Source of the DNA: Nitrosomonas sp. Nm51
GTDB lineage: Bacteria; Pseudomonadota; Gammaproteobacteria; Burkholderiales; Nitrosomonadaceae
Reading direction: 5' to 3'
Assembly: GCF_900111165.1 (NCBI RefSeq)
Contig: NZ_FOGH01000008.1
Span: 1 to 64,000 of the forward strand
Length of the DNA: 64,000 bases
Shown: one piece after another, positions 1 to 64,000 of the stretch
Position numbering within the stretch: the stretch's first letter is position 1
Layout: each line of letters begins with the position of its first letter
Notes under the pieces: generated by a model
The model's database searches: none
What the model was told of the DNA's origin: nothing
What the model saw: the letters and a program-made list of their open reading frames with translations, nothing else
Program-made: the position numbers and the translations under genes

Positions 1-686
1 CATTTCACCCATTGGGTGACTCCTGTCTTTAGTCCGAAAACCTTGACACTACTACGTTTGAGCTAATTTTTGTAGATCTAACTGAGGAAAATAGGTTTAA
101 AGCATGCTTTTCCGCTACACTGCAGTACACTTTAAAATTCCGGATATCGTGGCATCAGGTGTTCTGGTGATTACTCAAAGGAATAATTCGTGGTGAATAC
201 TATCCGCCACGCCTAGCCTTCTCGTGTCAATTATCTTGACCGGTTCGCATCAGCGAGTGCGCCAGCTTCGTTCCCAAGGCTCGCCGCCCGGCCGTCACCG
301 GGAGACAGAATGGCCGGTAATTGATTGTTCAGCAATCGGCGATATACTCCCGGTTGTATTTGCAGCGCTTTCTTGTTTTCGCGCTGCAACTGCCGCAAGA
401 TACTGCGTTCATGCCGCAATCGGGTATCAGTCAATAATTGAATGAATGGATCGGCTTCATATTCAGCCGACTGATGCATTTGCAACCATACGCGCCGTTT
501 ACAAGAAACCCGCGAAGCGGCATTACTGGCCCTAATCATCTTTACACTGGTATTATTCATGCAATCGCTTATCAGCTTGTCACTGCAATCCTCCAGATTG
601 ACTATTATTAAGGATCAGGTAATGATAGCTGAAATCCATACTGAAACAGGCAAGCATGAAAACAATTGGACAGAAGGAATAATGTT
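1..686. other. Left-edge region without a recognised gene
   Basis: I see no gene I can support here. The longest open frame is on the minus strand (231-560, about 109 codons). It resembles no family I know, lacks a convincing ribosome-binding site, and is rich in Arg, Ala and Leu, as chance frames in this base composition tend to be. A plus-strand frame at 224-445 is equally featureless. A TTGACA hexamer at 43-48 has no good -10 partner. The stretch may hold the decayed end of a gene lying mostly to the left of the window. The first recognisable signal is the AGAAGG ribosome-binding site at about 672-677 for the next gene. Confidence 0.4.
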
Positions 687-998
687 ATGAAAATTGTATC
701 AGTATTTAGCGCAATTGCGATATCTGCCCTGCTGGTTGCACCGGTTCCGGCTGCTCCGCTGAATAAATATATGGATGATTCACCAGCGGCAGTTATTCAG
801 GCGCAACCCACGCCTGAAGATGTCAAGCGGCGCCTGAATGATAAAATGCAGCGTTCCATTCAAATTTTGAACAACATGGAGGAAGATGAAAAAACACAAT
901 GGATACAGGAATACCAAAAAAGACTGAAACAGGCGATCGAAACCAATGATTATTTGAAAGCGGCGTACTATAGAGAAATTCTGGATCAAGTCGAATAG
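687..998 (+). CDS. Small exported protein of unknown function
   Basis: I do not recognise the family. The start is taken at ATG 687 because AGAAGG lies about 10 bases upstream; a TTG at 666 would add residues that spoil the signal peptide. The 103-residue product opens with a basic residue, a hydrophobic stretch (about residues 4-20) and an A-P-V-P-A-A cleavage region. A mature part of about 80 residues follows, strongly charged and predicted mostly helical (Glu, Lys, Gln, Asp; many regularly spaced leucines). It is therefore probably a small periplasmic helical protein. It ends 10 bases before the next gene, another envelope protein, so the two are probably cotranscribed. Confidence 0.6.
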   Translation: MKIVSVFSAIAISALLVAPVPAAPLNKYMDDSPAAVIQAQPTPEDVKRRLNDKMQRSIQILNNMEEDEKTQWIQEYQKRLKQAIETNDYLKAAYYREILDQVE

Positions 999-1008
999 TA
1001 AAACAAAC

Positions 1009-1515
1009 ATGAAAACACTCACTCTATTCTTTTTTCTGCTGATAATCGCTTCGGCCGCTGCCGCGCAGGGTATTGAATCTGAATCTACGGAAAAAAACGG
1101 TGCCGCTGAACTGGAGGACCTTGCATTTGACCGGGTGTTCGACAAAATTATTCTTGAAGAATCCACGCCGGCAGCAGGTACCCCGGATTCAGTCAATTCT
1201 ATCCGCCATGTTCGTGTGGTAAATGAATTCTATTATGTCATCATCCTGTCCGTCATGTGCCTGTTGTCCCTCAGCATTGTCCTTTACTTTTTACTCAAAC
1301 TAAAAAAAGACGCTCAGCCCAACGACATTGTCAGCGGTGCAGGCCTGATTCTGATCGTTTTCGGTACGATTATTCTGGTATTGATTGTCGATACTTCAGA
1401 ACAACTGACAGCCGCGATTGGCATTCTTGGCGCTATCGCAGGTTATCTGTTCCGCACTGCACAAGAAAACGGACAACCATCTCAGCCTAACGTTAAAACA
1501 ACAGTGGAAAAATAA
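1009..1515 (+). CDS. Membrane protein with signal peptide and two or three transmembrane helices, unknown function
   Basis: Family not recognised. The 168-residue product starts with a signal-like segment (residues 1-19, ending A-A-A-A-Q-G). An acidic, Glu/Asp-rich extracytoplasmic stretch follows (about 20-70). Two strong hydrophobic helices come next (about 74-96 and 107-127), then a third weaker one (about 132-146, rich in Gly, Ala and Ile), and a short polar tail. The K-L-K-K-D loop after the first internal helix suggests a cytoplasmic turn. It lies 10 bases behind the small exported protein at 687-998, so a two-gene envelope operon is likely. Nothing else in the sequence suggests a specific role. 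Confidence 0.65.
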   Translation: MKTLTLFFFLLIIASAAAAQGIESESTEKNGAAELEDLAFDRVFDKIILEESTPAAGTPDSVNSIRHVRVVNEFYYVIILSVMCLLSLSIVLYFLLKLKKDAQPNDIVSGAGLILIVFGTIILVLIVDTSEQLTAAIGILGAIAGYLFRTAQENGQPSQPNVKTTVEK

Positions 1516-1636
1516 ACCCATTTTATTTTCTCATTGCACCTCTGAACTGCATGCATGAATTTCGCAAAGCGCTTTGTTTACAACGCGCGTACTGGTATAC
1601 TCTCGCATCTTGAACTTACCGTTTATCTAAGATCAA

Positions 1637-1735
1637 GGGCGGGCCTCCCCGCATTGCAAAGTAGCGAACCTGGTCAGGTCCGGAAGGAAGCAGCCACAGC
1701 TATTTATTGCGAGTGCCGGGGGTCTGGCTCGCCAC
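1637..1735 (+). ncRNA. ffs: 4.5S RNA, signal recognition particle RNA
   Basis: The universally conserved SRP RNA apical region is present: CAGGTCCGGAAGGAAGCAGC (about 1675-1694), carrying the GGAA tetraloop and the asymmetric internal loop that bind Ffh. The flanks pair into the long helix of a small bacterial SRP RNA: GGGCGGGCC at the 5' end against GGCTCGCC near 1726-1733. Size (about 99 nt) and position directly upstream of dnaX match other betaproteobacteria. The RNA works with Ffh and FtsY in cotranslational delivery of membrane proteins. The exact ends are estimated from the helix. Confidence 0.95.
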
Positions 1736-1836
1736 CCTGAATTTTCAAACAGCTTATCCCGCCTGTTCGTTCGCAGTCACATTTTCTTTTAAATCCAGGT
1801 CAAAACGGATAGATGCATGGCGCCTGCGTGACCTGT

Positions 1837-1842
1837 TATAAT
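1837..1842 (+). promoter_or_regulatory. Probable -10 box of the dnaX promoter
   Basis: A perfect TATAAT lies 37 bases before the GTG chosen as the dnaX start. Transcription from it would begin near 1849 and give a leader of about 30 nt. No good -35 hexamer sits 16-18 bases upstream, so this is tentative. It argues against the in-frame ATG at 1813, which would lie upstream of the start of transcription. Confidence 0.4.
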
Positions 1843-1878
1843 GATTCTAAAGCATTCCTAAATTTTCTAAAATTCAAC

Positions 1879-3513
1879 GTGTCACAATCCCAAGTCCTTG
1901 CACGCAAGTGGCGACCGAAAAACTTTTCTGAGTTGACCGGCCAGGACCATGTCGTCAAAGCGCTAACAAATGCACTGGAGCAGAACCGGTTACATCATGC
2001 ATATCTTTTCACAGGAACACGCGGTGTCGGCAAGACCACGGTAGCCCGTATTTTAGCCAAAGCGTTAAATTGCGAGACCGGTATAACGGCAACCCCATGC
2101 GGCACCTGTAACGCCTGCACACAAATTGATCAGGGACATTTTATTGACCTGATCGAACTGGATGCCGCATCAAATACACAGGTCGATCATATGCGCGACT
2201 TGTTGGAAAATGCACTCTATGCGCCAGCGGGAGCGCGTTTCAAAATTTATATAATTGACGAAGTGCACATGCTGTCCAAATCGGCGTTTAACGCCATGCT
2301 TAAAACGCTCGAAGAACCACCTGCCCACGTCAAATTTGTACTCGCCACAACAGATCCGCAAAAAATACCGGTGACTGTTCTCTCTCGATGCCTGCAGTTT
2401 AATTTGAAGCAAATACCGATTGCATTAATTTCAGAACATCTCAAACATATCCTGACACAGGAAAATATTTCATCGGACGGCGCCGCATTAGCGCTCATTG
2501 CAAAAGCCGCTCAAGGCAGCATGCGCGACGCATTAAGCATCCTGGATCAGGCAATTGCCTTTGGCGAAAACGAAGTAGCGGAAAACACTGTCCGTAATAT
2601 GCTCGGTGCGGTTGACCAATTTTATCTTCACGACCTGCTTGAAGCACTGGTATCAAAAAACGGTGCCAAAATGCTGGCAATTGCTGACGAAATCGACGCT
2701 CGGGGCTTGTCATTTGATACCGTGCTACACGATTTCTCAGTGCTGCTGCATCACATCGCATTAGCACAGGTGGTGCCGCAGGCAATCCATGAAGATGAAC
2801 CGGCACATCCGCATATACTATCATTCGCTGAAATGCTTGCAGCCGAGGATATACAACTGTTTTATCAGATTGCGCTGCACGGGCGCCGTGATTTAGGTCT
2901 TGCGCCGGACGAATTCTCCGGTTTTACCATGACATTAATACGCATGCTCGCGTTTATGCCCGATAACCACACAACAGGCCCGGCAAAACAGATGTCACGG
3001 ACGCCCGGCATTCCGGACGCAAAAAATACATTCAGCGCATCTGTTCAAATTGACCAGCCAACGGTTTCTTCCGATCATTCAGGTCACTATAAGGAACCGC
3101 CGGCAACGCATAAAACACCTGCATCCGTTCCGGATCTGAACTGGCACGATCTGATTAAACAACTGAATTTAGCTGGTATGGCTAAAATGCTGGCGCAACA
3201 TAGTGAGGCAAAGCTGCTGACTCCAGAGACCATCGAGTTGTTTGTCCCGGAAGTCCACAGACACCTGCTGGACAAGAAATACCAGAATGCCATTCAGAAC
3301 GCACTGGACGCCTACTTCGGCCAGTCAGTCGCGCTGAATTTCTCAGTTGGCAGCATTACCGGCATGACACCGGTTGCATTACAACAGCTTGAAAACGAGC
3401 AAAAGCAGACCGAGGCGATTGCGGCCATTGAAAAAGACCCGATCGTACAGGATCTGATAGACAGTTTTGATGCAAAAATCATAGAATCTTCCATCAAACC
3501 TATTCGAAATTAA
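1879..3513 (+). CDS. dnaX: DNA polymerase III subunits gamma/tau
   Basis: This is the clamp-loader ATPase of the replicative polymerase; tau also dimerises the core enzyme and contacts DnaB. GTG 1879 gives a 544-residue protein starting V-S-Q-S-Q-V-L-A-R-K-W-R-P, the usual DnaX N terminus; ATG 1813 would add 22 atypical residues. Seen in order: Walker A G-T-R-G-V-G-K-T-T (about 46-54), a zinc-binding cysteine cluster (C-G-T-C-N-A-C), Walker B D-E-V-H-M-L, a sensor I region (L-A-T-T-D), the collar domain, a Pro/Thr/His-rich linker (about 370-420) and a C-terminal tau domain. The length is near other betaproteobacterial forms and shorter than the 643 residues of E. coli. In the linker, an in-frame A_AAA_AAT (3021-3027) could allow a -1 slip to an early stop (see findings). 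ybaB follows 12 bases downstream. Confidence 0.95.
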   Translation: MSQSQVLARKWRPKNFSELTGQDHVVKALTNALEQNRLHHAYLFTGTRGVGKTTVARILAKALNCETGITATPCGTCNACTQIDQGHFIDLIELDAASNTQVDHMRDLLENALYAPAGARFKIYIIDEVHMLSKSAFNAMLKTLEEPPAHVKFVLATTDPQKIPVTVLSRCLQFNLKQIPIALISEHLKHILTQENISSDGAALALIAKAAQGSMRDALSILDQAIAFGENEVAENTVRNMLGAVDQFYLHDLLEALVSKNGAKMLAIADEIDARGLSFDTVLHDFSVLLHHIALAQVVPQAIHEDEPAHPHILSFAEMLAAEDIQLFYQIALHGRRDLGLAPDEFSGFTMTLIRMLAFMPDNHTTGPAKQMSRTPGIPDAKNTFSASVQIDQPTVSSDHSGHYKEPPATHKTPASVPDLNWHDLIKQLNLAGMAKMLAQHSEAKLLTPETIELFVPEVHRHLLDKKYQNAIQNALDAYFGQSVALNFSVGSITGMTPVALQQLENEQKQTEAIAAIEKDPIVQDLIDSFDAKIIESSIKPIRN

Positions 3514-3525
3514 AGGAGATTTACC

Positions 3526-3855
3526 ATGAAAGGAAATTTGGCAAACATGATGAAACAGGCACAGCAGGTTCAGGAGAGCATGAAGCAAATGCAGGAAAAA
3601 CTGGCCACACTGGAAGTTGAAGGTCAGTCCGGCGCAGGGATGGTTAAAGTTGTCATGACCTGCCGCCATGACGTCAAAAGCATACAGATAGACAGCAGTC
3701 TCGTTGGTGATGGCGACGACAAAGAAATGCTCGAAGACCTGATTGCTGCCGCATTTAATGATGCTGTCCGGCGAGTCGAATCGACAACGCAGGAAAAAAT
3801 GGCCGAACTGACCGGAGGGCTCGGCCTGCCACCCGGCATGAAGCTGCCGTTCTGA
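3526..3855 (+). CDS. ybaB: Nucleoid-associated protein, YbaB/EbfC family
   Basis: This is a small dimeric DNA-binding protein that coats the nucleoid. The 109-residue length is typical. Family features seen: an N-terminal Met/Gln-rich helix ([17 protein letters not shown]), the central strand region G-M-V-K-V-V-M-T-C, and a C-terminal Met/Gly/Pro tail ([12 protein letters not shown]). A strong AAAGGAGA ribosome-binding site lies just before the ATG. It directly follows dnaX, as in most proteobacteria. The recR gene that usually comes next is absent; rluB begins 5 bases downstream. Confidence 0.93.
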
Positions 3856-3860
3856 TTGAG

Positions 3861-4697
3861 GTGACTAAGCTGTTTTCCATGCGCACACACAAATTATCCA
3901 GATCCGGCAAAACCAAAGCACCGCCACGATTACCTGGCGCTAACAGACAAGCCGTTCCCGCTGCGGCGGCAACCTACAAACTGCAAAAACTGCTGGCGCA
4001 AAAAGGACTGGGGTCAAGGCGTGAAATGGAAGCGTTAATTGCTGCCGGCCGCGTCAGTATAAATGGCAGAAAGGCTGTTTTGGGAGACCGCGTTGGCGCA
4101 AAAGACCGCGTTCAGATCGGAAAACGCATCATCCGTTTCGATTTGGCCGAACGCCTGCCACGTATATTGCTGTATCACAAACCAGAAGGCGAAATTGTCA
4201 CCCGGCTCGACCCCGAAGGCCGGCCAACAGTATTTGACAAATTGCCCCATCTCAGATCTTCTAAATGGATCGCAATCGGCCGCCTGGACTTTAATACCAG
4301 CGGTCTCCTGATTTTTACTACCGATGGCTCGCTGGCAAACCGGCTCATGCATCCACGCTTTGAAGTGGAACGCGAATATGCGGTCCGAATTATCGGACAA
4401 TTAACCAGCGAACAAATTATCCAGCTGACTACCGGTATTCAACTCGACGACGGCAGCGCATCGTTTGATCAATTAACGGAACTGGGTGGTGAAAACATCA
4501 ACCGCTGGTATCGCGTCATTTTGAAAGAAGGAAAAAACCGGGAAGTCAGACGCATGTTTGAAACACTCGGTATAACAGTCAGCCGCCTGATGCGCGTGCG
4601 TTTTGGCCCGATTAACTTACCCGCCCGTATCAAGCGCGGAAAATGGCTGGAACTCGATGAAAAGGAAACTCGGCGGCTGTTAACGTTACTGGCCTGA
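3861..4697 (+). CDS. rluB: 23S rRNA pseudouridine synthase, RluB/RsuA family
   Basis: It isomerises a uridine in 23S rRNA (position 2605 in E. coli numbering for RluB) during large-subunit assembly. The 278-residue product has a basic N-terminal tail, an S4 RNA-binding domain (about 38-85, with L-A-Q-K-G-L-G-S-R-R-E) and the catalytic domain. The family motif G-R-L-D-F-N-T-S-G-L-L is at 140-150, giving catalytic Asp143. The K-E-G-K-N-R-E-V-R-R-M-F motif lies near the C terminus. The start is uncertain: GTG 3861 is 5 bases after ybaB, and ATG 3879 would shorten it by six residues. RluB, rather than RluE or RsuA, is chosen because of the S4 domain and overall fit. It is cotranscribed with dnaX-ybaB and takes the place where recR is usually found. 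Confidence 0.88.
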   Translation: MTKLFSMRTHKLSRSGKTKAPPRLPGANRQAVPAAAATYKLQKLLAQKGLGSRREMEALIAAGRVSINGRKAVLGDRVGAKDRVQIGKRIIRFDLAERLPRILLYHKPEGEIVTRLDPEGRPTVFDKLPHLRSSKWIAIGRLDFNTSGLLIFTTDGSLANRLMHPRFEVEREYAVRIIGQLTSEQIIQLTTGIQLDDGSASFDQLTELGGENINRWYRVILKEGKNREVRRMFETLGITVSRLMRVRFGPINLPARIKRGKWLELDEKETRRLLTLLA

Positions 4698-4714
4698 ACG
4701 GGTCCGCCAGACAG

Positions 4715-5611
4715 TCAGGCTGCAAGCTGATCGCGGCTTAACAAAAAAACAAAGCCGTTACCCGCGCTGGTTTCCAGCCATGTGAATGGCAACTGCGGAA
4801 ACATCTCCAGCAACGCATCCCTGTTATGTCCAATTTCCACAACAAGCAGCCCCTGATCAGTCAAATGACCGGCCGCATTCAGCAGAATATGCCGCGTTGC
4901 ATCCAATCCATCCATACCGCTGGCCAGCGCACCGGGCGGCTCATGACGGTATTCATCAGGCAGTGCCGCCATAGACACGGCATTTACATAAGGCGGATTA
5001 CTGATAATCAGATCGTAGCGTTTGCCGGACAGCCCCTCAAACATATCGGATTGAATCAAATGGATTCGATGTATTAATTGATAATCGGCAACATTTTTAT
5101 CCGCAACCGCCAGCGCATCCTGAGAAATATCAACCGCGTCAATTTCAGCCTGCTCGAACGCATGCGCCATCAGTATGGCAAGACAACCGGAACCCGTACA
5201 CAGATCCAGGGCACAATGAATATGCCCGGAATCTGTAATCCACGGTTCCAGATGATTATGCAGAAGCTCCGCAATAAATGAACGTGGAATAATGGCACGT
5301 TCATCTACATAAAAAGCATAGTCACCCAGCCAGGCTTCGTGCGTCAAATAAGCCGCCGGCTTTCTTTCTAAAATCCGCTGCTGCAAGACCGCCTCGACTT
5401 CACTTAGCTCATCACTGGTTAACCGGGCATCAAGAAAAGGTTCAAGTTGGTCCAGAGGCAGGTGCAATGTATGCAGAATTAAATATACTGCCTCATCGTA
5501 AGCATGCGTTGAGCCGTGGCCAAAGAAAAGACCGGCCTGGTTAAACTTGCTGACCGCAAAACGCAACAGATCGCGAATGGTATATAAATGATTTTTTTCC
5601 AAAGAAAACAT
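4715..5611 (-). CDS. prmB: Ribosomal protein L3 N5-glutamine methyltransferase
   Basis: It methylates the amide of a glutamine in ribosomal protein L3 using S-adenosylmethionine. The 298-residue product has a helical N-terminal domain (1-105) and a Rossmann-type methyltransferase domain. Motif I (D-L-C-T-G-S-G-C) is at 136-143, and the N-P-P-Y substrate-binding motif of amide methyltransferases is at 205-208. The stretch I-I-P-R-S-F-I-A-E-L ahead of motif I is characteristic of PrmB as opposed to the release-factor enzyme PrmC. It is convergent with rluB (17-base gap). The region behind its start is occupied by the interspersed repeat at 5655-5908. Confidence 0.9.
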   Translation of the reverse strand: MFSLEKNHLYTIRDLLRFAVSKFNQAGLFFGHGSTHAYDEAVYLILHTLHLPLDQLEPFLDARLTSDELSEVEAVLQQRILERKPAAYLTHEAWLGDYAFYVDERAIIPRSFIAELLHNHLEPWITDSGHIHCALDLCTGSGCLAILMAHAFEQAEIDAVDISQDALAVADKNVADYQLIHRIHLIQSDMFEGLSGKRYDLIISNPPYVNAVSMAALPDEYRHEPPGALASGMDGLDATRHILLNAAGHLTDQGLLVVEIGHNRDALLEMFPQLPFTWLETSAGNGFVFLLSRDQLAA

Positions 5612-5654
5612 GTGCCGGTAACCGTCATGGACTTATAAAACAAGATTAAACAAC

Positions 5655-5908
5655 CATACGCTATCATATGATATTGCCGGGTTCTGTGCGCTTGTCAATG
5701 ACCATGGCAAGACGTGCCTTGCAGGTGGCGGTTCTGTTGTCAAAAGGCGCACAGACCATGGATGCTGACAAGCGCACCCACAGGCGTTACCATGGTGTCC
5801 TGCGACTGCGTTACTGTACTTGAAAAGGGAGCTACCTTTTCCAGCATGCTGCGCCTGTTGTATAACACCACGGCAACGCTGTACCCGGCAATATATGGAT
5901 AGCGTACC
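5655..5908 (+). repeat. Palindromic interspersed repeat, full copy 1
   Basis: This is a 254-bp element with outer inverted ends: CTATCATATGATATTGCCGG at 5661-5680 against the complement of CCGGCAATATATGGATAGCG (5885-5904). Inside are three further inverted repeats. Arm A pairs GTGCGCTTGTCA (5686-5697) and CCATGG (5702-5707) with CCATGG (5756-5761) and TGACAAGCGCAC (5766-5777). Arm B pairs 5780-5798 with 5864-5882. Arm C, nested in B, is GAAAAGG (5822-5828) with CCTTTTC (5835-5841). The fold is a cloverleaf-like branched hairpin. A second full copy lies inverted at 13801-14090, and end fragments lie at 23366-23389 and 63059-63090. Short frames inside it on both strands are not genes. It fills the gap between the divergently read prmB and tadA. 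Confidence 0.85.
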
Positions 5909-5970
5909 AGAATGTCATAACACCTGCGCAAAGATTTGAATCTTTACAAGATTGCATTAAACTGTTACAA

Positions 5971-6447
5971 GTGGTACAAATAAAAAAAGATATTCAATTC
6001 ATGCGTTCAGCGCTCGATCAGGCAGAAAAGGCGCGGATATTGGGCGAAGTGCCGGTGGGGGCTGTAATCGTGCAAAATGAAATGATCATCGGGCGCGGAT
6101 ACAACTGTCCAATTACAACACGGGATCCAACGGCCCACGCTGAAGTTATGGCATTACGCGATTGCGGTCATAAAGTGAATAATTACCGTCTTCTCAATTG
6201 TACGCTTTATGTCACACTGGAGCCCTGCACTATGTGTATCGGCGCGCTTTTTCATGCACGAATCGAACGTTTGGTCTATGCCGCAGCCGACCCTAAAACA
6301 GGTGTATGCGGCAGCATTATCGACTTGCCCACCGAAACACGGTTGAATCATCATATGCAGGTCGACAGCGGTGTTTTGGCTGAAGAAGCCAGCATACTGC
6401 TTAAGCACTTTTTTGCGCAACGGCGCAAAAAACCGGAAACGATATAA
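5971..6447 (+). CDS. tadA: tRNA-specific adenosine deaminase
   Basis: It converts A34 to inosine in tRNA-Arg(ACG), an essential wobble modification. The product is 158 residues from GTG 5971, or 148 from ATG 6001 (M-R-S-A-L-D-Q-A). The first matches longer family members and the second matches the usual core start, so the start is open. The zinc-deaminase signature is complete: H-A-E at 56-58 (zinc His and proton-shuttling Glu) and P-C-T-M-C at 85-89 (two zinc cysteines). The V-P-V-G-A-V-I-V strand precedes them. The L,D-transpeptidase gene begins 22 bases after its stop, so the two may share a transcript. Confidence 0.93.
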   Translation: MVQIKKDIQFMRSALDQAEKARILGEVPVGAVIVQNEMIIGRGYNCPITTRDPTAHAEVMALRDCGHKVNNYRLLNCTLYVTLEPCTMCIGALFHARIERLVYAAADPKTGVCGSIIDLPTETRLNHHMQVDSGVLAEEASILLKHFFAQRRKKPETI

Positions 6448-6469
6448 TCCGCTGCGACACAATCAGGTA

Positions 6470-6952
6470 ATGATGAAAATTAATATCTCCATCCACAGGC
6501 AGCAGCTCGATCTAGTCAATGAAGACGGCCGGTTCATTAAACATTATCAAATTTCTTCCGCAAAAAATGGCGTCGGCCAGCAGAACGGAAGTTTTTGTAC
6601 GCCGCTGGGCAAACATACAATCCGTGCCAAGATAGGCTCAGGGCAACCCGTCAATACGGTATTTGTCCGCCGCCGGCCAACTGGAGAAATTTATACGCCG
6701 GAATTAGGGAAACAGTATCCGGCGCGGGACTGGATTTTGACACGCATCTTGTGGCTGTCAGGTTGCGAACCGGGATTTAACCGGCTTGGACCGGTAGATA
6801 CGATGCAGCGGTATATCTATATTCACGGCAGTCCCGACAGCGTGGAAATGGGAAAGCCTGGATCTATCGGTTGTATCCGTATTTCAAATAATGATCTGCT
6901 GGAATTGTTTGACCAGGTACCTGCAGGCACCCAGGTCAATATTACGCAATGA
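6470..6952 (+). CDS. L,D-transpeptidase (YkuD domain)
   Basis: Enzymes of this family form 3-3 peptidoglycan cross-links or attach proteins to peptidoglycan. ATG 6470 is chosen (an ATG at 6473 is equivalent) with a CAGG ribosome-binding site just before it; the frame extends further upstream only by overlapping tadA. The 160-residue protein is almost entirely YkuD domain. The catalytic H-G-S is at 119-121 and S-I-G-C-I-R at 132-137 gives nucleophile Cys135. No signal peptide or membrane helix is visible, unusual for an enzyme of the periplasmic wall; short signal-less relatives do exist in proteobacteria. It lies upstream of a LysM-containing protein, which also fits a role at the cell wall. 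Confidence 0.85.
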   Translation: MMKINISIHRQQLDLVNEDGRFIKHYQISSAKNGVGQQNGSFCTPLGKHTIRAKIGSGQPVNTVFVRRRPTGEIYTPELGKQYPARDWILTRILWLSGCEPGFNRLGPVDTMQRYIYIHGSPDSVEMGKPGSIGCIRISNNDLLELFDQVPAGTQVNITQ

Positions 6953-7097
6953 TTTTCGGCATACGATATTCGACCAGCAATTTAACCAGATTGCACTTTT
7001 CAAAATATATCCAGGATTTATCCCGGCAGTGCTCGAAAAAAACGCATCAAGCGAACGCAATTCAAATTGAGACCCGCGACATGGAGATGGCACGCAC

Positions 7098-8744
7098 GTG
7101 AATCTGATTCATCAGCGATTGAATGGACTTATCAGTTGCTTATTCATCATTTTGACCATTCTGCCGGTATCTGCAGTTGCAGAAGAATGGATCTACACAG
7201 TACGCCCGGGCGATAATCTGTGGAACCTGTCTGAGCGCCATCTTTTGGGCATACAATATGTTAAACGCCTGCAACAATTAAATCAGATTCAGAATCCCTA
7301 TGTCATACCGCCCGGCAAGCAATTGAGAATCCCCGTTGCCTGGTCACGCGTCTCCGATAAGGTATCCGCGCAGATTATCAGTGTTCACGGTGGCGCATTC
7401 ATTGAACGTGCAAACCAAAAAAAAGAAGCTGCTGCACCTGGAATGCAGTTATCGGCTGGCGACACGGTTCAGAGCGAAAACGACTCATTTGTGACCATTG
7501 AATTTGCAGACAATTCTCTAGTGCGCGTTCAGGACAATAGCCGCATCCATCTGGAGAACATGCAGATACTGGGCGACTACGGATTAATCGACACACTGAT
7601 ACGCTTAGAACAAGGACGTACGGAAAATTCGGTGCCTAACAACACCCGCCAGGGCACGCGGCTCAGGATAAAGACACCGTCCGCTACCAGTTCTGTCAGA
7701 GGTACAGCGTTTCGTGTTGGCATAATTGAACCGCAATCCAGCACAACGAGCGAGGTACTTACCGGCAATATTTCGGTCAGCGCCTCAGAAGCGTTTGTTA
7801 AAGTACCTGCCGGTTTTGGCACCGTCACCGCTTTAAATGAACCGCCCGCACCACCTGTAGTACTGCTGCCGCCACCTGATTTAACCGGCACATCGAGCTA
7901 TTACGAAAGTCTGCCACTGGTGATCCGCTTGAATCCATTGCATGGCGCTCATGCTTACCGCACACAAATTGCACTGGACCCGGATTTCAATCATCTGGTT
8001 TCCGAATTTAGCACAGCAACGTTGCCTTTTCGGGACGGCAACATACCTGACGGCGAATACTGGCTACGGATACGTGGCATTGATGAATCCGGCATAGAAG
8101 GCAAAGATGCAGTCATGCGTTTCGGTTTAAACGCTCACCCGGAACCGCCTTTCATCACCGCACCGTTACCCGGGGACGCGGCCGCACCGGAAAGCCAGCA
8201 ATTCAGCTGGACGAGTCAATCCGGGCAGCTGCATTATGTCCTGATGATCAGTAGAAACACGGAATTTACCGATCTGGTCTATTTTAATTCTGAAATAAAA
8301 GCGAACACGTTCACGTTATCCGAATCGCTTACACCCGGTCATTACTTCTGGCGCATTGCGGCTGTTTCACCTGCAGAAGGGGCGGGCCCTTTTAGCGACG
8401 CCATGCCTTTCAGAGTGCCATATCCCGGTCCCTCACTTGAAGCTACCGAAGTTGACGAGCAGGAAATTACATTTGCATGGCGCGCTGCTGCCGAGGGTCA
8501 GCGTTTTCATTTTCAGTTTGCGCAAGATGCGTCATTTTCCGACATTCTGCACGAAGAAACGACCGAAGCATCCCGTATCACAATCGAAAAACCTGCAGGC
8601 GGCACATACTATTTACGTATCAAAACGATTGAATCTGACGGTTTCGAGGGCCCATGGGGACCGCCTCAAATGATAGATATTCCCCGTGATTTTCCTTACT
8701 GGCTGATGTTGCTGCTATTCCTTCCGCTGCTTGTTTTGATATGA
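7098..8744 (+). CDS. LysM and FecR domain exported protein, probable partner of the CHASE2 protein
   Basis: A periplasmic protein of 548 residues starting at GTG 7098. It has a signal peptide (about 1-28, ending A-V-A), a LysM peptidoglycan-binding domain (about 31-78: Y-T-V-R-P-G-D-N-L-W-N-L ... V-I-P-P-G-K-Q-L-R-I-P) and a FecR-like beta domain (about 90-205: G-D-T-V-Q-S, I-K-T-P-S-A-T-S-S-V-R-G-T-A-F-R-V-G). Fibronectin-like beta repeats with W-L-R-I-R-G, F-W-R-I-A-A and Y-L-R-I-K-T motifs follow (about 260-520). The last 18 or so residues are hydrophobic and may anchor it in the membrane. It overlaps the next gene by four bases (ATGA), so translation is probably coupled. FecR-type proteins next to CHASE2 sensors are a known pairing; here it probably presents wall or envelope signals to that sensor (inference). 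Confidence 0.82.
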   Translation: MNLIHQRLNGLISCLFIILTILPVSAVAEEWIYTVRPGDNLWNLSERHLLGIQYVKRLQQLNQIQNPYVIPPGKQLRIPVAWSRVSDKVSAQIISVHGGAFIERANQKKEAAAPGMQLSAGDTVQSENDSFVTIEFADNSLVRVQDNSRIHLENMQILGDYGLIDTLIRLEQGRTENSVPNNTRQGTRLRIKTPSATSSVRGTAFRVGIIEPQSSTTSEVLTGNISVSASEAFVKVPAGFGTVTALNEPPAPPVVLLPPPDLTGTSSYYESLPLVIRLNPLHGAHAYRTQIALDPDFNHLVSEFSTATLPFRDGNIPDGEYWLRIRGIDESGIEGKDAVMRFGLNAHPEPPFITAPLPGDAAAPESQQFSWTSQSGQLHYVLMISRNTEFTDLVYFNSEIKANTFTLSESLTPGHYFWRIAAVSPAEGAGPFSDAMPFRVPYPGPSLEATEVDEQEITFAWRAAAEGQRFHFQFAQDASFSDILHEETTEASRITIEKPAGGTYYLRIKTIESDGFEGPWGPPQMIDIPRDFPYWLMLLLFLPLLVLI

Positions 8745-11665
8745 TTTATCTGCGAAGCTTTAGAAAACGCATCAATACGTTTGTTTTACGTATTGCAATA
8801 CTGCTGGCCATCGTCGCAACCTTAGCCTATTCGGAAGTTTTGGAACGCCTGGATTTCATGATCTATGATGGACTATCGGTACTTATTCAATACCCGCAAA
8901 ATTCTGATATCGTTATTGTCGCTATCGATGAACAGAGTCTGGATATTCTGGGCAGGTGGCCATGGTCGAGAGAAATCCATGCAAAACTTATTAACAGGTT
9001 GAAATCAATTGATAATCAGCGGATGGCTCTGGACTTGCTTTTCTCCGAACCACAACTTGATGATACGTATGCCGACCAGTTACTGGCTGCGGCAATTGCC
9101 TTGCACGGTAATGTTGTCCTTCCCCTGGTGCCGGTTTCAACCTCGTATTCAGAATCTTTGTATCTGGCCGCGCCTGATCCGCTTCTCAGACATAATGCCG
9201 TACTGGGCCACACCGACATCGAGATTGACAGTGATGGCATTGCACGGCGTGCTTTTCTTTACGCGGGGATTAACGCTCCAACATGGCCTGCGCTGGCTCA
9301 GGTATTGTTTGACCCTGCAACTGCAGTAGAACCATACCTGCTTAGCGCTGAAGATAAAAAACCGGGAAATCAGCCCAGATACTGGCTTCGTGCTGAAGAA
9401 GCATTGATCCCCTTTATTGAAAAGCCGGGAAGTTTTCGCCAGGTCTCCTACGCAGGCGTTCTGTTTGACGATAATATTCTGGCCAGCCTGAAAGACAAAA
9501 CAGTGATTGTCGGCGTGACCGCTGCTGGATTGGGCACGCGTTTTGCAACACCTGTATCTTCAGCGAATCGTCAGCCCATGACTGGTGTCGAGTGGCATGC
9601 AAATGTCTATTCGATGCTGCAGCATAACCGCGCGATTTATCCGGTTTCCAGCACATGGATTACCTTGATTTCGCTAGCGTGGGTCGCGCTTATTCTGACA
9701 GGTATTAGCTGGACGAAAAAAAACCTGACAATTCCGATACTTCTTTTCGCTTCGGCGGCAGGCTTATTTTTAGCCTACCTGCTACTGAAAATCAATCATG
9801 TGTGGATACCGCCTGGCGCGGCCTTACTGGGGACTCTGGCGATTTATCCGTTGTCAAACTGGCGCCGCATCAATCAGTTTGTACGCGCGTACCTGATCAC
9901 AAAGATACGCTCAAGCACTGCGCTGGAATCGATTAAAGACGGTGTTATCATAACCGATGCGCATGATCATGTGACCTATATCAACAATGGCGCCGAGAAA
10001 ATTCTGCGTACGGAGTTCAGTCACATCAAAGGGAAAAACCTGCAACAGGTTTTGAATCTCCGTTCAAATATCAATAACCAGCCAGAAGATCTTTCCGTTA
10101 GAAATATTTTACCATCCGGTTTGGACGGTCCAGGAATGCTGGAATGCCGCCTGAGAACCAAATATGGTGATGAACGCTCTGTCAGAATAACGCGTAATCA
10201 GCTCTATGATGAGCGCAAAGTACTGATCGGTTCTGTTATCGCGATGTCCGATATCACGGACACGATCGAACTCGCTGAGCAGGTCGCGAATCAGGAAAAT
10301 TATGATGCATTGACCAAGCTGCCGAACCGGTCAAAATTATTGTCCCAGTTCGATCACATGATCCAGGCTGCCGAAAATAACGGCAACATTATCACCGCCT
10401 TTTTTGTTGCACTGGATAATTTCAAAAAGATTAATGATGCTATGGGACATCAGGCCGGAGATAAGCTGCTCAAAATGGTTTCCATCCGCCTGCATGAAGC
10501 CGTGCAGCACAATGATATTGTTGCCCGCTGGGGAGGCGACGAATTCATACTGCTGTTCGATTATCTGGATAATATCGATTCGATATCTGAAATGGCACAA
10601 AAAATTCTGGATGTGATCAGACAAAAATTTGAAATTGACGATATGGAAGTCTTTGTTGCCGCCAGTATCGGCATCAGTTTTTATCCTGAAAGCGGCTTGA
10701 CCAGCGAAACCGTGTTGAAAAAAGCAGGTACAGCCATGTACGGCGCCAAACGGGATGGCGGTAACCGTTTTGATTACTATTCTCACGAATCTTCCATAGT
10801 ATGGACGCGTGACCGGCTAGAACTGGAAAAAGAACTGCGGAGCGCTATCCTTAACCGTGAACTTCAAGTTTTATTTCAACCTATCATTGATGCAAAAACG
10901 CACCATATTACGCGCATGGAAGCGCTGGTCCGCTGGCCGCATCCTACGAGAGGTTTTCTTTCACCCAGCGAATTTATCCCACTGGCGGAAAACGTCGGCT
11001 TGATTGAACAGCTGGGCGAACTGGTATTGAGAATGTCCTGCCTTTCAGCATATCAGCTTTTGCAACTGGGATACCCGGTCAACGTTGCAGTCAATGTTAA
11101 TCCCCGCCAGCTGCTGAATAAAGACTTTCTGCAAACCATTGTTAAAGCACTGCACGACACCCAGTTACCCGCCTGTTCTCTGATACTCGAAATCACCGAA
11201 AGCTCCATCGTCAAAGACATCGAACGTGTTGGCATTATCCTCAGAGCAATCAAGGAACTCGACATCATGATTGCGCTGGATGATTTTGGTACAGGCTATT
11301 CCTCGCTCACTTTGCTGCGCGAATTACCGATTGATATTCTGAAAATTGACAAGTCTTTCATACGCACACTGGATCAGAATCAGAACGACCTTACGATAGT
11401 GCAGGCCATTATTGGTCTAGGCAACAATATGGGGCTGGCGGTCGTCGCAGAAGGAGTTGAAACAGCGCAGCAAAACCAGATTCTGCTGCAACATCACTGT
11501 TATTATCAGCAAGGTTACTTCTTTAGCAGGCCTGTTCCTTACAAGGCGTTATTGGAATTAGTGCACGAAAAGAATGAACGTCTACAGCCCGGCAATCTCT
11601 TTGATGCCGCAGCAGATACAACGGTACAGACTAGAAAGGCAGTAATTCGTTCGGATCACCAATAG
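8741..11665 (+). CDS. CHASE2-PAS-GGDEF-EAL protein, c-di-GMP turnover
   Basis: A 974-residue membrane sensor that probably makes and/or breaks cyclic di-GMP. Order seen: an N-terminal membrane helix (about 12-30), a periplasmic CHASE2 domain (about 35-300, with [12 protein letters not shown]), three membrane helices (about 305-375), a PAS domain (about 395-510), GGDEF (about 520-680) with intact G-G-D-E-F near residue 598, and EAL (about 695-945) with intact E-A-L near 727 and [10 protein letters not shown]. Both active-site signatures are intact, so it may be bifunctional. It is translationally coupled to the LysM-FecR gene. Its 3' end overlaps the convergent nagZ by 35 bases. Confidence 0.92.
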
Positions 11666-12677
11666 CGCCGACTTCGCGCACCGCTTGCGCATAAGCCGCA
11701 TCTTCCCGCAGCTTCATCATTGAAGCAAAATGCCGCTTTCCATGCATGCGCGCTAATCGCGCAAGGCTGGTTGCAGAAATATTCCATTGCAGTGTTTCCA
11801 GCAATTCATCTGCCGCCTGAAAATCGTTGCAAACCAGTATCATATCGCACCCCGCTTCAAGTGCAGCTTGTGCCCGGGCTGCAACAGACTTGAAATACGC
11901 AGCACCCTGCATGCTCAAATCGTCACTAAAAATGCAGCCTTCAAACGACAGTCGCTGTCTGAGTACCTTTTGTAACCATTGTCGGGAAAACCCGGCCGGA
12001 TACTGATCAATATGTGGATAAATCACATGGGCAGCCATTATGCCTGCCAATCCAAAGTCAATCATGCGTTGAAAAGGCACCAGGTCATCCATTTCAATAT
12101 CCGCATACCGGCGTTGATCAATCGATTTCTCAACATGTGAATCGGCCTGTATACCGCCATGCCCGGGAAAATGTTTGCCCACAGCTTGCATACCGCCTGT
12201 TTTCAAGCCGGTCATAAGCGCATGTGCAAGTTCGGATACTGCATGAATATCCCGGTGGAACGCCCGGTCACCAATAACGCTGCTCTGTCCGTAATCAATA
12301 TCCAGCACAGGCGTAAAACTTAAATCAATACCGCAGACAACCAGTTCACTTGCCAGCACAAATCCTGCCTGCTTTGACAAATGACGTGCCCGCACCTGAT
12401 TCTGATCCCAGATTTTTCCGAGTTCACGCATCGCCGGCAACCTGGTAAAATCATCTTTGAATCGCTGCACCCGGCCACCCTCCTGATCAACCGCGATCAG
12501 CAAGTGCGGTGTCCGCAGTGATCGAATCTCATGAATCAGCGCCGTCAGTTGCTTTCGAGAGGAATAATTCCGCGAAAACAGAATAACGCCGCCGGTTAGC
12601 GGATGCAGCAACCGCCGTTTATCCTCATCGGTCAGTGCTGTGGCAACGATATCGAGCATAACAGGGCCGAGTGGCAT
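11631..12677 (-). CDS. nagZ: Beta-N-acetylhexosaminidase, glycoside hydrolase family 3
   Basis: A cytoplasmic enzyme that removes GlcNAc from anhydromuropeptides during peptidoglycan recycling. Its products influence AmpR-type beta-lactamase control where that system exists. The 348-residue length is standard. The NagZ signature [14 protein letters not shown] (168-181) carries the catalytic His/Asp pair, and S-D-D-L-S-M (251-256) carries the nucleophile Asp. It is the last gene of the acpS-pdxJ cluster, starting two bases after acpS ends. Its 3' end overlaps that of the convergent CHASE2-GGDEF-EAL gene. Confidence 0.95.
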
Positions 12678-12679
12678 AA

Positions 12680-13057
12680 TTATTTCTCCAGTACAACAAA
12701 TGCACAGGCAATATTCATTTCATCGCTGATGGACAGGTAATGGCCCACAATACCTTTCTCGTGGATAAACCGGCTAAGTTCCGGATGAAATTCAAAATAG
12801 GGCTTTCCGAATATATCGTGCGCTATGGTGATAAAGTGCAGATTGACCGGATGCCGCAGGCCAGTTCCTATTGCTTTTGACAGCGCTTCCTTGGCGGCGA
12901 AACGACCGGCTAAAAACAGTACGGGCTTACTGCTGTTTTGGTATTCCCGCCATTCAGGTTCGGTCAGTATGCGGCGCGCAAATTTGTCGCCATACCGCGC
13001 TATCGAGCGCGCAATTCTTGCAGGATCAACCAGATCAGTACCGATGCCATAAATCAC
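12680..13057 (-). CDS. acpS: Holo-[acyl-carrier-protein] synthase
   Basis: It transfers 4'-phosphopantetheine from CoA to apo-ACP, activating fatty-acid synthesis. The 125-residue trimer-type enzyme shows G-T-D-L-V-D near the N terminus, with the Mg-binding Asp. It also shows [13 protein letters not shown] (about 52-64) with the second catalytic acidic residue. It overlaps the end of pdxJ by four bases and precedes nagZ by two, the standard pdxJ-acpS-nagZ operon order. Confidence 0.95.
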
Positions 13058-13788
13058 GCACCCGCCTCAGAAATCAACCGTTTCATTTCCCCAACTGCTT
13101 TTTCAAGACCCACAAAAATTGCCTGACCAATTATTGCATGACCGATATTGAGTTCGGAAACGCCAGGGATTGCTGCAATTGCCTGCACATTCTGGTAATG
13201 CAGACCATGGCCGGCATTGACTTTCAATCCCCGCCCGATACCGAAGGCAACCGCTTGTTTAATTTTTTCCAGCTCACTGAGCCGCGCGTCTGCGGTTGTT
13301 GCATCGGCATAGCTGCCGGTGTGAATTTCAATCACCGGAGCGCCTGACTGCACCGCTGCCTCAATCTGCTCTAAATCTGCGTTTATGAACAGTGAAACGC
13401 GTACGCCCGCATCCTTTAACTGGGTGCACACGCGGCTTATTTGTTCAAAATGTCTGACAACATCAAGACCGCCCTCAGTCGTCAGTTCTTCACGCCGTTC
13501 AGGAACCAGGCAAATATCCTGTGGTTTGATGCGCAACGCAAAATCGATCATTTCAGCAGTCACCGCACTTTCAAGATTCATTCGCGTTGTTAATATATAA
13601 CGTAGCGATTCTACGTCGCGATCCTGAATATGGCGCCTGTCTTCGCGTAAATGCAGCGTAATAGCATCGGCACCTGCCGATTCAGCAATACGCGCAGCCT
13701 CAACAGGGTCCGGATAGATTGTTCCGCGCGCCTGCCTGATTGTTGCCACATGATCTATATTGACGCCAAGTTCCACCATCTGTTTCAT
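13054..13788 (-). CDS. pdxJ: Pyridoxine 5'-phosphate synthase
   Basis: It condenses 1-deoxyxylulose 5-phosphate with 3-amino-2-oxopropyl phosphate to form pyridoxine 5'-phosphate, the ring-closing step of DXP-dependent vitamin B6 synthesis. The 244-residue TIM-barrel protein shows the conserved N terminus [15 protein letters not shown], the phosphate/active-site motif H-L-R-E-D-R-R-H-I, and late strands with V-N-A-G-H-G-L and L-N-I-G-H-A-I-I. recO normally lies between era and pdxJ in this operon. Here the interval is filled by an interspersed repeat. Confidence 0.95.
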
Positions 13789-13800
13789 TCTCCGTTTAAG

Positions 13801-14090
13801 CCAGTACTTTCAATCTGATATTGTCATGTACAGCGTTACCGTGGTGCTTTGCAGTAAGGCGCAGTGGACAGGAAAGGGTATTTCCCTTTTCAAGCAGTGT
13901 AACTGCGACTGCAGGGCACCACGGTAACGCCCTGTGGGTGAATTTGTCAGCGCACATGGACTACGTTGAGTCTTTTGGCAATAGAATGACTATTACCTGC
14001 AAGACGCGCCTCGCCATGAACGCTGACAAATTCACTGAACACGGTAGTATCAAGTTGAAAGAATACTGGTACGCTATCAATATGAAATAG
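13801..14090 (-). repeat. Palindromic interspersed repeat, full copy 2 (inverted)
   Basis: This is homologous to the element at 5655-5908, in opposite orientation. Arm B is ACAGCGTTACCGTGGTGC (13830-13847) paired with 13916-13935. Arm C is the AAAGGG/CCCTTT hairpin at 13872-13891. Arm A is GTGAATTTGTCAGCG (13938-13952) plus CATGG, paired with CGCTGACAAATTCAC (14021-14035) plus CCATG. The arm A loop keeps the same sequence as copy 1 (CTTGCAGGT and CAAAAG on the minus strand). Outer ends: CCAGTAC and TTTCAATCTGATA (13801-13820) against 14050-14067. A 90-codon frame across it is not a gene. It sits between era and pdxJ, where recO is expected. Confidence 0.83.
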
Positions 14091-14094
14091 AAGA

Positions 14095-14988
14095 CTACTC
14101 ATGACCAAGCTGTTTCAGAGCATGGGCATCATTTGCCCATCCACTACGCACCTTTATCCAAATCTGTAGAAATACTTTTTTATTAAAAAATGTCTCCATT
14201 TCTTTACGCGCCTGACTCGAAATCAGCTTCAGTTTTTCACCACCTTTACCTATGATAATGGCTTTCTGATTAGGCTTATCAATCAGGATTGTCGCATATA
14301 TTGTGTTTAGCTTTTCAGTTTCGGTAAATTGATCGACGATCACGCTGGTGGAATAAGGTATTTCATCCCCAATCAGGCGAAACAGCTTCTCGCGCACCAG
14401 CTCAGCGGCAATGAACCGTACATTCCTATCGGTTATTTCATCCGCATCAAACAATGGCGGATTTTCCGGCAAGTGCGGGCGAATCGCGTCGATCAGATTT
14501 GTAAGTTGTATCTGACTGGCTGCGCTCACAGGAATTATTGCTGCATAACCAAATTGTTTGTCCATCTCGTCAAGAAAAGGCAATAACCGATTTTTATCAG
14601 CCAACCAGTCAATTTTGTTAATTACCAGTATAACGGGAGCAGTTTCGGGTATAAGTTTCAGTACCAGTCTGTCCCGCTCGTCAAAACGCAACGCTTCAAT
14701 GACAAACAAAACAACATCGACATCCTGCATACTTTGTGTCACGACCTTATTCATCGCAGCATTCATTCGGTTTTTGTATCGCACCTGAAAACCCGGCGTA
14801 TCCACAAAAATAATCTGCAGATGCTGGTCGGTAAAAATACCATTGATGCGATAACGCGTTGTTTGTGCTTTTCTGGATGTTATACTGATTTTTTGCCGTA
14901 TCAGGCTATTGAGCAGCGTCGATTTGCCAACATTTGGCCGACCTACAATAGCAACGTAACCGGTGCGAAATTGGCTGTCATACTGCAT
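14095..14988 (-). CDS. era: GTPase Era, 30S assembly factor
   Basis: A membrane-associated Ras-like GTPase that binds the 3' end of 16S rRNA and checks 30S maturation. The 297-residue length is normal. G1 motif G-R-P-N-V-G-K-S-T (16-24), G3 D-T-P-G (63-66) and G4 N-K-I-D (about 124-127) are intact. A C-terminal KH domain carries the [13 protein letters not shown]-binding loop. It lies downstream of rnc, the usual pair. The repeat at 13801-14090 starts four bases after its stop codon and replaces the customary recO. Confidence 0.96.
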
Positions 14989-15045
14989 GCTGAAGACTGC
15001 TCACCACAATACTTTTTTTCAATACGGCTATCAATTGACCAAGGA

Positions 15046-15747
15046 CTATGAAAGTGTATCAACAGTAAGGGCCAAATCGTAGGCCTTTTTCGCGGCAGCC
15101 TGCTCCGCGCTGCGGCGGCTTGAGCCTTCGCCCTGAGTAAGAATGTTGAATTCCGGTACCGCGCATTCCACTCTAAATTTTTGTTGATGCGCCTTTCCTG
15201 TTGTTGTAATTACCGTATAGGCAGGCAAATCCAGTTTCCGACTTTGCAATAATTCCTGTAACAATGTTTTGGGATCTTTTCCATGCGTGGAACGATCAAT
15301 AGTCTCAAGCGCAGGTGTGTATAATCTGTCAATAACCGCTTCAGCCTGTGCAAAACCGTTGTCCAGATAGATTGCACCGAAAACGGCCTCCAGTGCATCG
15401 GCCAGTATAGACGGCCGCCGTCTTCCCCCGCTTTTGAGCTCACCCTCTCCCAACTGGATCAGTTGATCCATTTCCAGAGACATCGCCATCTCAAATAAAG
15501 CCTTTTGATTAACCATGCTTGCACGTAAAAGGGATAGTTGTCCTTCGGGAATATCGCGAAACCTTTTGAAAATTAACGCAGCAACCGCGCAATTCAAAAC
15601 ACTGTCTCCTAAAAATTCCAGGCGTTCGTTGTGTATTGCATTATGGCTGCGGTGCGTTAACGCTTCATGCAGCAACGCAGATTTAGCGAATTGGTAACCG
15701 AGCCGGTTACAAAATAAATCTACTTTGATTTCCCAATTGCTTCGCAT
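15046..15747 (-). CDS. rnc: Ribonuclease III
   Basis: A double-strand-specific endoribonuclease that processes rRNA precursors and structured mRNAs. The 233-residue product shows the RNase III signature [12 protein letters not shown] (about 41-52) with metal-binding Glu/Asp, the second acidic motif ([10 protein letters not shown]) near 120, and a C-terminal double-stranded-RNA-binding domain (about 155-225, ending in an A-E-Q-A-A-A-K-K-A helix). It lies between the DUF4845 gene and era as in other betaproteobacteria. Confidence 0.95.
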
Positions 15748-15799
15748 GCGTTATGTCAATCGTTTAGTAAATTTTTTGTCAATTCTACCTGATAGGCCG

Positions 15800-16171
15800 T
15801 CACCTACTTTGCATATCAAAATCGATTTGCAGAGAAATATTGGCAAACAACGGCACCTTTTCGGAATAGGCTACACTCAGGATATTTTGTCCTTTGTCCC
15901 GGGAAATCTTGATATCTTTAGCCGTAATTACCGTAATGCCGTCAACCTGGGCACGTTTGGAGAAAGCGAGCCTGATTTGACTGGCAGTTGCATTTTGCAG
16001 ACTGGCGTCACTGGCAACTGCGGCCAGATTTTTTCTGATGGAAGCATTTTCAATATAAACCGGTATAACCTTCATACCCAGCAACAAAACCATGATCAGC
16101 ACAACCGACCAGAACAGCATACCCGTTAAACTAATGCCATGTTGTCTATCACGCTGCCCATTCAGATTCAT
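15800..16171 (-). CDS. DUF4845 family single-pass membrane protein
   Basis: Function unknown. Members are found between lepB and rnc in betaproteobacteria, and the position is as good evidence as the sequence. ATG 16171 is preceded by a GGGGGG-rich ribosome-binding site; the longer frame from TTG 16183 would include that site and is rejected. The 123-residue protein has a short basic N terminus, a type IV pilin-like start (R-Q-H-G-I-S-L-T-G-M-L-F-W, about 7-20) leading into one membrane helix (to about 36), and an extracytoplasmic alpha/beta region. The pilin-like N terminus may point to minor-pseudopilin ancestry (inference). Confidence 0.8.
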   Translation of the reverse strand: MNLNGQRDRQHGISLTGMLFWSVVLIMVLLLGMKVIPVYIENASIRKNLAAVASDASLQNATASQIRLAFSKRAQVDGITVITAKDIKISRDKGQNILSVAYSEKVPLFANISLQIDFDMQSR

Positions 16172-16198
16172 AGTTCCCCCCAAGAAAATGATATTCGA

Positions 16199-17002
16199 TT
16201 ACTGAATACGTTGGCCGATTCGATCAAAGTCTCCGAAATTCCACCAGATCATAAATGCTTTGCCTACGATATTTTCCTCCGGCACAAATCCCCAGTACCG
16301 GCTGTCACTGCTGCTATCCCTGTTGTCGCCCAAGGTAAAGTAGTTTCCAGGCGGAACTTTACAAGTAAATCCGGTGCGGCTGTATTGACAATTTTCGCGA
16401 AAAGGAAATGCGCGCACATTTGCGTACTGCAATCCGTGGACTTCCCGGTTCATTAAAATCGAATGATTGGTTTCTCCAAGATATTCGGTATATTTCTCAG
16501 AATAGATGTATCCCAGTCCAGGTTCCACATATTTATAATCATCCTCATATACCTGTTTTACGATCTGATCATTAATAAACAATTGCTTGTTATGATAGGT
16601 AATCACATCGCCGGGAACACCGACAACACGTTTAATATAGTCTATGGAAGAATCCTCTGGAAAACGGAACACCAGCACATCTCCCGCTTCGGGGCTATCC
16701 ATTTCAATTATTTTTTTATTGATAATTGGAAGGCGAATGCCATACACAAATTTATTGACCAAAATAAAATCTCCAACTACCAGCGTGGGAATCATCGAAC
16801 CGGACGGTATTTTAAACGGCTCGACAATAAACGAGCGTAAACAAAATACAATTAAAATAATCGGAAAAAAACTCTTGGGATACTCTATCCACCAAGGCTC
16901 ATCTTCATCCGGCTTACGTCTATGGCGCCATATAAAATAATCAAGCACCCAGACAACACCGGTAATCACCAGCAAAGAGAATAAAACCAAAGGAAAGTTC
17001 AT
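16199..17002 (-). CDS. lepB: Signal peptidase I
   Basis: It cleaves signal peptides from exported proteins at the periplasmic face. The 267-residue product has an N-terminal membrane helix (about 3-22), a polar loop, a second membrane helix (about 46-60) and the peptidase fold. The catalytic dyad is visible: Ser69 in P-S-G-S-M and Lys124 in Y-I-K-R-V-V-G-V-P-G-D. The G-D-N-R-D-S-S-D-S-R-Y-W-G box near the C terminus is intact. It lies downstream of lepA, a pairing seen in most proteobacteria. Confidence 0.96.
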   Translation of the reverse strand: MNFPLVLFSLLVITGVVWVLDYFIWRHRRKPDEDEPWWIEYPKSFFPIILIVFCLRSFIVEPFKIPSGSMIPTLVVGDFILVNKFVYGIRLPIINKKIIEMDSPEAGDVLVFRFPEDSSIDYIKRVVGVPGDVITYHNKQLFINDQIVKQVYEDDYKYVEPGLGYIYSEKYTEYLGETNHSILMNREVHGLQYANVRAFPFRENCQYSRTGFTCKVPPGNYFTLGDNRDSSSDSRYWGFVPEENIVGKAFMIWWNFGDFDRIGQRIQ

Positions 17003-17133
17003 GTAATTACCTTTCTGATTTTTTTATGTAGTTATTAACAGGTTGTTGAAAAGCCATCGATAAACGGTCTGTTCAGCATTATTTCATATTTCCTTTGAGA
17101 TAGATTTTAGCTGCCTTCGACAAATACCGGTTT

Positions 17134-18930
17134 TCACGATTTGATATCAGTCTGCAAAATCGCTAAGAAAGCTTCCTGCGGAATTTCCACATTACCCACA
17201 CGTTTCATCCTTTTTTTACCAGCTTTTTGCTTCTCGAGCAATTTGCGTTTCCGGGTAATATCACCACCATAGCATTTCGCGAGCACATTCTTACGTAAAG
17301 CCTTGACAGTCTCTCTGGCGATAATATGCGCTCCAACAGCTGCCTGCACAGCTATATCAAACATCTGCCGCGGAATAAGCTGCCGCATTTTTTGCACCAG
17401 CTCCCGGCCGCGATGTTGACTGCTGCTGCGGTGAACAATTATAGATAACGCATCGACCCTGTCACCATTAATTAAAATATCCAGCTTAACCAGATCCGAC
17501 ACACGGAATTCTTTAAATTCATAATCCAGCGATGCATAACCGCGACTGGTCGATTTCAGCCGGTCAAAGAAGTCCATAACGACTTCATTCAGGGGCATTT
17601 CATAAGTCAGCATGACCTGTTTACCCATATATTGCATATTTTTCTGAATGCCCCGCTTATTGACACAGAGTGTAATGACAGCACCAACATATTCCTCTGG
17701 AACTAAAATAGTCGTCGTAATAATAGGTTCACGAATTTCAGCGGTCTTGGACAGATCTGGGATTCTTGAAGGGTTGTCGATTTCGATGATGGCCCCGTCA
17801 CGCAGCAGTATTTGATAGACAACAGTAGGTGCAGTCGTAATCAAATCCATGTCATATTCTCTTTCAAGGCGTTCTTGCACAATGTCCATATGCAATAACC
17901 CCAGAAATCCGCAACGAAATCCGAATCCAAGTGCCTGAGAAGTTTCCGGCTCGAACTGCAAGGAGGAGTCGTTGAGCCTGAGCTTTTCCAGGGCCGCCCG
18001 TAGAGCGTCATACTGATTGGATTCAACCGGATATAATCCTGCAAAGACTTGTGGCTTGATCTCTTTAAAACCCTGTAAAGGTTTTTCCGCTGGATTCCGA
18101 GCCAATGTAACAGTATCGCCAACCTTGGCAGCATCAAGTTCTTTAATGCCAGAAATCACAAAACCGACCTCGCCTGCACGCAATATATCCCGGTTTAACG
18201 ACTTGGGTATAAACACACCTACTTGCTCGCAAAGATGGGTTACCTTGCTGGCCATCAGTAAGATTTTGTCTCCTGGTTTAAGCGCACCGTCCATAATGCG
18301 AACCAAAATGACGACACCGACGTAATTATCAAACCAGGAATCAATAATCAGTGCTTTTAACGGCGCGTCAGGATCACCAACAGGCGCTGGTATTTGATTT
18401 ACTACTGTCTCTAAAACATCTTCTATGCCGACGCCCGTTTTAGCACTGACCCGCAAAGCATTTTGCGCGTCTATGCCGATAACATCCTCAATATTTGCAA
18501 TCACTCTTTCTGGATCGGCGGCAGGCAAGTCAATTTTATTCAATACGGGTAAAACCTCCACCCCCTGATCAATTGCTGTATAGCAATTAGCAACTGTCTG
18601 CGCTTCTACGCCTTGAGAAGCGTCGACCACCAGTAAAGCGCCTTCACATGCGGCTAGAGACCGTGAAACCTCATACGAAAAATCGACATGTCCAGGGGTG
18701 TCAATCAAATTGAGCAGATAAGTCTCACCATCCCTGGCTTTATACTGTAATGCAACGGTCTGCGCCTTAATGGTAATGCCTCTTTCCCGCTCCAGATCCA
18801 TAGAATCAAGAACCTGGCTTTCCATTTCGCGCTCCGACAAGCCGCCGCAATATTGAATAAGACGGTCCGCGAGTGTCGATTTGCCATGATCGATATGAGC
18901 AATAATAGAGAAATTACGTATTCGCCGCAT
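17134..18930 (-). CDS. lepA: Elongation factor 4 (back-translocating GTPase)
   Basis: A ribosome-associated GTPase that acts on stalled or mis-translocated ribosomes and in 30S biogenesis. The 598-residue length is exact for the family. Seen: [12 protein letters not shown] (G1), D-T-P-G-H-V-D-F (G3), N-K-I-D-L-P (G4) and the LepA-specific C-terminal domain ending in [17 protein letters not shown]. It starts about 110 bases after the glutaredoxin-like gene and is followed by lepB after 131 bases, a gap with no other gene. Confidence 0.97.
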
Positions 18931-19043
18931 TGGAATTTCAGTAGAAATGTTCCTATCTGTTAATTTAAACGATTAGAAACCGGGAGTCTGACTATTCTTC
19001 TAAAGCCGGATCGCCCAAAGCATCTGAATCAAGAGGCAGCATT

Positions 19044-19328
19044 TTATCGAAAACTGGCAAGATAATCATCCAGTGCGGACGTATCAAGATAATAGCGACA
19101 AATTTCTTTTTGACCTGAAAGCGACATTAGAACGGGCACTTTATCGTTGTACCGGCTTACCAGTTGCGAATCCGTGTCAATATCAATCACTTGGAAATCA
19201 AATGACAATCTTGACTGATGTTGTTTCAGCGCCTGTACCATTTGCTCGCATAAATGGCATGCCTCACGGCCGTAAACAACCAGATCGATAGCCGGATCAA
19301 CTTTCATCATTTTATTATGCGCGGTCAC
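19044..19328 (-). CDS. Glutaredoxin-like thioredoxin-fold protein
   Basis: A small redox protein of the DUF836/glutaredoxin type, 94 residues from GTG 19328. The thioredoxin-fold active site is C-H-L-C (Cys24, Cys27), followed by the cis-proline region (K-V-P-V-L) near 69-73. The GTGA overlap with the mucD stop indicates translational coupling; an internal ATG six or seven codons in is possible. The genes on either side, mucD and lepA, are protein-quality and translation genes. Its substrate is unknown, although a thiol role in the envelope-stress operon is plausible (inference). Confidence 0.8.
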   Translation of the reverse strand: MTAHNKMMKVDPAIDLVVYGREACHLCEQMVQALKQHQSRLSFDFQVIDIDTDSQLVSRYNDKVPVLMSLSGQKEICRYYLDTSALDDYLASFR

Positions 19329-20773
19329 TCGTCACTGTTTAATTTCATGGTAATAAAGGTCGTCAGATCGCCCCGTTTGATCAACAAGGCAATATTGCGT
19401 CCATCTTCCACTTTATCCAGCAATTTATTGAATTGGTTAACGCTTTCAACATCCTTACTGTTAAACCCCAGGATAACATCGCCTTTGCGTACGCCTGACT
19501 GGCTCGCTATGCCCGGTTGGATATTTTCCACCAGCAGACCGCTCTCAATCTCCAACTGCGTCTTCTGCTGGTCGGTCAGCTCGCTCAAGACGAGTCCCAG
19601 GCGATTGGATTGATCAACTTCTTGGTCTTGTTTACTTTGATACTGCAGGTCCGATTCCTCTCTTGGAATCTCCCCTACCTTCAGCTGTAGATTCTTGATG
19701 GCACCATCCCGCCAGATCTTGACCTTTACTTTTGAGTCGGGCACTGTGTTTCCCACAATACGCGGCAAATCGGCTGAAGTCTCAACTTCTATACCATCAA
19801 AAGCCAGAATAACGTCGCGCGCCCGAATATCGGCAACACCCGCGGGACCATTTTTTTCCACTGAGACAACCAACGCGCCACGCGTGCCGGGCAAGCCGAA
19901 TGAATCAGCCAACTCCTTGGTTACTTCTTGTATTAATACACCAATTCTTCCACGCCGAACGACTCCGGAAATTTTTAGCTGGTCCGCTATATCGGTTGCG
20001 ACATTGATCGGTATAGCAAATGACAGCCCCATAAACCCGCCTGTTCGACTGTAAATCTGTGAATTGATGCCGACCACTTCTCCATGCATGTTGAATAGAG
20101 GGCCGCCGGAATTACCCGGATTAATAGCAACATCAGTCTGAATAAAAGGCACATAATTTTCTTGTGCCAAAGACCTTCCTTTTGCGCTTACAATACCAGC
20201 CGTCACGCTGTTTTCAAAACCAAACGGCGAACCAATCGCAACGACCCATTCCCCAACTTTGAGTTTTTCCGGATCGCCCTGGTTTACTTTTTGCAGATTC
20301 TCAGCTTCAATTTTTATCAGTGCAATATCGGTTTTTTTATCAGTACCGATTACTTTAGCGATAAATTCACGTTTGTCATTCAGTTTTACTGTTATTTCAT
20401 CAGCCGATTCAACTACATGCGCATTTGTCAGAATATAGCCATCAGAACTGATAATAAAACCGGATCCCATTGATCTTGGTTCAGATCTTCGAGGTGTTGA
20501 AAAGGGTTCTATGTGCCGTCTGAAAAATTCGTAAAATGGCGAGTCCTTTGGAAGATTTGGAATCTCCGGAAAAAGTTGTGTTACAGCATTTTTCTGGGTT
20601 TGAATTGTACTAATGTTGACAACAGTAGCGCCATATTGATCAACAAGCCCTGTAAAATTAGGTAACTCTTTCGTCTGAGCCGAAACGGCCGAAGCAGTTA
20701 CCATTATTAACCACAACACTAAGTAACGCACCATTTTTATCTTTAATATTCCTACCATGTTTAAGCTATACAT
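19325..20773 (-). CDS. mucD: Periplasmic serine protease MucD/DegP family
   Basis: An HtrA-type protease and chaperone of the periplasm. The frame gives 482 residues; the real start may be an internal ATG (M-V-G-I or M-V-R-Y), since the hydrophobic signal segment runs about 14-32. The catalytic triad is complete in frame numbering: His119 (N-A-H-V-V), Asp149 (K-T-D-I-A-L) and Ser222 (G-N-S-G-G-P-L-F). Two PDZ domains follow (about 280-370 and 390-480). It lies downstream of rpoE-rseA-rseB but behind the terminator at 20910-20930, so it probably has its own promoter in 20774-20909. Confidence 0.94.
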   Translation of the reverse strand: MYSLNMVGILKIKMVRYLVLWLIMVTASAVSAQTKELPNFTGLVDQYGATVVNISTIQTQKNAVTQLFPEIPNLPKDSPFYEFFRRHIEPFSTPRRSEPRSMGSGFIISSDGYILTNAHVVESADEITVKLNDKREFIAKVIGTDKKTDIALIKIEAENLQKVNQGDPEKLKVGEWVVAIGSPFGFENSVTAGIVSAKGRSLAQENYVPFIQTDVAINPGNSGGPLFNMHGEVVGINSQIYSRTGGFMGLSFAIPINVATDIADQLKISGVVRRGRIGVLIQEVTKELADSFGLPGTRGALVVSVEKNGPAGVADIRARDVILAFDGIEVETSADLPRIVGNTVPDSKVKVKIWRDGAIKNLQLKVGEIPREESDLQYQSKQDQEVDQSNRLGLVLSELTDQQKTQLEIESGLLVENIQPGIASQSGVRKGDVILGFNSKDVESVNQFNKLLDKVEDGRNIALLIKRGDLTTFITMKLNSDE

Positions 20774-20909
20774 AACAAAAAATAATTTTATTTAAAAAAA
20801 TCCGCCATGCACCGTTTTTTCGCTTACCTGGTCATAGCAGATATGTAAGCATCCAGCGCGCCATTAGCCGTTCGGCGAAACCTCAAGCTTATTCAATATT
20901 CCTGCCAAT

Positions 20910-20930
20910 AAAAAAGCGCTTTTTCAGCGC
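20910..20930 (-). terminator. Rho-independent terminator after rseB
   Basis: Read on the minus strand, GCGCT-GAAAA-AGCGC forms a five-pair GC-rich stem and is followed directly by TTTTTT (complement of 20910-20915). It lies 73 bases after the rseB stop and before mucD, so it should separate the sigma-factor operon from mucD. No gene is seen in the rest of 20774-21002. Confidence 0.8.
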
Positions 20931-21002
20931 AACTGGAATTAATAGAATCTTGAATTTCCTGCATCGACACATGCTGCTTTTGAAAAGAAGCATGTCGTTC
21001 AA

Positions 21003-21983
21003 TTACTTAACAAATACGGCATCTCCAATTAATTTAATCGTGTTTAATGGAACTTCGCCGACAGTTGTTATTTTGTTATTATTGAACTCACGTACATAGA
21101 TATTTATTGCACCACGGCTTGAATAAAAACCCGTTACCGTTGGTGACGCATCTGCTTTAATCGGCTCGACAAAAACCGATACGGAAGCTAAATCATCGGA
21201 TAAAACGATATGATCAACCATACTGCTTTTACCTACCGGCTTTCGCCTCATTTCGGTGATCTTTTTGAAGCCAGCCGGTAATTTCTTTAGCTTCCATTTC
21301 AATTCACCTTCAGTTAATACCTCCGTCGTCAAATCCACCTTTTTCCAATTAGTTGCTGTCATTAACTCAGGATTAAGCAAATTTTCGTCTATATTTCCAC
21401 CAATCTTCAGTTGAGCAAAAGCAAACTGTTCAACAATATCTTTTTTATCCACTACAGCAGCTTTAAGCAGCAAACCACTATCAATATCAACCCAGAACTT
21501 ATGGCCGTAACGCAGGTTATCATTTGGTATAAGCTTTATGAGCTGGGCATCATGCCCCGCAATACGCTCTTGCTTATCGACTTCAATCTTATAGTTTTCA
21601 TAAATCCTTGCAGTTGGCTGCGGCAGCAAATCCGGGAAAAATTTTCTATGCCAGCGCTTTTCAGTATAAATTTTCTTGCTGTCTGGCATATAGCATTTCA
21701 TTTCATCGTTATTACGATACACAATACGCGACTTGCCATCTAGGACCTCGATTTTCTCATATTCATCATCGTGATCCACTCGATGCGTGACCTGAGAAGT
21801 CTCTATATGATCATCGGCATAATATACAAAAGTACCTTGATAATTCAGCTGGCGTGGCGCGTCAGCGATCCTCTGCAGCCAGTCATGCGCATATTTGTTT
21901 GATTGGGATTGGTTTTCAGCGTAGACAGCCTGAAATGCCAATACGAACAACAATGAAAAAGCTGGTAATGCGGGGTATTTCAT
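21003..21983 (-). CDS. rseB: Sigma-E regulator RseB/MucB
   Basis: A periplasmic protein that binds the anti-sigma factor RseA and protects it from proteolysis until envelope stress occurs. The 326-residue product has a signal peptide (about 1-22, ending V-Y-A) and a LolA-like lipid-binding N-terminal domain with the family opening L-N-Y-Q-G-T-F-V-Y. A smaller C-terminal domain carries G-F-Y-S-S-R-G-A-I-N near residue 285. It overlaps rseA by four bases. Confidence 0.93.
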   Translation of the reverse strand: MKYPALPAFSLLFVLAFQAVYAENQSQSNKYAHDWLQRIADAPRQLNYQGTFVYYADDHIETSQVTHRVDHDDEYEKIEVLDGKSRIVYRNNDEMKCYMPDSKKIYTEKRWHRKFFPDLLPQPTARIYENYKIEVDKQERIAGHDAQLIKLIPNDNLRYGHKFWVDIDSGLLLKAAVVDKKDIVEQFAFAQLKIGGNIDENLLNPELMTATNWKKVDLTTEVLTEGELKWKLKKLPAGFKKITEMRRKPVGKSSMVDHIVLSDDLASVSVFVEPIKADASPTVTGFYSSRGAINIYVREFNNNKITTVGEVPLNTIKLIGDAVFVK

Positions 21984-22594
21984 CTACCATATTGATCATG
22001 GAAATTATCACGAGAATCGGTCGCCGGATAAATATAGACTGATTGACCGCTATGTGTGGCTTGTCCAGATGAGAAATCTTTATAATGGTTCTGAAAATTA
22101 TGATAAAAGAGATAACTACTCATTTCTTCTGCTGAAGCGTTGGGATAAGGATGCGCGGCCTGGTACGGGCGCGCAGTTTGTGGATGAGACACCAGCATCG
22201 ACGTTGCAGGTTTGTCGACTTCAGCAGGTGCGGCATTGGACTGGTCTGCCACAACAATAGGCTGCGTTTGCAAATATACATCATTCATGACAAGCCATGC
22301 TGTAACCATTGCAAATACTGATGCCGCTGTGGCAAAGGCAAAAACTTTTGTCCTGGAATTTCCATAGGTGCGTTTACTGGGTTTGAGCACCGTAGGTTCA
22401 ACTGCTAGCTGTTGTCTGACACGACGTGTAAGATTTGTTGGAAAAGTATCCGGCTGCCTTAATATATCACCGATTAAATGGTAGGTTTCCCACTCCTGAT
22501 GTAAACCCTGTTCTTTCTTAATTGTTTCGATTATTTTAAGGGCGTCTGAACTTGCCAGCTCACCATCCATTAATTCGGATACTTTATTCTTCAC
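21980..22594 (-). CDS. rseA: Anti-sigma-E factor RseA/MucA
   Basis: An inner-membrane anti-sigma factor that holds RpoE inactive. The 204-residue product has the cytoplasmic RseA_N domain (about 1-75: K-V-S-E-L-M-D-G-E-L ... W-E-T-Y-H-L-I-G-D), one membrane helix (about 88-107) and a periplasmic C-terminal part that RseB would bind. The gene begins one base after rpoE ends and overlaps rseB by four bases, so all three are made together. The periplasmic part is poorly conserved, as usual for this family. Confidence 0.92.
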   Translation of the reverse strand: MKNKVSELMDGELASSDALKIIETIKKEQGLHQEWETYHLIGDILRQPDTFPTNLTRRVRQQLAVEPTVLKPSKRTYGNSRTKVFAFATAASVFAMVTAWLVMNDVYLQTQPIVVADQSNAAPAEVDKPATSMLVSHPQTARPYQAAHPYPNASAEEMSSYLFYHNFQNHYKDFSSGQATHSGQSVYIYPATDSRDNFHDQYGR

Positions 22595-22595
22595 T

Positions 22596-23195
22596 TTACC
22601 ACCTCTTATCTTTACTTGTACCCAGTAAAGGGCGTAATTTCTCAGATATTGCTTCGCGCGCTCTAAAAATCCGCGAACGCACCGTGCCTATCGGACATTC
22701 CATAATGTTTGCAATGTCCTCATAACTCAATCCTTCAATTTCTCGCAAAATGATTGCAGTTCTTAATTCATTTGGCAATTCTTCTAATGTCCGGTTCACC
22801 GTTTGAGCAATCTGTTTACTCATCAGTTCACTTTCTGGCGTATGCATCTCGCGTAAAATGCCACCTTCTTCAAAATTTTCAGCCTCCTCGCTGTCAATAC
22901 CATGCAGTGTCGGTGCTTTTCTGCCATGAGACACTAGATAATTCTTGGCGGTGTTAATGCCTATTCGATACAGCCAAGTATAAAACGCACTATCACCACG
23001 AAAAGAGGGTAATGCCCTATACGCTTTGATAAATGCTTCTTGCGCTACATCTTCAACTTCGGCCGGGTCGCGAATAAACTGTGAAAGCAAACGCATCAAC
23101 TTGCGCTGATATTTAGCAACCAATAAGTCAAATGCGCGTTTATCGCCATTTTGTACCCGCTCCACTAATTGCTGATCGACTTCACGATCACCCAT
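22596..23195 (-). CDS. rpoE: RNA polymerase sigma-E factor (AlgU/RpoE)
   Basis: An extracytoplasmic-function sigma factor that drives the envelope-stress response. ATG 23195 (M-G-D-R-E-V-D-Q-Q-L-V) is chosen: it matches the family start and is preceded by AAGGATCAGG; the frame runs 27 codons further upstream without supporting similarity. The 199-residue protein has region 2 with the family motif D-V-A-Q-E-A-F-I-K-A-Y-R-A and region 4 with L-P-N-E-L-R-T-A-I-I-L-R-E-I-E-G-L-S-Y. It is first in the rpoE-rseA-rseB operon. I could not assign a sigma-E type promoter with confidence upstream. Confidence 0.95.
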   Translation of the reverse strand: MGDREVDQQLVERVQNGDKRAFDLLVAKYQRKLMRLLSQFIRDPAEVEDVAQEAFIKAYRALPSFRGDSAFYTWLYRIGINTAKNYLVSHGRKAPTLHGIDSEEAENFEEGGILREMHTPESELMSKQIAQTVNRTLEELPNELRTAIILREIEGLSYEDIANIMECPIGTVRSRIFRAREAISEKLRPLLGTSKDKRW

Positions 23196-23365
23196 CCTGC
23201 CTGATCCTTGCGCATTAAGAATTGAAAAAATTGCTATAGATACAATATGGCTGTTATTAAAAGCCAGCGGGATCAAGTATACCTATTCAGCAGGGTCACG
23301 AAAACCAATAAGCTTCATTCATTGAAGACAACAAGCTGTGCGTGATAGTTCATTGATCATTCGCT

Positions 23366-23389
23366 AATATCATATGAATAGAGTACTAG
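23366..23389 (-). repeat. End fragment of the palindromic interspersed repeat
   Basis: On the minus strand this reads AGTACTCTATTCATATGA followed by TATT. It matches the fragment at 63059-63090 with one or two differences and the 5' end of the full element at 5655. The rest of the element is not recognisable on either side. The gap 23196-23493, between the divergently placed rpoE and queF neighbourhoods, holds nothing else I can identify. Confidence 0.6.
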
Positions 23390-23493
23390 AACCCTAGGGA
23401 GACCTAAAAAAGATTTCAGTGCCACTCGGTAGTAACTGCCCGGGATTATTTAACTACCCAACGTTATGGTATGAAATAAATTGACACAGATCG

Positions 23494-23913
23494 TTATTTT
23501 CTAATATTTGTTTGTTCATCAAATTGATTCAACGAAACAACAGGTTGCGGGATCCACCCGGGTTTGCGATGGTCGACTGTGACATTGGTAAATATGCCGC
23601 CGCGCACAAAAAAGCGCGCGGTTAAGCGGATATATCTCGGTTTTAAAACAGCGACAAGATCTTCAAGTATCTGGTTAGTCACAGCTTCATGAAAAACCGC
23701 TTCGTTCCGGAATGACCAAATATACAGCTTAAGGCTTTTAAGTTCGACACATTTCTTATCCGGAATATAATCTAAAATCAAAGTGGCAAAATCAGGCTGG
23801 CCGGTTTTTGGGCATACACACGTAAATTCCGGTATCTCCATATGAATTTGATAGTCCTTTTTAACAAAAGGATTAATAAATGTTTCAAGCTGCTTGCTGG
23901 GCTTAGTTGACAT
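23494..23913 (-). CDS. queF: NADPH-dependent 7-cyano-7-deazaguanine (preQ0) reductase
   Basis: It reduces the nitrile of preQ0 to the amine of preQ1, the last free-base step of queuosine synthesis. The 139-residue protein is the short unimodular type. The active-site motif C-P-K-T-G-Q-P-D gives catalytic Cys34. The QueF motif E-L-K-S-L-K-L-Y (substrate and NADPH binding) and the conserved E-A-V-F-H-E-A-V follow. tgt and queA, which use preQ1 next, lie elsewhere in the window at 52-54 kb. Confidence 0.95.
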
Positions 23914-24036
23914 TCAGCGTTCTCTTCCTGGTGTTAATTCAGTTACAATAAACAAACTTTTACTTCATGCAATTTTGCATAGCGTCCACATTTTCGAATC
24001 ATTCTATTATAACCGCTGTATCCAGCTCATTAGAAA

Positions 24037-27000
24037 TTGCGCCTCGCTAAAATCAAACTCGCCGGTTTCAAATCATTCGTCGAACCGACTGTTATTCCGG
24101 TCACCGATGATCTGGTGGGTATTGTGGGTCCCAATGGGTGTGGTAAGTCCAATATTATCGATGCCGTACGCTGGGTGCTGGGCGAATCGAAAGCATCCGC
24201 CCTGCGCGGTGAATCCATGCAAGACGTCATTTTTGGCGGCACTGCGAATCGAAAACCTGTCGGCCGTGCCAGTGTTGAACTTGTATTTGATAACAGTCTG
24301 GGCAAAGCAGGCGGCGCCTGGTCAAGTTATGCAGAGATCGCCATAAAACGTATTATCCAACGGGACGGCAATTCAAACTACTACATCAACAATATTCATG
24401 TCAGGCGTCGCGATATAGCCGACCTCTTCCTGGGCACCGGCATCGGTGGTCGCGGTTATGCCATCATAGAGCAAGGTATGATCTCGCGTATTATTGAAGC
24501 CAAACCACAGGAACTGAAACATTTTCTTGAAGAAGCGGCAGGCATCTCCAAATATCGTGAAAGAAGACACGAGACAGAATCAAGACTCACCGACACCCGC
24601 AAAAACCTTACTCGTCTCGAAGACATTTCAAGTGAACTTAGCAAACAGATTGGTCATTTGAATGGTCAGGCTGAAATTGCCATCAAGTACAATGCACTCA
24701 AACAACAGCTGCAAGAAACGCAGCAAATACTCTGGCTGCAGCATAAAATTGAAATTATCAGCCAGCGCCAGGCCATAGAGAAGGAAATCGAAACGACTGA
24801 GCAAACTTTAGCGGCAGAAATTACTGCATTTCAATCCGGCAAGGCCCAAAGAGAAGAAACACGCGCGCGCGAACAACAACTTAGCGAGAAGCTGCATGAA
24901 CTGCAAGGCCAGTTATACGCTGCCAACGCCGATAAAGCACGTATCGAGCAGGAAATCAAACAATTTCACAAAAACAAAGAGCGGCTTTCAGCTCAAATAC
25001 TGGATATTGAAAAACAGATTGCCCGGAATCAACAGCAACTTGACGCGGCTAAGGGCAACCTGCAGCACTGGTTGTCGCAGAGATGCCATGCACAGAATTC
25101 ACGCGAAGAGTGCATGCAAATCTGGCAAGTAGAAAACAGCAAACTACCCGAATCAGAAACAACTTTCAGCCGATGTCAAAAGACATTCGATTCATTGCAA
25201 CAGAGTCTGATCGTGGCTGAACAAGCTTACAGTCTGGAAAAAACGCATCTGCAGCATGCAAACAAGACGATCCAGCAGCTTGAATCGCGCAATGACCGTC
25301 TGCGCCAGGAACTTGGTTCGCTGACAGCTCCCGATAGCGAGACACTAAAGTCTATTGAATTAAATTTAAACCAGGTAGGCGGCCAATTAAAGCAGACAGA
25401 AAAAGAGCTTGCACAAACGAAAACGGACTTTTCTGAGGAAAGTGTCCGCAAGGACAAGATCTCCGCACAAGTTCATGAAATACAGAAAAAAATATCGCAT
25501 CTGCAAGCGCAGTTTAATGTCCTGCACCATCTGCAACAAGGCATAGAAAATAATGAAGCGCTTGCTAACTGGCTGCATAAGCATGCACTGGCATCCGCAC
25601 CGCGTTTATGGCACTGCGTACATATTGATAAAGAATGGGAAAATGCACTCGAATCCATTCTATACGGACGCCTAAACGGCCTGGGACTACCGCAGCTTGA
25701 AATCATACAAGACTGGGAGAATGATTTACCCCCTGGCAAACTATCTATTTTTGAATTTCAGCAATTGGATAACCAGGCACGTGCCGACCATCAAGATCGG
25801 CCGGTCAGGCAGAACGACTGGAAAGTATTATCCAGCTTCCTGTCATGCAGCAATCAAAATATGACCCCTGTTCTCGGCGAGTGGCTCAGACATGTGTATG
25901 TCATCGAATCTATCCACGACGCTATACAGCAAAGACACCAATTAAAGCCCGATGAAAAATTCGTAACGCGCGAGGGACATGTTATTTCGCGCACCAGTAT
26001 CCAGTTTCACTCTTCTGAGTCTCAATTGCACGGTGTTCTATCCCGGCAGCGCGAACTCGACCAGATTCAAACCGAGATTAAAGCGCTGGAAAAGAAACTG
26101 AATGATCAGCAGTCGCTTCTTAGACAATCTGTTGCTAACCATGAAAAAATTCAGCAAACCATACAATCTTGCCAGGTAAATCTGCAGCAGCTGGCACAAC
26201 AGCAGCACCATTTACAACTTGAGAAAATAAAACTTTCTCAAATTCATGAACAGGCTGCGCAACGCAAAAATGCGATCATGGCAGAGCTGAAAGAAATTGA
26301 ACAGGAGCTGGTTGCAGAAAACAAACAAAAAGCGCATGCTGAAATGCAATCAACAGGCTATCATAATCAAATTGAAGTCAATAAAAAACAGGCTGAAACG
26401 GCAAAAAATGAATTAGCAACCGCTCGACAGCAGCTTGCCGACCACCAGTTAGCAGTACAAAACTATAACAAGAAAACTCAAGAAGCGGTTTTTGACGAAA
26501 AAATATGTCAGAATAAAATCAGTGATATAGAAAATTCAATCAGTACACTTGATGATGAGGGCGTACATTTATCGACCAAACGAGACCAGATATTATCGGA
26601 GAAAAATCAACAGGATGATACATCCTTAAAAAACCAGCTAAACGATTGCAGGATTCAAGGTAACCAGCTGGAACAAAGTGTTACAAAGATACGTGGCAAA
26701 CTTGACCACACAAGAAATCAAGCGCGGACGGCTGAAGACCTGTTGATGGCGTCGGAACAGAAACAAGCGTCTATCCGTGAATCGTTGAACGGACTGTATT
26801 TGAAAAAACAGGAATGCAATCTTCTGGAAGCGCGGTACACTGAGCAACTCAACGAGACACAAGCAGTTGAAACGCAATTAATAGAATTTGTGAATCGGAC
26901 AAGTATGACTGCATTGCAAGACGAAATCAATCGTATCAACAAGCAAATTACAGCGATAGGCACTGTCAACCTTGCTGCAATTAACGAACTTGAAGCTGCT

Positions 27001-27588
27001 CGTCAACGGGAAGAAGCATTGAACATTCAAATACAAGATCTTAAAGACGCCATGAGCATCCTGGAAAATGCCATCGACCAAATCGATAAAGAAACCAAGA
27101 AACGGTTACAAGAAACTTTCCACGCAGTAAATCATAATTTAAATGAAATTTTCCCGGTTATGTTTTCCGGGGGAAGAGCCGAGCTTGTACTTTGTGAAGG
27201 CACAATACTCGAATCCGGATTGCTGTTAACTGCGCAACCGCCCGGGAAAAAAAACAACTCCCTGCACCTGTTATCAGGCGGTGAAAAAGCATTGACAGCG
27301 CTGGCGCTTATTTTTGCGTTATTCCGGTTACGGCCAGCACCCTTCTGTCTGCTAGACGAAGTTGATGCACCGCTCGATGACACAAATACAGGACGTTTTT
27401 GCGAATTAGTAAAAAAACTATCGCAACAGACACAATTTTTGTTTATCAGTCATAATAAAATAACAATGGAAATTGCGCAGCAGTTGATTGGTATTACAAT
27501 GCAGAGTCAAGGTGTCTCCAGCGTTGTTGCTGTAGATATTGCGAGCGTTGCAAATCTGCCAGAAAAACAGGAAACTGCGCTATCCTAA
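24037..27588 (+). CDS. smc: Chromosome segregation ATPase SMC
   Basis: An ATPase that compacts and segregates the chromosome with ScpA and ScpB. TTG 24037 is the start (M-R-L-A-K-I-K-L-A-G-F-K-S-F); no in-frame ATG fits. Of 1183 residues, Walker A G-P-N-G-C-G-K-S-N is at 31-39. A coiled-coil arm follows (about 170-500), then a hinge (about 510-660), a second coiled coil (about 665-1020), and the C-terminal head with signature L-S-G-G-E-K-A-L-T-A-L and Walker B F-C-L-L-D-E-V-D-A-P-L-D-D. All ATPase motifs are intact. zipA follows after a hairpin terminator. Confidence 0.97.
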   Translation: MRLAKIKLAGFKSFVEPTVIPVTDDLVGIVGPNGCGKSNIIDAVRWVLGESKASALRGESMQDVIFGGTANRKPVGRASVELVFDNSLGKAGGAWSSYAEIAIKRIIQRDGNSNYYINNIHVRRRDIADLFLGTGIGGRGYAIIEQGMISRIIEAKPQELKHFLEEAAGISKYRERRHETESRLTDTRKNLTRLEDISSELSKQIGHLNGQAEIAIKYNALKQQLQETQQILWLQHKIEIISQRQAIEKEIETTEQTLAAEITAFQSGKAQREETRAREQQLSEKLHELQGQLYAANADKARIEQEIKQFHKNKERLSAQILDIEKQIARNQQQLDAAKGNLQHWLSQRCHAQNSREECMQIWQVENSKLPESETTFSRCQKTFDSLQQSLIVAEQAYSLEKTHLQHANKTIQQLESRNDRLRQELGSLTAPDSETLKSIELNLNQVGGQLKQTEKELAQTKTDFSEESVRKDKISAQVHEIQKKISHLQAQFNVLHHLQQGIENNEALANWLHKHALASAPRLWHCVHIDKEWENALESILYGRLNGLGLPQLEIIQDWENDLPPGKLSIFEFQQLDNQARADHQDRPVRQNDWKVLSSFLSCSNQNMTPVLGEWLRHVYVIESIHDAIQQRHQLKPDEKFVTREGHVISRTSIQFHSSESQLHGVLSRQRELDQIQTEIKALEKKLNDQQSLLRQSVANHEKIQQTIQSCQVNLQQLAQQQHHLQLEKIKLSQIHEQAAQRKNAIMAELKEIEQELVAENKQKAHAEMQSTGYHNQIEVNKKQAETAKNELATARQQLADHQLAVQNYNKKTQEAVFDEKICQNKISDIENSISTLDDEGVHLSTKRDQILSEKNQQDDTSLKNQLNDCRIQGNQLEQSVTKIRGKLDHTRNQARTAEDLLMASEQKQASIRESLNGLYLKKQECNLLEARYTEQLNETQAVETQLIEFVNRTSMTALQDEINRINKQITAIGTVNLAAINELEAARQREEALNIQIQDLKDAMSILENAIDQIDKETKKRLQETFHAVNHNLNEIFPVMFSGGRAELVLCEGTILESGLLLTAQPPGKKNNSLHLLSGGEKALTALALIFALFRLRPAPFCLLDEVDAPLDDTNTGRFCELVKKLSQQTQFLFISHNKITMEIAQQLIGITMQSQGVSSVVAVDIASVANLPEKQETALS

Positions 27589-27607
27589 CAATAAAAAGTC
27601 TCACTCG

Positions 27608-27633
27608 GCAGCTTGGTGTAAGGCTGCTTTTTT
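27608..27633 (+). terminator. Possible terminator between smc and zipA
   Basis: GCAGC and GCTGC (27608-27612 and 27623-27627) form a short stem around a ten-base loop and are followed by TTTTTT. The stem is only five pairs, so termination may be partial and let some smc transcripts continue into zipA. Confidence 0.6.
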
Positions 27634-27670
27634 CAGAAATATTCATGAAACGAGATGGTAAGGAAATAGT

Positions 27671-28849
27671 ATGGATTTATTGAACATGAGCGACCTGCAA
27701 GTTAGTTTGATCATTATTGGCATTGTTATTATTGTTGGTGTGGCTATTTTTAACTGGGCTCAGCAAGTACGCTACCGGCGCAGAATAGAATCCACCCTCG
27801 ATCATCAGCATGACGATGCTTTATTTAAAAAAAATGACGCCCACAGATCGCCTGAGACGCACAAAAGAATAGAACCAGAACTCGACCAGAGCTTTTTTTT
27901 AAACAATACATCTCAACACATACCGACCATCGAACCTGGCAATATTCCTGAGATAAACAGTTTGCCTGAGGATAATTCAGAAGCTAAAACACCTGTAGAG
28001 ACAGAAACATTTTCCCCGGCAGACGTTTATGACAGCCGGTCAAACTATATCGTTATCATATCTGCAGACGACAAGATTCCGGATACAGAATTGGATAATC
28101 TTTTACAGAGAAGGTATGAATTCAGCAAGCCTTTACTTTGGTTTGGCAAAAGTGAAAAATCAAGTGCATGGGAAGAAATCACAACCGGAACAACAACCAA
28201 AGACACCAGCTTTACCAGTTTGAGAGGATGCCTGCTGCTGGCGGACAGATCGGGACCAATCAGAGAAATCGATTTATCGAAATTTCGCGATACAGTGCAG
28301 GATTTTGCTTCGCACATCGAAGCGAAAATTGAGTGCCCTGATATCGTATGCGCACATGAGCAAGCTATCTTACTCGATAAATTCTGTGCAGACGTCGATG
28401 TAATGATCGGCATCAATATTATCGGTAAAGATAACGGAGCTTTTGTCGGTACTAAAATCAGAGCCTTGGCCGAAGCCTCTGGATTCAGACTTGAGTCCGA
28501 CGGCGTCTTTAAATATCGTGATGAAAACAATCATATTTTATTTACCCTGACCAATTATGAGCCGGACGCATTCAAGCCGGATAAAATGAAAACAATAACG
28601 ACACATGGCGTTACCTTTTTATTGGATGTACCGCGGGTCGCCAATGGTGAAAGAGTTTTTGATCAGATGACCCAGCTGGCAAAAATTTTTGCCAATACGC
28701 TCGGCGGTATCATGGTCGATGACAACCGCGTACCGCTCAGCGAAAACGGACTCGCCAGAAGTAAACAACAACTCATCAACATCCAGTCTTCAATGAAAGA
28801 AAATAATATTATCGCAGGCAGTCCACACGCATTGCGGTTATTCAATTGA
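27671..28849 (+). CDS. zipA: Cell division protein ZipA homologue
   Basis: A membrane-anchored FtsZ-binding protein of the divisome. The 392-residue product starts with one membrane helix (about 11-31, with repeated I-I-I-G-I-V-I-I-V-G-V). A low-complexity acidic/Pro linker of about 100 residues follows, then a C-terminal ZipA-type domain (about 240-380, with G-A-F-V-G-T-K-I-R-A-L and F-L-L-D-V-P-R-V). Between them is a segment unlike E. coli ZipA (about 125-230), usual for betaproteobacterial homologues. The position after smc supports the call. ligA, which often follows, is not here. Confidence 0.82.
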   Translation: MDLLNMSDLQVSLIIIGIVIIVGVAIFNWAQQVRYRRRIESTLDHQHDDALFKKNDAHRSPETHKRIEPELDQSFFLNNTSQHIPTIEPGNIPEINSLPEDNSEAKTPVETETFSPADVYDSRSNYIVIISADDKIPDTELDNLLQRRYEFSKPLLWFGKSEKSSAWEEITTGTTTKDTSFTSLRGCLLLADRSGPIREIDLSKFRDTVQDFASHIEAKIECPDIVCAHEQAILLDKFCADVDVMIGINIIGKDNGAFVGTKIRALAEASGFRLESDGVFKYRDENNHILFTLTNYEPDAFKPDKMKTITTHGVTFLLDVPRVANGERVFDQMTQLAKIFANTLGGIMVDDNRVPLSENGLARSKQQLINIQSSMKENNIIAGSPHALRLFN

Positions 28850-28915
28850 ATATTATTCAGCACATTTTTTCTTCTCATTTAAAAAAATATTACTCAAATC
28901 AAACGGAGAATGTTT

Positions 28916-29155
28916 ATGAGCCAGAACAGCAAAAGAACCTTTTCGCCGATCGAAATACAGCTGGAAGGCGGCAAACAATACTACTGGTGCGCCTGTGGCC
29001 GCAGTCAGTCACAACCATTTTGTGATGGATCACATAAAAATACAGCTTTTACGCCCAAAGCTTTTTCTGTAAATGAAAACAAATCCGCGTGGCTGTGCAC
29101 ATGTAAAAAGACAGGAAATGCGCCATTCTGTGATGGCACGCATAATAAGATATAG
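28916..29155 (+). CDS. CDGSH iron-sulfur domain protein
   Basis: A small [2Fe-2S] protein. ATG 28916 is chosen because GGAG lies seven bases upstream; ATG 28910 is too close to it. The 79-residue product carries two complete CDGSH motifs: C-A-C-G-R-S-Q-S-Q-P-F-C-D-G-S-H and C-T-C-K-K-T-G-N-A-P-F-C-D-G-T-H. Each would bind one cluster through three Cys and one His. Tandem short proteins of this kind are common in proteobacteria and probably act in redox or iron-sulfur homeostasis; the partner is unknown. Confidence 0.92.
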   Translation: MSQNSKRTFSPIEIQLEGGKQYYWCACGRSQSQPFCDGSHKNTAFTPKAFSVNENKSAWLCTCKKTGNAPFCDGTHNKI

Positions 29156-29233
29156 CAGGATATGATAGACTTAGACTGAACTTTATACTGGATGGTTTAT
29201 CCTGAACATCGCTTCGAACTGCCTTGAATATTC

Positions 29234-29431
29234 ATGGACCCAGAACTCAAATTTCTAGCGGAAGAAGTCGATCGGCTTATACGCTTGTATCAGGATGCCT
29301 GTATTGAAAATATGAAGCTGCGCCAGCAACTTGCAGAAACTAGCGCTAGAAATGAGAGATTAACCGAAAAAATTCATATTGCCAGCAGCCGTCTGGAAAT
29401 CCTTTTACAGCATCTACCTGACCATGAATAA
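29234..29431 (+). CDS. ZapB-like / TIGR02449 family coiled-coil protein
   Basis: A 65-residue, almost wholly helical protein with heptad-like Leu/Ile spacing (F-L-A-E-E-V-D-R-L-I-R-L ... L-R-Q-Q-L-A-E-T). Proteins of this size and pattern commonly precede zapA and resemble ZapB, which helps arrange the Z-ring. The last codons overlap zapA by eight bases, so the two are coupled. The assignment rests on context as much as sequence. Confidence 0.8.
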   Translation: MDPELKFLAEEVDRLIRLYQDACIENMKLRQQLAETSARNERLTEKIHIASSRLEILLQHLPDHE

Positions 29432-29720
29432 TGAAGATATTTTAAAAGTCACAATCATGGGGCGCGAATTCAATATTAGCTGTTCAGAACAAGAGCGCGC
29501 AGAACTTTTAATGGCTGCAGAATTACTGGAAAACAAAATCCATACAATCAGGCAGGAAGGAAAAATGGTCGATTCTGATCGAATTGTTATAGCTGCGGCA
29601 CTGAATATAGCGCATGAACTGCTTATTCTACGGCAGTCAAGCGGCTTTGACATTGATGAGATAAAGCGTAGAATAACGAATATTCGCAAAAAGATCAATG
29701 ACGTATTGATCAAGAAATAA
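29424..29720 (+). CDS. zapA: Cell division protein ZapA
   Basis: It cross-links FtsZ filaments at mid-cell. ATG 29424 (M-N-N-E-D-I-L-K-V-T-I-M-G-R-E-F) gives 98 residues; a longer frame upstream reads through the preceding gene and is rejected. Family features are the N-terminal V-T-I-M-G-R-E-F strand, the M-A-A-E-L-L-E-N-K-I helix, and the long C-terminal coiled coil. It is followed by 6S RNA, the classic zapA-ssrS order. Confidence 0.93.
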   Translation: MNNEDILKVTIMGREFNISCSEQERAELLMAAELLENKIHTIRQEGKMVDSDRIVIAAALNIAHELLILRQSSGFDIDEIKRRITNIRKKINDVLIKK

Positions 29721-29766
29721 CTGTCAACCAGTTGATATTTAGCGCGAATAATAGCGGATTTTTAAA

Positions 29767-29950
29767 ATAGCTCCCTGCTGTGTACGTTAAGGCTGAAATT
29801 CTTTGAACCAATTATCAATCTTGGTTGTTAACTTAAGTGGCACTGGTGTGCGAACCCTAAACGGGCTTGCCTGATGTGCTCGGGAGACGACCACCTTGAA
29901 CCATAAGGTTCAAGATGATGGTCTGGCGGCATCTGCGGGGAGCTCCCACC
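29767..29950 (+). ncRNA. ssrS: 6S RNA
   Basis: The RNA that imitates an open promoter and sequesters sigma-70 RNA polymerase in stationary phase. The segment ACCTTGAACC-ATAA-GGTTCAAG (about 29892-29912), followed by GGCGGCATCTGCGGGGAGC, matches the conserved 3' half of 6S RNA. The 5' end TAGCTCCCTGCTGTG pairs with CTGCGGGGAGCT to form the closing stem. The central bubble flanks GGGCTTGCCTGATGTGCTCGG are as expected. It lies about 45 bases after zapA, its normal place. Ends are estimated from the closing stem. The ygfA gene that often follows is missing; IS debris follows instead. Confidence 0.9.
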
Positions 29951-30202
29951 TAATTTGTAATACACACGATTCAATGTGAGACAAGCAAACGGTTAGTTAA
30001 AACTGTAACGAGCAAAGTCATTGATCAGAACATATTCAGTTAGCCTGGAAAGGTATGTTTCAGCGGATAAAGCATGCGGTTTGCATCCGGTCTGATCGTC
30101 AATATAATTGTGCGCCAGAACGTAATCCGGTTCGAAGAATTCTGTTTTCAAAACAAGTTGTACAATAGCTGTTAATAAGAAAACAGTTACTGGGGTCACA
30201 CA

Positions 30203-30620
30203 TTGACGGTTGGTGGTATTGATGTCGAAGCAACGATAACAGAAACACGAGAACTTCTGGCGAAGGATCAAGACGTATGGCCAGCATTATGCGCAATGTT
30301 GGAAGTACCGTTAATGGTAGTGCAACTGTTGGTTAATCGTACGGGGTTCAACAGTCGCAATAGCAGCAAACCGCCGTCATCAAACAAAAATCGTCCGCTG
30401 TGTTTACCAGTGGAAACTTTTAAAAGTCGCTGGTTACTGGCGAAATATCAGGGGCGCCAATGTTGATTACCTGCTGGCTGATCAGGCTTATGGTACAACT
30501 CATGACGACACTATCAAGTGTTTAATTGCATTAATTCGACATATACTTTTTAAAGAATACTCCATTACAAAACAATTGGTTGATCTGAAAAATAATACAC
30601 ATTATTTTTGCAATTAAACA
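30203..30620 (+). pseudogene. Decayed transposase fragments (IS66 N terminus, then possibly another IS)
   Basis: The frame at 30203-30466 contains G-F-N-S-R-N-S-S-K-P-P-S-S-N-K-N-R, the hallmark of the N-terminal part of IS66 transposases. It breaks off after about 85 codons. From about 30465 a second frame reads A-N-V-D-Y-L-L-A-D-Q-A-Y, which resembles the D-(K/R)-(A/G)-Y-D motif of IS5/IS4-type transposases; that match is weak. Neither piece can be functional. The rest of 29951-30202 holds nothing I can identify; a minus-strand frame there (29993-30271) is not convincing. Confidence 0.6.
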
Positions 30621-31997
30621 CTAGCACTCGGTAATGCTGACAGCCAGCCCTCCGAGTGATGTTTCCTTGAACTTGACCGACATTTCCAGTCCCGTCTGTT
30701 TCATTGCGGCAATACAATTGTCAAGTGACATAAAATGCCGGCCGTCACCGCGTATTGCCAGCGATGCTGCGGTATAAGCCTTGATTGCGCCAAAGCCGTT
30801 GCGTTCGATACAAGGCACCTGCACCAGGCTGCCGACCGGATCACACGTCATGCCTAAATGATGCTCAAGCGCGATTTCCGCAGCATTTTCAATTTGTTCA
30901 GTCGTGCCACCTTTTATCGCGCAAAGCCCAGCCGCCGCCATCGCGGAAGCCGAACCTACTTCACCCTGGCACCCGACTTCAGCGCCTGAAATGGAACTGT
31001 TATGCTTAATCAACCCCCCTACTGCCGCGGCAACCAGTAGAAAATCCCGTACTTGCGCATGGGTCGCGCCTTCATGTTTTACTGCATAATAAAGTACAGC
31101 GGGTATAACGCCAGCGGCGCCGTTGGTCGGTGCCGTGACAACCATATGGCCTGCCGCATTCTCTTCATTGACAGCCATGGCATAGGCACATAACCAGTCG
31201 TTTAAGTTCGCCTGTTGCGGCTTTTCCTGCAGTTGATGGTACAACGCACAAGCACGTCTTTGCACCTTGAGCCCACCCGGCAGGATTCCCTCTGCCGTCA
31301 TACCATTCTGAATACAGGTATGCATGGCGTTCCAGATTGCGTCCAGACCAGCATCCAATTCTTCTTCACCGATACGTTCCAGCTCGTTGCTGCGTTTCAT
31401 TGCTGCAATGGATAAGCCGCTGTCAGTCGACATTTTTATCATCTGGTTTGCGCTTTCAAAAGGATAACCACAGGAATTTGTCACCTCTATTTTAATCGGC
31501 GCTACCAATTGGCTGATTTCGGCCAGTGTTGTAACAAAGCCGCCACCGATTGAGAAATAGGTTTCCTGCAAAATCGTTTTTCCAATCGAGTCCATGAGTT
31601 GATATATCATGCCATTTGGATGTTCCGGTAACGGGTCTCCACGGTCGAATACGATATCATCCGTTGGAGAAAACAAAATATCAACACCGTTGAAATCAAT
31701 CACAGCTCGTGAGGAAAGATCATTCATCAGTTTATTGACATCTTCTTTAGCCAACTCCTGTGGCGTGTAGTTATTCAAACCAAGAATGACCGCACGGTCT
31801 GTTGCATGACCTTTGCCGGTAAATGCCAGCGAACCTTTGAGCGTACAGCGCACGTGAAAAGGCTGGTTGCCGCCTTCACTTGCAATAAACTTCACGCAAC
31901 GGCTGCGAAAGTTTTTGGCAGCCACCATCGGCCCCATTGTATGTGAACTGGATGGACCTATACCTATTTTAAAAAGATCAAGGACACTAATGAACAT
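30621..31997 (-). CDS. sdaA: L-serine ammonia-lyase, iron-sulfur dependent
   Basis: It deaminates L-serine to pyruvate and ammonia using a [4Fe-4S] cluster. The 458-residue single-chain enzyme has the beta domain first ([21 protein letters not shown] near residues 3-24) and the alpha domain after, with [17 protein letters not shown] and the [12 protein letters not shown] region carrying cluster cysteines. Flanked on both sides by IS remnants, it is the first intact gene of the accessory region. In an ammonia oxidiser it would release ammonia from serine (inference). Confidence 0.95.
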
Positions 31998-32201
31998 AAA
32001 AAAATCTAAAAAATTTAAAATACAAGCGCCTGAATATAAATGCGCGCGCCAGTCTGTTTGCTTGTCGAGATTTTAATACTTTTTTAATGAAGACGCCTGC
32101 CAAAATTACCGCTGTATCAGGCGGGAAAATAACCGTGTAATGAGCAGTCCTGCTTACATTAACCCAATAGCACCAGTACGCTGGATTTTGGCCTAATAAG
32201 C

Positions 32202-32345
32202 AGCTGCGGACGGTTTGAGAATAAACGTGCGGTGCTGAAACTCACCTTCACAGATCGCCGATCCATGTGCGGAATGGGGGGTATCTAACCCATGATTTAT
32301 CATTATCTTTCAAACTGCTAGGTGATGATTTTACCCAAAATATGC
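32202..32345 (+). pseudogene. Remnant of a serine recombinase C terminus (copy 1)
   Basis: This stretch is a diverged direct copy of 51733-51863. It shares blocks such as CGGACGGTTTGAG, AAACGTGCGGTGCT and TGATTTATCATTA. In the better-kept copy the frame reads R-F-E-D-K-R-A-V-L-K-L-T-F-T-D-R, the C-terminal pattern of large serine recombinases; here the frame is broken. The surroundings (31998-32201) hold no gene I can identify. Confidence 0.6.
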
Positions 32346-32384
32346 AAGTGGTGCGCCATGACATAGTATCGTCGAACCAAATCT

Positions 32385-32630
32385 TCAGCATATTAGAAGA
32401 ATGGGAATCTGTTCTACGAGTCCTTCCTTGATTTGTTTTTTTCGCTTAAGATATTCATTTTGGTTAATGTTCCCCATCTCAAAGTCCTCTTCAAGCTTAT
32501 CTAACTGTTGCTTATTCTGATATTCATAGGCACCGCCAGTTGCACCGGCACCAACCAATGCCGCGCAACCAGTTAATGTACCGACTACCAGAAATATAAC
32601 GATTAGTTTCAGTAGGTTATGAATATTAAT
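32385..32630 (-). CDS. Small SHOCT-like lipoprotein, start codon problematic
   Basis: A frame without a standard start encodes a lipoprotein-like sequence: a hydrophobic stretch L-L-K-L-I-V-I-F-L-V-V-G ending in lipobox L-T-G-C, a Gly/Ala-rich region, then a short helical segment Q-L-D-K-L-E-E-D-F-E-M-G-N-I-N-Q-N-E-Y that looks like a SHOCT domain. In frame the only candidates are ATT 32630 or CTG 32612. A GTG at 32638 lies in another frame and meets a stop after nine codons, so either a rare start is used or a frameshift destroyed the start. It lies 45 bases after the HiPIP gene, on the same strand. Confidence 0.5.
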   Translation of the reverse strand: MNIHNLLKLIVIFLVVGTLTGCAALVGAGATGGAYEYQNKQQLDKLEEDFEMGNINQNEYLKRKKQIKEGLVEQIPILLIC

Positions 32631-32674
32631 CTACTCACCTTTGAATAAGATATTTGGATGATGAATTTAACCAG

Positions 32675-32962
32675 TTATGATTTTGGAGCGAATGCAGTAC
32701 ACCAACCCTCAGGGCTGATGCTGCCTTGTACAACTTTACAATTGCCATTAGCATCTGGTGTTTCACTAGGAATGAATTGAATGCAATTGCTGCATTTCTC
32801 ACTTCCATTTGGCTCATCTTGATACTTCATTTGTGCTTTCGATGCTTTGGCTGCTTCGGATTTCGTGGTGTTAGAAAAACCCCAGATAAAAGGTATGGCT
32901 GCACCAAAAGCCATATACTTGATTAACTCACGACGCGAGCACTTTTTTTGATGATAACTCAT
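32675..32962 (-). CDS. High-potential iron-sulfur protein (HiPIP)
   Basis: A periplasmic [4Fe-4S] electron carrier. The 95-residue precursor has a Tat-type signal (S-R-R-E-L-I near 9-14, hydrophobic to about 30) and four cluster cysteines at 57, 60, 75 and 88, spaced as in HiPIPs (C-x2-C-x14-C-x12-C). The G-W-C-T-A-F end is typical. HiPIPs shuttle electrons between bc1-type complexes and oxidases or reaction centres. A purine-rich GGAGGGATT site precedes the ATG. A small lipoprotein gene follows directly. Confidence 0.92.
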   Translation of the reverse strand: MSYHQKKCSRRELIKYMAFGAAIPFIWGFSNTTKSEAAKASKAQMKYQDEPNGSEKCSNCIQFIPSETPDANGNCKVVQGSISPEGWCTAFAPKS

Positions 32963-33134
32963 AATCCCTCCTTGTAATCTGTTAATTTACAGCTTTACAA
33001 AAAATGTGGCTTGCTCGTAAATAGTATCATTTAAACATACCTAAAAACTAAATTTTCATCATTAACACATCGGAATACGCACCTGGGAAACTGAATACCT
33101 TCTCAAGCAGTATAAACGCCTCATGAACGAAACA

Positions 33135-33422
33135 TCAGTCTTTATCCGACTCGTTTCCGCGCCAGTGCTTCAGCTGCAATACAAAGGCAGCAGGTGCGTG
33201 GACCATGCCGAACGAACTGATAAAGATAAGTATTTTTTTCAAATCCTGATTTTCCGTGTATGTAAAAGCCATTACCCATCCGAAGACAAAGCCTGCCACG
33301 ATCAGAAACCCTCTCGTTATCAAGCGTGTACCAGGTGTATGGGCACTTAAACGGTGGTGAGCCCATACTGTCGCGAACAGAGCTGGAAGGCACAACAGAA
33401 ATAGGAATAAAGTGCTCATCAT
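33135..33422 (-). CDS. Small membrane protein, unknown
   Basis: Family not recognised. From ATG 33422 the product is 95 residues with three hydrophobic segments (about 3-20, 34-54 and 61-82 of this start), separated by short polar loops with His residues (W-A-H-H-R-L-S-A-H), and a charged tail. A longer frame from TTG 33467 would add a polar stretch with no ribosome-binding site. Transcribed like HiPIP but 170 bases upstream of it. Confidence 0.5.
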   Translation of the reverse strand: MMSTLFLFLLCLPALFATVWAHHRLSAHTPGTRLITRGFLIVAGFVFGWVMAFTYTENQDLKKILIFISSFGMVHAPAAFVLQLKHWRGNESDKD

Positions 33423-33572
33423 AGGACAGACATTTTGAGATTGGTCAGCGCTGGCATTAGTACTCAATTCCGCGTGTAAATCACATATAACAGCAATTCG
33501 GAGGAGCTAAGGGTATAGGAATTTGAAAATAGAGCATTTTTTTCGTGCGACTGAATATACTGAAAGCTAGCT

Positions 33573-34194
33573 TAGCGAAAGCGCATGCAACTGGTACAGC
33601 AACGCAGTGCGCGGATTATTACGATCGAATCGGCGATGCAGCGTTATACTGGAGCACGCGCCAACAGCAACACGATCAAACAACTGACTGAGGCCGATTT
33701 AGCGCAGTTGAATCTTAGCTCAACCGAAATACTCGGATTGCAAACCAGCCTGGCTGTCATGCATGCACTGCAAGAGCAGATTGACCGTGTTGAAGCTGTA
33801 TTGGAAAGTTATTGCCGGGCCGGCCCCGCTTTTCGGTTACTCAAAAGCACTGCGGGGATTGGCGAGGTGCTGGCGACAGTCATTTTGCTTGAGACCGGCA
33901 ACATCGCACGGTTTGCCGGCGCCGGCAATTATGTTTCGTACTGTCGTTGTGTCGGTAGTGCGCATCTATCCAACGGTAAAAAGAAAGGCAGCGGCAACAC
34001 CAGGAATGGCAACCGGTATCTGGCGTGGGCGTATGTCGAAGCGGCCAACTTTGCGGTGCGCTATTGCGAACCGGCAAGAAAATTTTATCAACGCAAGAAA
34101 GCCAAGCGCAACGGCATTGTTGCCATCAAGGCGGTAGCGCATAAACTGGCGCGCGCCTGTTATCACATGTTAAGAACGAGAGAAGTGTTTTCTG
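33573..34194 (+). pseudogene. IS110-family transposase, 5'-truncated
   Basis: The open frame (ATG 33585) encodes the middle and C-terminal part of an IS110/IS1111 transposase. It begins at the helical linker (K-R-M-Q-L-V-Q-Q-R) and carries the Tnp_20-type domain P-A-F-R-L-L-K-S-T-A-G-I-G-E-V-L-A and the S-x-G-x(3)-K-G motif region (L-S-N-G-K-K-K-G-S-G-N-T). The N-terminal DEDD catalytic domain is missing; a stop lies just upstream. The 3' end runs into an IS256 fragment in another frame near 34194, so the gene is dead. Confidence 0.85.
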
Positions 34195-34527
34195 TGGGAC
34201 AAGCTCTTCAAATACCCCGAGGATATCAGAAAAGCTATCTATACAACCAATGCCATCGAATCACTCAACAGCGTTATTCGGAAAGCGGTCAAAAAACGTA
34301 AATTATTTCCAACCGATGATTCCGCCAAAAAAGTCATCTTTTTGGCAATTCAGGAAGCTTCCAAAAACTGGACGATGCCGATAAAAAACTGGAAAGCGGC
34401 TTTGAACCGGTTTATGATCGAATTCGAGGATCGACTGATTGAGTATGTTTATCCCAGACAGTTACACAGTTTAATTTACAGTCCCCAAAAACGCACACCG
34501 ACACAACCGTATCTTGCTGTTTATTAA
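34195..34527 (+). pseudogene. IS256 (mutator-type) transposase, C-terminal fragment
   Basis: In the frame starting W-D-K-L-F-K-Y-P-E-D-I-R-K (34195) comes Y-T-T-N-A-I-E-S-L-N-S, the hallmark of IS256/Mutator transposases, with the catalytic Glu. It continues N-W-T-M-P-I-K-N-W-K-A-A-L-N. Only the last third of the protein is left, joined to the IS110 remnant. The remainder to 34686 contains no gene. Confidence 0.85.
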
Positions 34528-34686
34528 CGAAAAATAGAAATTTCTATGCAATGAGTATGGGTATCGTCTGGGCCTACATCAGCCCGGCAAAATCCGCCGC
34601 ATTTGGATACAAAAATTGAATATTCAACTTACGCATTCAGAAAAAACGTGAAACTTTAGTTTCTAATACTCCCGATGTGAAAGCTT

Positions 34687-35058
34687 TTACTCATTCAAAG
34701 CCTCTCTAAACAATTCAACTGCATGATCAAAAAACTCTTCTAGCCATATCTTTAACTCTGGTGAGAGTGCGATTAACTTTGCTCTGCCGTCGCTTGGGTC
34801 TGGTAACTCAATTATTAAACCTATTGAAATGGCTTTATCAAGATACTTTTTTGCGGTTTGTGGACCTAGGTGCCGCATAAACAAGAGCGCCTCTTGCTTA
34901 CGCACAAGCTCTTGTTTCGCCCATAACCCCGTGTATAGGTCTGAGTAGTTAATATCATAAACATCTTTGTCCTGCAGAAATTTCATCCATGCAGCGTCCA
35001 TACGATTAAGTGCTTGCACGAATCTTAAGCGTTGTTGGTGTTTGTCCTTTGCCTTCAT
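34687..35058 (-). CDS. MarR-type transcriptional regulator
   Basis: A 123-residue winged-helix protein. The recognition region reads A-L-L-F-M-R-H-L-G-P-Q-T-A-K-K-Y-L-D-K, and the wing S-D-G-R-A-K-L-I-A-L-S-P-E-L is the MarR-type D-x-R-x(3)-L-x-L-T/S pattern. It is transcribed away from the desaturase gene at 35210. An inverted repeat between them (35130-35161) is the likely operator, so it probably controls both genes. Its ligand is unknown; a lipid or membrane stress signal would fit. Confidence 0.8.
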   Translation of the reverse strand: MKAKDKHQQRLRFVQALNRMDAAWMKFLQDKDVYDINYSDLYTGLWAKQELVRKQEALLFMRHLGPQTAKKYLDKAISIGLIIELPDPSDGRAKLIALSPELKIWLEEFFDHAVELFREALNE

Positions 35059-35129
35059 GTAACGCTCCCTGTTAATTAAATTGGTTGATTATTAAGAATT
35101 TTACTATCGATATATAAAACTAACAAAAT

Positions 35130-35161
35130 TAATGTTATATTTACTTGTAAAGTTAATATTA
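35130..35161. promoter_or_regulatory. Candidate operator between the MarR gene and the desaturase
   Basis: A 32-bp imperfect palindrome is centred on TTTAC-TT-GTAAA (35140-35151), with outer arms TAATGTTA and AGTTAATATTA. Nearly all arms pair. It lies in the AT-rich spacer between divergent genes, about 50 bases before the desaturase ATG and 70 bases before the MarR start, the usual place for a MarR operator. Confidence 0.6.
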
Positions 35162-35209
35162 TTTGCATATACTATTTATCACATCATTTTGAAGAAGGAT
35201 ATCTCAATT

Positions 35210-36226
35210 ATGAAAACGGAACTCCAATTATGGCGGCATACAGATGGCGCTATACCAAATTCGCTAGCTTTTGGGTATGTGTTTGCAATGCATGCGCTGG
35301 GAATCTATTTATTAGCGTCGGGCCAGTTACTTATTTGGTTTGCAGGCATCCTGGCCATCGCGCATTCCCTGGTCATAGCTGCCTATTTAATCCACGAAAT
35401 TGCGCATCAATGCTTATTCCAGAGTCGCAAAGTGAATAGGGTTGTCGGTGAGGTGTTGTCATGGATATGCGGCACTGCATACGCACCGATCGGCAGAATT
35501 CAAAGAATGCATATGCGCCATCATGGAGACAGAGCGGATGTCACGCTTTTTAATCCCCGCGCTTTCTTAAAGCGCGCGCCGGAATGGTTCAGGAAAATAG
35601 TCTATTTGCTTGAGTGGATGTACCTCCCAGCAATAGAGCTCATCATGCACTTCAATGTAATGACCCGTCCATTTTTAAATGACGAGTTTAAGAACGAAAG
35701 ATTGCGCGTCATTTTGATGGGATTTAGTCGGCTTGTATTTTTTGGGTGGATATATACATTCAGTCCTTGGGCTTTGGTTGGGTTTGCGATCGCCTATTTA
35801 TTGTTCCTCATCGTTTTGTTTATTGGGGATGCTTATGCCCATACCTATGAGTTATTCATCGTTTCTGATGTGAATGAAAAAGTTGAGAAGAATAGTCGTG
35901 ACAAGGCCTATGACATGCAACATACCTATTCAAATCTCATTTCTGAACGTTGGCCAATTTTAAATTTATTGAATTTGAATTTTGGCTACCACACCGCGCA
36001 CCACTATCGGCCCGCAGAACCATGGTATCGATTGCCTGAATTACACAATGAACAGTTTTCATCTGACTCGCCACAGATTCTACCTTACAAAGAGATTTGG
36101 CGCTCCTTCAGAATTAATAGACTTAAAAGGATTGAGGCAGAAGAAGCTGGCGAAGTGGGGACTGGTACAGGGCGTGCTGATGATTTTTTGGGTGTGCACG
36201 GCGTTTCATTTCTCAGCATTGTTTAA
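35210..36226 (+). CDS. Membrane fatty-acid desaturase
   Basis: A diiron enzyme that introduces a double bond into fatty acids in the membrane. ATG 35210 follows an AAGGA site by about 10 bases; an upstream in-frame ATG at 35132 lies in the operator. Of 338 residues, the three histidine boxes are visible: H-E-I-A-H-Q, H-M-R-H-H-G-D and H-T-A-H-H-Y. Hydrophobic helices lie between them. It pairs with a divergent MarR gene and is not near other lipid genes. Confidence 0.9.
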   Translation: MKTELQLWRHTDGAIPNSLAFGYVFAMHALGIYLLASGQLLIWFAGILAIAHSLVIAAYLIHEIAHQCLFQSRKVNRVVGEVLSWICGTAYAPIGRIQRMHMRHHGDRADVTLFNPRAFLKRAPEWFRKIVYLLEWMYLPAIELIMHFNVMTRPFLNDEFKNERLRVILMGFSRLVFFGWIYTFSPWALVGFAIAYLLFLIVLFIGDAYAHTYELFIVSDVNEKVEKNSRDKAYDMQHTYSNLISERWPILNLLNLNFGYHTAHHYRPAEPWYRLPELHNEQFSSDSPQILPYKEIWRSFRINRLKRIEAEEAGEVGTGTGRADDFLGVHGVSFLSIV

Positions 36227-36451
36227 AGGAGTAAACAGGAATGAAATTATATAACAAACAAGGCGTTGGAATTTGTATTTATATGCCATACCACACTTGA
36301 TTAAAATCCACGGTGCTACTGTCAATATTGCTTCAGCAGTGGCATCAGTGGTAGAAGGTCAGTTTTGGCCCATACACCGTAGCAGAATGGCAGCATTATC
36401 AGAGTATCCATAGCGGCGCAGTAATGCCGTTAGCACCTCGAGAAATAAAAA

Positions 36452-36898
36452 ATGAGAATCAAAATAACCAGCAAGGAAAGAGTTTTTCACGCGGTGATGT
36501 TTGAAGCGACCGCGTTAACGATTCTTATACCCATATCTGCATTGATGACCGATAAAGAGACCAGCGATTTGGCGTTCATTGGTTTCGGCTTGAGCCTGTT
36601 TGCGCTAGCATGGAACTATCTTTACAACATTGGTTTTGACTTAATTTTTGGCATTAATCGTAATTCGCGCAGGCTGATGATCCGAATTATTCATGCTACT
36701 GGTTTCGAAGGTGTCTTAGTTTTAATAACCGTACCGACGATAGCCTGGTTTCTGCAGATAAGTCTTTTGCAAGCCATTATTATAGAAGGTGGATTTTTAG
36801 TTTTCTTCTTTTTCTTTACGATCGGATTTAATTGGTTTTATGACAAATACCAGCCTTATCAGCGTTGGTTCAGCCCTAGATTAACAAAAACAAAATAA
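36452..36898 (+). CDS. PACE-family (AceI-like) efflux transporter
   Basis: A four-helix inner-membrane proton-driven drug/biocide exporter, or a polyamine exporter. The 148-residue protein shows the paired BTP domains: E-R-V-F-H-A-V-M-F-E, with the conserved Glu in helix 1, and the second half R-I-I-H-A-T-G-F-E-G repeating that pattern. The motif F-N-W-F-Y-D is in helix 4. The stretch 36227-36451 before it has no supported gene (one short frame opening M-K-L-Y-N-K-Q-G-V soon stops). Confidence 0.88.
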   Translation: MRIKITSKERVFHAVMFEATALTILIPISALMTDKETSDLAFIGFGLSLFALAWNYLYNIGFDLIFGINRNSRRLMIRIIHATGFEGVLVLITVPTIAWFLQISLLQAIIIEGGFLVFFFFFTIGFNWFYDKYQPYQRWFSPRLTKTK

Positions 36899-36992
36899 AT
36901 CGTTGATAAATAACAGTATAAAACAGGGAATTTCATCATCAGACTGAGCTCGTAACACAGTTTTCGTTTAATAAAACTACATCAAACTTCGA

Positions 36993-38273
36993 TTACTTAA
37001 TGAAAAAATTGTGGTTATTTAACGCGCTATCGATGGCGTCAATCAATTGATTAATTTGCATATGTGTACTAATGTACGGCGGCATCAAGTAAATGAGTCG
37101 CCCAAACGGACGAATCCACACGCCTTGCTTAACGAAATGGGCTTGTATTTTTTCTATAATTACAGGGCGATGCGTTTCAACCACACCTATTGCGCCGAGC
37201 CAGCGAGTCGCTTTAACCTGTTGATGCCGAGTTAATTGCGGCAATAAGTCGGCAAATTGTGATTCAATGGTTGCGGTTTGGGTTTGCCATGATCCTTGCG
37301 CGAGCAAATCCAAACTGGCGCAAGCAACTGCGCAAGCAAGCGGATTACCCATAAAAGTTGGACCGTGCATAAAGCAACCTGCTTGGCCACCACAGACCGT
37401 ATTGGCGACATGCTTTGTCGTCAGTGTAGCAGCTAAGGTCATGTAGCCCCCGGTTAACGCCTTGCCTAAGCACATAATGTCAGGTTTGATTCCGGCATGT
37501 TCACAAGCGAATAGTTTTCCGGTGCGGCCAAATCCTGTCGCAATTTCGTCAAGAATCAATAAAACACCATATTCATCACATAGCTGGCGTACACCTTTTA
37601 AAAATTGTGGGTGATAAATCCGCATTCCGCCAGCGCCTTGCACAATGGGTTCGAGAATGACCGCCGCAATTTGCCTGTGGTTATCCAACAGCTTGCGTTT
37701 AAAATCCGTCAGGTCGCTTTCGTCCCAAGTCTGCCAAAAACCGATTTGCGGCGACTTGGCAAAAATATGTTGCGGTAAAAAACCTTTATACAAGCTGTGC
37801 ATCGAGTTATCAGGATCGGTTACTGACATCGCCGCAAATGTATCACCATGGTAGCCCTGTTTTAGGGCGAGGAATTTGGATCGCGGCTTTCCTTTAGCTT
37901 GCCAATATTGCAAGGCCATTTTTAAACTGACTTCAACCGCAACAGAGCCCGAATCGGCCAAGAAAATATGCTCAAGATTATTCGGCGCGAGTGCGAGTAA
38001 TTTTTTACTCAATTCGATGGCCGGGCTGTGTGTGAGTCCCCCGAACATCACATGAGACATAAGATCAATTTGTTGTTTAGCTGCTTGATTTAGTGCGCGA
38101 TGATTGTAGCCGTGAATGGCCGACCACCATGATGACATGCCATCAATCAATTGTTGGCCATCATCCAATTCAATAAATACACCATGCGCTTTCTTGACCG
38201 GATAACAGGTAAGCGGGGAAAGTGTGGAAGTATAAGGATGCCAGATATGCTGGCGATCAAATGCTAGATCCAT
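36993..38273 (-). CDS. bioA: Adenosylmethionine-8-amino-7-oxononanoate aminotransferase
   Basis: The PLP enzyme that makes 7,8-diaminopelargonate from KAPA with SAM as amino donor, in biotin synthesis. The 426-residue length is standard. Seen: I-W-H-P-Y-T-S near residue 10, the S-S-W-W-S-A-I-H-G-Y-N-H substrate region (about 47-58), L-I-L-D-E-I-A-T-G-F-G-R-T-G, and the Schiff-base Lys in L-G-K-A-L-T-G-G-Y-M. bioB lies 168 bases upstream, in the same direction. The usual bioF, bioC, bioD and bioH neighbours are absent. Biotin is needed by the carboxylase at 43-47 kb. Confidence 0.95.
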   Translation of the reverse strand: MDLAFDRQHIWHPYTSTLSPLTCYPVKKAHGVFIELDDGQQLIDGMSSWWSAIHGYNHRALNQAAKQQIDLMSHVMFGGLTHSPAIELSKKLLALAPNNLEHIFLADSGSVAVEVSLKMALQYWQAKGKPRSKFLALKQGYHGDTFAAMSVTDPDNSMHSLYKGFLPQHIFAKSPQIGFWQTWDESDLTDFKRKLLDNHRQIAAVILEPIVQGAGGMRIYHPQFLKGVRQLCDEYGVLLILDEIATGFGRTGKLFACEHAGIKPDIMCLGKALTGGYMTLAATLTTKHVANTVCGGQAGCFMHGPTFMGNPLACAVACASLDLLAQGSWQTQTATIESQFADLLPQLTRHQQVKATRWLGAIGVVETHRPVIIEKIQAHFVKQGVWIRPFGRLIYLMPPYISTHMQINQLIDAIDSALNNHNFFIK

Positions 38274-38440
38274 CTGATAATCCTAAATTGACCTGCTCAT
38301 CATTAGTTATCTCTAAAAAGTTAGCAAAAAATATGGAGAATGTTCAAGTCGTTTAAAATTCTACGTTTACTCAGATCGTAGTCATGGGAAAAACGCCAGC
38401 GTGTCATATTCAAGTTTTTTATGCTTTCCAAAAATGTCAG

Positions 38441-39385
38441 TTATAGCGACTGTAGCCCCAGTTTTTTGAATAAAACTTGATCCTTATTTGCTTCAGGATT
38501 ACCCGTTGTGAGCAACTTGTCGCCATAAAAAACTGAATTGGCCCCAGCTAAAAAACACAACGCTTGTATCGCTTCTGACATTTCTTGCCTACCCGCGGAT
38601 AAACGCACCATTGCTTTAGGCATGGTAATCCTTGCCGCGGCAATGGTGCGTACAAATTCAAATGGATCAAGAACTGCTGTCCCGTACAAAGGCGTACCCT
38701 CCACTTGTACCAAATGGTTGATTGGCACTGACTCTGGATAAGGCTTCAAGTTTGCTAACTGCGCAATTAAACCGGCACGGGATTGGCGTGTTTCGCCCAT
38801 ACCAACAATACCGCCGCAGCATACATTAATACCCGCATCACGAACTTCTTGTAACGTATCAAGACGATCCTGATAATCACGCGTTGTAATGATTTCATCG
38901 TATATTTCGGGAGCGGTATCAAGATTATGGTTGTAATAATCCAATCCGGCATCACTAAGCTGCGCAGCCTGCCCCGGCTGCAGCATCCCCAATGTCGCGC
39001 AAGTTTCCAGCCCCAACGCTTTCACTGCACTTACCATCTCTGTCATTTTGACAATATCACGTTGTTTGGGACCGCGCCACGCGGCGCCCATGCAAAATCG
39101 CGATGCACCTTGTGATTTGGCGGCTGTTGCTGCTGAAACAACATCATCTAATGACAACATATCCTGATTTTCAACACCCGTATGATAGCGTGCTGCTTGC
39201 GGGCAATAACCACAATCTTCTGGACATCCGCCCGTTTTTACCGAAATTAACGTAGACAATTGCACCGCATTGGCATCATGATATTGACGGTGGACTAACT
39301 GTGCTTGATAAATTAAGTCATTAAATGGCAAATCCAATAATAATCTGACTTTAGAAACACGCCAGCCTGTTGTTTTATCTGTCAT
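38441..39385 (-). CDS. bioB: Biotin synthase
   Basis: A radical-SAM enzyme that inserts sulfur into dethiobiotin. ATG 39385 (M-T-D-K-T-T-G-W-R) is preferred over a start six codons upstream. The product is 314 residues. The radical-SAM cluster motif C-P-E-D-C-G-Y-C gives Cys54, Cys58 and Cys61. The [2Fe-2S] region [27 protein letters not shown] and the late Arg motif are all intact. It lies upstream of bioA. Confidence 0.95.
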
Positions 39386-39472
39386 GTCGATGATCCTATA
39401 CAAACGTTGTTTTGCTATGCTTGTTAAATATTAGTCAGGCTTCACTTGTATATGAGCAAGGCAGTATCGCTA

Positions 39473-40519
39473 TTATGGTTTGACACCCGTAACGATACTG
39501 TAATAACCAAAGGCTGGCAGCACTTGAATGTCAACAAACCCAGCATTTTTTAACATTTCTTTCAATTCCTGACCTGAATATTGCTCCCCTTCAGTCCATC
39601 CCATCATCAACATACTGAATGCAGCCGGCGCAAACGCGCCTGTTTTGTCGTCATTGTAGAGTACTTCATGGATAATGATGCGGCCACCCGAGTCAAGACT
39701 CATGAAGCTTTTATCCGTCAGAAAATTACATTTTTCCGGCGACCATTCGTGATACATATTCGAGAAAAAATGAAGGTCAGCTGAGGGCCAGTGATCTTTC
39801 CAGATATTTGCCGCGTACGTTTTAACCCGGTCCTGAACATCATATTGCGTAATATATTCTTGAATTACCTCGCATACCTGAGGAAAATCTAAAATTAACA
39901 CCTGCAATTCCGGTAATTTTTGCACCGCTCCAAATGATTGAACGCCGGAACCTCTGCCAATGTCGAGCATCATCCGATGTTGAGAGAGATCCAGGAGTGT
40001 CGGCCAAACAAGTGACGCCGCCTTGTCGATACTGTGTAAACCACGCGTGAAGCGCTTGAGCAACTCAACCTGGTTTTCAGGTTTTTCAAAAATACCATCG
40101 CCAACACCTTCGCCACCATAAACCTGGGGAGAATCCGTGATGACCGCCATCTCCAAATTCTGAAAAGAAAATACTTGATGGTTATCAATCATCAAGTCCC
40201 AAAAATAACCGAAATAGTTGGGACTTTTTTCAAGCAAATAATCTTCGGAAACCACAGTTAACGCGTAACGTCCTTCTTGTAAAGACAAGAAACCCATTGA
40301 TGTAGCAACCGTTAAAATTGCTTCGGCAGGACGCCGCTTAATGTTTAGCGCATCGCAGATTTCTATAAGGGTGAGCGGTCCGTCGGCAAGCAAGGGAAAA
40401 ACTTTGAGTTTATGCGCCAGCAGTAATGCTGGGTAACCGTAAACCGCGAATACGACATCCCACATCTTACGATCGTCTACCCGCGGCTCCTCTATGTTCA
40501 CATTTAAGTTTTGCGCCAT
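39473..40519 (-). CDS. O-methyltransferase, plant/CrtF-like family
   Basis: A class I SAM-dependent O-methyltransferase with an N-terminal winged-helix dimerisation domain (about 25-95: Y-P-A-L-L-L-A-H-K-L-K-V-F) and a C-terminal catalytic domain. Motif I reads D-I-G-R-G-S-G (186-192) where D-x-G-G-G-x-G is usual, so one motif Gly is Arg. This class methylates hydroxyneurosporene, small phenols and similar compounds; substrate not known here. Length 348. It lies upstream of bioB and downstream of an SRPBCC-fold gene on the same strand. That pair could act on one lipophilic compound (inference). Confidence 0.8.
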   Translation of the reverse strand: MAQNLNVNIEEPRVDDRKMWDVVFAVYGYPALLLAHKLKVFPLLADGPLTLIEICDALNIKRRPAEAILTVATSMGFLSLQEGRYALTVVSEDYLLEKSPNYFGYFWDLMIDNHQVFSFQNLEMAVITDSPQVYGGEGVGDGIFEKPENQVELLKRFTRGLHSIDKAASLVWPTLLDLSQHRMMLDIGRGSGVQSFGAVQKLPELQVLILDFPQVCEVIQEYITQYDVQDRVKTYAANIWKDHWPSADLHFFSNMYHEWSPEKCNFLTDKSFMSLDSGGRIIIHEVLYNDDKTGAFAPAAFSMLMMGWTEGEQYSGQELKEMLKNAGFVDIQVLPAFGYYSIVTGVKP

Positions 40520-40648
40520 TTGATCTCCTTTTACTTTAATTGATTTGTACGGCTAAACAATAAGGCTTCAACAAACCTATAATTAATTATTATTAACCAT
40601 TGGTTGGTTGCCACGTGATTTAAGATGATTTTTGATTAGAAGCTGTTC

Positions 40649-41140
40649 TCATGCGGTATCTGTCTCAATCAATCGCTTGATATTTTGAACGGTTCTGTGA
40701 GCGCCATCTTTTATCGCAACACGGACCACTCCCTCAAAAGGCCGCATGACCGCTAGGAGTTCAAGTAATTCAAAGGTGAAAGTCAGTCTCACTGATTTTT
40801 CAGGGCTGATTTCCTCAAGCTCATATGTGCAACGAAAGGGATCGGAAACCCCGGTAAGCGTCAGTCGCGATGCATGGTCATAAGTAGTGACTTTAAAGTT
40901 TGATTCTGAACGACGTCCTTGGTCGATACGCACTTGTCGCCCTATTGTCCCCAGTTGCACCGGGCCGGGCGTGATCTGCTCGAGCTCTTTAACCTCCGGA
41001 GACCATTTCGGATAGTTTTGAAAAAGCTCTTCTCCAAGGTATTTAAATATTTCTCCGGTTGAACATTCAATGATACAATTTCCACTACCTATTACAGGTT
41101 CAGTAGAACCAAGGTTAAGCATTGAGCCTAAATTAAACAT
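40649..41140 (-). CDS. SRPBCC-fold (START/cyclase-like) protein
   Basis: A 163-residue protein with the SRPBCC ligand-cavity pattern: an N-terminal strand (G-S-G-N-C-I-I-E-C-S-T-G-E-I-F-K-Y), a W-S-P-E-V-K-E-L segment, and a terminal amphipathic helix (V-Q-N-I-K-R-L-I-E). Such proteins bind or cyclise hydrophobic ligands. It lies about 130 bases before the O-methyltransferase and probably belongs with it. No catalytic residues can be assigned. Confidence 0.7.
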   Translation of the reverse strand: MFNLGSMLNLGSTEPVIGSGNCIIECSTGEIFKYLGEELFQNYPKWSPEVKELEQITPGPVQLGTIGRQVRIDQGRRSESNFKVTTYDHASRLTLTGVSDPFRCTYELEEISPEKSVRLTFTFELLELLAVMRPFEGVVRVAIKDGAHRTVQNIKRLIETDTA

Positions 41141-41187
41141 AGCGCAATAATCCTTTGTGTTTAATTGACAAATAATCTGTTTCTGAT

Positions 41188-41349
41188 GGAGGCTATCCGA
41201 AAATAGTGGTTGTAGCGAGGAGAAGCGATTTCAAGGGCAGACTTTTTGATCATTTAAGACGAATAGTTGTTTTATTTAACGAAAATGATCGGAAAATCTG
41301 GCCACAATGGCTTCGCCGCAGTAGATCATTCTATTCTCGGACAGCCTCC
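41188..41349. mobile_element. Hairpin-type MITE
   Basis: A 162-bp element with terminal inverted repeats GGAGGCTATCCGAAAATAG (41188-41206) and CTATTCTCGGACAGCCTCC (41331-41349). The symmetry continues inward (GCGAGGAGAAGCG against CTTCGCCGC; TTGATCATTT against AAATGATC), so the whole element can fold into one imperfect hairpin. No transposase lies inside and no clear target duplication is visible. A frame running across it (41206-41523) is not a gene. The remainder of 41141-41519 has no other feature. Confidence 0.8.
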
Positions 41350-41519
41350 TGTCAAAGCTTTCGAACAATTTGCTTGAATTCTTCGCTTTTTATCCTTATC
41401 ACGTCACCCAGCACCAGACCGGATTTAGCTCGTACTAATAACAGACAAGATTTCGACTCATGTTTTTTTCGAGTTTCTTTTATATATCTTCATAGGTCGC
41501 ATCTCGAAATAGCTGACGA

Positions 41520-43343
41520 TTAACCGTTCGATTGATTTAAATACTCACGCCAACTGCCTAACTGACTAATATCTTTTGCATTCGTCACTGCATACTGCTC
41601 ACATAGAAAACCGTGCACCATTTCCCCGTTGGCCAAAGTAATTGTACCTATTCCTAACGGCTTTGGTATGCCTGCCACAAAACTGCCCAGCTCGCCAACC
41701 GGTAACTCCCAGACCTCAACATCAATCGCATATCCGTGTTCATTCTCATTGACATGCACCATGCCCGGACGACTGGGTGTTTCTTCAGAAAGCGCATAAA
41801 GCCGGTAATCCGGAGATGTCTTGGTACATGTCAGTAATTTCCCTTTGCGCGCAGTCAGTTCTCCATTGAGTGGCAAGCCGGACAAATGCGCCCCACAAAC
41901 TGCTAATCGTACTTGATCAGATCTTATTAATTCAGAAAACAGCTTATCATCCAGTTGGGCAGTATCTTGGATACCGGTAGCACCCAGCGGCAGCGAATAT
42001 GCTTGCTGTATACGCGCAGCAAAATGTAAAAGCGCATTATCTTGATGAGCCGGCACCGCCAGTGTTACCCCAAAAGGCAAGCCATCGCGCTGGAACCCGG
42101 CAGGAACCGCCACTGCCGCATAATCCAGCAAGTTCATGAAATTGGTGTAATAACCAAGATGGGTGTTAAGGCTTATGGGATCTTGCAGCATCGCCTGTAT
42201 GGTATAAATAGTGCCAGCAGTGGGTGTCACCAAACAATCCACATCGCTCCAAATACGATCTGCTTGACGTTTTATCGTCCGTAAGCGATATAAGCCATCA
42301 TAGGCATCCGCAGCTGAAAATCGTATTGCACTGGTGATAATTTCACGTACCGGTGAAATTACTTCCTCGTTATTCCGTTTAAAAAATTCCCGAATCGCCG
42401 CAAAGCGTTCTCCTACCCATGGACCTTCGTAAAGTAAACGCGCCGCTTCCAGAAAAGGGGAAAAATCGATATCTATCGCTTCGCCACCCAGTTCTTGTAG
42501 ATGCGTTATATGCGCATTAAATAATCGTTCGCTGTCGTCATTTCCAAAGAATTGGCGTTGCTCCACTCTGGGAACGCCAAACCTAAAATGCGGCATCAGA
42601 CCGAAATCAATTTTTTGCGCTTCCCGTTGTCGAGAATAAATGTCATTGTTATCATAACCCGCCGCCACTGCCAGTAACTGCGCTGCATCTTCAGCCGTAA
42701 AAGTAAACACAGAGATGCAATCGAGCGAACGGCAGGCTGGCACGACACCGCGCATGGAAAGCCAACCCCGGGTCGGTTTATAACCGACAAGATTATTGAA
42801 CGCTGCAGGCACTCGGCCAGAACCAGCTGTATCAGTACCAAGACTAAAACAAACTAAGCCTTTAGCAACTGCAACAGCAGATCCTGAGCTTGATCCGCCA
42901 GCGATATAGTCAGGATTGAATGCGTTGCGGCATACGCCATAGGGAGATCGCGTACCGTTTAGGCCTGTTGCGAACTGATCCATATTGGTCTTGCCGATTG
43001 GAATGGCGCCGGCGTTCATTAATTTTTGTACAACGGTTGCGCTTTGCTCGGGTATATAAGAATACGCCGGACAGGCAGCGGTGGTTGGCGTCCCTGCCAG
43101 ATCAATGTTGTCCTTGATAGCAAAAGGTATTCCATACAATGGCAATGATGCCATCTCTTGAGCTTCTACTTCGTGGGCATAACGCAACAATGAATCAAGG
43201 GGTAACTTGTGTATCCAAACATGATCTTCGTCGTTGATAATTTGCGCATGTATCGCCTGCACTACTTGGCTGGGCTTTAATTTACCCTGGGCATAACACT
43301 GCAATAGGGCCGAGACGCGCCCAAGTGGCAACAACTCGTGCAT
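41520..43343 (-). CDS. atzF: Allophanate hydrolase
   Basis: It hydrolyses allophanate to two ammonia and two CO2, the last step of the urea-amidolyase/guanidine route. ATG 43343 follows AGGAGG at good spacing; the frame's upstream extension overlaps the carboxylase gene and is rejected. Of 607 residues, the amidase signature domain comes first with Lys77 (A-I-K-D-N), the Gly/Ser-rich box G-G-S-S-S-G-S-A (149-156) and nucleophile Ser175 (D-T-A-G-S-G-R). The C-terminal domain (about 455-600) is the one specific to allophanate hydrolases. It lies two bases after the carboxylase gene. Confidence 0.95.
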   Translation of the reverse strand: MHELLPLGRVSALLQCYAQGKLKPSQVVQAIHAQIINDEDHVWIHKLPLDSLLRYAHEVEAQEMASLPLYGIPFAIKDNIDLAGTPTTAACPAYSYIPEQSATVVQKLMNAGAIPIGKTNMDQFATGLNGTRSPYGVCRNAFNPDYIAGGSSSGSAVAVAKGLVCFSLGTDTAGSGRVPAAFNNLVGYKPTRGWLSMRGVVPACRSLDCISVFTFTAEDAAQLLAVAAGYDNNDIYSRQREAQKIDFGLMPHFRFGVPRVEQRQFFGNDDSERLFNAHITHLQELGGEAIDIDFSPFLEAARLLYEGPWVGERFAAIREFFKRNNEEVISPVREIITSAIRFSAADAYDGLYRLRTIKRQADRIWSDVDCLVTPTAGTIYTIQAMLQDPISLNTHLGYYTNFMNLLDYAAVAVPAGFQRDGLPFGVTLAVPAHQDNALLHFAARIQQAYSLPLGATGIQDTAQLDDKLFSELIRSDQVRLAVCGAHLSGLPLNGELTARKGKLLTCTKTSPDYRLYALSEETPSRPGMVHVNENEHGYAIDVEVWELPVGELGSFVAGIPKPLGIGTITLANGEMVHGFLCEQYAVTNAKDISQLGSWREYLNQSNG

Positions 43344-43345
43344 GA

Positions 43346-46300
43346 TTAGTCCTCCTGTATGACCAGCAACATTTGTCCAGTGGAGACATATCCACCTTCT
43401 TTGCAAGAAATCTGTTGAACTGTGCCATTCACGGTGGCGTCTACTGAGAATTCCATTTTCATCGATTCAATCACCACCAATGAATCACCCGCTGTTACAT
43501 GTTGTCCTTTTTTGACCAGTAACTTCCAAACCGTACCCGTAATATGCGAGCCAATCGCACACGCGCCTTCTGGCATGTCCAATTCACTCTGAGCGTCAGA
43601 CTCTTCCAGACTGTCTTCACTGACATATTCTGCTTGACCATTCAACTGCCAGCGTTCGCGTTCGGCGTCAAATGCAGCTTGCTGTCCGGCTTTAAATGCC
43701 TTAATAGACGTACTGTTCTGTTGCAAAAACTGGTTATACTGCTTTAAACTGAAAGTTGATTCCTCAACATGCAATTTAAACTGCCCAGTAATAAAATCCT
43801 TACGTAGCGCAAGTAACTCACTTTCACTCACCGGATAAAAGCGGATTTGATCAAAAAAACGTAGCAGCCAGGGCTTGCCATCTACAAAGTCTTCGGTTTG
43901 ACGGAAGCGGTTCCACATTTGCACGGTGCGACCAACGAATTGATAACCGCCGGGGCCTTCCATCCCATATACACATAAATAGGCTCCACCAATACCGACC
44001 GCATTTTCCGGCGTCCAAGTTCTCGCTGGATTATACTTAGTTGTCACTAGACGGTGACGGGGATCCACCGGTGTAGCGACCGGCGCACCCAGATATACAT
44101 CACCCAGCCCCATCACCAGATAGCTCGCTTCGAATAAAATCCGTTGCACTTCCTCAACACTACCCAGTCCGTTAATACGGCGAATAAATTCGATATTACT
44201 TGGACACCAGGGGGCATCTTTGCGAACAGATTGTGTATATTTTTCAATGGCCAATCGTGTTGCCGCATCATCCCATGATAATGGCAAATGGACAATCCGA
44301 GTTGGCACTTCCATCTCCTCAATCGCCGGCAACTGTGACTCCGCAGCAATCAGAAAATCCAATAATTGTTTACGTGGCAACACTTGAGAATCGAAGTGTA
44401 TTTGTAACGAACGGATGCCAGGTGTTAAATCCACAATACCATTCAAATCGCCTGAATCCAGTGCACGCTGTATCCATTCCATCAATGCATGGGCACGGAA
44501 CCGTAAATTCAAATCGAGTATCAGCGGTCCATACTCAACCAGTAAGTTTTTATCGCCAGACTGACGATAAATCACTTGTATCTGTTGCGCGCTTTCTGAA
44601 ATACGATGCAGGATAGGATTATCCAATGTCAAGACACTGGATTGAGAGTTGATCTGAGGTGTATTTACCGGGCGCAAACTTTCAACCAATTCATTCTGAC
44701 GCTTCTCCAATGCCTCCGCTTGTTCCATTGTCAACGAATTGAAACGTATTTTATCGCCTGGTTTTAATTGCCCCACTTTCCATAATTCAGCATAAGCAAT
44801 GGTGACCGGACAAACAAATCCACCCAGGCTGGGGCCGTCTGGTCCTAAAATAACCGGCATATCACCGGTAAAGTCTACCGCACCAACGGCATAGGCGTTA
44901 TCGTGAATATTGGATGGATGCAACCCAGCTTCACCACCATCGCTCCGCGCCCAATGCGGCTTTGGTCCCAGCAGTCTTACTCCGGTGCGGCTGGAATTAT
45001 GGTGTACATTCCAATCAGTATTAAAAAAATCACGAATATCTTCATCTGTAAAAAAATCCGGCGCGCCATGCGGACCATATAAAACACCGATGTCCCAGCT
45101 ATTGGTGTAATGTGGAATCAATTCTTGCTGCAGTGATTGACGGGTATGACTTTGCTTCGCCGGAATATGCAATACATCACCGCTTCGCAAAACTCGCCCG
45201 GCATGTCCGCCAAATTGGCCTAACGTAAAAGTAGACTTACTTCCCAGGTAATCCGCCACCTGAAAACCGCCCTGGACTACGAGATAAGCCCGGCACCCAT
45301 GATGGCCGGTTTTTCCAAACTGAAGTAATGAACCCGCTTTAATATCATGCGATTGCCATAGCGACAATGGTTCTCCGTCCAGACGCACATCAATCGGTGC
45401 GCCGGTCATTGCGATAACGGCGTCACTATTGAATCTCAGTGTCGGTCCTGCCAAAGTAATCTCAAGGCCTGCCTTATCTTCCGCGTTATCAACAAGACGG
45501 TTTGCCAAACGAAATGCATATGAATCCATGGGTCCGGACGGCGGCACGCCGACATGCCAATACCCAAGCCGTCCAGGGTAATCCTGTATCGTGGTCTGTA
45601 CGCCAGGGCTCAATACGTCAATCGTTTGCGCAATGTAATGAAAACCATTTAGGAAATTTGTGTTGTGTTGAACGTCACGAAAAGCCGTACACCCTAGAAT
45701 CTGTTTAAGATAATCCAGATTGGTTTCTATCCCGTGCAGCATCGTTGTATCGAGTGCATTAAGCAGACTGCCAATTGCTTGCTCACGTGTTGGTTCATGC
45801 ACAATAATTTTTGCCAACATCGGATCATAGAATGGAGAAATTTCTACGCCACTTTCAATCCAGGTTTCAATACGCGCGGTAGAAGAAAATGTTGCAGCAG
45901 TCAATGTACCGCTGGAAGGCTGAAAATCTTTAGCTGGATTTTCAGCGTATATGCGCACCTGAATGGCGGAACCGGCGGTTTTTATTTTAAATGAATCCAG
46001 TTGCGGTAAATCTCCGGCGGCTTGTTGCACCATCCATTCCACCAAATCGATGCCCGTGACTTCTTCTGTAACGCCGTGCTCTACTTGCAGGCGTGTATTG
46101 ACTTCCAGAAAATAAAATTCGCCACTGGAAGCATCAAAAATATACTCTACCGTACCAGCGGATTGATAATTCACTGACTTGCCCAGTCGCACCGCGGCAT
46201 CCAGCAGTGCTTGCCGCAAACCTGGCTTCAAATTTGGCGCGGGGGTTTCCTCCACTACTTTCTGATTGCGCCGCTGCATCGAACAATCACGCTCGCCTAA

Positions 46301-46966
46301 TGCAATCACACTACCCTTGCCATCACCAAAAATCTGTACTTCAATGTGACGCGCATTCTCGACAAATTTTTCCAGGAACAAACCAGCATCCTTGAAATTA
46401 TTTTGCGCCAAATACTTGACTGCATCATAAGCTTCAACGAGTTCATTTTTGTTCCAGCATAAACGTATACCGATACCGCCACCGCCCGCAGTACTTTTTA
46501 ACATTACCGGATAGCCGATATGCGTTGCGGCATGTAACGCTTCATCAAGATTATCCAGCAGGTCCGTTCCGGGCAGTAGCGGCACATGATTTTGTTTTGC
46601 CAATTCACGCGCGGTGTGTTTCAAACCGAAAATACGCATTTGTTGCGGACTGGGCCCAATAAAACAAATGTTGTGCGTCGCACATTGTTCAGCGAAATCT
46701 GCATTTTCACTCAAAAATCCGTAACCGGGATGAATAGCCTGTGCTTGGGTTTGCTGAGCAATCTTCAGTATTTTATCTGTGCGCAGATAACTATCCGCCG
46801 CCACACCGCTGCCGATACAATAAGCCTCATCCGCCTCCATCACATGGCGCGACAATGCATCAGCATCCGTGTAAACAGCCACACTTTTTACATCGATACG
46901 ACGCAAGGCGCGAATAATTCGGCAGGCAATCGCACCACGATTGGCAATCAACACTTTGTCAAACAT
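43346..46966 (-). CDS. uca: Biotin-dependent urea/guanidine carboxylase
   Basis: An ATP- and biotin-dependent enzyme, annotated traditionally as urea carboxylase. In operons with a guanidine-I riboswitch and DUF1989 genes it is known to be a guanidine carboxylase giving carboxyguanidine. ATG 46966 ([15 protein letters not shown]) follows AAAGGAGC. Of 1206 residues, biotin carboxylase is at about 1-450 (A-G-G-G-G-I-G-I glycine loop), the KipI/KipA-like carboxyltransferase halves at about 460-1050, and the biotinyl domain at the end with E-S-M-K-M-E (biotin Lys1170). The length suits this class. Riboswitch and neighbours make guanidine the likely substrate (inference). Confidence 0.94.
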
Positions 46967-47019
46967 CTTCTGCTCCTTTGGTGAATAAACCTTTGACAGG
47001 TTTTTCACCGCAAATAGGG

Positions 47020-47679
47020 TTAATTCCAGATCAGCAGTCTAATCGGTGTAGGATTGTAGGCATTACAAGGGTTATTGAGTTGCGGACAATTGGAAATCAG
47101 CACGACCACATCCATCTCAGCCCGCATTTCAACATACTTGCCCGGCGCCGAAACACCATCGACGAATTCCAGATCCCCCGCCGCAGTGACTGGCACATTC
47201 ATAAAAAAGTTGATGTTGCTGGGCAAATCCCGTTTACTCATCTCGAGTTGCTTGCATAAAGGATCATGCGCCAATGCATGCAGGAAATTATCGCGGCAAC
47301 TGTGCATTGGGTATTTCTCCAAAGCGTACCGCACGGTATTGCTTTCAGCAGCGCAGGCCCCGCCCAGCGTATCATGACGTCCGCAAGTGTCTGAGACGAT
47401 AGTCAGCATCACATTGCCGTAGTTCGAGTAAAGTTTGCTGCCCGTTGTCAGATAAAGCCTGTTTTGCCGGCGTACTGTGTCGGTTGCGCTATAGCGCTCG
47501 GATGCATGGTTAGCATTAAAGAACAAAGTATCTACCGCCTGGTTGCCTTCCAAATCAACAATACGAAAAATTTGTCCTTTATTCACCCGTTGCACCCATG
47601 GTTCACCAGCTGCACAAATTTCATCCACGATTGCAAGATCAGGATCAAACTTGCTTTCAACTAAATTCTGCATATTCAT
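47020..47679 (-). CDS. DUF1989 protein, urea-amidolyase-associated (second gene); probable carboxyguanidine deiminase subunit
   Basis: Together with its neighbour it belongs to the DUF1989 pair found beside urea carboxylases (UAAP1/UAAP2). In related operons the pair forms a heteromeric carboxyguanidine deiminase, releasing ammonia and allophanate. The 219-residue product has the DUF1989 pattern: [13 protein letters not shown] (about 46-58), [19 protein letters not shown], and V-E-M-R-A-E-M-D-V. The ATG overlaps the end of the first DUF1989 gene by four bases. The carboxylase starts 53 bases downstream. Confidence 0.88.
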
Positions 47680-48410
47680 GCCTCACCTCCATGACCGGCA
47701 TAAAACCGTTGTGTATTTTGAAAACCACGCTTGTTTTCAGGAATACGCGCACATTCCGAAATTGCCTCAGGTGATGTGACAAATAACGCCAGACTAACAT
47801 CACCCGGCTGATAGGATTCGGCAGTATCTAGTGGGTGGGGGGCTGCTGACAGCGCTATTAATGTATCCATTTCAAAACTTAAATCGACATAATCCCCCGC
47901 TTTGCTATTACCAGCATGGAAAGCCAGTTCACCGGCTGCATCAGCGGTCACCTTACTGAAAAAGTTAATATTGGATACAATATCGCGCCGCCCTAGCCCC
48001 CATTTACCCAGCTCTATCAACAGGCCATCCAGCCCGCTGCGATGCATCTGATTGCGATGCGACTGATACCGTGCAATACCATATTTCTGCTGGATCATTT
48101 CGGCATCACTTAAACCACAAACCGTGTCGTTCCAGCCCGCGGTATCCGCAGTAATACAGCAAAATATCCGCCCCATATCGGAATGGCACGCATGACCTTT
48201 GGTTAAATAGAAGGTATGCTGTGACTTCAAAGTGTCCGCCATATTGTAGCGCTCCAGCTTTTCTTCCTGATTGTAAAGAAGCACGGCCGCATTGGCGCCG
48301 CCATTGATATCCGTCAAGCGCAACGTCATGCCGCGGTGCATAATACCAGACCAGTGACATCCGCCTGGAATGTTTTCTTGCCAAAGAATCGGTTTTTGTT
48401 GATTCATCAT
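47676..48410 (-). CDS. DUF1989 protein, urea-amidolyase-associated (first gene); probable carboxyguanidine deiminase subunit
   Basis: The partner of the gene at 47020. The 244-residue product shows [11 protein letters not shown] near 34-44, [12 protein letters not shown], and S-N-I-N-F-F-S-K-V, again with V-D-L-S-F-E-M-D. Conserved Cys, His and Glu positions of DUF1989 are retained. It follows the permease gene by nine bases and is coupled to the second DUF1989 gene. The subunit names cannot be fixed from this sequence, so none are given. Confidence 0.88.
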
Positions 48411-48419
48411 TATCTCCTG

Positions 48420-49877
48420 TTAAACCGGAATTTTTGAATTGTTTCGTAATTTCTTCACCAGAATAGATACTGTGGTTACACTTAGAATGCTACCTAGCAC
48501 CAAGGGTATCGCCCACAACTGCCACCAAGGCGCGTCAGTTCCCACCGCATAAGAACGAGGCCAGGCAATATTGATTAATTCAAATACTGACCAGAGAAAG
48601 GCGACGAAATTGATGATCAATCCCCAGACACCCAGCTTGAGTTCGCCAAGCGCCGGATTCCAGCGGCCCGTCAGCCGGGCAAATAAACCGACGCCAGTTG
48701 TCATGGCGAACATGGCGTATAACCCACCGGTACCGAAAGCAATCACCGTCGCTACTGCGCCGTCATTCAGCCCCAGCAGCAAGCCAAGCCCTGCCAATGT
48801 GACGGTAAAAAGGATGGCATTACGCGGCGTTTTGTCAGCTGTTACGTTGCTTAATACAGCAGGCATATTACCTTCACGCGCCATGGAATAGACGATTCGG
48901 GACGTATATTTAACGACTGAAGCCCCGCAGGCGAGAAAAGCGATCATAACAATGCCGGAAAATGGTTTCTCGATCCAGGCGCCAAAACGACTGGCTATCA
49001 AAGGGGTGACCGGATCAGATGTTTTACTGGTATTTACCAGTGTGTCATGATCGAAGGCCAATATCAGCGCGGCGGAATTGAACAACACAATGGTCCCTAC
49101 CCCCATCAAAGCAAAAAAAATCGCGCGGGGCACCATTCGTTTGGGTTGATGGGTTTCTTCTGCAGTTGTCGAACAAGCATCAAATCCAATGAATGCCCAG
49201 CCGGCAATTGCTAGCGCCGCCAGGAAAGCAGCAGTCTCGGTTGGTGCTGAACCGGAACCCATGTGTTGAAATAATTCGGAGAAACCATGCTGGCGGAAAA
49301 AGAAAAACAATAACAAAGCAATACCGAACGACCCAATAATCTCAGCGTAAACACCCAATGCGATTATTGACTTAAAAATATTAACATGGGCAAGATTGAG
49401 CAGCATGCACAACACTAAAAATACCGCACCCCAGAATACCATAGTGGGGCCACCGCCATCGGTCGATCCCCAAAAGGTTGCCAGCCAAATGCCACCGGTA
49501 TACGCAGTCGTGGTTAACATCGCGATGGTGGAACTGACGTAAATGACACCGGCATATTGACCCGCCGTAACACCGCCCAGCTGGCGTGCCCATTTATAGG
49601 ATCCGCCGGCAATCGGAAATTGTGAGGATAGCTCAGCATATATCGTAGCCACCAGCAGTTGCATCACCAGACAAATAGCCAGTGCTGCAAACCAGCCGCC
49701 ACCGGTTACCGTTGTCTGCACACCAATAATGGCATATAATCCAACCACGGGCGAAACAACCGCAAAGCCCAGCGTAAAACTGTGCCAGACACTCATGCTG
49801 CGATGCAGAATATCGGTATCAGCTGTATCGCTGCCGGAAGAAGATAATTGCTGCTGAAGGACTTTAGATTTAGACAT
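48420..49877 (-). CDS. APC-family permease of the urea-carboxylase/guanidine operon
   Basis: An amino-acid/polyamine/organocation transporter, as found with urea-carboxylase operons. It probably imports guanidine or a related cation. ATG 49877 (M-S-K-S-K-V-L-Q-Q-Q) is taken because the upstream TTG 49895 has no family support. Of 485 residues, the family opening S-F-T-L-G-F-A-V-V-S-P-V-V-G-L-Y is at about 32-47 and Q-F-P-I-A-G-G-S-Y-K-W-A is near 105. About twelve hydrophobic helices are visible. It is first in the operon and lies directly after the riboswitch terminator. Confidence 0.9.
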   Translation of the reverse strand: MSKSKVLQQQLSSSGSDTADTDILHRSMSVWHSFTLGFAVVSPVVGLYAIIGVQTTVTGGGWFAALAICLVMQLLVATIYAELSSQFPIAGGSYKWARQLGGVTAGQYAGVIYVSSTIAMLTTTAYTGGIWLATFWGSTDGGGPTMVFWGAVFLVLCMLLNLAHVNIFKSIIALGVYAEIIGSFGIALLLFFFFRQHGFSELFQHMGSGSAPTETAAFLAALAIAGWAFIGFDACSTTAEETHQPKRMVPRAIFFALMGVGTIVLFNSAALILAFDHDTLVNTSKTSDPVTPLIASRFGAWIEKPFSGIVMIAFLACGASVVKYTSRIVYSMAREGNMPAVLSNVTADKTPRNAILFTVTLAGLGLLLGLNDGAVATVIAFGTGGLYAMFAMTTGVGLFARLTGRWNPALGELKLGVWGLIINFVAFLWSVFELINIAWPRSYAVGTDAPWWQLWAIPLVLGSILSVTTVSILVKKLRNNSKIPV

Positions 49878-49900
49878 AACAAGACTCTTTAACACGATTA

Positions 49901-49946
49901 ATAAAAACGCCGAGAATCAATGTATTTAAACATCTCAATCTCCCGG
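49901..49946 (-). terminator. Riboswitch-controlled intrinsic terminator
   Basis: On the minus strand CCGGGAG (complement of 49940-49946) can pair with TTCTCGG (complement of 49910-49916), counting G-U pairs, and the hairpin is followed by CGTTTTTATT. The 5' arm is also the conserved 3' strand of the guanidine-I aptamer. Ligand binding should therefore keep it from forming the terminator and switch the operon on. Confidence 0.75.
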
Positions 49947-50045
49947 GCTTTTATCCCTCCGTGGAGCCTCATTATTATGAGACCGGAAACTCTCGGACCA
50001 AGCGCCTAGCAAACAGGCCGGAACCCTAGTTTCCCCATTTTCGAT
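49930..50045 (-). promoter_or_regulatory. Guanidine-I (ykkC-type) riboswitch
   Basis: Read on the minus strand, the leader carries the conserved blocks of the class in order: ACTAGGGTTCCGG, TGGTCCGAGAG, ACGGAGGGATAAAAGC and CCCGGGAGA. These build the guanidine-binding pocket of ykkC RNAs. The aptamer ends about 50 bases before the permease ATG and overlaps the terminator at 49901-49946. The gap from here to the transposase gene at 50254 shows no other gene, only AT-rich DNA in which the promoter of this operon probably lies. Confidence 0.95.
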
Positions 50046-50253
50046 CTGTACTACTTATTGATTAACTTATAATACGCGGCGTAGGTTAATAATAATATAA
50101 AGTACTTAATACTATTCTACCTGCCAAATTCCAAAAGTCAACAGTATACTCACCGCACTTCAGGGTGAATTTGTTCACTAATTAAAATCAATCAGATTCA
50201 GAAAGTTATTTAAAGATCTGGACAAGCGAGCATTTTCAGAGTAAAAAGTGCTC

Positions 50254-51548
50254 ATGAAAATCAATCTTGGGCAATTAAGTACTCGCCCAGTACGCAAAGT
50301 TGAAGAGCCTCGCTACCGGGAGTTGATGCAGCAATACCACTATCTTGGCGATTTAGCCAAGATCGGTCATACACTCTGGTATGTTGCCACCCATGGCGAT
50401 GAATGGGCGGCATTGCTGAGTTTTTCAGCTGCTGCCTGGAAGTGCGGTGTACGTGATCGTTGGATCGGATGGGATTTCCGTCACCAATATGATCGCTTGA
50501 AGTTAATCGCCAACAACAGTCGCTTTCTGATCTTGCCTGAGTGGCACTATCCCAATCTGGGCTCTAAAGCGTTGTCCTTGTGCCACCAAAGAATTGCCGG
50601 TGATTGGCGAATACATTTTGGCCAGTCCCTGCTCTTGCTGGAGACCTTTGTTGATCCGTCGCGTTTCCACGGTACAGTCTACCGTGCAGCGAATTGGACT
50701 TGCCTTGGGCTGACACGGGGATATAGCCGTACCCGCGATGGCTACAGTACTGTTGCCACCTCTCCAAAATTGGTCTTTACCCTACCCGTGCAACGTGACG
50801 CACGTGCACAACTCTCCCGTTTTACCCTCAACCCTATCTATCGTACTGGAGCCCCCAAGATCATGCTGACTGTCCAACAAATGCGCACACTACCAGATTT
50901 TTTTAATGACATCCCTGATCCGCGTAGAGCCGAAGGCAAGCGTCATCGGCTGTCTGTGGTGCTGGGTATCGCTGCAGGGGCAACTCTGTGCGGCATGCGT
51001 GGTTATAAGGCCATCGCAGCATGGGCAAAAGATCTGAAGCCCAAAGCCCGCGAACGCTTCGGGTGTCGACGCGAGAATAAAAAATACGTTGTTCCCAGCG
51101 AGTCTATCATCCGGGACGTGTTGGTCCGGGTCGATCCGGTCAAGCTTGATCTCGCTCTACAGCAATGGAACGCGGCCTTTGCCAAAGAAGACCAAAGCCT
51201 TGCAATTGACGGCAAGACGATGTGCAGCGCCATAGACGAAGCGGGACGGCAAACACACATCATGAGCGTCGTGGGCCACGAGACGGCTTTGTGTCTCACC
51301 CAAAAAAAGTCGGCACTCTGCCCGTAGAGAGCGGCGAAACCAAGCAAACCAATGAAATCGGTATATTCATCCCGTTGCTGGAAAGCATCGATATCCAAGG
51401 CAAGGACATTACCGCTGATGCGCTTCTGACGCAACGTAAACTCGCATCCTTCGTGGTAGATCGAAAGGCGCATTACCACTTTACTGTTAAAGGTAATCAG
51501 GCTTCGCTCAAGACTGACATCGCGCTACTTTTTGAGATCAGCTCTTAG
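50254..51548 (+). pseudogene. DUF4338 (DruA-type)-ISAs1 transposase fusion, frame-changed and truncated
   Basis: From ATG 50254 the first about 200 residues match the DUF4338 pattern known from the Druantia protein DruA (L-M-Q-Q-Y-H-Y-L-G-D, F-L-I-L-P-E-W-H-Y-P-N-L-G-S, G-L-T-R-G-Y-S-R). The frame runs on into an ISAs1-type DDE transposase (D-F-F-N-D-I-P-D-P-R-R; L-A-I-D-G-K-T-M), which also has its own ATG at 50863. The zero frame stops at 51327. The ISAs1 reading continues in the -1 frame (V-E-S-G-E-T-K-Q-T-N-E-I) from an in-frame A_AAA_AAG at 51303-51309, to 51548. The transposase C terminus is missing; a recombinase fragment follows. Probably inactive. Confidence 0.75.
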
Positions 51549-51878
51549 ACCGGATTGTCGATGCAGACTCGCCGCTGGTCGCCAAGGCGCTCGAAAAACG
51601 GATAGAGGAATTGCAGAGTCAAAAGCTTGTGATCGAGGAAAAATTAAACCGTTGCGGTCGTTCACTCAAAACCTATGACGAGATGTATCGAACTTCGTTA
51701 CAATTTCTTCAAGAACCCCATAAAATATGGGCCTACGGACGGTTTGAGGACAAACGTGCGGTGCTAAAACTCACCTTTACTGACCGCCTAACCTATGTAC
51801 GAAATGCAGGGTATCGAACCCCTGATTTATCATTACCTTTCAAACTGTTAGGGGATAATTCTGGTCAAAAAATGTTAA
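51545..51878 (+). pseudogene. Serine recombinase C-terminal remnant (copy 2)
   Basis: The frame reads V-D-A-D-S-P-L-V-A-K-A-L-E-K-R-I-E-E-L, a coiled-coil region, then R-F-E-D-K-R-A-V-L-K-L-T-F-T-D-R and R-T-P-D-L-S-L-P-F-K-L-L, the C-terminal pattern of large serine recombinases. The catalytic N terminus is lost and the ISAs1 fragment abuts it. The last 130 bases are repeated in diverged form at 32202-32345. The 3' end meets the tRNA-Leu gene. Confidence 0.7.
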
Positions 51879-51965
51879 TGGTGCCGAGGGGGGGAATCGA
51901 ACCCCCATGATGTCACCATCGCTGGATTTTGAATCCAGTGCGTCTACCAATTCCGCCACCTCGGC
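51879..51965 (-). tRNA. tRNA-Leu(CAA)
   Basis: On the minus strand the gene reads GCCGAGGTGGCGGAATTGG at the 5' end, with D-loop GGTAGACGC. The anticodon arm CTGGA-TTCAAAA-TCCAG gives anticodon CAA. A long variable arm (GATGGTGACATC) marks it as class II, the T-arm has GGTTCGATTCC, and CCA is encoded (51879-51881). The acceptor stem pairs fully. 87 nt including CCA. Confidence 0.97.
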
Positions 51966-52180
51966 AAGTGCCGACTGTTTTTTGCTAGTACAAAAGAAGA
52001 ACGCAATTATCACTGAATTTGTCAGCTTCAGCAAGCCGCGCCGGTAAAAATACCACCATCAGTATATAATTGCGCATTTTCGATGAATTTGAGGCGTATC
52101 GCTGCTCTGGTTTATAAAATACAGGGTTTTCCGTTTTCAATACGCCAACATTTTTATCGATCGCGTATCTGTTAATTGAA

Positions 52181-54297
<2,117 letters not shown>

Positions 54298-54356
54298 TCA
54301 GCCTGCATCATGCTAATATGTGCACTTTTTGATTAATCGTTCCTTGGAGAAATATC

Positions 54357-54839
54357 ATGCTGATTAGCGAAGCATACGCGCAGGCCGCCGAATCCGGACA
54401 AGCCGGTGCAGGTTGGGCGAATCTCATTCTGTTAATAGGTATTTTTGTTATTTTCTGGCTGCTGCTGATTCGTCCACAGGCGAAGCGCGCCAAAGAACAT
54501 AAACAAATGGTCGAAAACCTGCAAAGGGGCGACGAAGTCATTACCAATGGCGGCATACTGGGTTTAATACTCAATGTCAGCGAAAGCTACGTAGTCGTGG
54601 AAATTGCGTCCAGCCTTGAAGTCATTGTGCTGAAATCCTCGGTTCAAACACTATTACCCAAAGGGACGCTTAAAAGTATCGAACCATCCAAAGGCGGCAA
54701 ACAGGTTAAAAAAGCAGCCAAAAGCGCGCCTCCGGCAACAGCGACAGAAAGCAAAACGACCGATGATGCAGCAACGCCATCCGATCATGCATCCGATAAC
54801 AGCAATGAGGGCGCATCCAAACCAGGCGACAAAGATTAA
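54357..54839 (+). CDS. yajC: Sec translocon accessory subunit YajC
   Basis: A single-pass inner-membrane protein associated with SecD-SecF. It has one helix (about 20-40: W-A-N-L-I-L-L-I-G-I-F-V-I-F-W-L-L-L-I-R), then the conserved R-P-Q-A-K-R-A-K-E-H and G-D-E-V-I-T-N-G-G-I-L-G motifs. At 160 residues it is longer than E. coli YajC (110); the extra C-terminal 50 residues are Ala/Ser/Thr/Lys-rich and probably disordered. It starts the secretion part of the operon. Confidence 0.93.
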   Translation: MLISEAYAQAAESGQAGAGWANLILLIGIFVIFWLLLIRPQAKRAKEHKQMVENLQRGDEVITNGGILGLILNVSESYVVVEIASSLEVIVLKSSVQTLLPKGTLKSIEPSKGGKQVKKAAKSAPPATATESKTTDDAATPSDHASDNSNEGASKPGDKD

Positions 54840-54927
54840 ATCTTGTAGCGAACCTGGTTGATTCTTTTAGGGGTCTTTTTTCCACTTCATCGCTTTTCAA
54901 CAACATTATAATCATTACTGAATACTC

Positions 54928-57075
54928 ATGAACCGCTACCCGCTTTGGAAATACTTGATTATTGCGGTTTCCTTGTCACTCGGACTGCTCTATACCCTGC
55001 CTAATTTTTTTGGCGAATCCCCAGCCGTGCAAATTTCTCCATTGAGAATGGCAACCCAGGCAGATAATGCCTTGCTGCAACGGGTTGAAACAACGCTGGC
55101 AAACGCCGGTATCCCGATTGACGGTCTTTTTCTGGAAGAAGGCAGCATCAAGGTGCGCTTTGAGGACACTGACACACAAATCAAAGCCAAAGACTTACTC
55201 CAGTCAACGTTAGGCGACGACTATATGGTCGCGTTGAACTTGCTGCCCAACTCTCCACAGTGGTTGAGTGATTTGGGTGCGTTGCCGATGTATCTCGGAC
55301 TTGATCTTCGCGGCGGTGTCCACTTCATGCTCGAAGTCGATATGGAAGGTGCAGTCAGTAAAACACTCGACCGCCACAGCACGGATATCCGCTCGACTTT
55401 ACGTGAAAAAAGAATTCCCTATGCCGGTGTTGAAAAACAGGATAAAACATTAACGATCAGGTTCCGTGATGCCGAATCGCGTGCGCAGGCTTTAGACGAA
55501 CTGAAATCAACCTACGAAGACCTGCAATTCAAAGAGGAACAGATTGGCAACCGCTTTAACTTGATCGCTGCCATTAAGCCGGAAGCACTGGTACAAATGC
55601 AGGATTCCACTGTTCAGCAAAATATAACGACGCTGCGTAACCGGGTCAACGAACTGGGTGTGGCGGAACCGATTATTCAAAAAGCAGGCGCTGACCGCGT
55701 AATCGTCCAGTTGCCGGGTGTTCAGGACACCGCCAAAGCAAAGGAGATCCTTGGCCGTACGGCAACGCTGGAAATACGCATGGTTGACGATGAACGCGAT
55801 CTCGACGCGGCGCTGCAAGGCCGCATACCATTTGGCACTGAGCTTTACGATGAACGCGGTGGCGGGCCTCTATTGGTCAAAAAACAGGTATTGCTGACAG
55901 GTGAACGTATTATCGATGCGCAGCCTGGCTTTAATGAAGACAATCAGCCAGCCGTGCACCTTCGGCTGGATAATAACGGGGCGCAGATTTTTAAGAAACT
56001 GACACGCGAAAACGTCGGCAGACGCATGGCTATACTGTTGATTGAGCGCAATCTGGCTGAAGTCGTCACTGCGCCAGTTATCCGTGAAGAAATCGGTGGC
56101 GGCAGGGTACAAATCAGCGGGCGCATGACTACAGCTGAAGCACGCGATGTCGCGCTGCTGCTTCGTGCCGGTGCACTGGCCGCACCCATGGATATCATCG
56201 AAGAACGTACCGTCGGCCCCAGCCTGGGTGCGGACAATATTGCCAGAGGGTTTAATTCGACACTTTACGGCTTTCTGGCAGTCGCGGTCTTTATTATGCT
56301 GTATTACATGGCATTCGGTGTCATTTCCGTCCTGGCGCTCAGCTTAAATCTGTTATTGTTGATTGGTCTGCTGTCCATTCTGCAAGCGACGCTGACATTG
56401 CCAGGCATGGCGGCGCTGGCGCTGACCGTCGGCATGGCCATCGACGCCAACGTACTGATCAATGAGCGCATACGCGACGAACTGCGCGCCGGTGTATCGC
56501 CGCAGCTTGCGATTAGCGCCGGATACGAACGTGCCACCGGAACAATTCTTGACTCGAATATCACTACACTGATTGCAGGTATCGCACTGTTCGCATTCGG
56601 TTCCGGACCGGTAAAAGGATTCGCAGTTGTGCTTTGTCTCGGCATTTTGACTTCAGTGTTTACTGCAATCTTCGTATCGCGTGGCTTGGTCAACTATATG
56701 TATGGCAGCCGCCGCAAACTGGAAGTTGTACCCATCGGCAAAATCTGGATACCCGAGACTGAAAATGCCAGGAAACGGTTTAAATACAAATTACCGCCAG
56801 AACCGGGTGACGCCACTGCATCAGAATTGACGGAATCGACCCAAATACAAAACGAGAAAACATTCGGCACTGCGGTTGAGCCGGTCATTGAAAACACTTT
56901 AAAAAAAAGGAATGAAGCCGCGGCAATAACGAATCCCGAAGCGATTCCGGAAGAAAACCAATCTACTGCAACTAGTGAAAATGAACCGGCGGCAGCAACG
57001 GGCGCAACGCCAAAAAAATCGACGCGCATACGCGGGAAACGAAAACAGACATCCCGTAAAGCTAAGAAAAAATAG
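54928..57075 (+). CDS. secD: Protein translocase subunit SecD
   Basis: With SecF it uses the proton gradient to finish export through SecYEG. The 715-residue product has an N-terminal helix, the L-G-L-D-L-R-G-G-V-H-F-M box (about 128-139), the large periplasmic P1 region, and five C-terminal membrane helices (about 445-600, with M-A-I-D-A-N-V-L-I-N-E-R). It is about 100 residues longer than E. coli SecD. The cytoplasmic tail (about 615-715) is low-complexity and ends in a very basic stretch (K-K-S-T-R-I-R-G-K-R-K). secF follows after 44 bases. Confidence 0.96.
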   Translation: MNRYPLWKYLIIAVSLSLGLLYTLPNFFGESPAVQISPLRMATQADNALLQRVETTLANAGIPIDGLFLEEGSIKVRFEDTDTQIKAKDLLQSTLGDDYMVALNLLPNSPQWLSDLGALPMYLGLDLRGGVHFMLEVDMEGAVSKTLDRHSTDIRSTLREKRIPYAGVEKQDKTLTIRFRDAESRAQALDELKSTYEDLQFKEEQIGNRFNLIAAIKPEALVQMQDSTVQQNITTLRNRVNELGVAEPIIQKAGADRVIVQLPGVQDTAKAKEILGRTATLEIRMVDDERDLDAALQGRIPFGTELYDERGGGPLLVKKQVLLTGERIIDAQPGFNEDNQPAVHLRLDNNGAQIFKKLTRENVGRRMAILLIERNLAEVVTAPVIREEIGGGRVQISGRMTTAEARDVALLLRAGALAAPMDIIEERTVGPSLGADNIARGFNSTLYGFLAVAVFIMLYYMAFGVISVLALSLNLLLLIGLLSILQATLTLPGMAALALTVGMAIDANVLINERIRDELRAGVSPQLAISAGYERATGTILDSNITTLIAGIALFAFGSGPVKGFAVVLCLGILTSVFTAIFVSRGLVNYMYGSRRKLEVVPIGKIWIPETENARKRFKYKLPPEPGDATASELTESTQIQNEKTFGTAVEPVIENTLKKRNEAAAITNPEAIPEENQSTATSENEPAAATGATPKKSTRIRGKRKQTSRKAKKK

Positions 57076-57119
57076 CCCGCCAAGACATGATTTAAACAGG
57101 ATTTTTAGAGGAATAACCA

Positions 57120-58058
57120 ATGGAATTTTTCAGATTCAGCCGTGACATCCCTTTTATGGACTGGCGGCGCAGTGCAGCGGTGATCTCAATCCTGGCATTC
57201 ATTCTATCCGTTTTCTTTATTGCGACCAGAGGACTGAATCTTGGCGTGGACTTTACCGGCGGAACCGTACTTGAAGTCAGTTACGAACAAACTGCCGATC
57301 TGAATAACATCAGAGAAGTACTGGCAGGCATGAATATGTCAGACGCCACTGTGCAGAATTTCGGCACTTCCCGCGATGTGATGATTCGCCTGCCCATCAT
57401 GTCTGAATATTCCAGCGCACAATTGTCAGAAGCGGTTCTGGACGCGTTGCGCGAAGCGGACAGTACGACTGAAATGCGCCGCGTGGAGTTTGTCGGACCG
57501 CAGGTCGGGCAGGAATTGCTGGAAAACGGTGCACTGGCTTTGTTATTCGTATCACTCGGTATCGTAGCCTATCTGGCGGTACGTTTTGAGTGGAAATTTG
57601 GTATTGCCGGGATAATCGCCAACCTGCATGACGTCATTATCATTCTGGGTTTCTTTGCATTCTTCCAATGGGAATTTTCACTGACCGTTTTAGCTGCAGT
57701 TCTCGCAGTACTGGGCTACTCCGTTAACGAATCCGTAGTCATTTTTGACCGCATACGCGAAAACTTCCGCAAATTGCGCAAGGTACCGGTCAAACAGGTT
57801 ATCAACAATGCCATCACACGTACTATGGCACGTACGATCATGACGCACGGCAGCACGCAAATGGTCATCATCTCCATGCTGTTATTCGGCGGCGAGGTTT
57901 TATATTATTTCGCACTGGCATTAACCATAGGCATCTGGTTTGGCATCTATTCTTCCATCATGGTAGCCAGCTCGATTTTAATTCTGCTGGGAGTCAAACG
58001 CGAAGACCTATTGCAGCAGGAAGAAAAGAAACCGGAGAATGACGGCGCTGTGGTCTGA
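57120..58058 (+). CDS. secF: Protein translocase subunit SecF
   Basis: Partner of SecD. A GAGGAA site precedes ATG 57120. Of 312 residues, the first helix (about 17-37) is followed by the N-L-G-V-D-F-T-G-G-T-V-L-E-V periplasmic box (about 40-53) and a C-terminal five-helix domain with Y-S-V-N-E-S-V-V-I-F-D-R-I-R-E-N (about 200-215), the SecF signature. It ends in a short polar tail. Confidence 0.97.
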   Translation: MEFFRFSRDIPFMDWRRSAAVISILAFILSVFFIATRGLNLGVDFTGGTVLEVSYEQTADLNNIREVLAGMNMSDATVQNFGTSRDVMIRLPIMSEYSSAQLSEAVLDALREADSTTEMRRVEFVGPQVGQELLENGALALLFVSLGIVAYLAVRFEWKFGIAGIIANLHDVIIILGFFAFFQWEFSLTVLAAVLAVLGYSVNESVVIFDRIRENFRKLRKVPVKQVINNAITRTMARTIMTHGSTQMVIISMLLFGGEVLYYFALALTIGIWFGIYSSIMVASSILILLGVKREDLLQQEEKKPENDGAVV

Positions 58059-58100
58059 CGCTGATGCATTGGATTTTTTCTCTGTACAGAGGCTACCGGA

Positions 58101-58712
58101 TTGATTGCAGAAATTATTGAGTGGATCGTCAACACCATCGGCAGCCTGGGCTATCCAGGCATTTTTGTTCTGATGCTGCTTGAATCGAGTTTTGTGCCTT
58201 TTCCAAGTGAAGTCATCATGATACCGGCCGGATACCTTGCTTCAAAAGGCGAAATGCATATTCTGATTGTCATAGTGTGCGGAATTTTCGGCAGCCTCAT
58301 CGGTGCACTCGTCAACTATTATCTGGCAGTATGGCTCGGGCGCCCATTTTTATTGCGCTACGGCAAATATGTCATGTTTAGTGAAGTCCATCTGCAGAAA
58401 ATGGAAATTTTTTTTCAACGTCACGGACATATTTCCACTTTTACCGGTCGTCTGATTCCGATGGTGCGTCAGTACATTTCAATACCGGCTGGCCTGGCGC
58501 GCATGCATTTACCGATATTTTGTTTTTACACCAGTCTTGGCGCCGGCATCTGGGTAATCATACTGACAGTACTCGGTTATTTTATTGGAGAGAACGAAGC
58601 GCTGATTAAAGATTATCTGCGTGACATTATGATTATGCTGCTTATTGCTTGTACGATCGGCGTTGTCATTTACTGGCTGCGCCAACGCAGATCGCATCGA
58701 ACACATTTGTAA
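58101..58712 (+). CDS. DedA-family membrane protein
   Basis: A member of the DedA (VTT/SNARE-associated) family, which includes flippases of polyprenyl phosphate and other lipids. The TTG 58101 start gives 203 residues. The family motifs are [13 protein letters not shown] (about 28-40), G[12 protein letters not shown], and [17 protein letters not shown] (about 115-131), with the conserved Arg and Pro. It lies 42 bases after secF and five bases before the GNAT-nitrilase gene. Confidence 0.9.
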
Positions 58713-58717
58713 TCGCC

Positions 58718-60301
58718 ATGAAATCAGCAAATCCAAGATCGGAAATTAATAAAAAATCCGGTCGCCTAACTATACGCAACGCAACACTAAAAGATGTACC
58801 TGCGCTCGCAGAGCTCGTTGCGCGGGTATACCGGAACACCAATATTCCGGCTTATTCAGAAGGCGCGTTGAACGGCCAGATCAATAACTTCTCGGAGGGA
58901 CAGCTTGTAGCTGTATACGATAAAGAACTGGTGGGATACTGTGCTAGTTTCCGGATTTCAGGAAAAATTGCACTGCAACCACACAGCTGGGTTGAAATCA
59001 CCGGTAACGGCTATGCATCGCGGCACAATCCGGACGGTGAATATCTGTACGGAATGGAGGTTTGCGTTGATCCAGATTATCGTGGCTACCGGATCGGCCA
59101 GCGCTTTTACAATGCACGCAAGCAACTTTGTCAGGACCTTGGTTTAAAAGGTATTGTTTTTGCCGGCAGATTGCCCAGTTATGCCAAAAGAGCCAAACGT
59201 TATCCTGATGTCGACGCGTATGTACAGCAAATCGTACAGAAAAAATTGCGTGATCAGGTGCTGTCGTTCCAGTTGCACAATAATTTTGAAGTGCTTGGCG
59301 TAATCAAAGATTACCTGCCTGAGGACCGTGATTCGCTGGGCTATGGCGTTCATCTGATCTGGCACAATCCTGGCGTTCCGGAAGAATCGGAAATCAAGCG
59401 CCACAAAAACTTCGGCGGAAGATTGCAGGAGACAGTTCGTGTAGGCACAGTGCAGTATATGATGCGAAAAGTAAATTCATTTGAAGAATTTATCAGCTTT
59501 ATTGAGTATTTTGTCGATGTTATTGCTGACTACAATGGTGACTTCGTTGTTTTCCCCGAACTGTTTACGCTGCAACTGCTATCTATAGAAGATCAGCGCT
59601 TGTCTCCGGCCGAATCGATTGCGGCACTGACAAAATACACTGATCGCTTTACTAAAGCGATGCGCGACATGGCGCTCCGCTACAATATTAATATCATCGG
59701 TGGAACGCATCCAACGCACATAGCGGCAGGCCGCGTGGAAAATATTTCATATATTTTCCTGCGTGACGGTTCTATCCATCAACAACCCAAAATTCACCCG
59801 ACGCCCGACGAAGTATACTGGTGGAACATCGAAGGCGGAAACACGCTAAGTGCCATTGAGACGGATTGCGGCTCGATTGGTGTATTGATTTGTTACGATG
59901 CGGAATTCCCGGAACTGGCGCGGCATCTTGTCGACCAGGGCGTTTATCTGGTTTTTGTGCCGTTCTGCACAGCCGAAAGGCAGGGATATCTGCGTGTGCG
60001 TTATTGCAGCCAGGCGCGCGCAGTGGAAAATCAAATCTATGTCGTCATGTCAGGCAACGTGGGTAATCTGCCGAATGTGGCGAATATGGACGTTCAATAT
60101 GCGCAAAGTTGTATTTTGACGCCATGCGATTTTCCCTTTTCCAGAGATGGTATCGCAGCAGACACGACACCGAATGTGGAAACCATTGCACTGGCTGATG
60201 TGCGCCCGGATTCATTGCGCACAGCGCGCAATGCCGGTACAGTACAGAATCTCAGGGACAGACGTCACGACCTGTACTCCGTGCACTGGCGCGGCAAGTA
60301 A
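58718..60301 (+). CDS. GNAT acetyltransferase-carbon-nitrogen hydrolase fusion
   Basis: One 527-residue protein with two domains. The N-terminal GNAT domain (about 15-205) carries V-C-V-D-P-D-Y-R-G-Y-R-I-G-Q-R-F-Y, the acetyl-CoA loop. The C-terminal nitrilase-superfamily domain (about 235-500) has the catalytic triad Glu (F-P-E-L-F), Lys (P-K-I-H-P-T-P-D-E) and Cys (L-I-C-Y-D-A-E-F-P-E). ATG 58718 is chosen over the frame's earlier start, which overlaps the DedA gene. Such fusions occur in other bacteria, where the substrate is unknown. It follows DedA by five bases. Confidence 0.88.
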   Translation: MKSANPRSEINKKSGRLTIRNATLKDVPALAELVARVYRNTNIPAYSEGALNGQINNFSEGQLVAVYDKELVGYCASFRISGKIALQPHSWVEITGNGYASRHNPDGEYLYGMEVCVDPDYRGYRIGQRFYNARKQLCQDLGLKGIVFAGRLPSYAKRAKRYPDVDAYVQQIVQKKLRDQVLSFQLHNNFEVLGVIKDYLPEDRDSLGYGVHLIWHNPGVPEESEIKRHKNFGGRLQETVRVGTVQYMMRKVNSFEEFISFIEYFVDVIADYNGDFVVFPELFTLQLLSIEDQRLSPAESIAALTKYTDRFTKAMRDMALRYNINIIGGTHPTHIAAGRVENISYIFLRDGSIHQQPKIHPTPDEVYWWNIEGGNTLSAIETDCGSIGVLICYDAEFPELARHLVDQGVYLVFVPFCTAERQGYLRVRYCSQARAVENQIYVVMSGNVGNLPNVANMDVQYAQSCILTPCDFPFSRDGIAADTTPNVETIALADVRPDSLRTARNAGTVQNLRDRRHDLYSVHWRGK

Positions 60302-60320
60302 TCTTTGCATTTTAATAACC

Positions 60321-61058
60321 ATGCTCAAACACGCAAAACTAGGCAAATTCAGTACCCGGCTGGCACTTATTTCCGGATTGCTTGCAGGTGCTGCTGTTAT
60401 CCTGCACCGCCTTCATGTTGTCGCATTTCAGTTTGCGTTGCCTGTGCTGGCGGTATCGACATTGTGCGGTTTGATTGCAGCTCTATTGGGCATTTCCGGA
60501 TTGTTTGTTGCCATGCGGCAACGAAAAAGCGCCCTCTCATCTTTAACCGGTTCGCTGCTTGGCTTTGTTGTTGCCATGCCGACAGTGTTCACACTACTGG
60601 CCGCATCGGGCCTGCCACGCATTCATGATATCAGCACGGATCTCGATAATCCGCCGCAATTTACAGCGGTACCGGCGCTGCGCGAGGCAACCGATAATCC
60701 GCTGGATCGCCTGAAACCGGACAATCTCACCCAGTTACAGCAGGCCGGTTATCCCGATCTGAAACCGCTGCAACTCAAGCGTCCTGCGCCGGCGCTTGTA
60801 TTTGACCAGGCATTACAATTGGCCGAATCGCGCGGCTGGGCCATCGCGGCAGCTTCCGCTGACCTGGGGACGATTGAAGCGACAGCCGTCACACCCGTTA
60901 TGGCGTTCAAAGATGATGTGGTCATACGGATTCAACGAAACGGTGAACACACGCAAGTAGACATGCGTTCGGTTTCACGCGTTGGTGTCAGCGACCTCGG
61001 GGCGAATGCCGTCCGTATACGTGATTTTTTAAACGACTTACAGCAATCGCTCAATTAA
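60321..61058 (+). CDS. DUF1499 family membrane protein
   Basis: Function unknown. ATG 60321 is taken; the frame upstream overlaps the previous gene in a different reading. The 245-residue product has three membrane helices (about 13-31, 34-62 and 70-93) and a soluble C-terminal DUF1499 domain (about 110-240) with V-V-I-R-I-Q-R-N-G, the V-D-M-R-S-V-S-R-V-G-V-S-D-L-G-A-N-A motif and a final R-I-R-D-F-L helix. It lies 19 bases after the GNAT-nitrilase gene. Confidence 0.85.
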   Translation: MLKHAKLGKFSTRLALISGLLAGAAVILHRLHVVAFQFALPVLAVSTLCGLIAALLGISGLFVAMRQRKSALSSLTGSLLGFVVAMPTVFTLLAASGLPRIHDISTDLDNPPQFTAVPALREATDNPLDRLKPDNLTQLQQAGYPDLKPLQLKRPAPALVFDQALQLAESRGWAIAAASADLGTIEATAVTPVMAFKDDVVIRIQRNGEHTQVDMRSVSRVGVSDLGANAVRIRDFLNDLQQSLN

Positions 61059-61126
61059 ACCGCTACCATCGCGGCTTAGCCACCGGCACCTGGCCAATGC
61101 CATAACCCACTCCAGCCTGACATGCA

Positions 61127-62953
61127 TCAATCAGCGTTTTTTATTGCTTTGATCTTCTGTTTTACTTTTGCGATCTCGGGCTGATTAAGGGTCTCGGTTT
61201 TTAGTAATTCTTCGGCTGTTTGATCCAGCAGCGCTCTGTTGGTCTGCAGGATATTAACAGCGCGTACCAATGCATGTTCGATCAACTCGTGCACTGCGGC
61301 ATCCACCCGGTTGGCGGTTTCCTCGCTGTAATTACGTGTCTGCGGCAGAGGCGTATTCGGTTGCAGAAAGGCGGACTGTTCGCGTTCATAGGTCACATGT
61401 CCAAGTACATCGCTCATGCCGTAACGCAGAACCATGGCGCGTGCAATATCCGTTGCGCGTGCCAAATCATCAGCAGCGCCTGTCGACACCTCCTTAAAGA
61501 CAATCTGTTCAGCAGCGCGGCCGCCAAGCAAGATCGACATTTTGTTTTGCAGTTCGGCTTTTGTCATCAGAAACCGGTCTTCAGTCGGGCGCTGAATGGT
61601 ATAACCCAAAGCGCCGATACCGCGTGGAATAATGGAAATCTTGTGTACTTCATCGGTGCCCGGCAACGCAAGAGCGACCATGGCGTGGCCGAGCTCATGG
61701 AACGCCACCACGCGCCGTTCTCCCGGATTGAGCAAACGGTTACGCTTTTCCAGTCCGGCAACAATACGCTCAATAGCATTATTAAAATCATCCATTGTGA
61801 CCGATACAGCACTGCGCCGTGTGGCGAGCAACGCTGCTTCATTGATCAGATTGGCCAGATCCGCTCCAGTAAAACCCGGTGTCAATGCGGCAACCTGCTC
61901 GATCTGAACATCTGTATCCAGACTTACTTTTTTGATATGTACCGCCAGTATTTGTTCCCGTCCATGTTTGTCTGGCCGGTCGACCAGTACCTGACGGTCA
62001 AAACGCCCGGCACGCAGTAACGCGGGATCAAGAATTTCCGGGCGATTGGTCGCGCCCAGCAGTACGATACCGCTGGCGGGATCAAAACCATCCAATTCGG
62101 CAAGTAACTGGTTCAAGGTCTGCTCCTTTTCATCATGCCCGCTGGCGAGACCATAAGCGCCACGTGCCCGGCCCAGCGCATCGAGTTCATCAATAAAAAT
62201 AATTGCAGGCGCCATCTGCCGTGCCTGTTCAAACAGATCGCGCACACGCGCGGCGCCCACGCCGACAAACATCTCGACAAACTCGGAACCGGAAATGGAA
62301 AAAAAAGACACACCCGCTTCGCCCGCCACCGCACGCGCAAGTAATGTTTTACCCGTACCCGGAGGACCCACCAGCAAGATTCCTTTCGGGGCGCGTCCGC
62401 CAAGGCGGCCGTAACTAGCCGGATCCTTCAAAAAGTTGATAATTTCGATCAGTTCTTCCTTGGCTTCATCCACGCCTGCCACGTCGGCAAAGGTAACTTT
62501 GGTTTCCTTTTCGACAAATACCTTGGCGCGGCTTTTGCCGATGGACATCATGCCTTCACTGACGCGGCCACTCATACGGCGGATTATAAACAGCCAGATA
62601 CCGATAAAAATCGCCATCGGCAACAACCACGATAAGATATCGCGCAGCCAGGTGCTTTTTACAATACCGCTGTATTCAACGTGGTATTTTTCCAGCTCTT
62701 CAGCAAATTCCGGCTCCACGCGCGTGGTGACAAATTCTTTGAAATCGTCTGCATGCCGTGATTTAAGCGAACCGTAAATATGCTGGTCGGTGATCGAAAT
62801 TTTCTCAATCTGCCCCTGTTCAAGCAAATGCTGAAATCGGCTGTAGGGTATCGGTTCGACTTGTGTGTACTGGGTATAGAGGTTTTGCAGGAATAATACG
62901 CCTAGCACTGCTGCAATGACATACCAGAAGTTGATTTGTTCTTTTTTGTCCAT
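61127..62953 (-). CDS. ftsH: ATP-dependent zinc metalloprotease FtsH
   Basis: A membrane-anchored AAA+ protease of the inner membrane. ATG 62953 ([11 protein letters not shown]) is chosen over the frame's earlier start. The 608-residue product has two membrane helices (about 8-25 and 103-124), Walker A G-P-P-G-T-G-K-T (196-203), Walker B and SRH regions ([14 protein letters not shown]), and the zinc motif H-E-L-G-H (419-423). Leu in place of the usual Ala in H-E-A-G-H does not remove a metal ligand. No neighbour gives further context. A second, main ftsH may exist elsewhere (inference). Confidence 0.94.
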
Positions 62954-63058
62954 GAAAGATTTAGATCGGTTATGGAAGTGCCTCAATGAAACGATTTATC
63001 CGGCAGATCACAAGACATTCGTCACGACTGCCAATTCGATCGCAAAATCCGGCAAGAC

Positions 63059-63090
63059 TAGTACTCTATCCATATGATATTGCCGGGTTC
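63059..63090 (+). repeat. End fragment of the palindromic interspersed repeat
   Basis: CTATCCATATGATATTGCC and the following GGGTTC match the 5' end of the element at 5655-5908 almost base for base. A few further bases (CAGTGA) resemble the start of arm A in copy 2. After about 63105 the match is lost, so only one end remains. Confidence 0.7.
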
Positions 63091-63187
63091 AGTGAGCCTG
63101 TGTCACAAAAGGTATTTCCACTTACCAGACATGCGCTGATCAAAATACCCTCTTGCATAATTCGGTGCGTTTATTTGCATTAAGGAT

Positions 63188-63278
63188 GCAGGCCAAAATA
63201 ACTTGAACAATATGGCCTAAGTACCCCCTCGTAAAATGCCCGATACAGGATAAAGTGTTCAAGTTATTTTGGCCTTGC
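63188..63278. repeat. Perfect 20-bp inverted repeat around a 46-base spacer
   Basis: AGGCCAAAATAACTTGAACA (63190-63209) is exactly complementary to TGTTCAAGTTATTTTGGCCT (63256-63275). The element lies between ftsH and the Sel1 lipoprotein gene. It has no T-run at either end, so a terminator is unlikely. It may be a small MITE or a transcript-stabilising hairpin. No other copy was noticed in the window. Confidence 0.7.
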
Positions 63279-63305
63279 TCCTAAGCTACGTTTAGAACGG
63301 GTAAG

Positions 63306-63983
63306 CTATTGCGGCCTTGCAGCCATAATAGCTTCCAGATTTTCTCTCGCTTCTTCATTACCCTGGGCTGCTGCTTTTTCAAACCATTCAACCGCTTTTT
63401 CTTCATCCCGGGCTACGCCTTCGCCTATAAAATACAGTGCGCCCAGATTATTTTGCGCATCGATATGACCTTGTTCGGCTGCTTTCGTGAACAGTTCCGC
63501 TGCCTGTTGCATATCCTGTTCAACCCCTTCGCCATTAGCGTACATTAGCCCCAGATTAAATTGCGCGTCGGCGTATCCCTGTTCTGCCGAACGATAAAAC
63601 CAGCCAGCGGCTAATTCAGGATCATTATCCAGAATCTGACCAGTTAGCGTTTTGGAAACTGCTTCACCGGTATAATACATGACACCTAAACCGTTTTGTG
63701 CAACAGGGTCTCCCGCTTTCGCATCTTCTAATAGCGCCTGAAATTTCTCGCCTGGCGTCATTTCATCTTCCGCGCTGCCGGGCAATATCTGTTCTCTAAG
63801 TTCGGTTATTTCTTCCGGCGTCAAACCTTCACTTAAAAAAGACGGCAATTCATCTATTGCTGTCACTTCACTCAAGGTCTCGGCCGTTGAACCACTGTCT
63901 GATTTATCACCTGAAGATTCGTCTCCACAACCAGACAGTATAATCAACAGCGCAATAAGTAATAAAACAGTTTTTATTTTCAT
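63306..63983 (-). CDS. Sel1-repeat lipoprotein
   Basis: A 225-residue exported protein with a lipoprotein signal (about 1-19, lipobox L-S-G-C with Cys19). A Ser/Asp/Gly linker follows, then Sel1/TPR-like repeats in the C-terminal two thirds: A-Q-N-G-L-G-V-M-Y-Y-T-G-E-A-V, A-Q-F-N-L-G-L-M-Y-A-N-G-E-G-V and A-Q-N-N-L-G-A-L-Y-F-I-G-E-G-V, spaced by about 36 residues. Sel1 proteins act as protein-interaction scaffolds. The ATG and its upstream region are at the right edge of the window. Confidence 0.85.
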   Translation of the reverse strand: MKIKTVLLLIALLIILSGCGDESSGDKSDSGSTAETLSEVTAIDELPSFLSEGLTPEEITELREQILPGSAEDEMTPGEKFQALLEDAKAGDPVAQNGLGVMYYTGEAVSKTLTGQILDNDPELAAGWFYRSAEQGYADAQFNLGLMYANGEGVEQDMQQAAELFTKAAEQGHIDAQNNLGALYFIGEGVARDEEKAVEWFEKAAAQGNEEARENLEAIMAARPQ

Positions 63984-64000
63984 TTTGACATATCCTTCAT

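Follow-up and report, generated by a model that had tools for sequence, protein, structure and literature searches.

The window analysed here, a stretch of 64,000 nucleotides from the Nitrosomonas sp. Nm51 genome, contains two full copies of an interspersed repeat, both of which are intergenic and each of which folds as an outer stem with two long arms. Copy 1 (5653-5910, + strand) lies between a gene for a ribosomal L3-type methyltransferase (TIGR03533) and a TadA gene, and copy 2 (13801-14069, - strand) lies between pdxJ and a gene for an era-like GTPase with a KH domain. Copy 1 is degenerate, its CTAG ends having decayed to ACCA and CCAG, and its borders were set by eye against intact relatives. 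It comprises a left terminal inverted repeat with lead-in (5653-5685, +), arm A in the sense orientation (5686-5777, +; 62.3 bits), an inter-arm linker (5778-5783), arm B, which is the same motif on the opposite strand (5784-5879, -; 69.6 bits), and a right terminal inverted repeat (5880-5910, -); the terminal repeats were placed by alignment with full copies and the arms and linker with a covariance model. In copy 2, delimited by the same model and by eye against intact relatives, arm B (13833-13930, +; 81.2 bits) precedes the linker (13931-13937) and arm A (13938-14035, -; 88.6 bits). The original prediction had recognised both copies, their common architecture and the start of copy 2; its borders for copy 1 were slightly too narrow, and the segment at 14070-14090 (+), which it had assigned to copy 2, is probably the end remnant of an older copy with the same terminal CCAG. 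It had also described the compensatory stems of arm A, which are indeed present as GTGCGCTTGTC/GACAAGCGCAC and GTGAATTTGTC/GACAAATTCAC with three adjacent bases changed on both sides, and the arm A loop sequences CTTGCAGGT and TTGYCAAAAG, which are found in both copies; that arm B repeats the arm A motif as its reverse complement is an addition to that description. The four arms in the window were detected with E values of 2.9e-14 to 1.8e-21, and two further matches are weak (E 0.024, on the antisense strand of 5686-5777, and E 4.1). Compared with 200 dinucleotide shuffles, none of which equalled the native folding energy, copy 1 has a z of -6.99 and copy 2 of -11.32. Truncated copies are represented by a lone element end at 23365-23389 (-) and by an end with the first bases of arm A at 63058-63104 (+), of which 63058-63082 is the end itself; 100 shuffles gave 0 such end matches.

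Several other features were encountered in the window. An Rfam scan located a guanidine-I riboswitch (RF00442; 49938-50040, -; 89.6 bits), 6S RNA (29769-29945) and SRP RNA (1638-1736). A different inverted repeat, AAGGCCAAAATAACTTGAAC with its complement about 50-60 bases away, occupies 63190-63290 beside the truncated end at 63058. Its 18-base core occurs again as an inverted pair near another element copy (locus L029, 2393-2476; 1 of 475 loci), and it is possibly a second repeat family.

The element family occupies at least 44 places in the Nm51 genome (BLAST; 3.24 Mb in 131 contigs), some of them truncated, and the element end alone has 120 matches there at up to 3 mismatches, compared with 0 for a reversed-pattern control. 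Both ends are recognisable in 28 distinct copies, excluding those of the window, whose ends are too decayed. The intact form is 270 bp long, beginning with CTAGTGCTCTATCAATATGATATTGCC and finishing with GGCAATATCATATTGATAGAGCACTAG, and full copies 95% identical to one another exist in this genome; Nitrosomonas marina Nm71 carries the element as well. The element is without a transposase gene and, at about 270 bp, falls under about 500 bp. Its many places, its lack of a transposase gene and the empty sites described below bear out the earlier suggestion of a non-autonomous mobile unit. In a set of 27 Nm51 loci chosen because they had a lone end or two ends close together, 12 shortened copies could be mapped to the full element, no two of them having the same pair of junctions by eye. 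Six other loci of the set (L113-L117 and L143) carry 37-bp palindromes, in which two element ends are fused and the core is deleted, as slippage between short direct repeats that lie within the ends would be expected to produce. Unlike full copies, the shortened copies show no sign of multiplying even though they keep both ends, which suggests that the core or the length of the element is required for movement. As for an autonomous relative, the lone ends that could be recognised all belonged to truncated copies, and a 1.85-kb end pair in another genome (G006) enclosed a glutamyl-tRNA synthetase-like ORF (by eye) between two separate copies.

Insertion sites were examined by comparing 12 joined flank pairs with 61 genomes of the genus, Nm51 included. 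Fifteen stretches were fetched, of which 5 matched one flank and 10 covered both flanks and were aligned (5 loci, 4 related genomes). Read by eye, the empty targets were CTAG (three), TTAA (two), ATAA (two), TTAG, CCAG and CAAT (one each), i.e. NTAN in 8 of the 10 alignments, and where the copy is present it is bordered by CTAG on both sides. This outcome bears on the earlier proposal to look for target duplications at the borders, and it fits insertion at CTAG/NTAN. In a table of 48 copies the outer target bases differ from C/G in 14 of 96 cases and the inner bases in 8 of 96; duplication of TA is weakly favoured over that of a 4-bp CTAG. An IS630 element with other ends abuts one of the elements with a CTAG common to both, and this arrangement, like the CCAG shared by copy 2 and the apparent older remnant, fits CTAG targeting. 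By raw count, 11 of the 28 intact-ended Nm51 copies coincide precisely with the stop of an open frame that is 80 codons or longer; the stop is supplied by the terminal CTAG (10 TAG) or CTGA (1 TGA) of the element, and the upstream frame keeps a stop.

When the arms were aligned without a fixed orientation, arm A and the reverse-complemented arm B emerged as one hairpin motif of about 97 nt, arranged as stem 1, stem 2, CAAGGC, stem 3, GCAGG, stem 4, a 5-nt loop TYRTT, stem 4', TCAA, stem 3', AACGCAG, stem 2' and stem 1'. The core of about 200 nt consists of two such inverted arms joined by a small hairpin, and the two arms of one element are alike in their loops and not in their stems. Among 44 arms from the genus (22 A and 22 B), 22 of the 26 pairs are changed on both sides; there are 320 both-side-changed cells compared with 28-57 when the partner is slid, and 91.8% of cells are paired compared with 36-43%. 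The signal is retained when the arms are taken apart, with 60 both-side cells against 1-10 for A alone and 82 against 0-11 for B alone. Of 500 shuffles, none reached the observed value in three of five covariation measures, 2 reached the number of both-side pairs, and 23 reached the number of further pair types (55, compared with 51.3), which is a weak measure. Unaided, RNAalifold predicted 26 pairs, 23 of them identical to those of the model. Across 150 arms from many genera, both partners of every one of the 26 pairs vary, with 1305 both-side cells versus 201-313 and 94.7% of cells paired versus 29-41%; this alignment had been fitted to the model and is biased in its favour. Loop conservation in this full set is partly there by construction, because 58 of its 100 sources came from an exact-pattern search in which many of the loop letters are prescribed. 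CAAGGC and AAC are nevertheless kept at 90% or more in the 61 of these 150 arms that were not pattern-fetched, in the 48 such arms from outside the Nitrosomonas loci, and in the 84 arms that do not contain this pattern, and most of GCAG, AA..GG and CAAG is kept at 60% or more in the same subsets. Within the Nm51 genome loops are not slower than stems (Mann-Whitney P 0.26), and between the consensus sequences of Nm51 and a sister species (G019) differences affect 42 of 134 stem positions and 6 of 45 internal-loop positions (P 0.02). A complete Nm51 copy folded as single-stranded DNA adopts the same kind of cloverleaf (z -17.7). Covariation together with conserved loops strongly supports selection on the motif as a folded single strand; the compensatory pairing exceeds what transposon ends explain, and the selection on a folded strand that was originally proposed is likely. 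In one genome (G686) the arm matches span 133 nt rather than 97 (C467:12654-12786, 80.4 bits; C155:8018-8150, 78.8 bits), and these insertion-bearing arms may perhaps show which parts of the motif tolerate change.

The linker between the arms reads CC-TNC-GG in 35 of 76 elements and its complement CC-GNA-GG in 21, i.e. one or the other in 56 of the 76 on the strand of the best-scoring arm, and many Nitrosomonas copies have CC-ACA-GG instead. As RNA, the former would be a C(UNCG)G tetraloop and, as DNA, the latter would be a C(GNA)G triloop, both of which are exceptionally stable. Since a stable form is available in either nucleic acid, the linker fits selection for folding and does not favour RNA over DNA.

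The distribution of the core extends well beyond this genus. A 97-position covariance model, searched with stricter filters and with no more than 49 or 11 matches scored per genome, which makes the copy numbers lower bounds, detected the arm in 27 of 85 genomes of the genus (E 0.001), in 91 of 349 genomes and 45 of 147 genera of the order, and in 109 of 369 genomes and 85 of 271 genera of the class (E 0.0001), the three sets overlapping and including Nm51 itself. The search of the genome and its relatives that had been suggested at the outset was thus fruitful at all three ranks. An exact degenerate pattern matched at least 117 stretches in named genomes, 80 of which were listed as loci, and the matches listed include Nitrosomonas, Thiobacillus, Sulfuricella, Gallionellaceae, Rhodocyclales, Thalassotalea, Colwellia, Agitococcus, Lysobacterales and Candidatus Thiodiazotropha, along with MAGs labelled Mariprofundaceae, Desulfobulbus and Rhizobium; the MAG labels outside the Gammaproteobacteria could be binning errors. 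The exact core pattern had 0 matches in viral contigs, and the Nm51 element had none in plasmids and phages. In three plasmid searches with elements the only hit was a lone 60-base arm-like match on an Azotobacter chroococcum plasmid (NZ_CP010421.1, 19287-19347), obtained with the first of two other elements; the second had no plasmid match, and neither did one 42-base end. The window repeats have no gathering-level match in Rfam 15, and three other copies gave nothing beyond weak hits on eukaryotic families that fell far short of the cut-offs. Here, as in the literature discussed below, no named family was found, in line with the earlier description of the family as not recognised.

With regard to the transposase, the best candidate partner in Nitrosomonas belongs to the IS630 family. 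In the sister species G019, the right end of an IS630 fragment equals the end of that genome's element at 29 of 35 bases. The transposase stop codon falls inside the fragment end CTAGCACTCCTTCAACTTGATATTGCCGG, where the G019 elements have CTAGTACTCCTTCAACTTGATATT, and 23 of the first 24 bases of the two are identical by eye. Overall, the right ends of two IS630 fragments (G019 and G088) share 25-29 of 35 bases with three element ends, compared with 18-24 for three other IS630 ends used as controls, and a transposase with matching ends, which had been put forward as something to look for, can in this sense be named. The Nm51 genome contains an IS630 copy of about 1.2 kb with one decayed end and interrupted frames, the better (left) end of which does not stand out, as its 23-24 of 35 matches to the elements are no higher than the best unrelated control (24). 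Of 6 genomes searched, 3 contain DDE_3 (PF13358), and the G088 transposase relative is an IS630 transposase by NCBIfam (E 2e-43) and DDE_3 by Pfam. Transposase relatives occur in 11 of 85 genus genomes, namely in 6 of the 12 with at least 10 arm matches versus 5 of the other 73 (Fisher P 0.0007, kinship ignored; P 0.004 and 0.0002 at thresholds of 1 and 5 arms, kinship likewise ignored). This co-occurrence is loose, since the relatives extend down to 43% identity and several have different ends. An intact full-length IS630 partner was not seen, the Nm51 partner having broken frames in a draft of 131 contigs. Six loci with IS630 fragments bearing the ends of the element had no arm at E up to 1, which indicates that the core is not derived from the partner, as far as these incomplete fragments show; a seventh locus is simply an element next to another IS630. 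Within this genus, an IS630-family transposase acting in trans is the most likely means by which the element moves.

The same core is also found with entirely different ends. The best 150 of 167 arm matches could be assembled into 112 candidate elements, of which 86 had an end pair at a score of 36 and 26 were dropped; as L274 and L297 are the same, 85 are distinct. Of these, 71 measure 255-295 bp, with a median end length of 33.5, and 5 are single-arm elements of 155-170 bp, which shows that a second arm is dispensable. At a local score of 13 (500 shuffles had a mean of 5.2 and a maximum of 9), the ends of the 85 elements form 19 sequence groups, 11 of which have at least two elements; the figure of 19 is approximate, because 8 groups are single elements and some borders are uncertain. 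Arms up to 86% identical can carry ends that score 8 or less against each other. Target duplications are of at least two kinds, TNA in addition to the favoured TA: in the groups with GAG/GGG ends, identical 3-bp flanks occur in 13 of 35 distinct elements, all of them TNA, compared with 4.5 when shuffled, and TNA duplication is typical of part of the IS5 family. One single-arm element (G498) has ends that begin CTAGTACATCAACC, as in a second IS630 type of G019; these ends match that type at 25 and 24 of 35 bases and other IS630 ends at 18-23, a weak preference. For two other end types, no partner insertion sequence was recognised at up to 3 mismatches in 18 genomes, 14 of them with such ends, and the six lone ends of these types that were inspected belonged to element copies that were shortened or cut off by a contig border. 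For one end type of the GAG/GGG kind, the places inspected at end sites with up to 3 mismatches in 31 bases likewise gave no recognised partner in 11 genomes. End pairs 600-3500 bp apart numbered 4 in 212 loci, which we read as neighbouring single-arm elements. The combination of one core with many unrelated ends and at least two kinds of duplication suggests that the core passes between transposase families, and the interior is a structure-conserved module that occurs far more widely than the IS630 with like ends.

Based upon these features, the repeat is, on balance, probably a non-autonomous DDE-type MITE that is moved by IS630 and whose folded core acts in cis and is shared among transposase families. 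This reading rests on the core and not on the match to IS630 ends or the TA duplication. Mechanistically, an IS630-family transposase would recognise the ends of about 33 bp and insert the element at CTAG/NTAN, and the core would work in cis for the element itself, presumably by forming DNA hairpins or a cruciform, which would offer a host factor its site and hold both ends together during transposition. Such a role for the core at the DNA level appears most likely, and we prefer it because the arms are symmetric, the size is nearly fixed whatever the ends, and selection seems to be for moving rather than for helping hosts. Since the arms are inverted, either strand has exactly one sense arm, nearest its 5' end, and the element is therefore independent of orientation. 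The core would then pass from one transposase family to another rather than belong to any of them.

A bolder version of this proposal, which we put forward tentatively, is that the core is a transferable folded DNA or RNA module that parasitises unrelated DDE transposases, acquiring new ends while its architecture of about 270 bp stays fixed and its hairpin code conserved, and requiring its fold in cis for movement. If true, it would constitute a new class of selfish element defined by the structure of its core and not by its ends, and a host factor common to Proteobacteria would read the hairpin.

The core could alternatively, though we consider this unlikely, function as RNA. It would be transcribed from the genes on either side, and the single sense arm in each transcript would be bound by a host protein or change the stability of the RNA, to the advantage of the element or the host. 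Both the covariation and the loop conservation are in agreement with an RNA, as is the raw count of copies on stop codons, which would place them in 3' untranslated regions. The C(UNCG)G form of the linker would also be apt, but the complementary linker, stable as DNA, prevents this feature from being decisive. Furthermore, no Rfam family matches, and 5 of 12 tested loci are empty in at least one relative, indicating that the genus has not retained these copies as host features. The ratio of G.U to A.C pairs gives no clear strand either, at 156 to 37 in the model-fitted arms, where the model favours G.U, and 217 to 174 in arms found without the model.

Less probable still is that the interior is the filler of an ordinary MITE, its pairing being the result of hairpin-templated correction during replication and its loops being alike by ancestry only. 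Palindromes are known to mutate by template switching, the hairpins do seem to provoke deletions, to judge from the 37-bp palindromes and the 12 other shortened copies, and loops and stems vary alike within the Nm51 genome. Across many genera, however, the loops are more than 90% conserved while every stem pair changes, the two arms of a single element keep their loops but not their stems, and one core is combined with 19 end groups, all of which already disfavour this explanation. The original prediction had set an ordinary MITE, to be known by its IS ends, and something else as alternatives; with IS630-like ends and a structure-conserved interior both present, the two hold together and the clean choice between them does not. 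A single unrecognised system that moves all of the elements and makes short T/A-rich duplications, with the IS630 likeness being secondary, would account for their constant size across end groups and for the unrecognised partners of two other end groups, but is very improbable given the IS630 end match and transposase co-occurrence in Nitrosomonas and the fact that one group has NTAN empty sites whereas others have TNA duplications.

If the core of this MITE is indeed needed for movement, it would point to a previously unknown cis requirement that is common to different transposase families, whereas if it is RNA, it would be a common structured RNA absent from Rfam 15. MITEs are usually classed by their ends, with their interiors taken as junk; here, it is the ends that are changeable and the interior that is conserved, across many proteobacterial genera. 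A further consequence is a practical one, as the covariance model allows many unannotated intergenic repeats to be named.

Among known systems, the element resembles the IS630/Tc1-mariner MITEs in its IS630-like ends, its insertion at CTAG/NTAN, its lack of a transposase, its small size and its high copy number, but it differs from them in its two-hairpin interior, its strong covariation and its additional occurrence with unrelated ends and TNA duplications. Integron attC sites are likewise folded single strands in which certain unpaired bases are conserved. Unlike attC sites, the element has no gene cassettes that we could see, and its insertion appears to duplicate TA or TNA. RUP, ERIC/RU-1, Correia/NEMIS and the Yersinia palindromic elements are by description set apart, as each has one kind of end and narrow hosts. 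They are comparable in being small mobile bacterial repeats (reviewed in PMC2229807), some of which have structured transcripts. REP/BIME, which go with a RAYT partner, and the GTAG/CGTC-tagged palindromes are interspersed hairpins as well and are often paired in inverted orientation, but they measure 20-40 bp (PMC3733652), compared with 270 bp, terminal repeats and a target duplication for the element described here. The literature searched, which included parts of PMC2229807 and PMC10969869 and left most subscription papers outside, contained no description of the folded core. The general kind of element, a MITE, is known, and it is the core that makes this one a new form.
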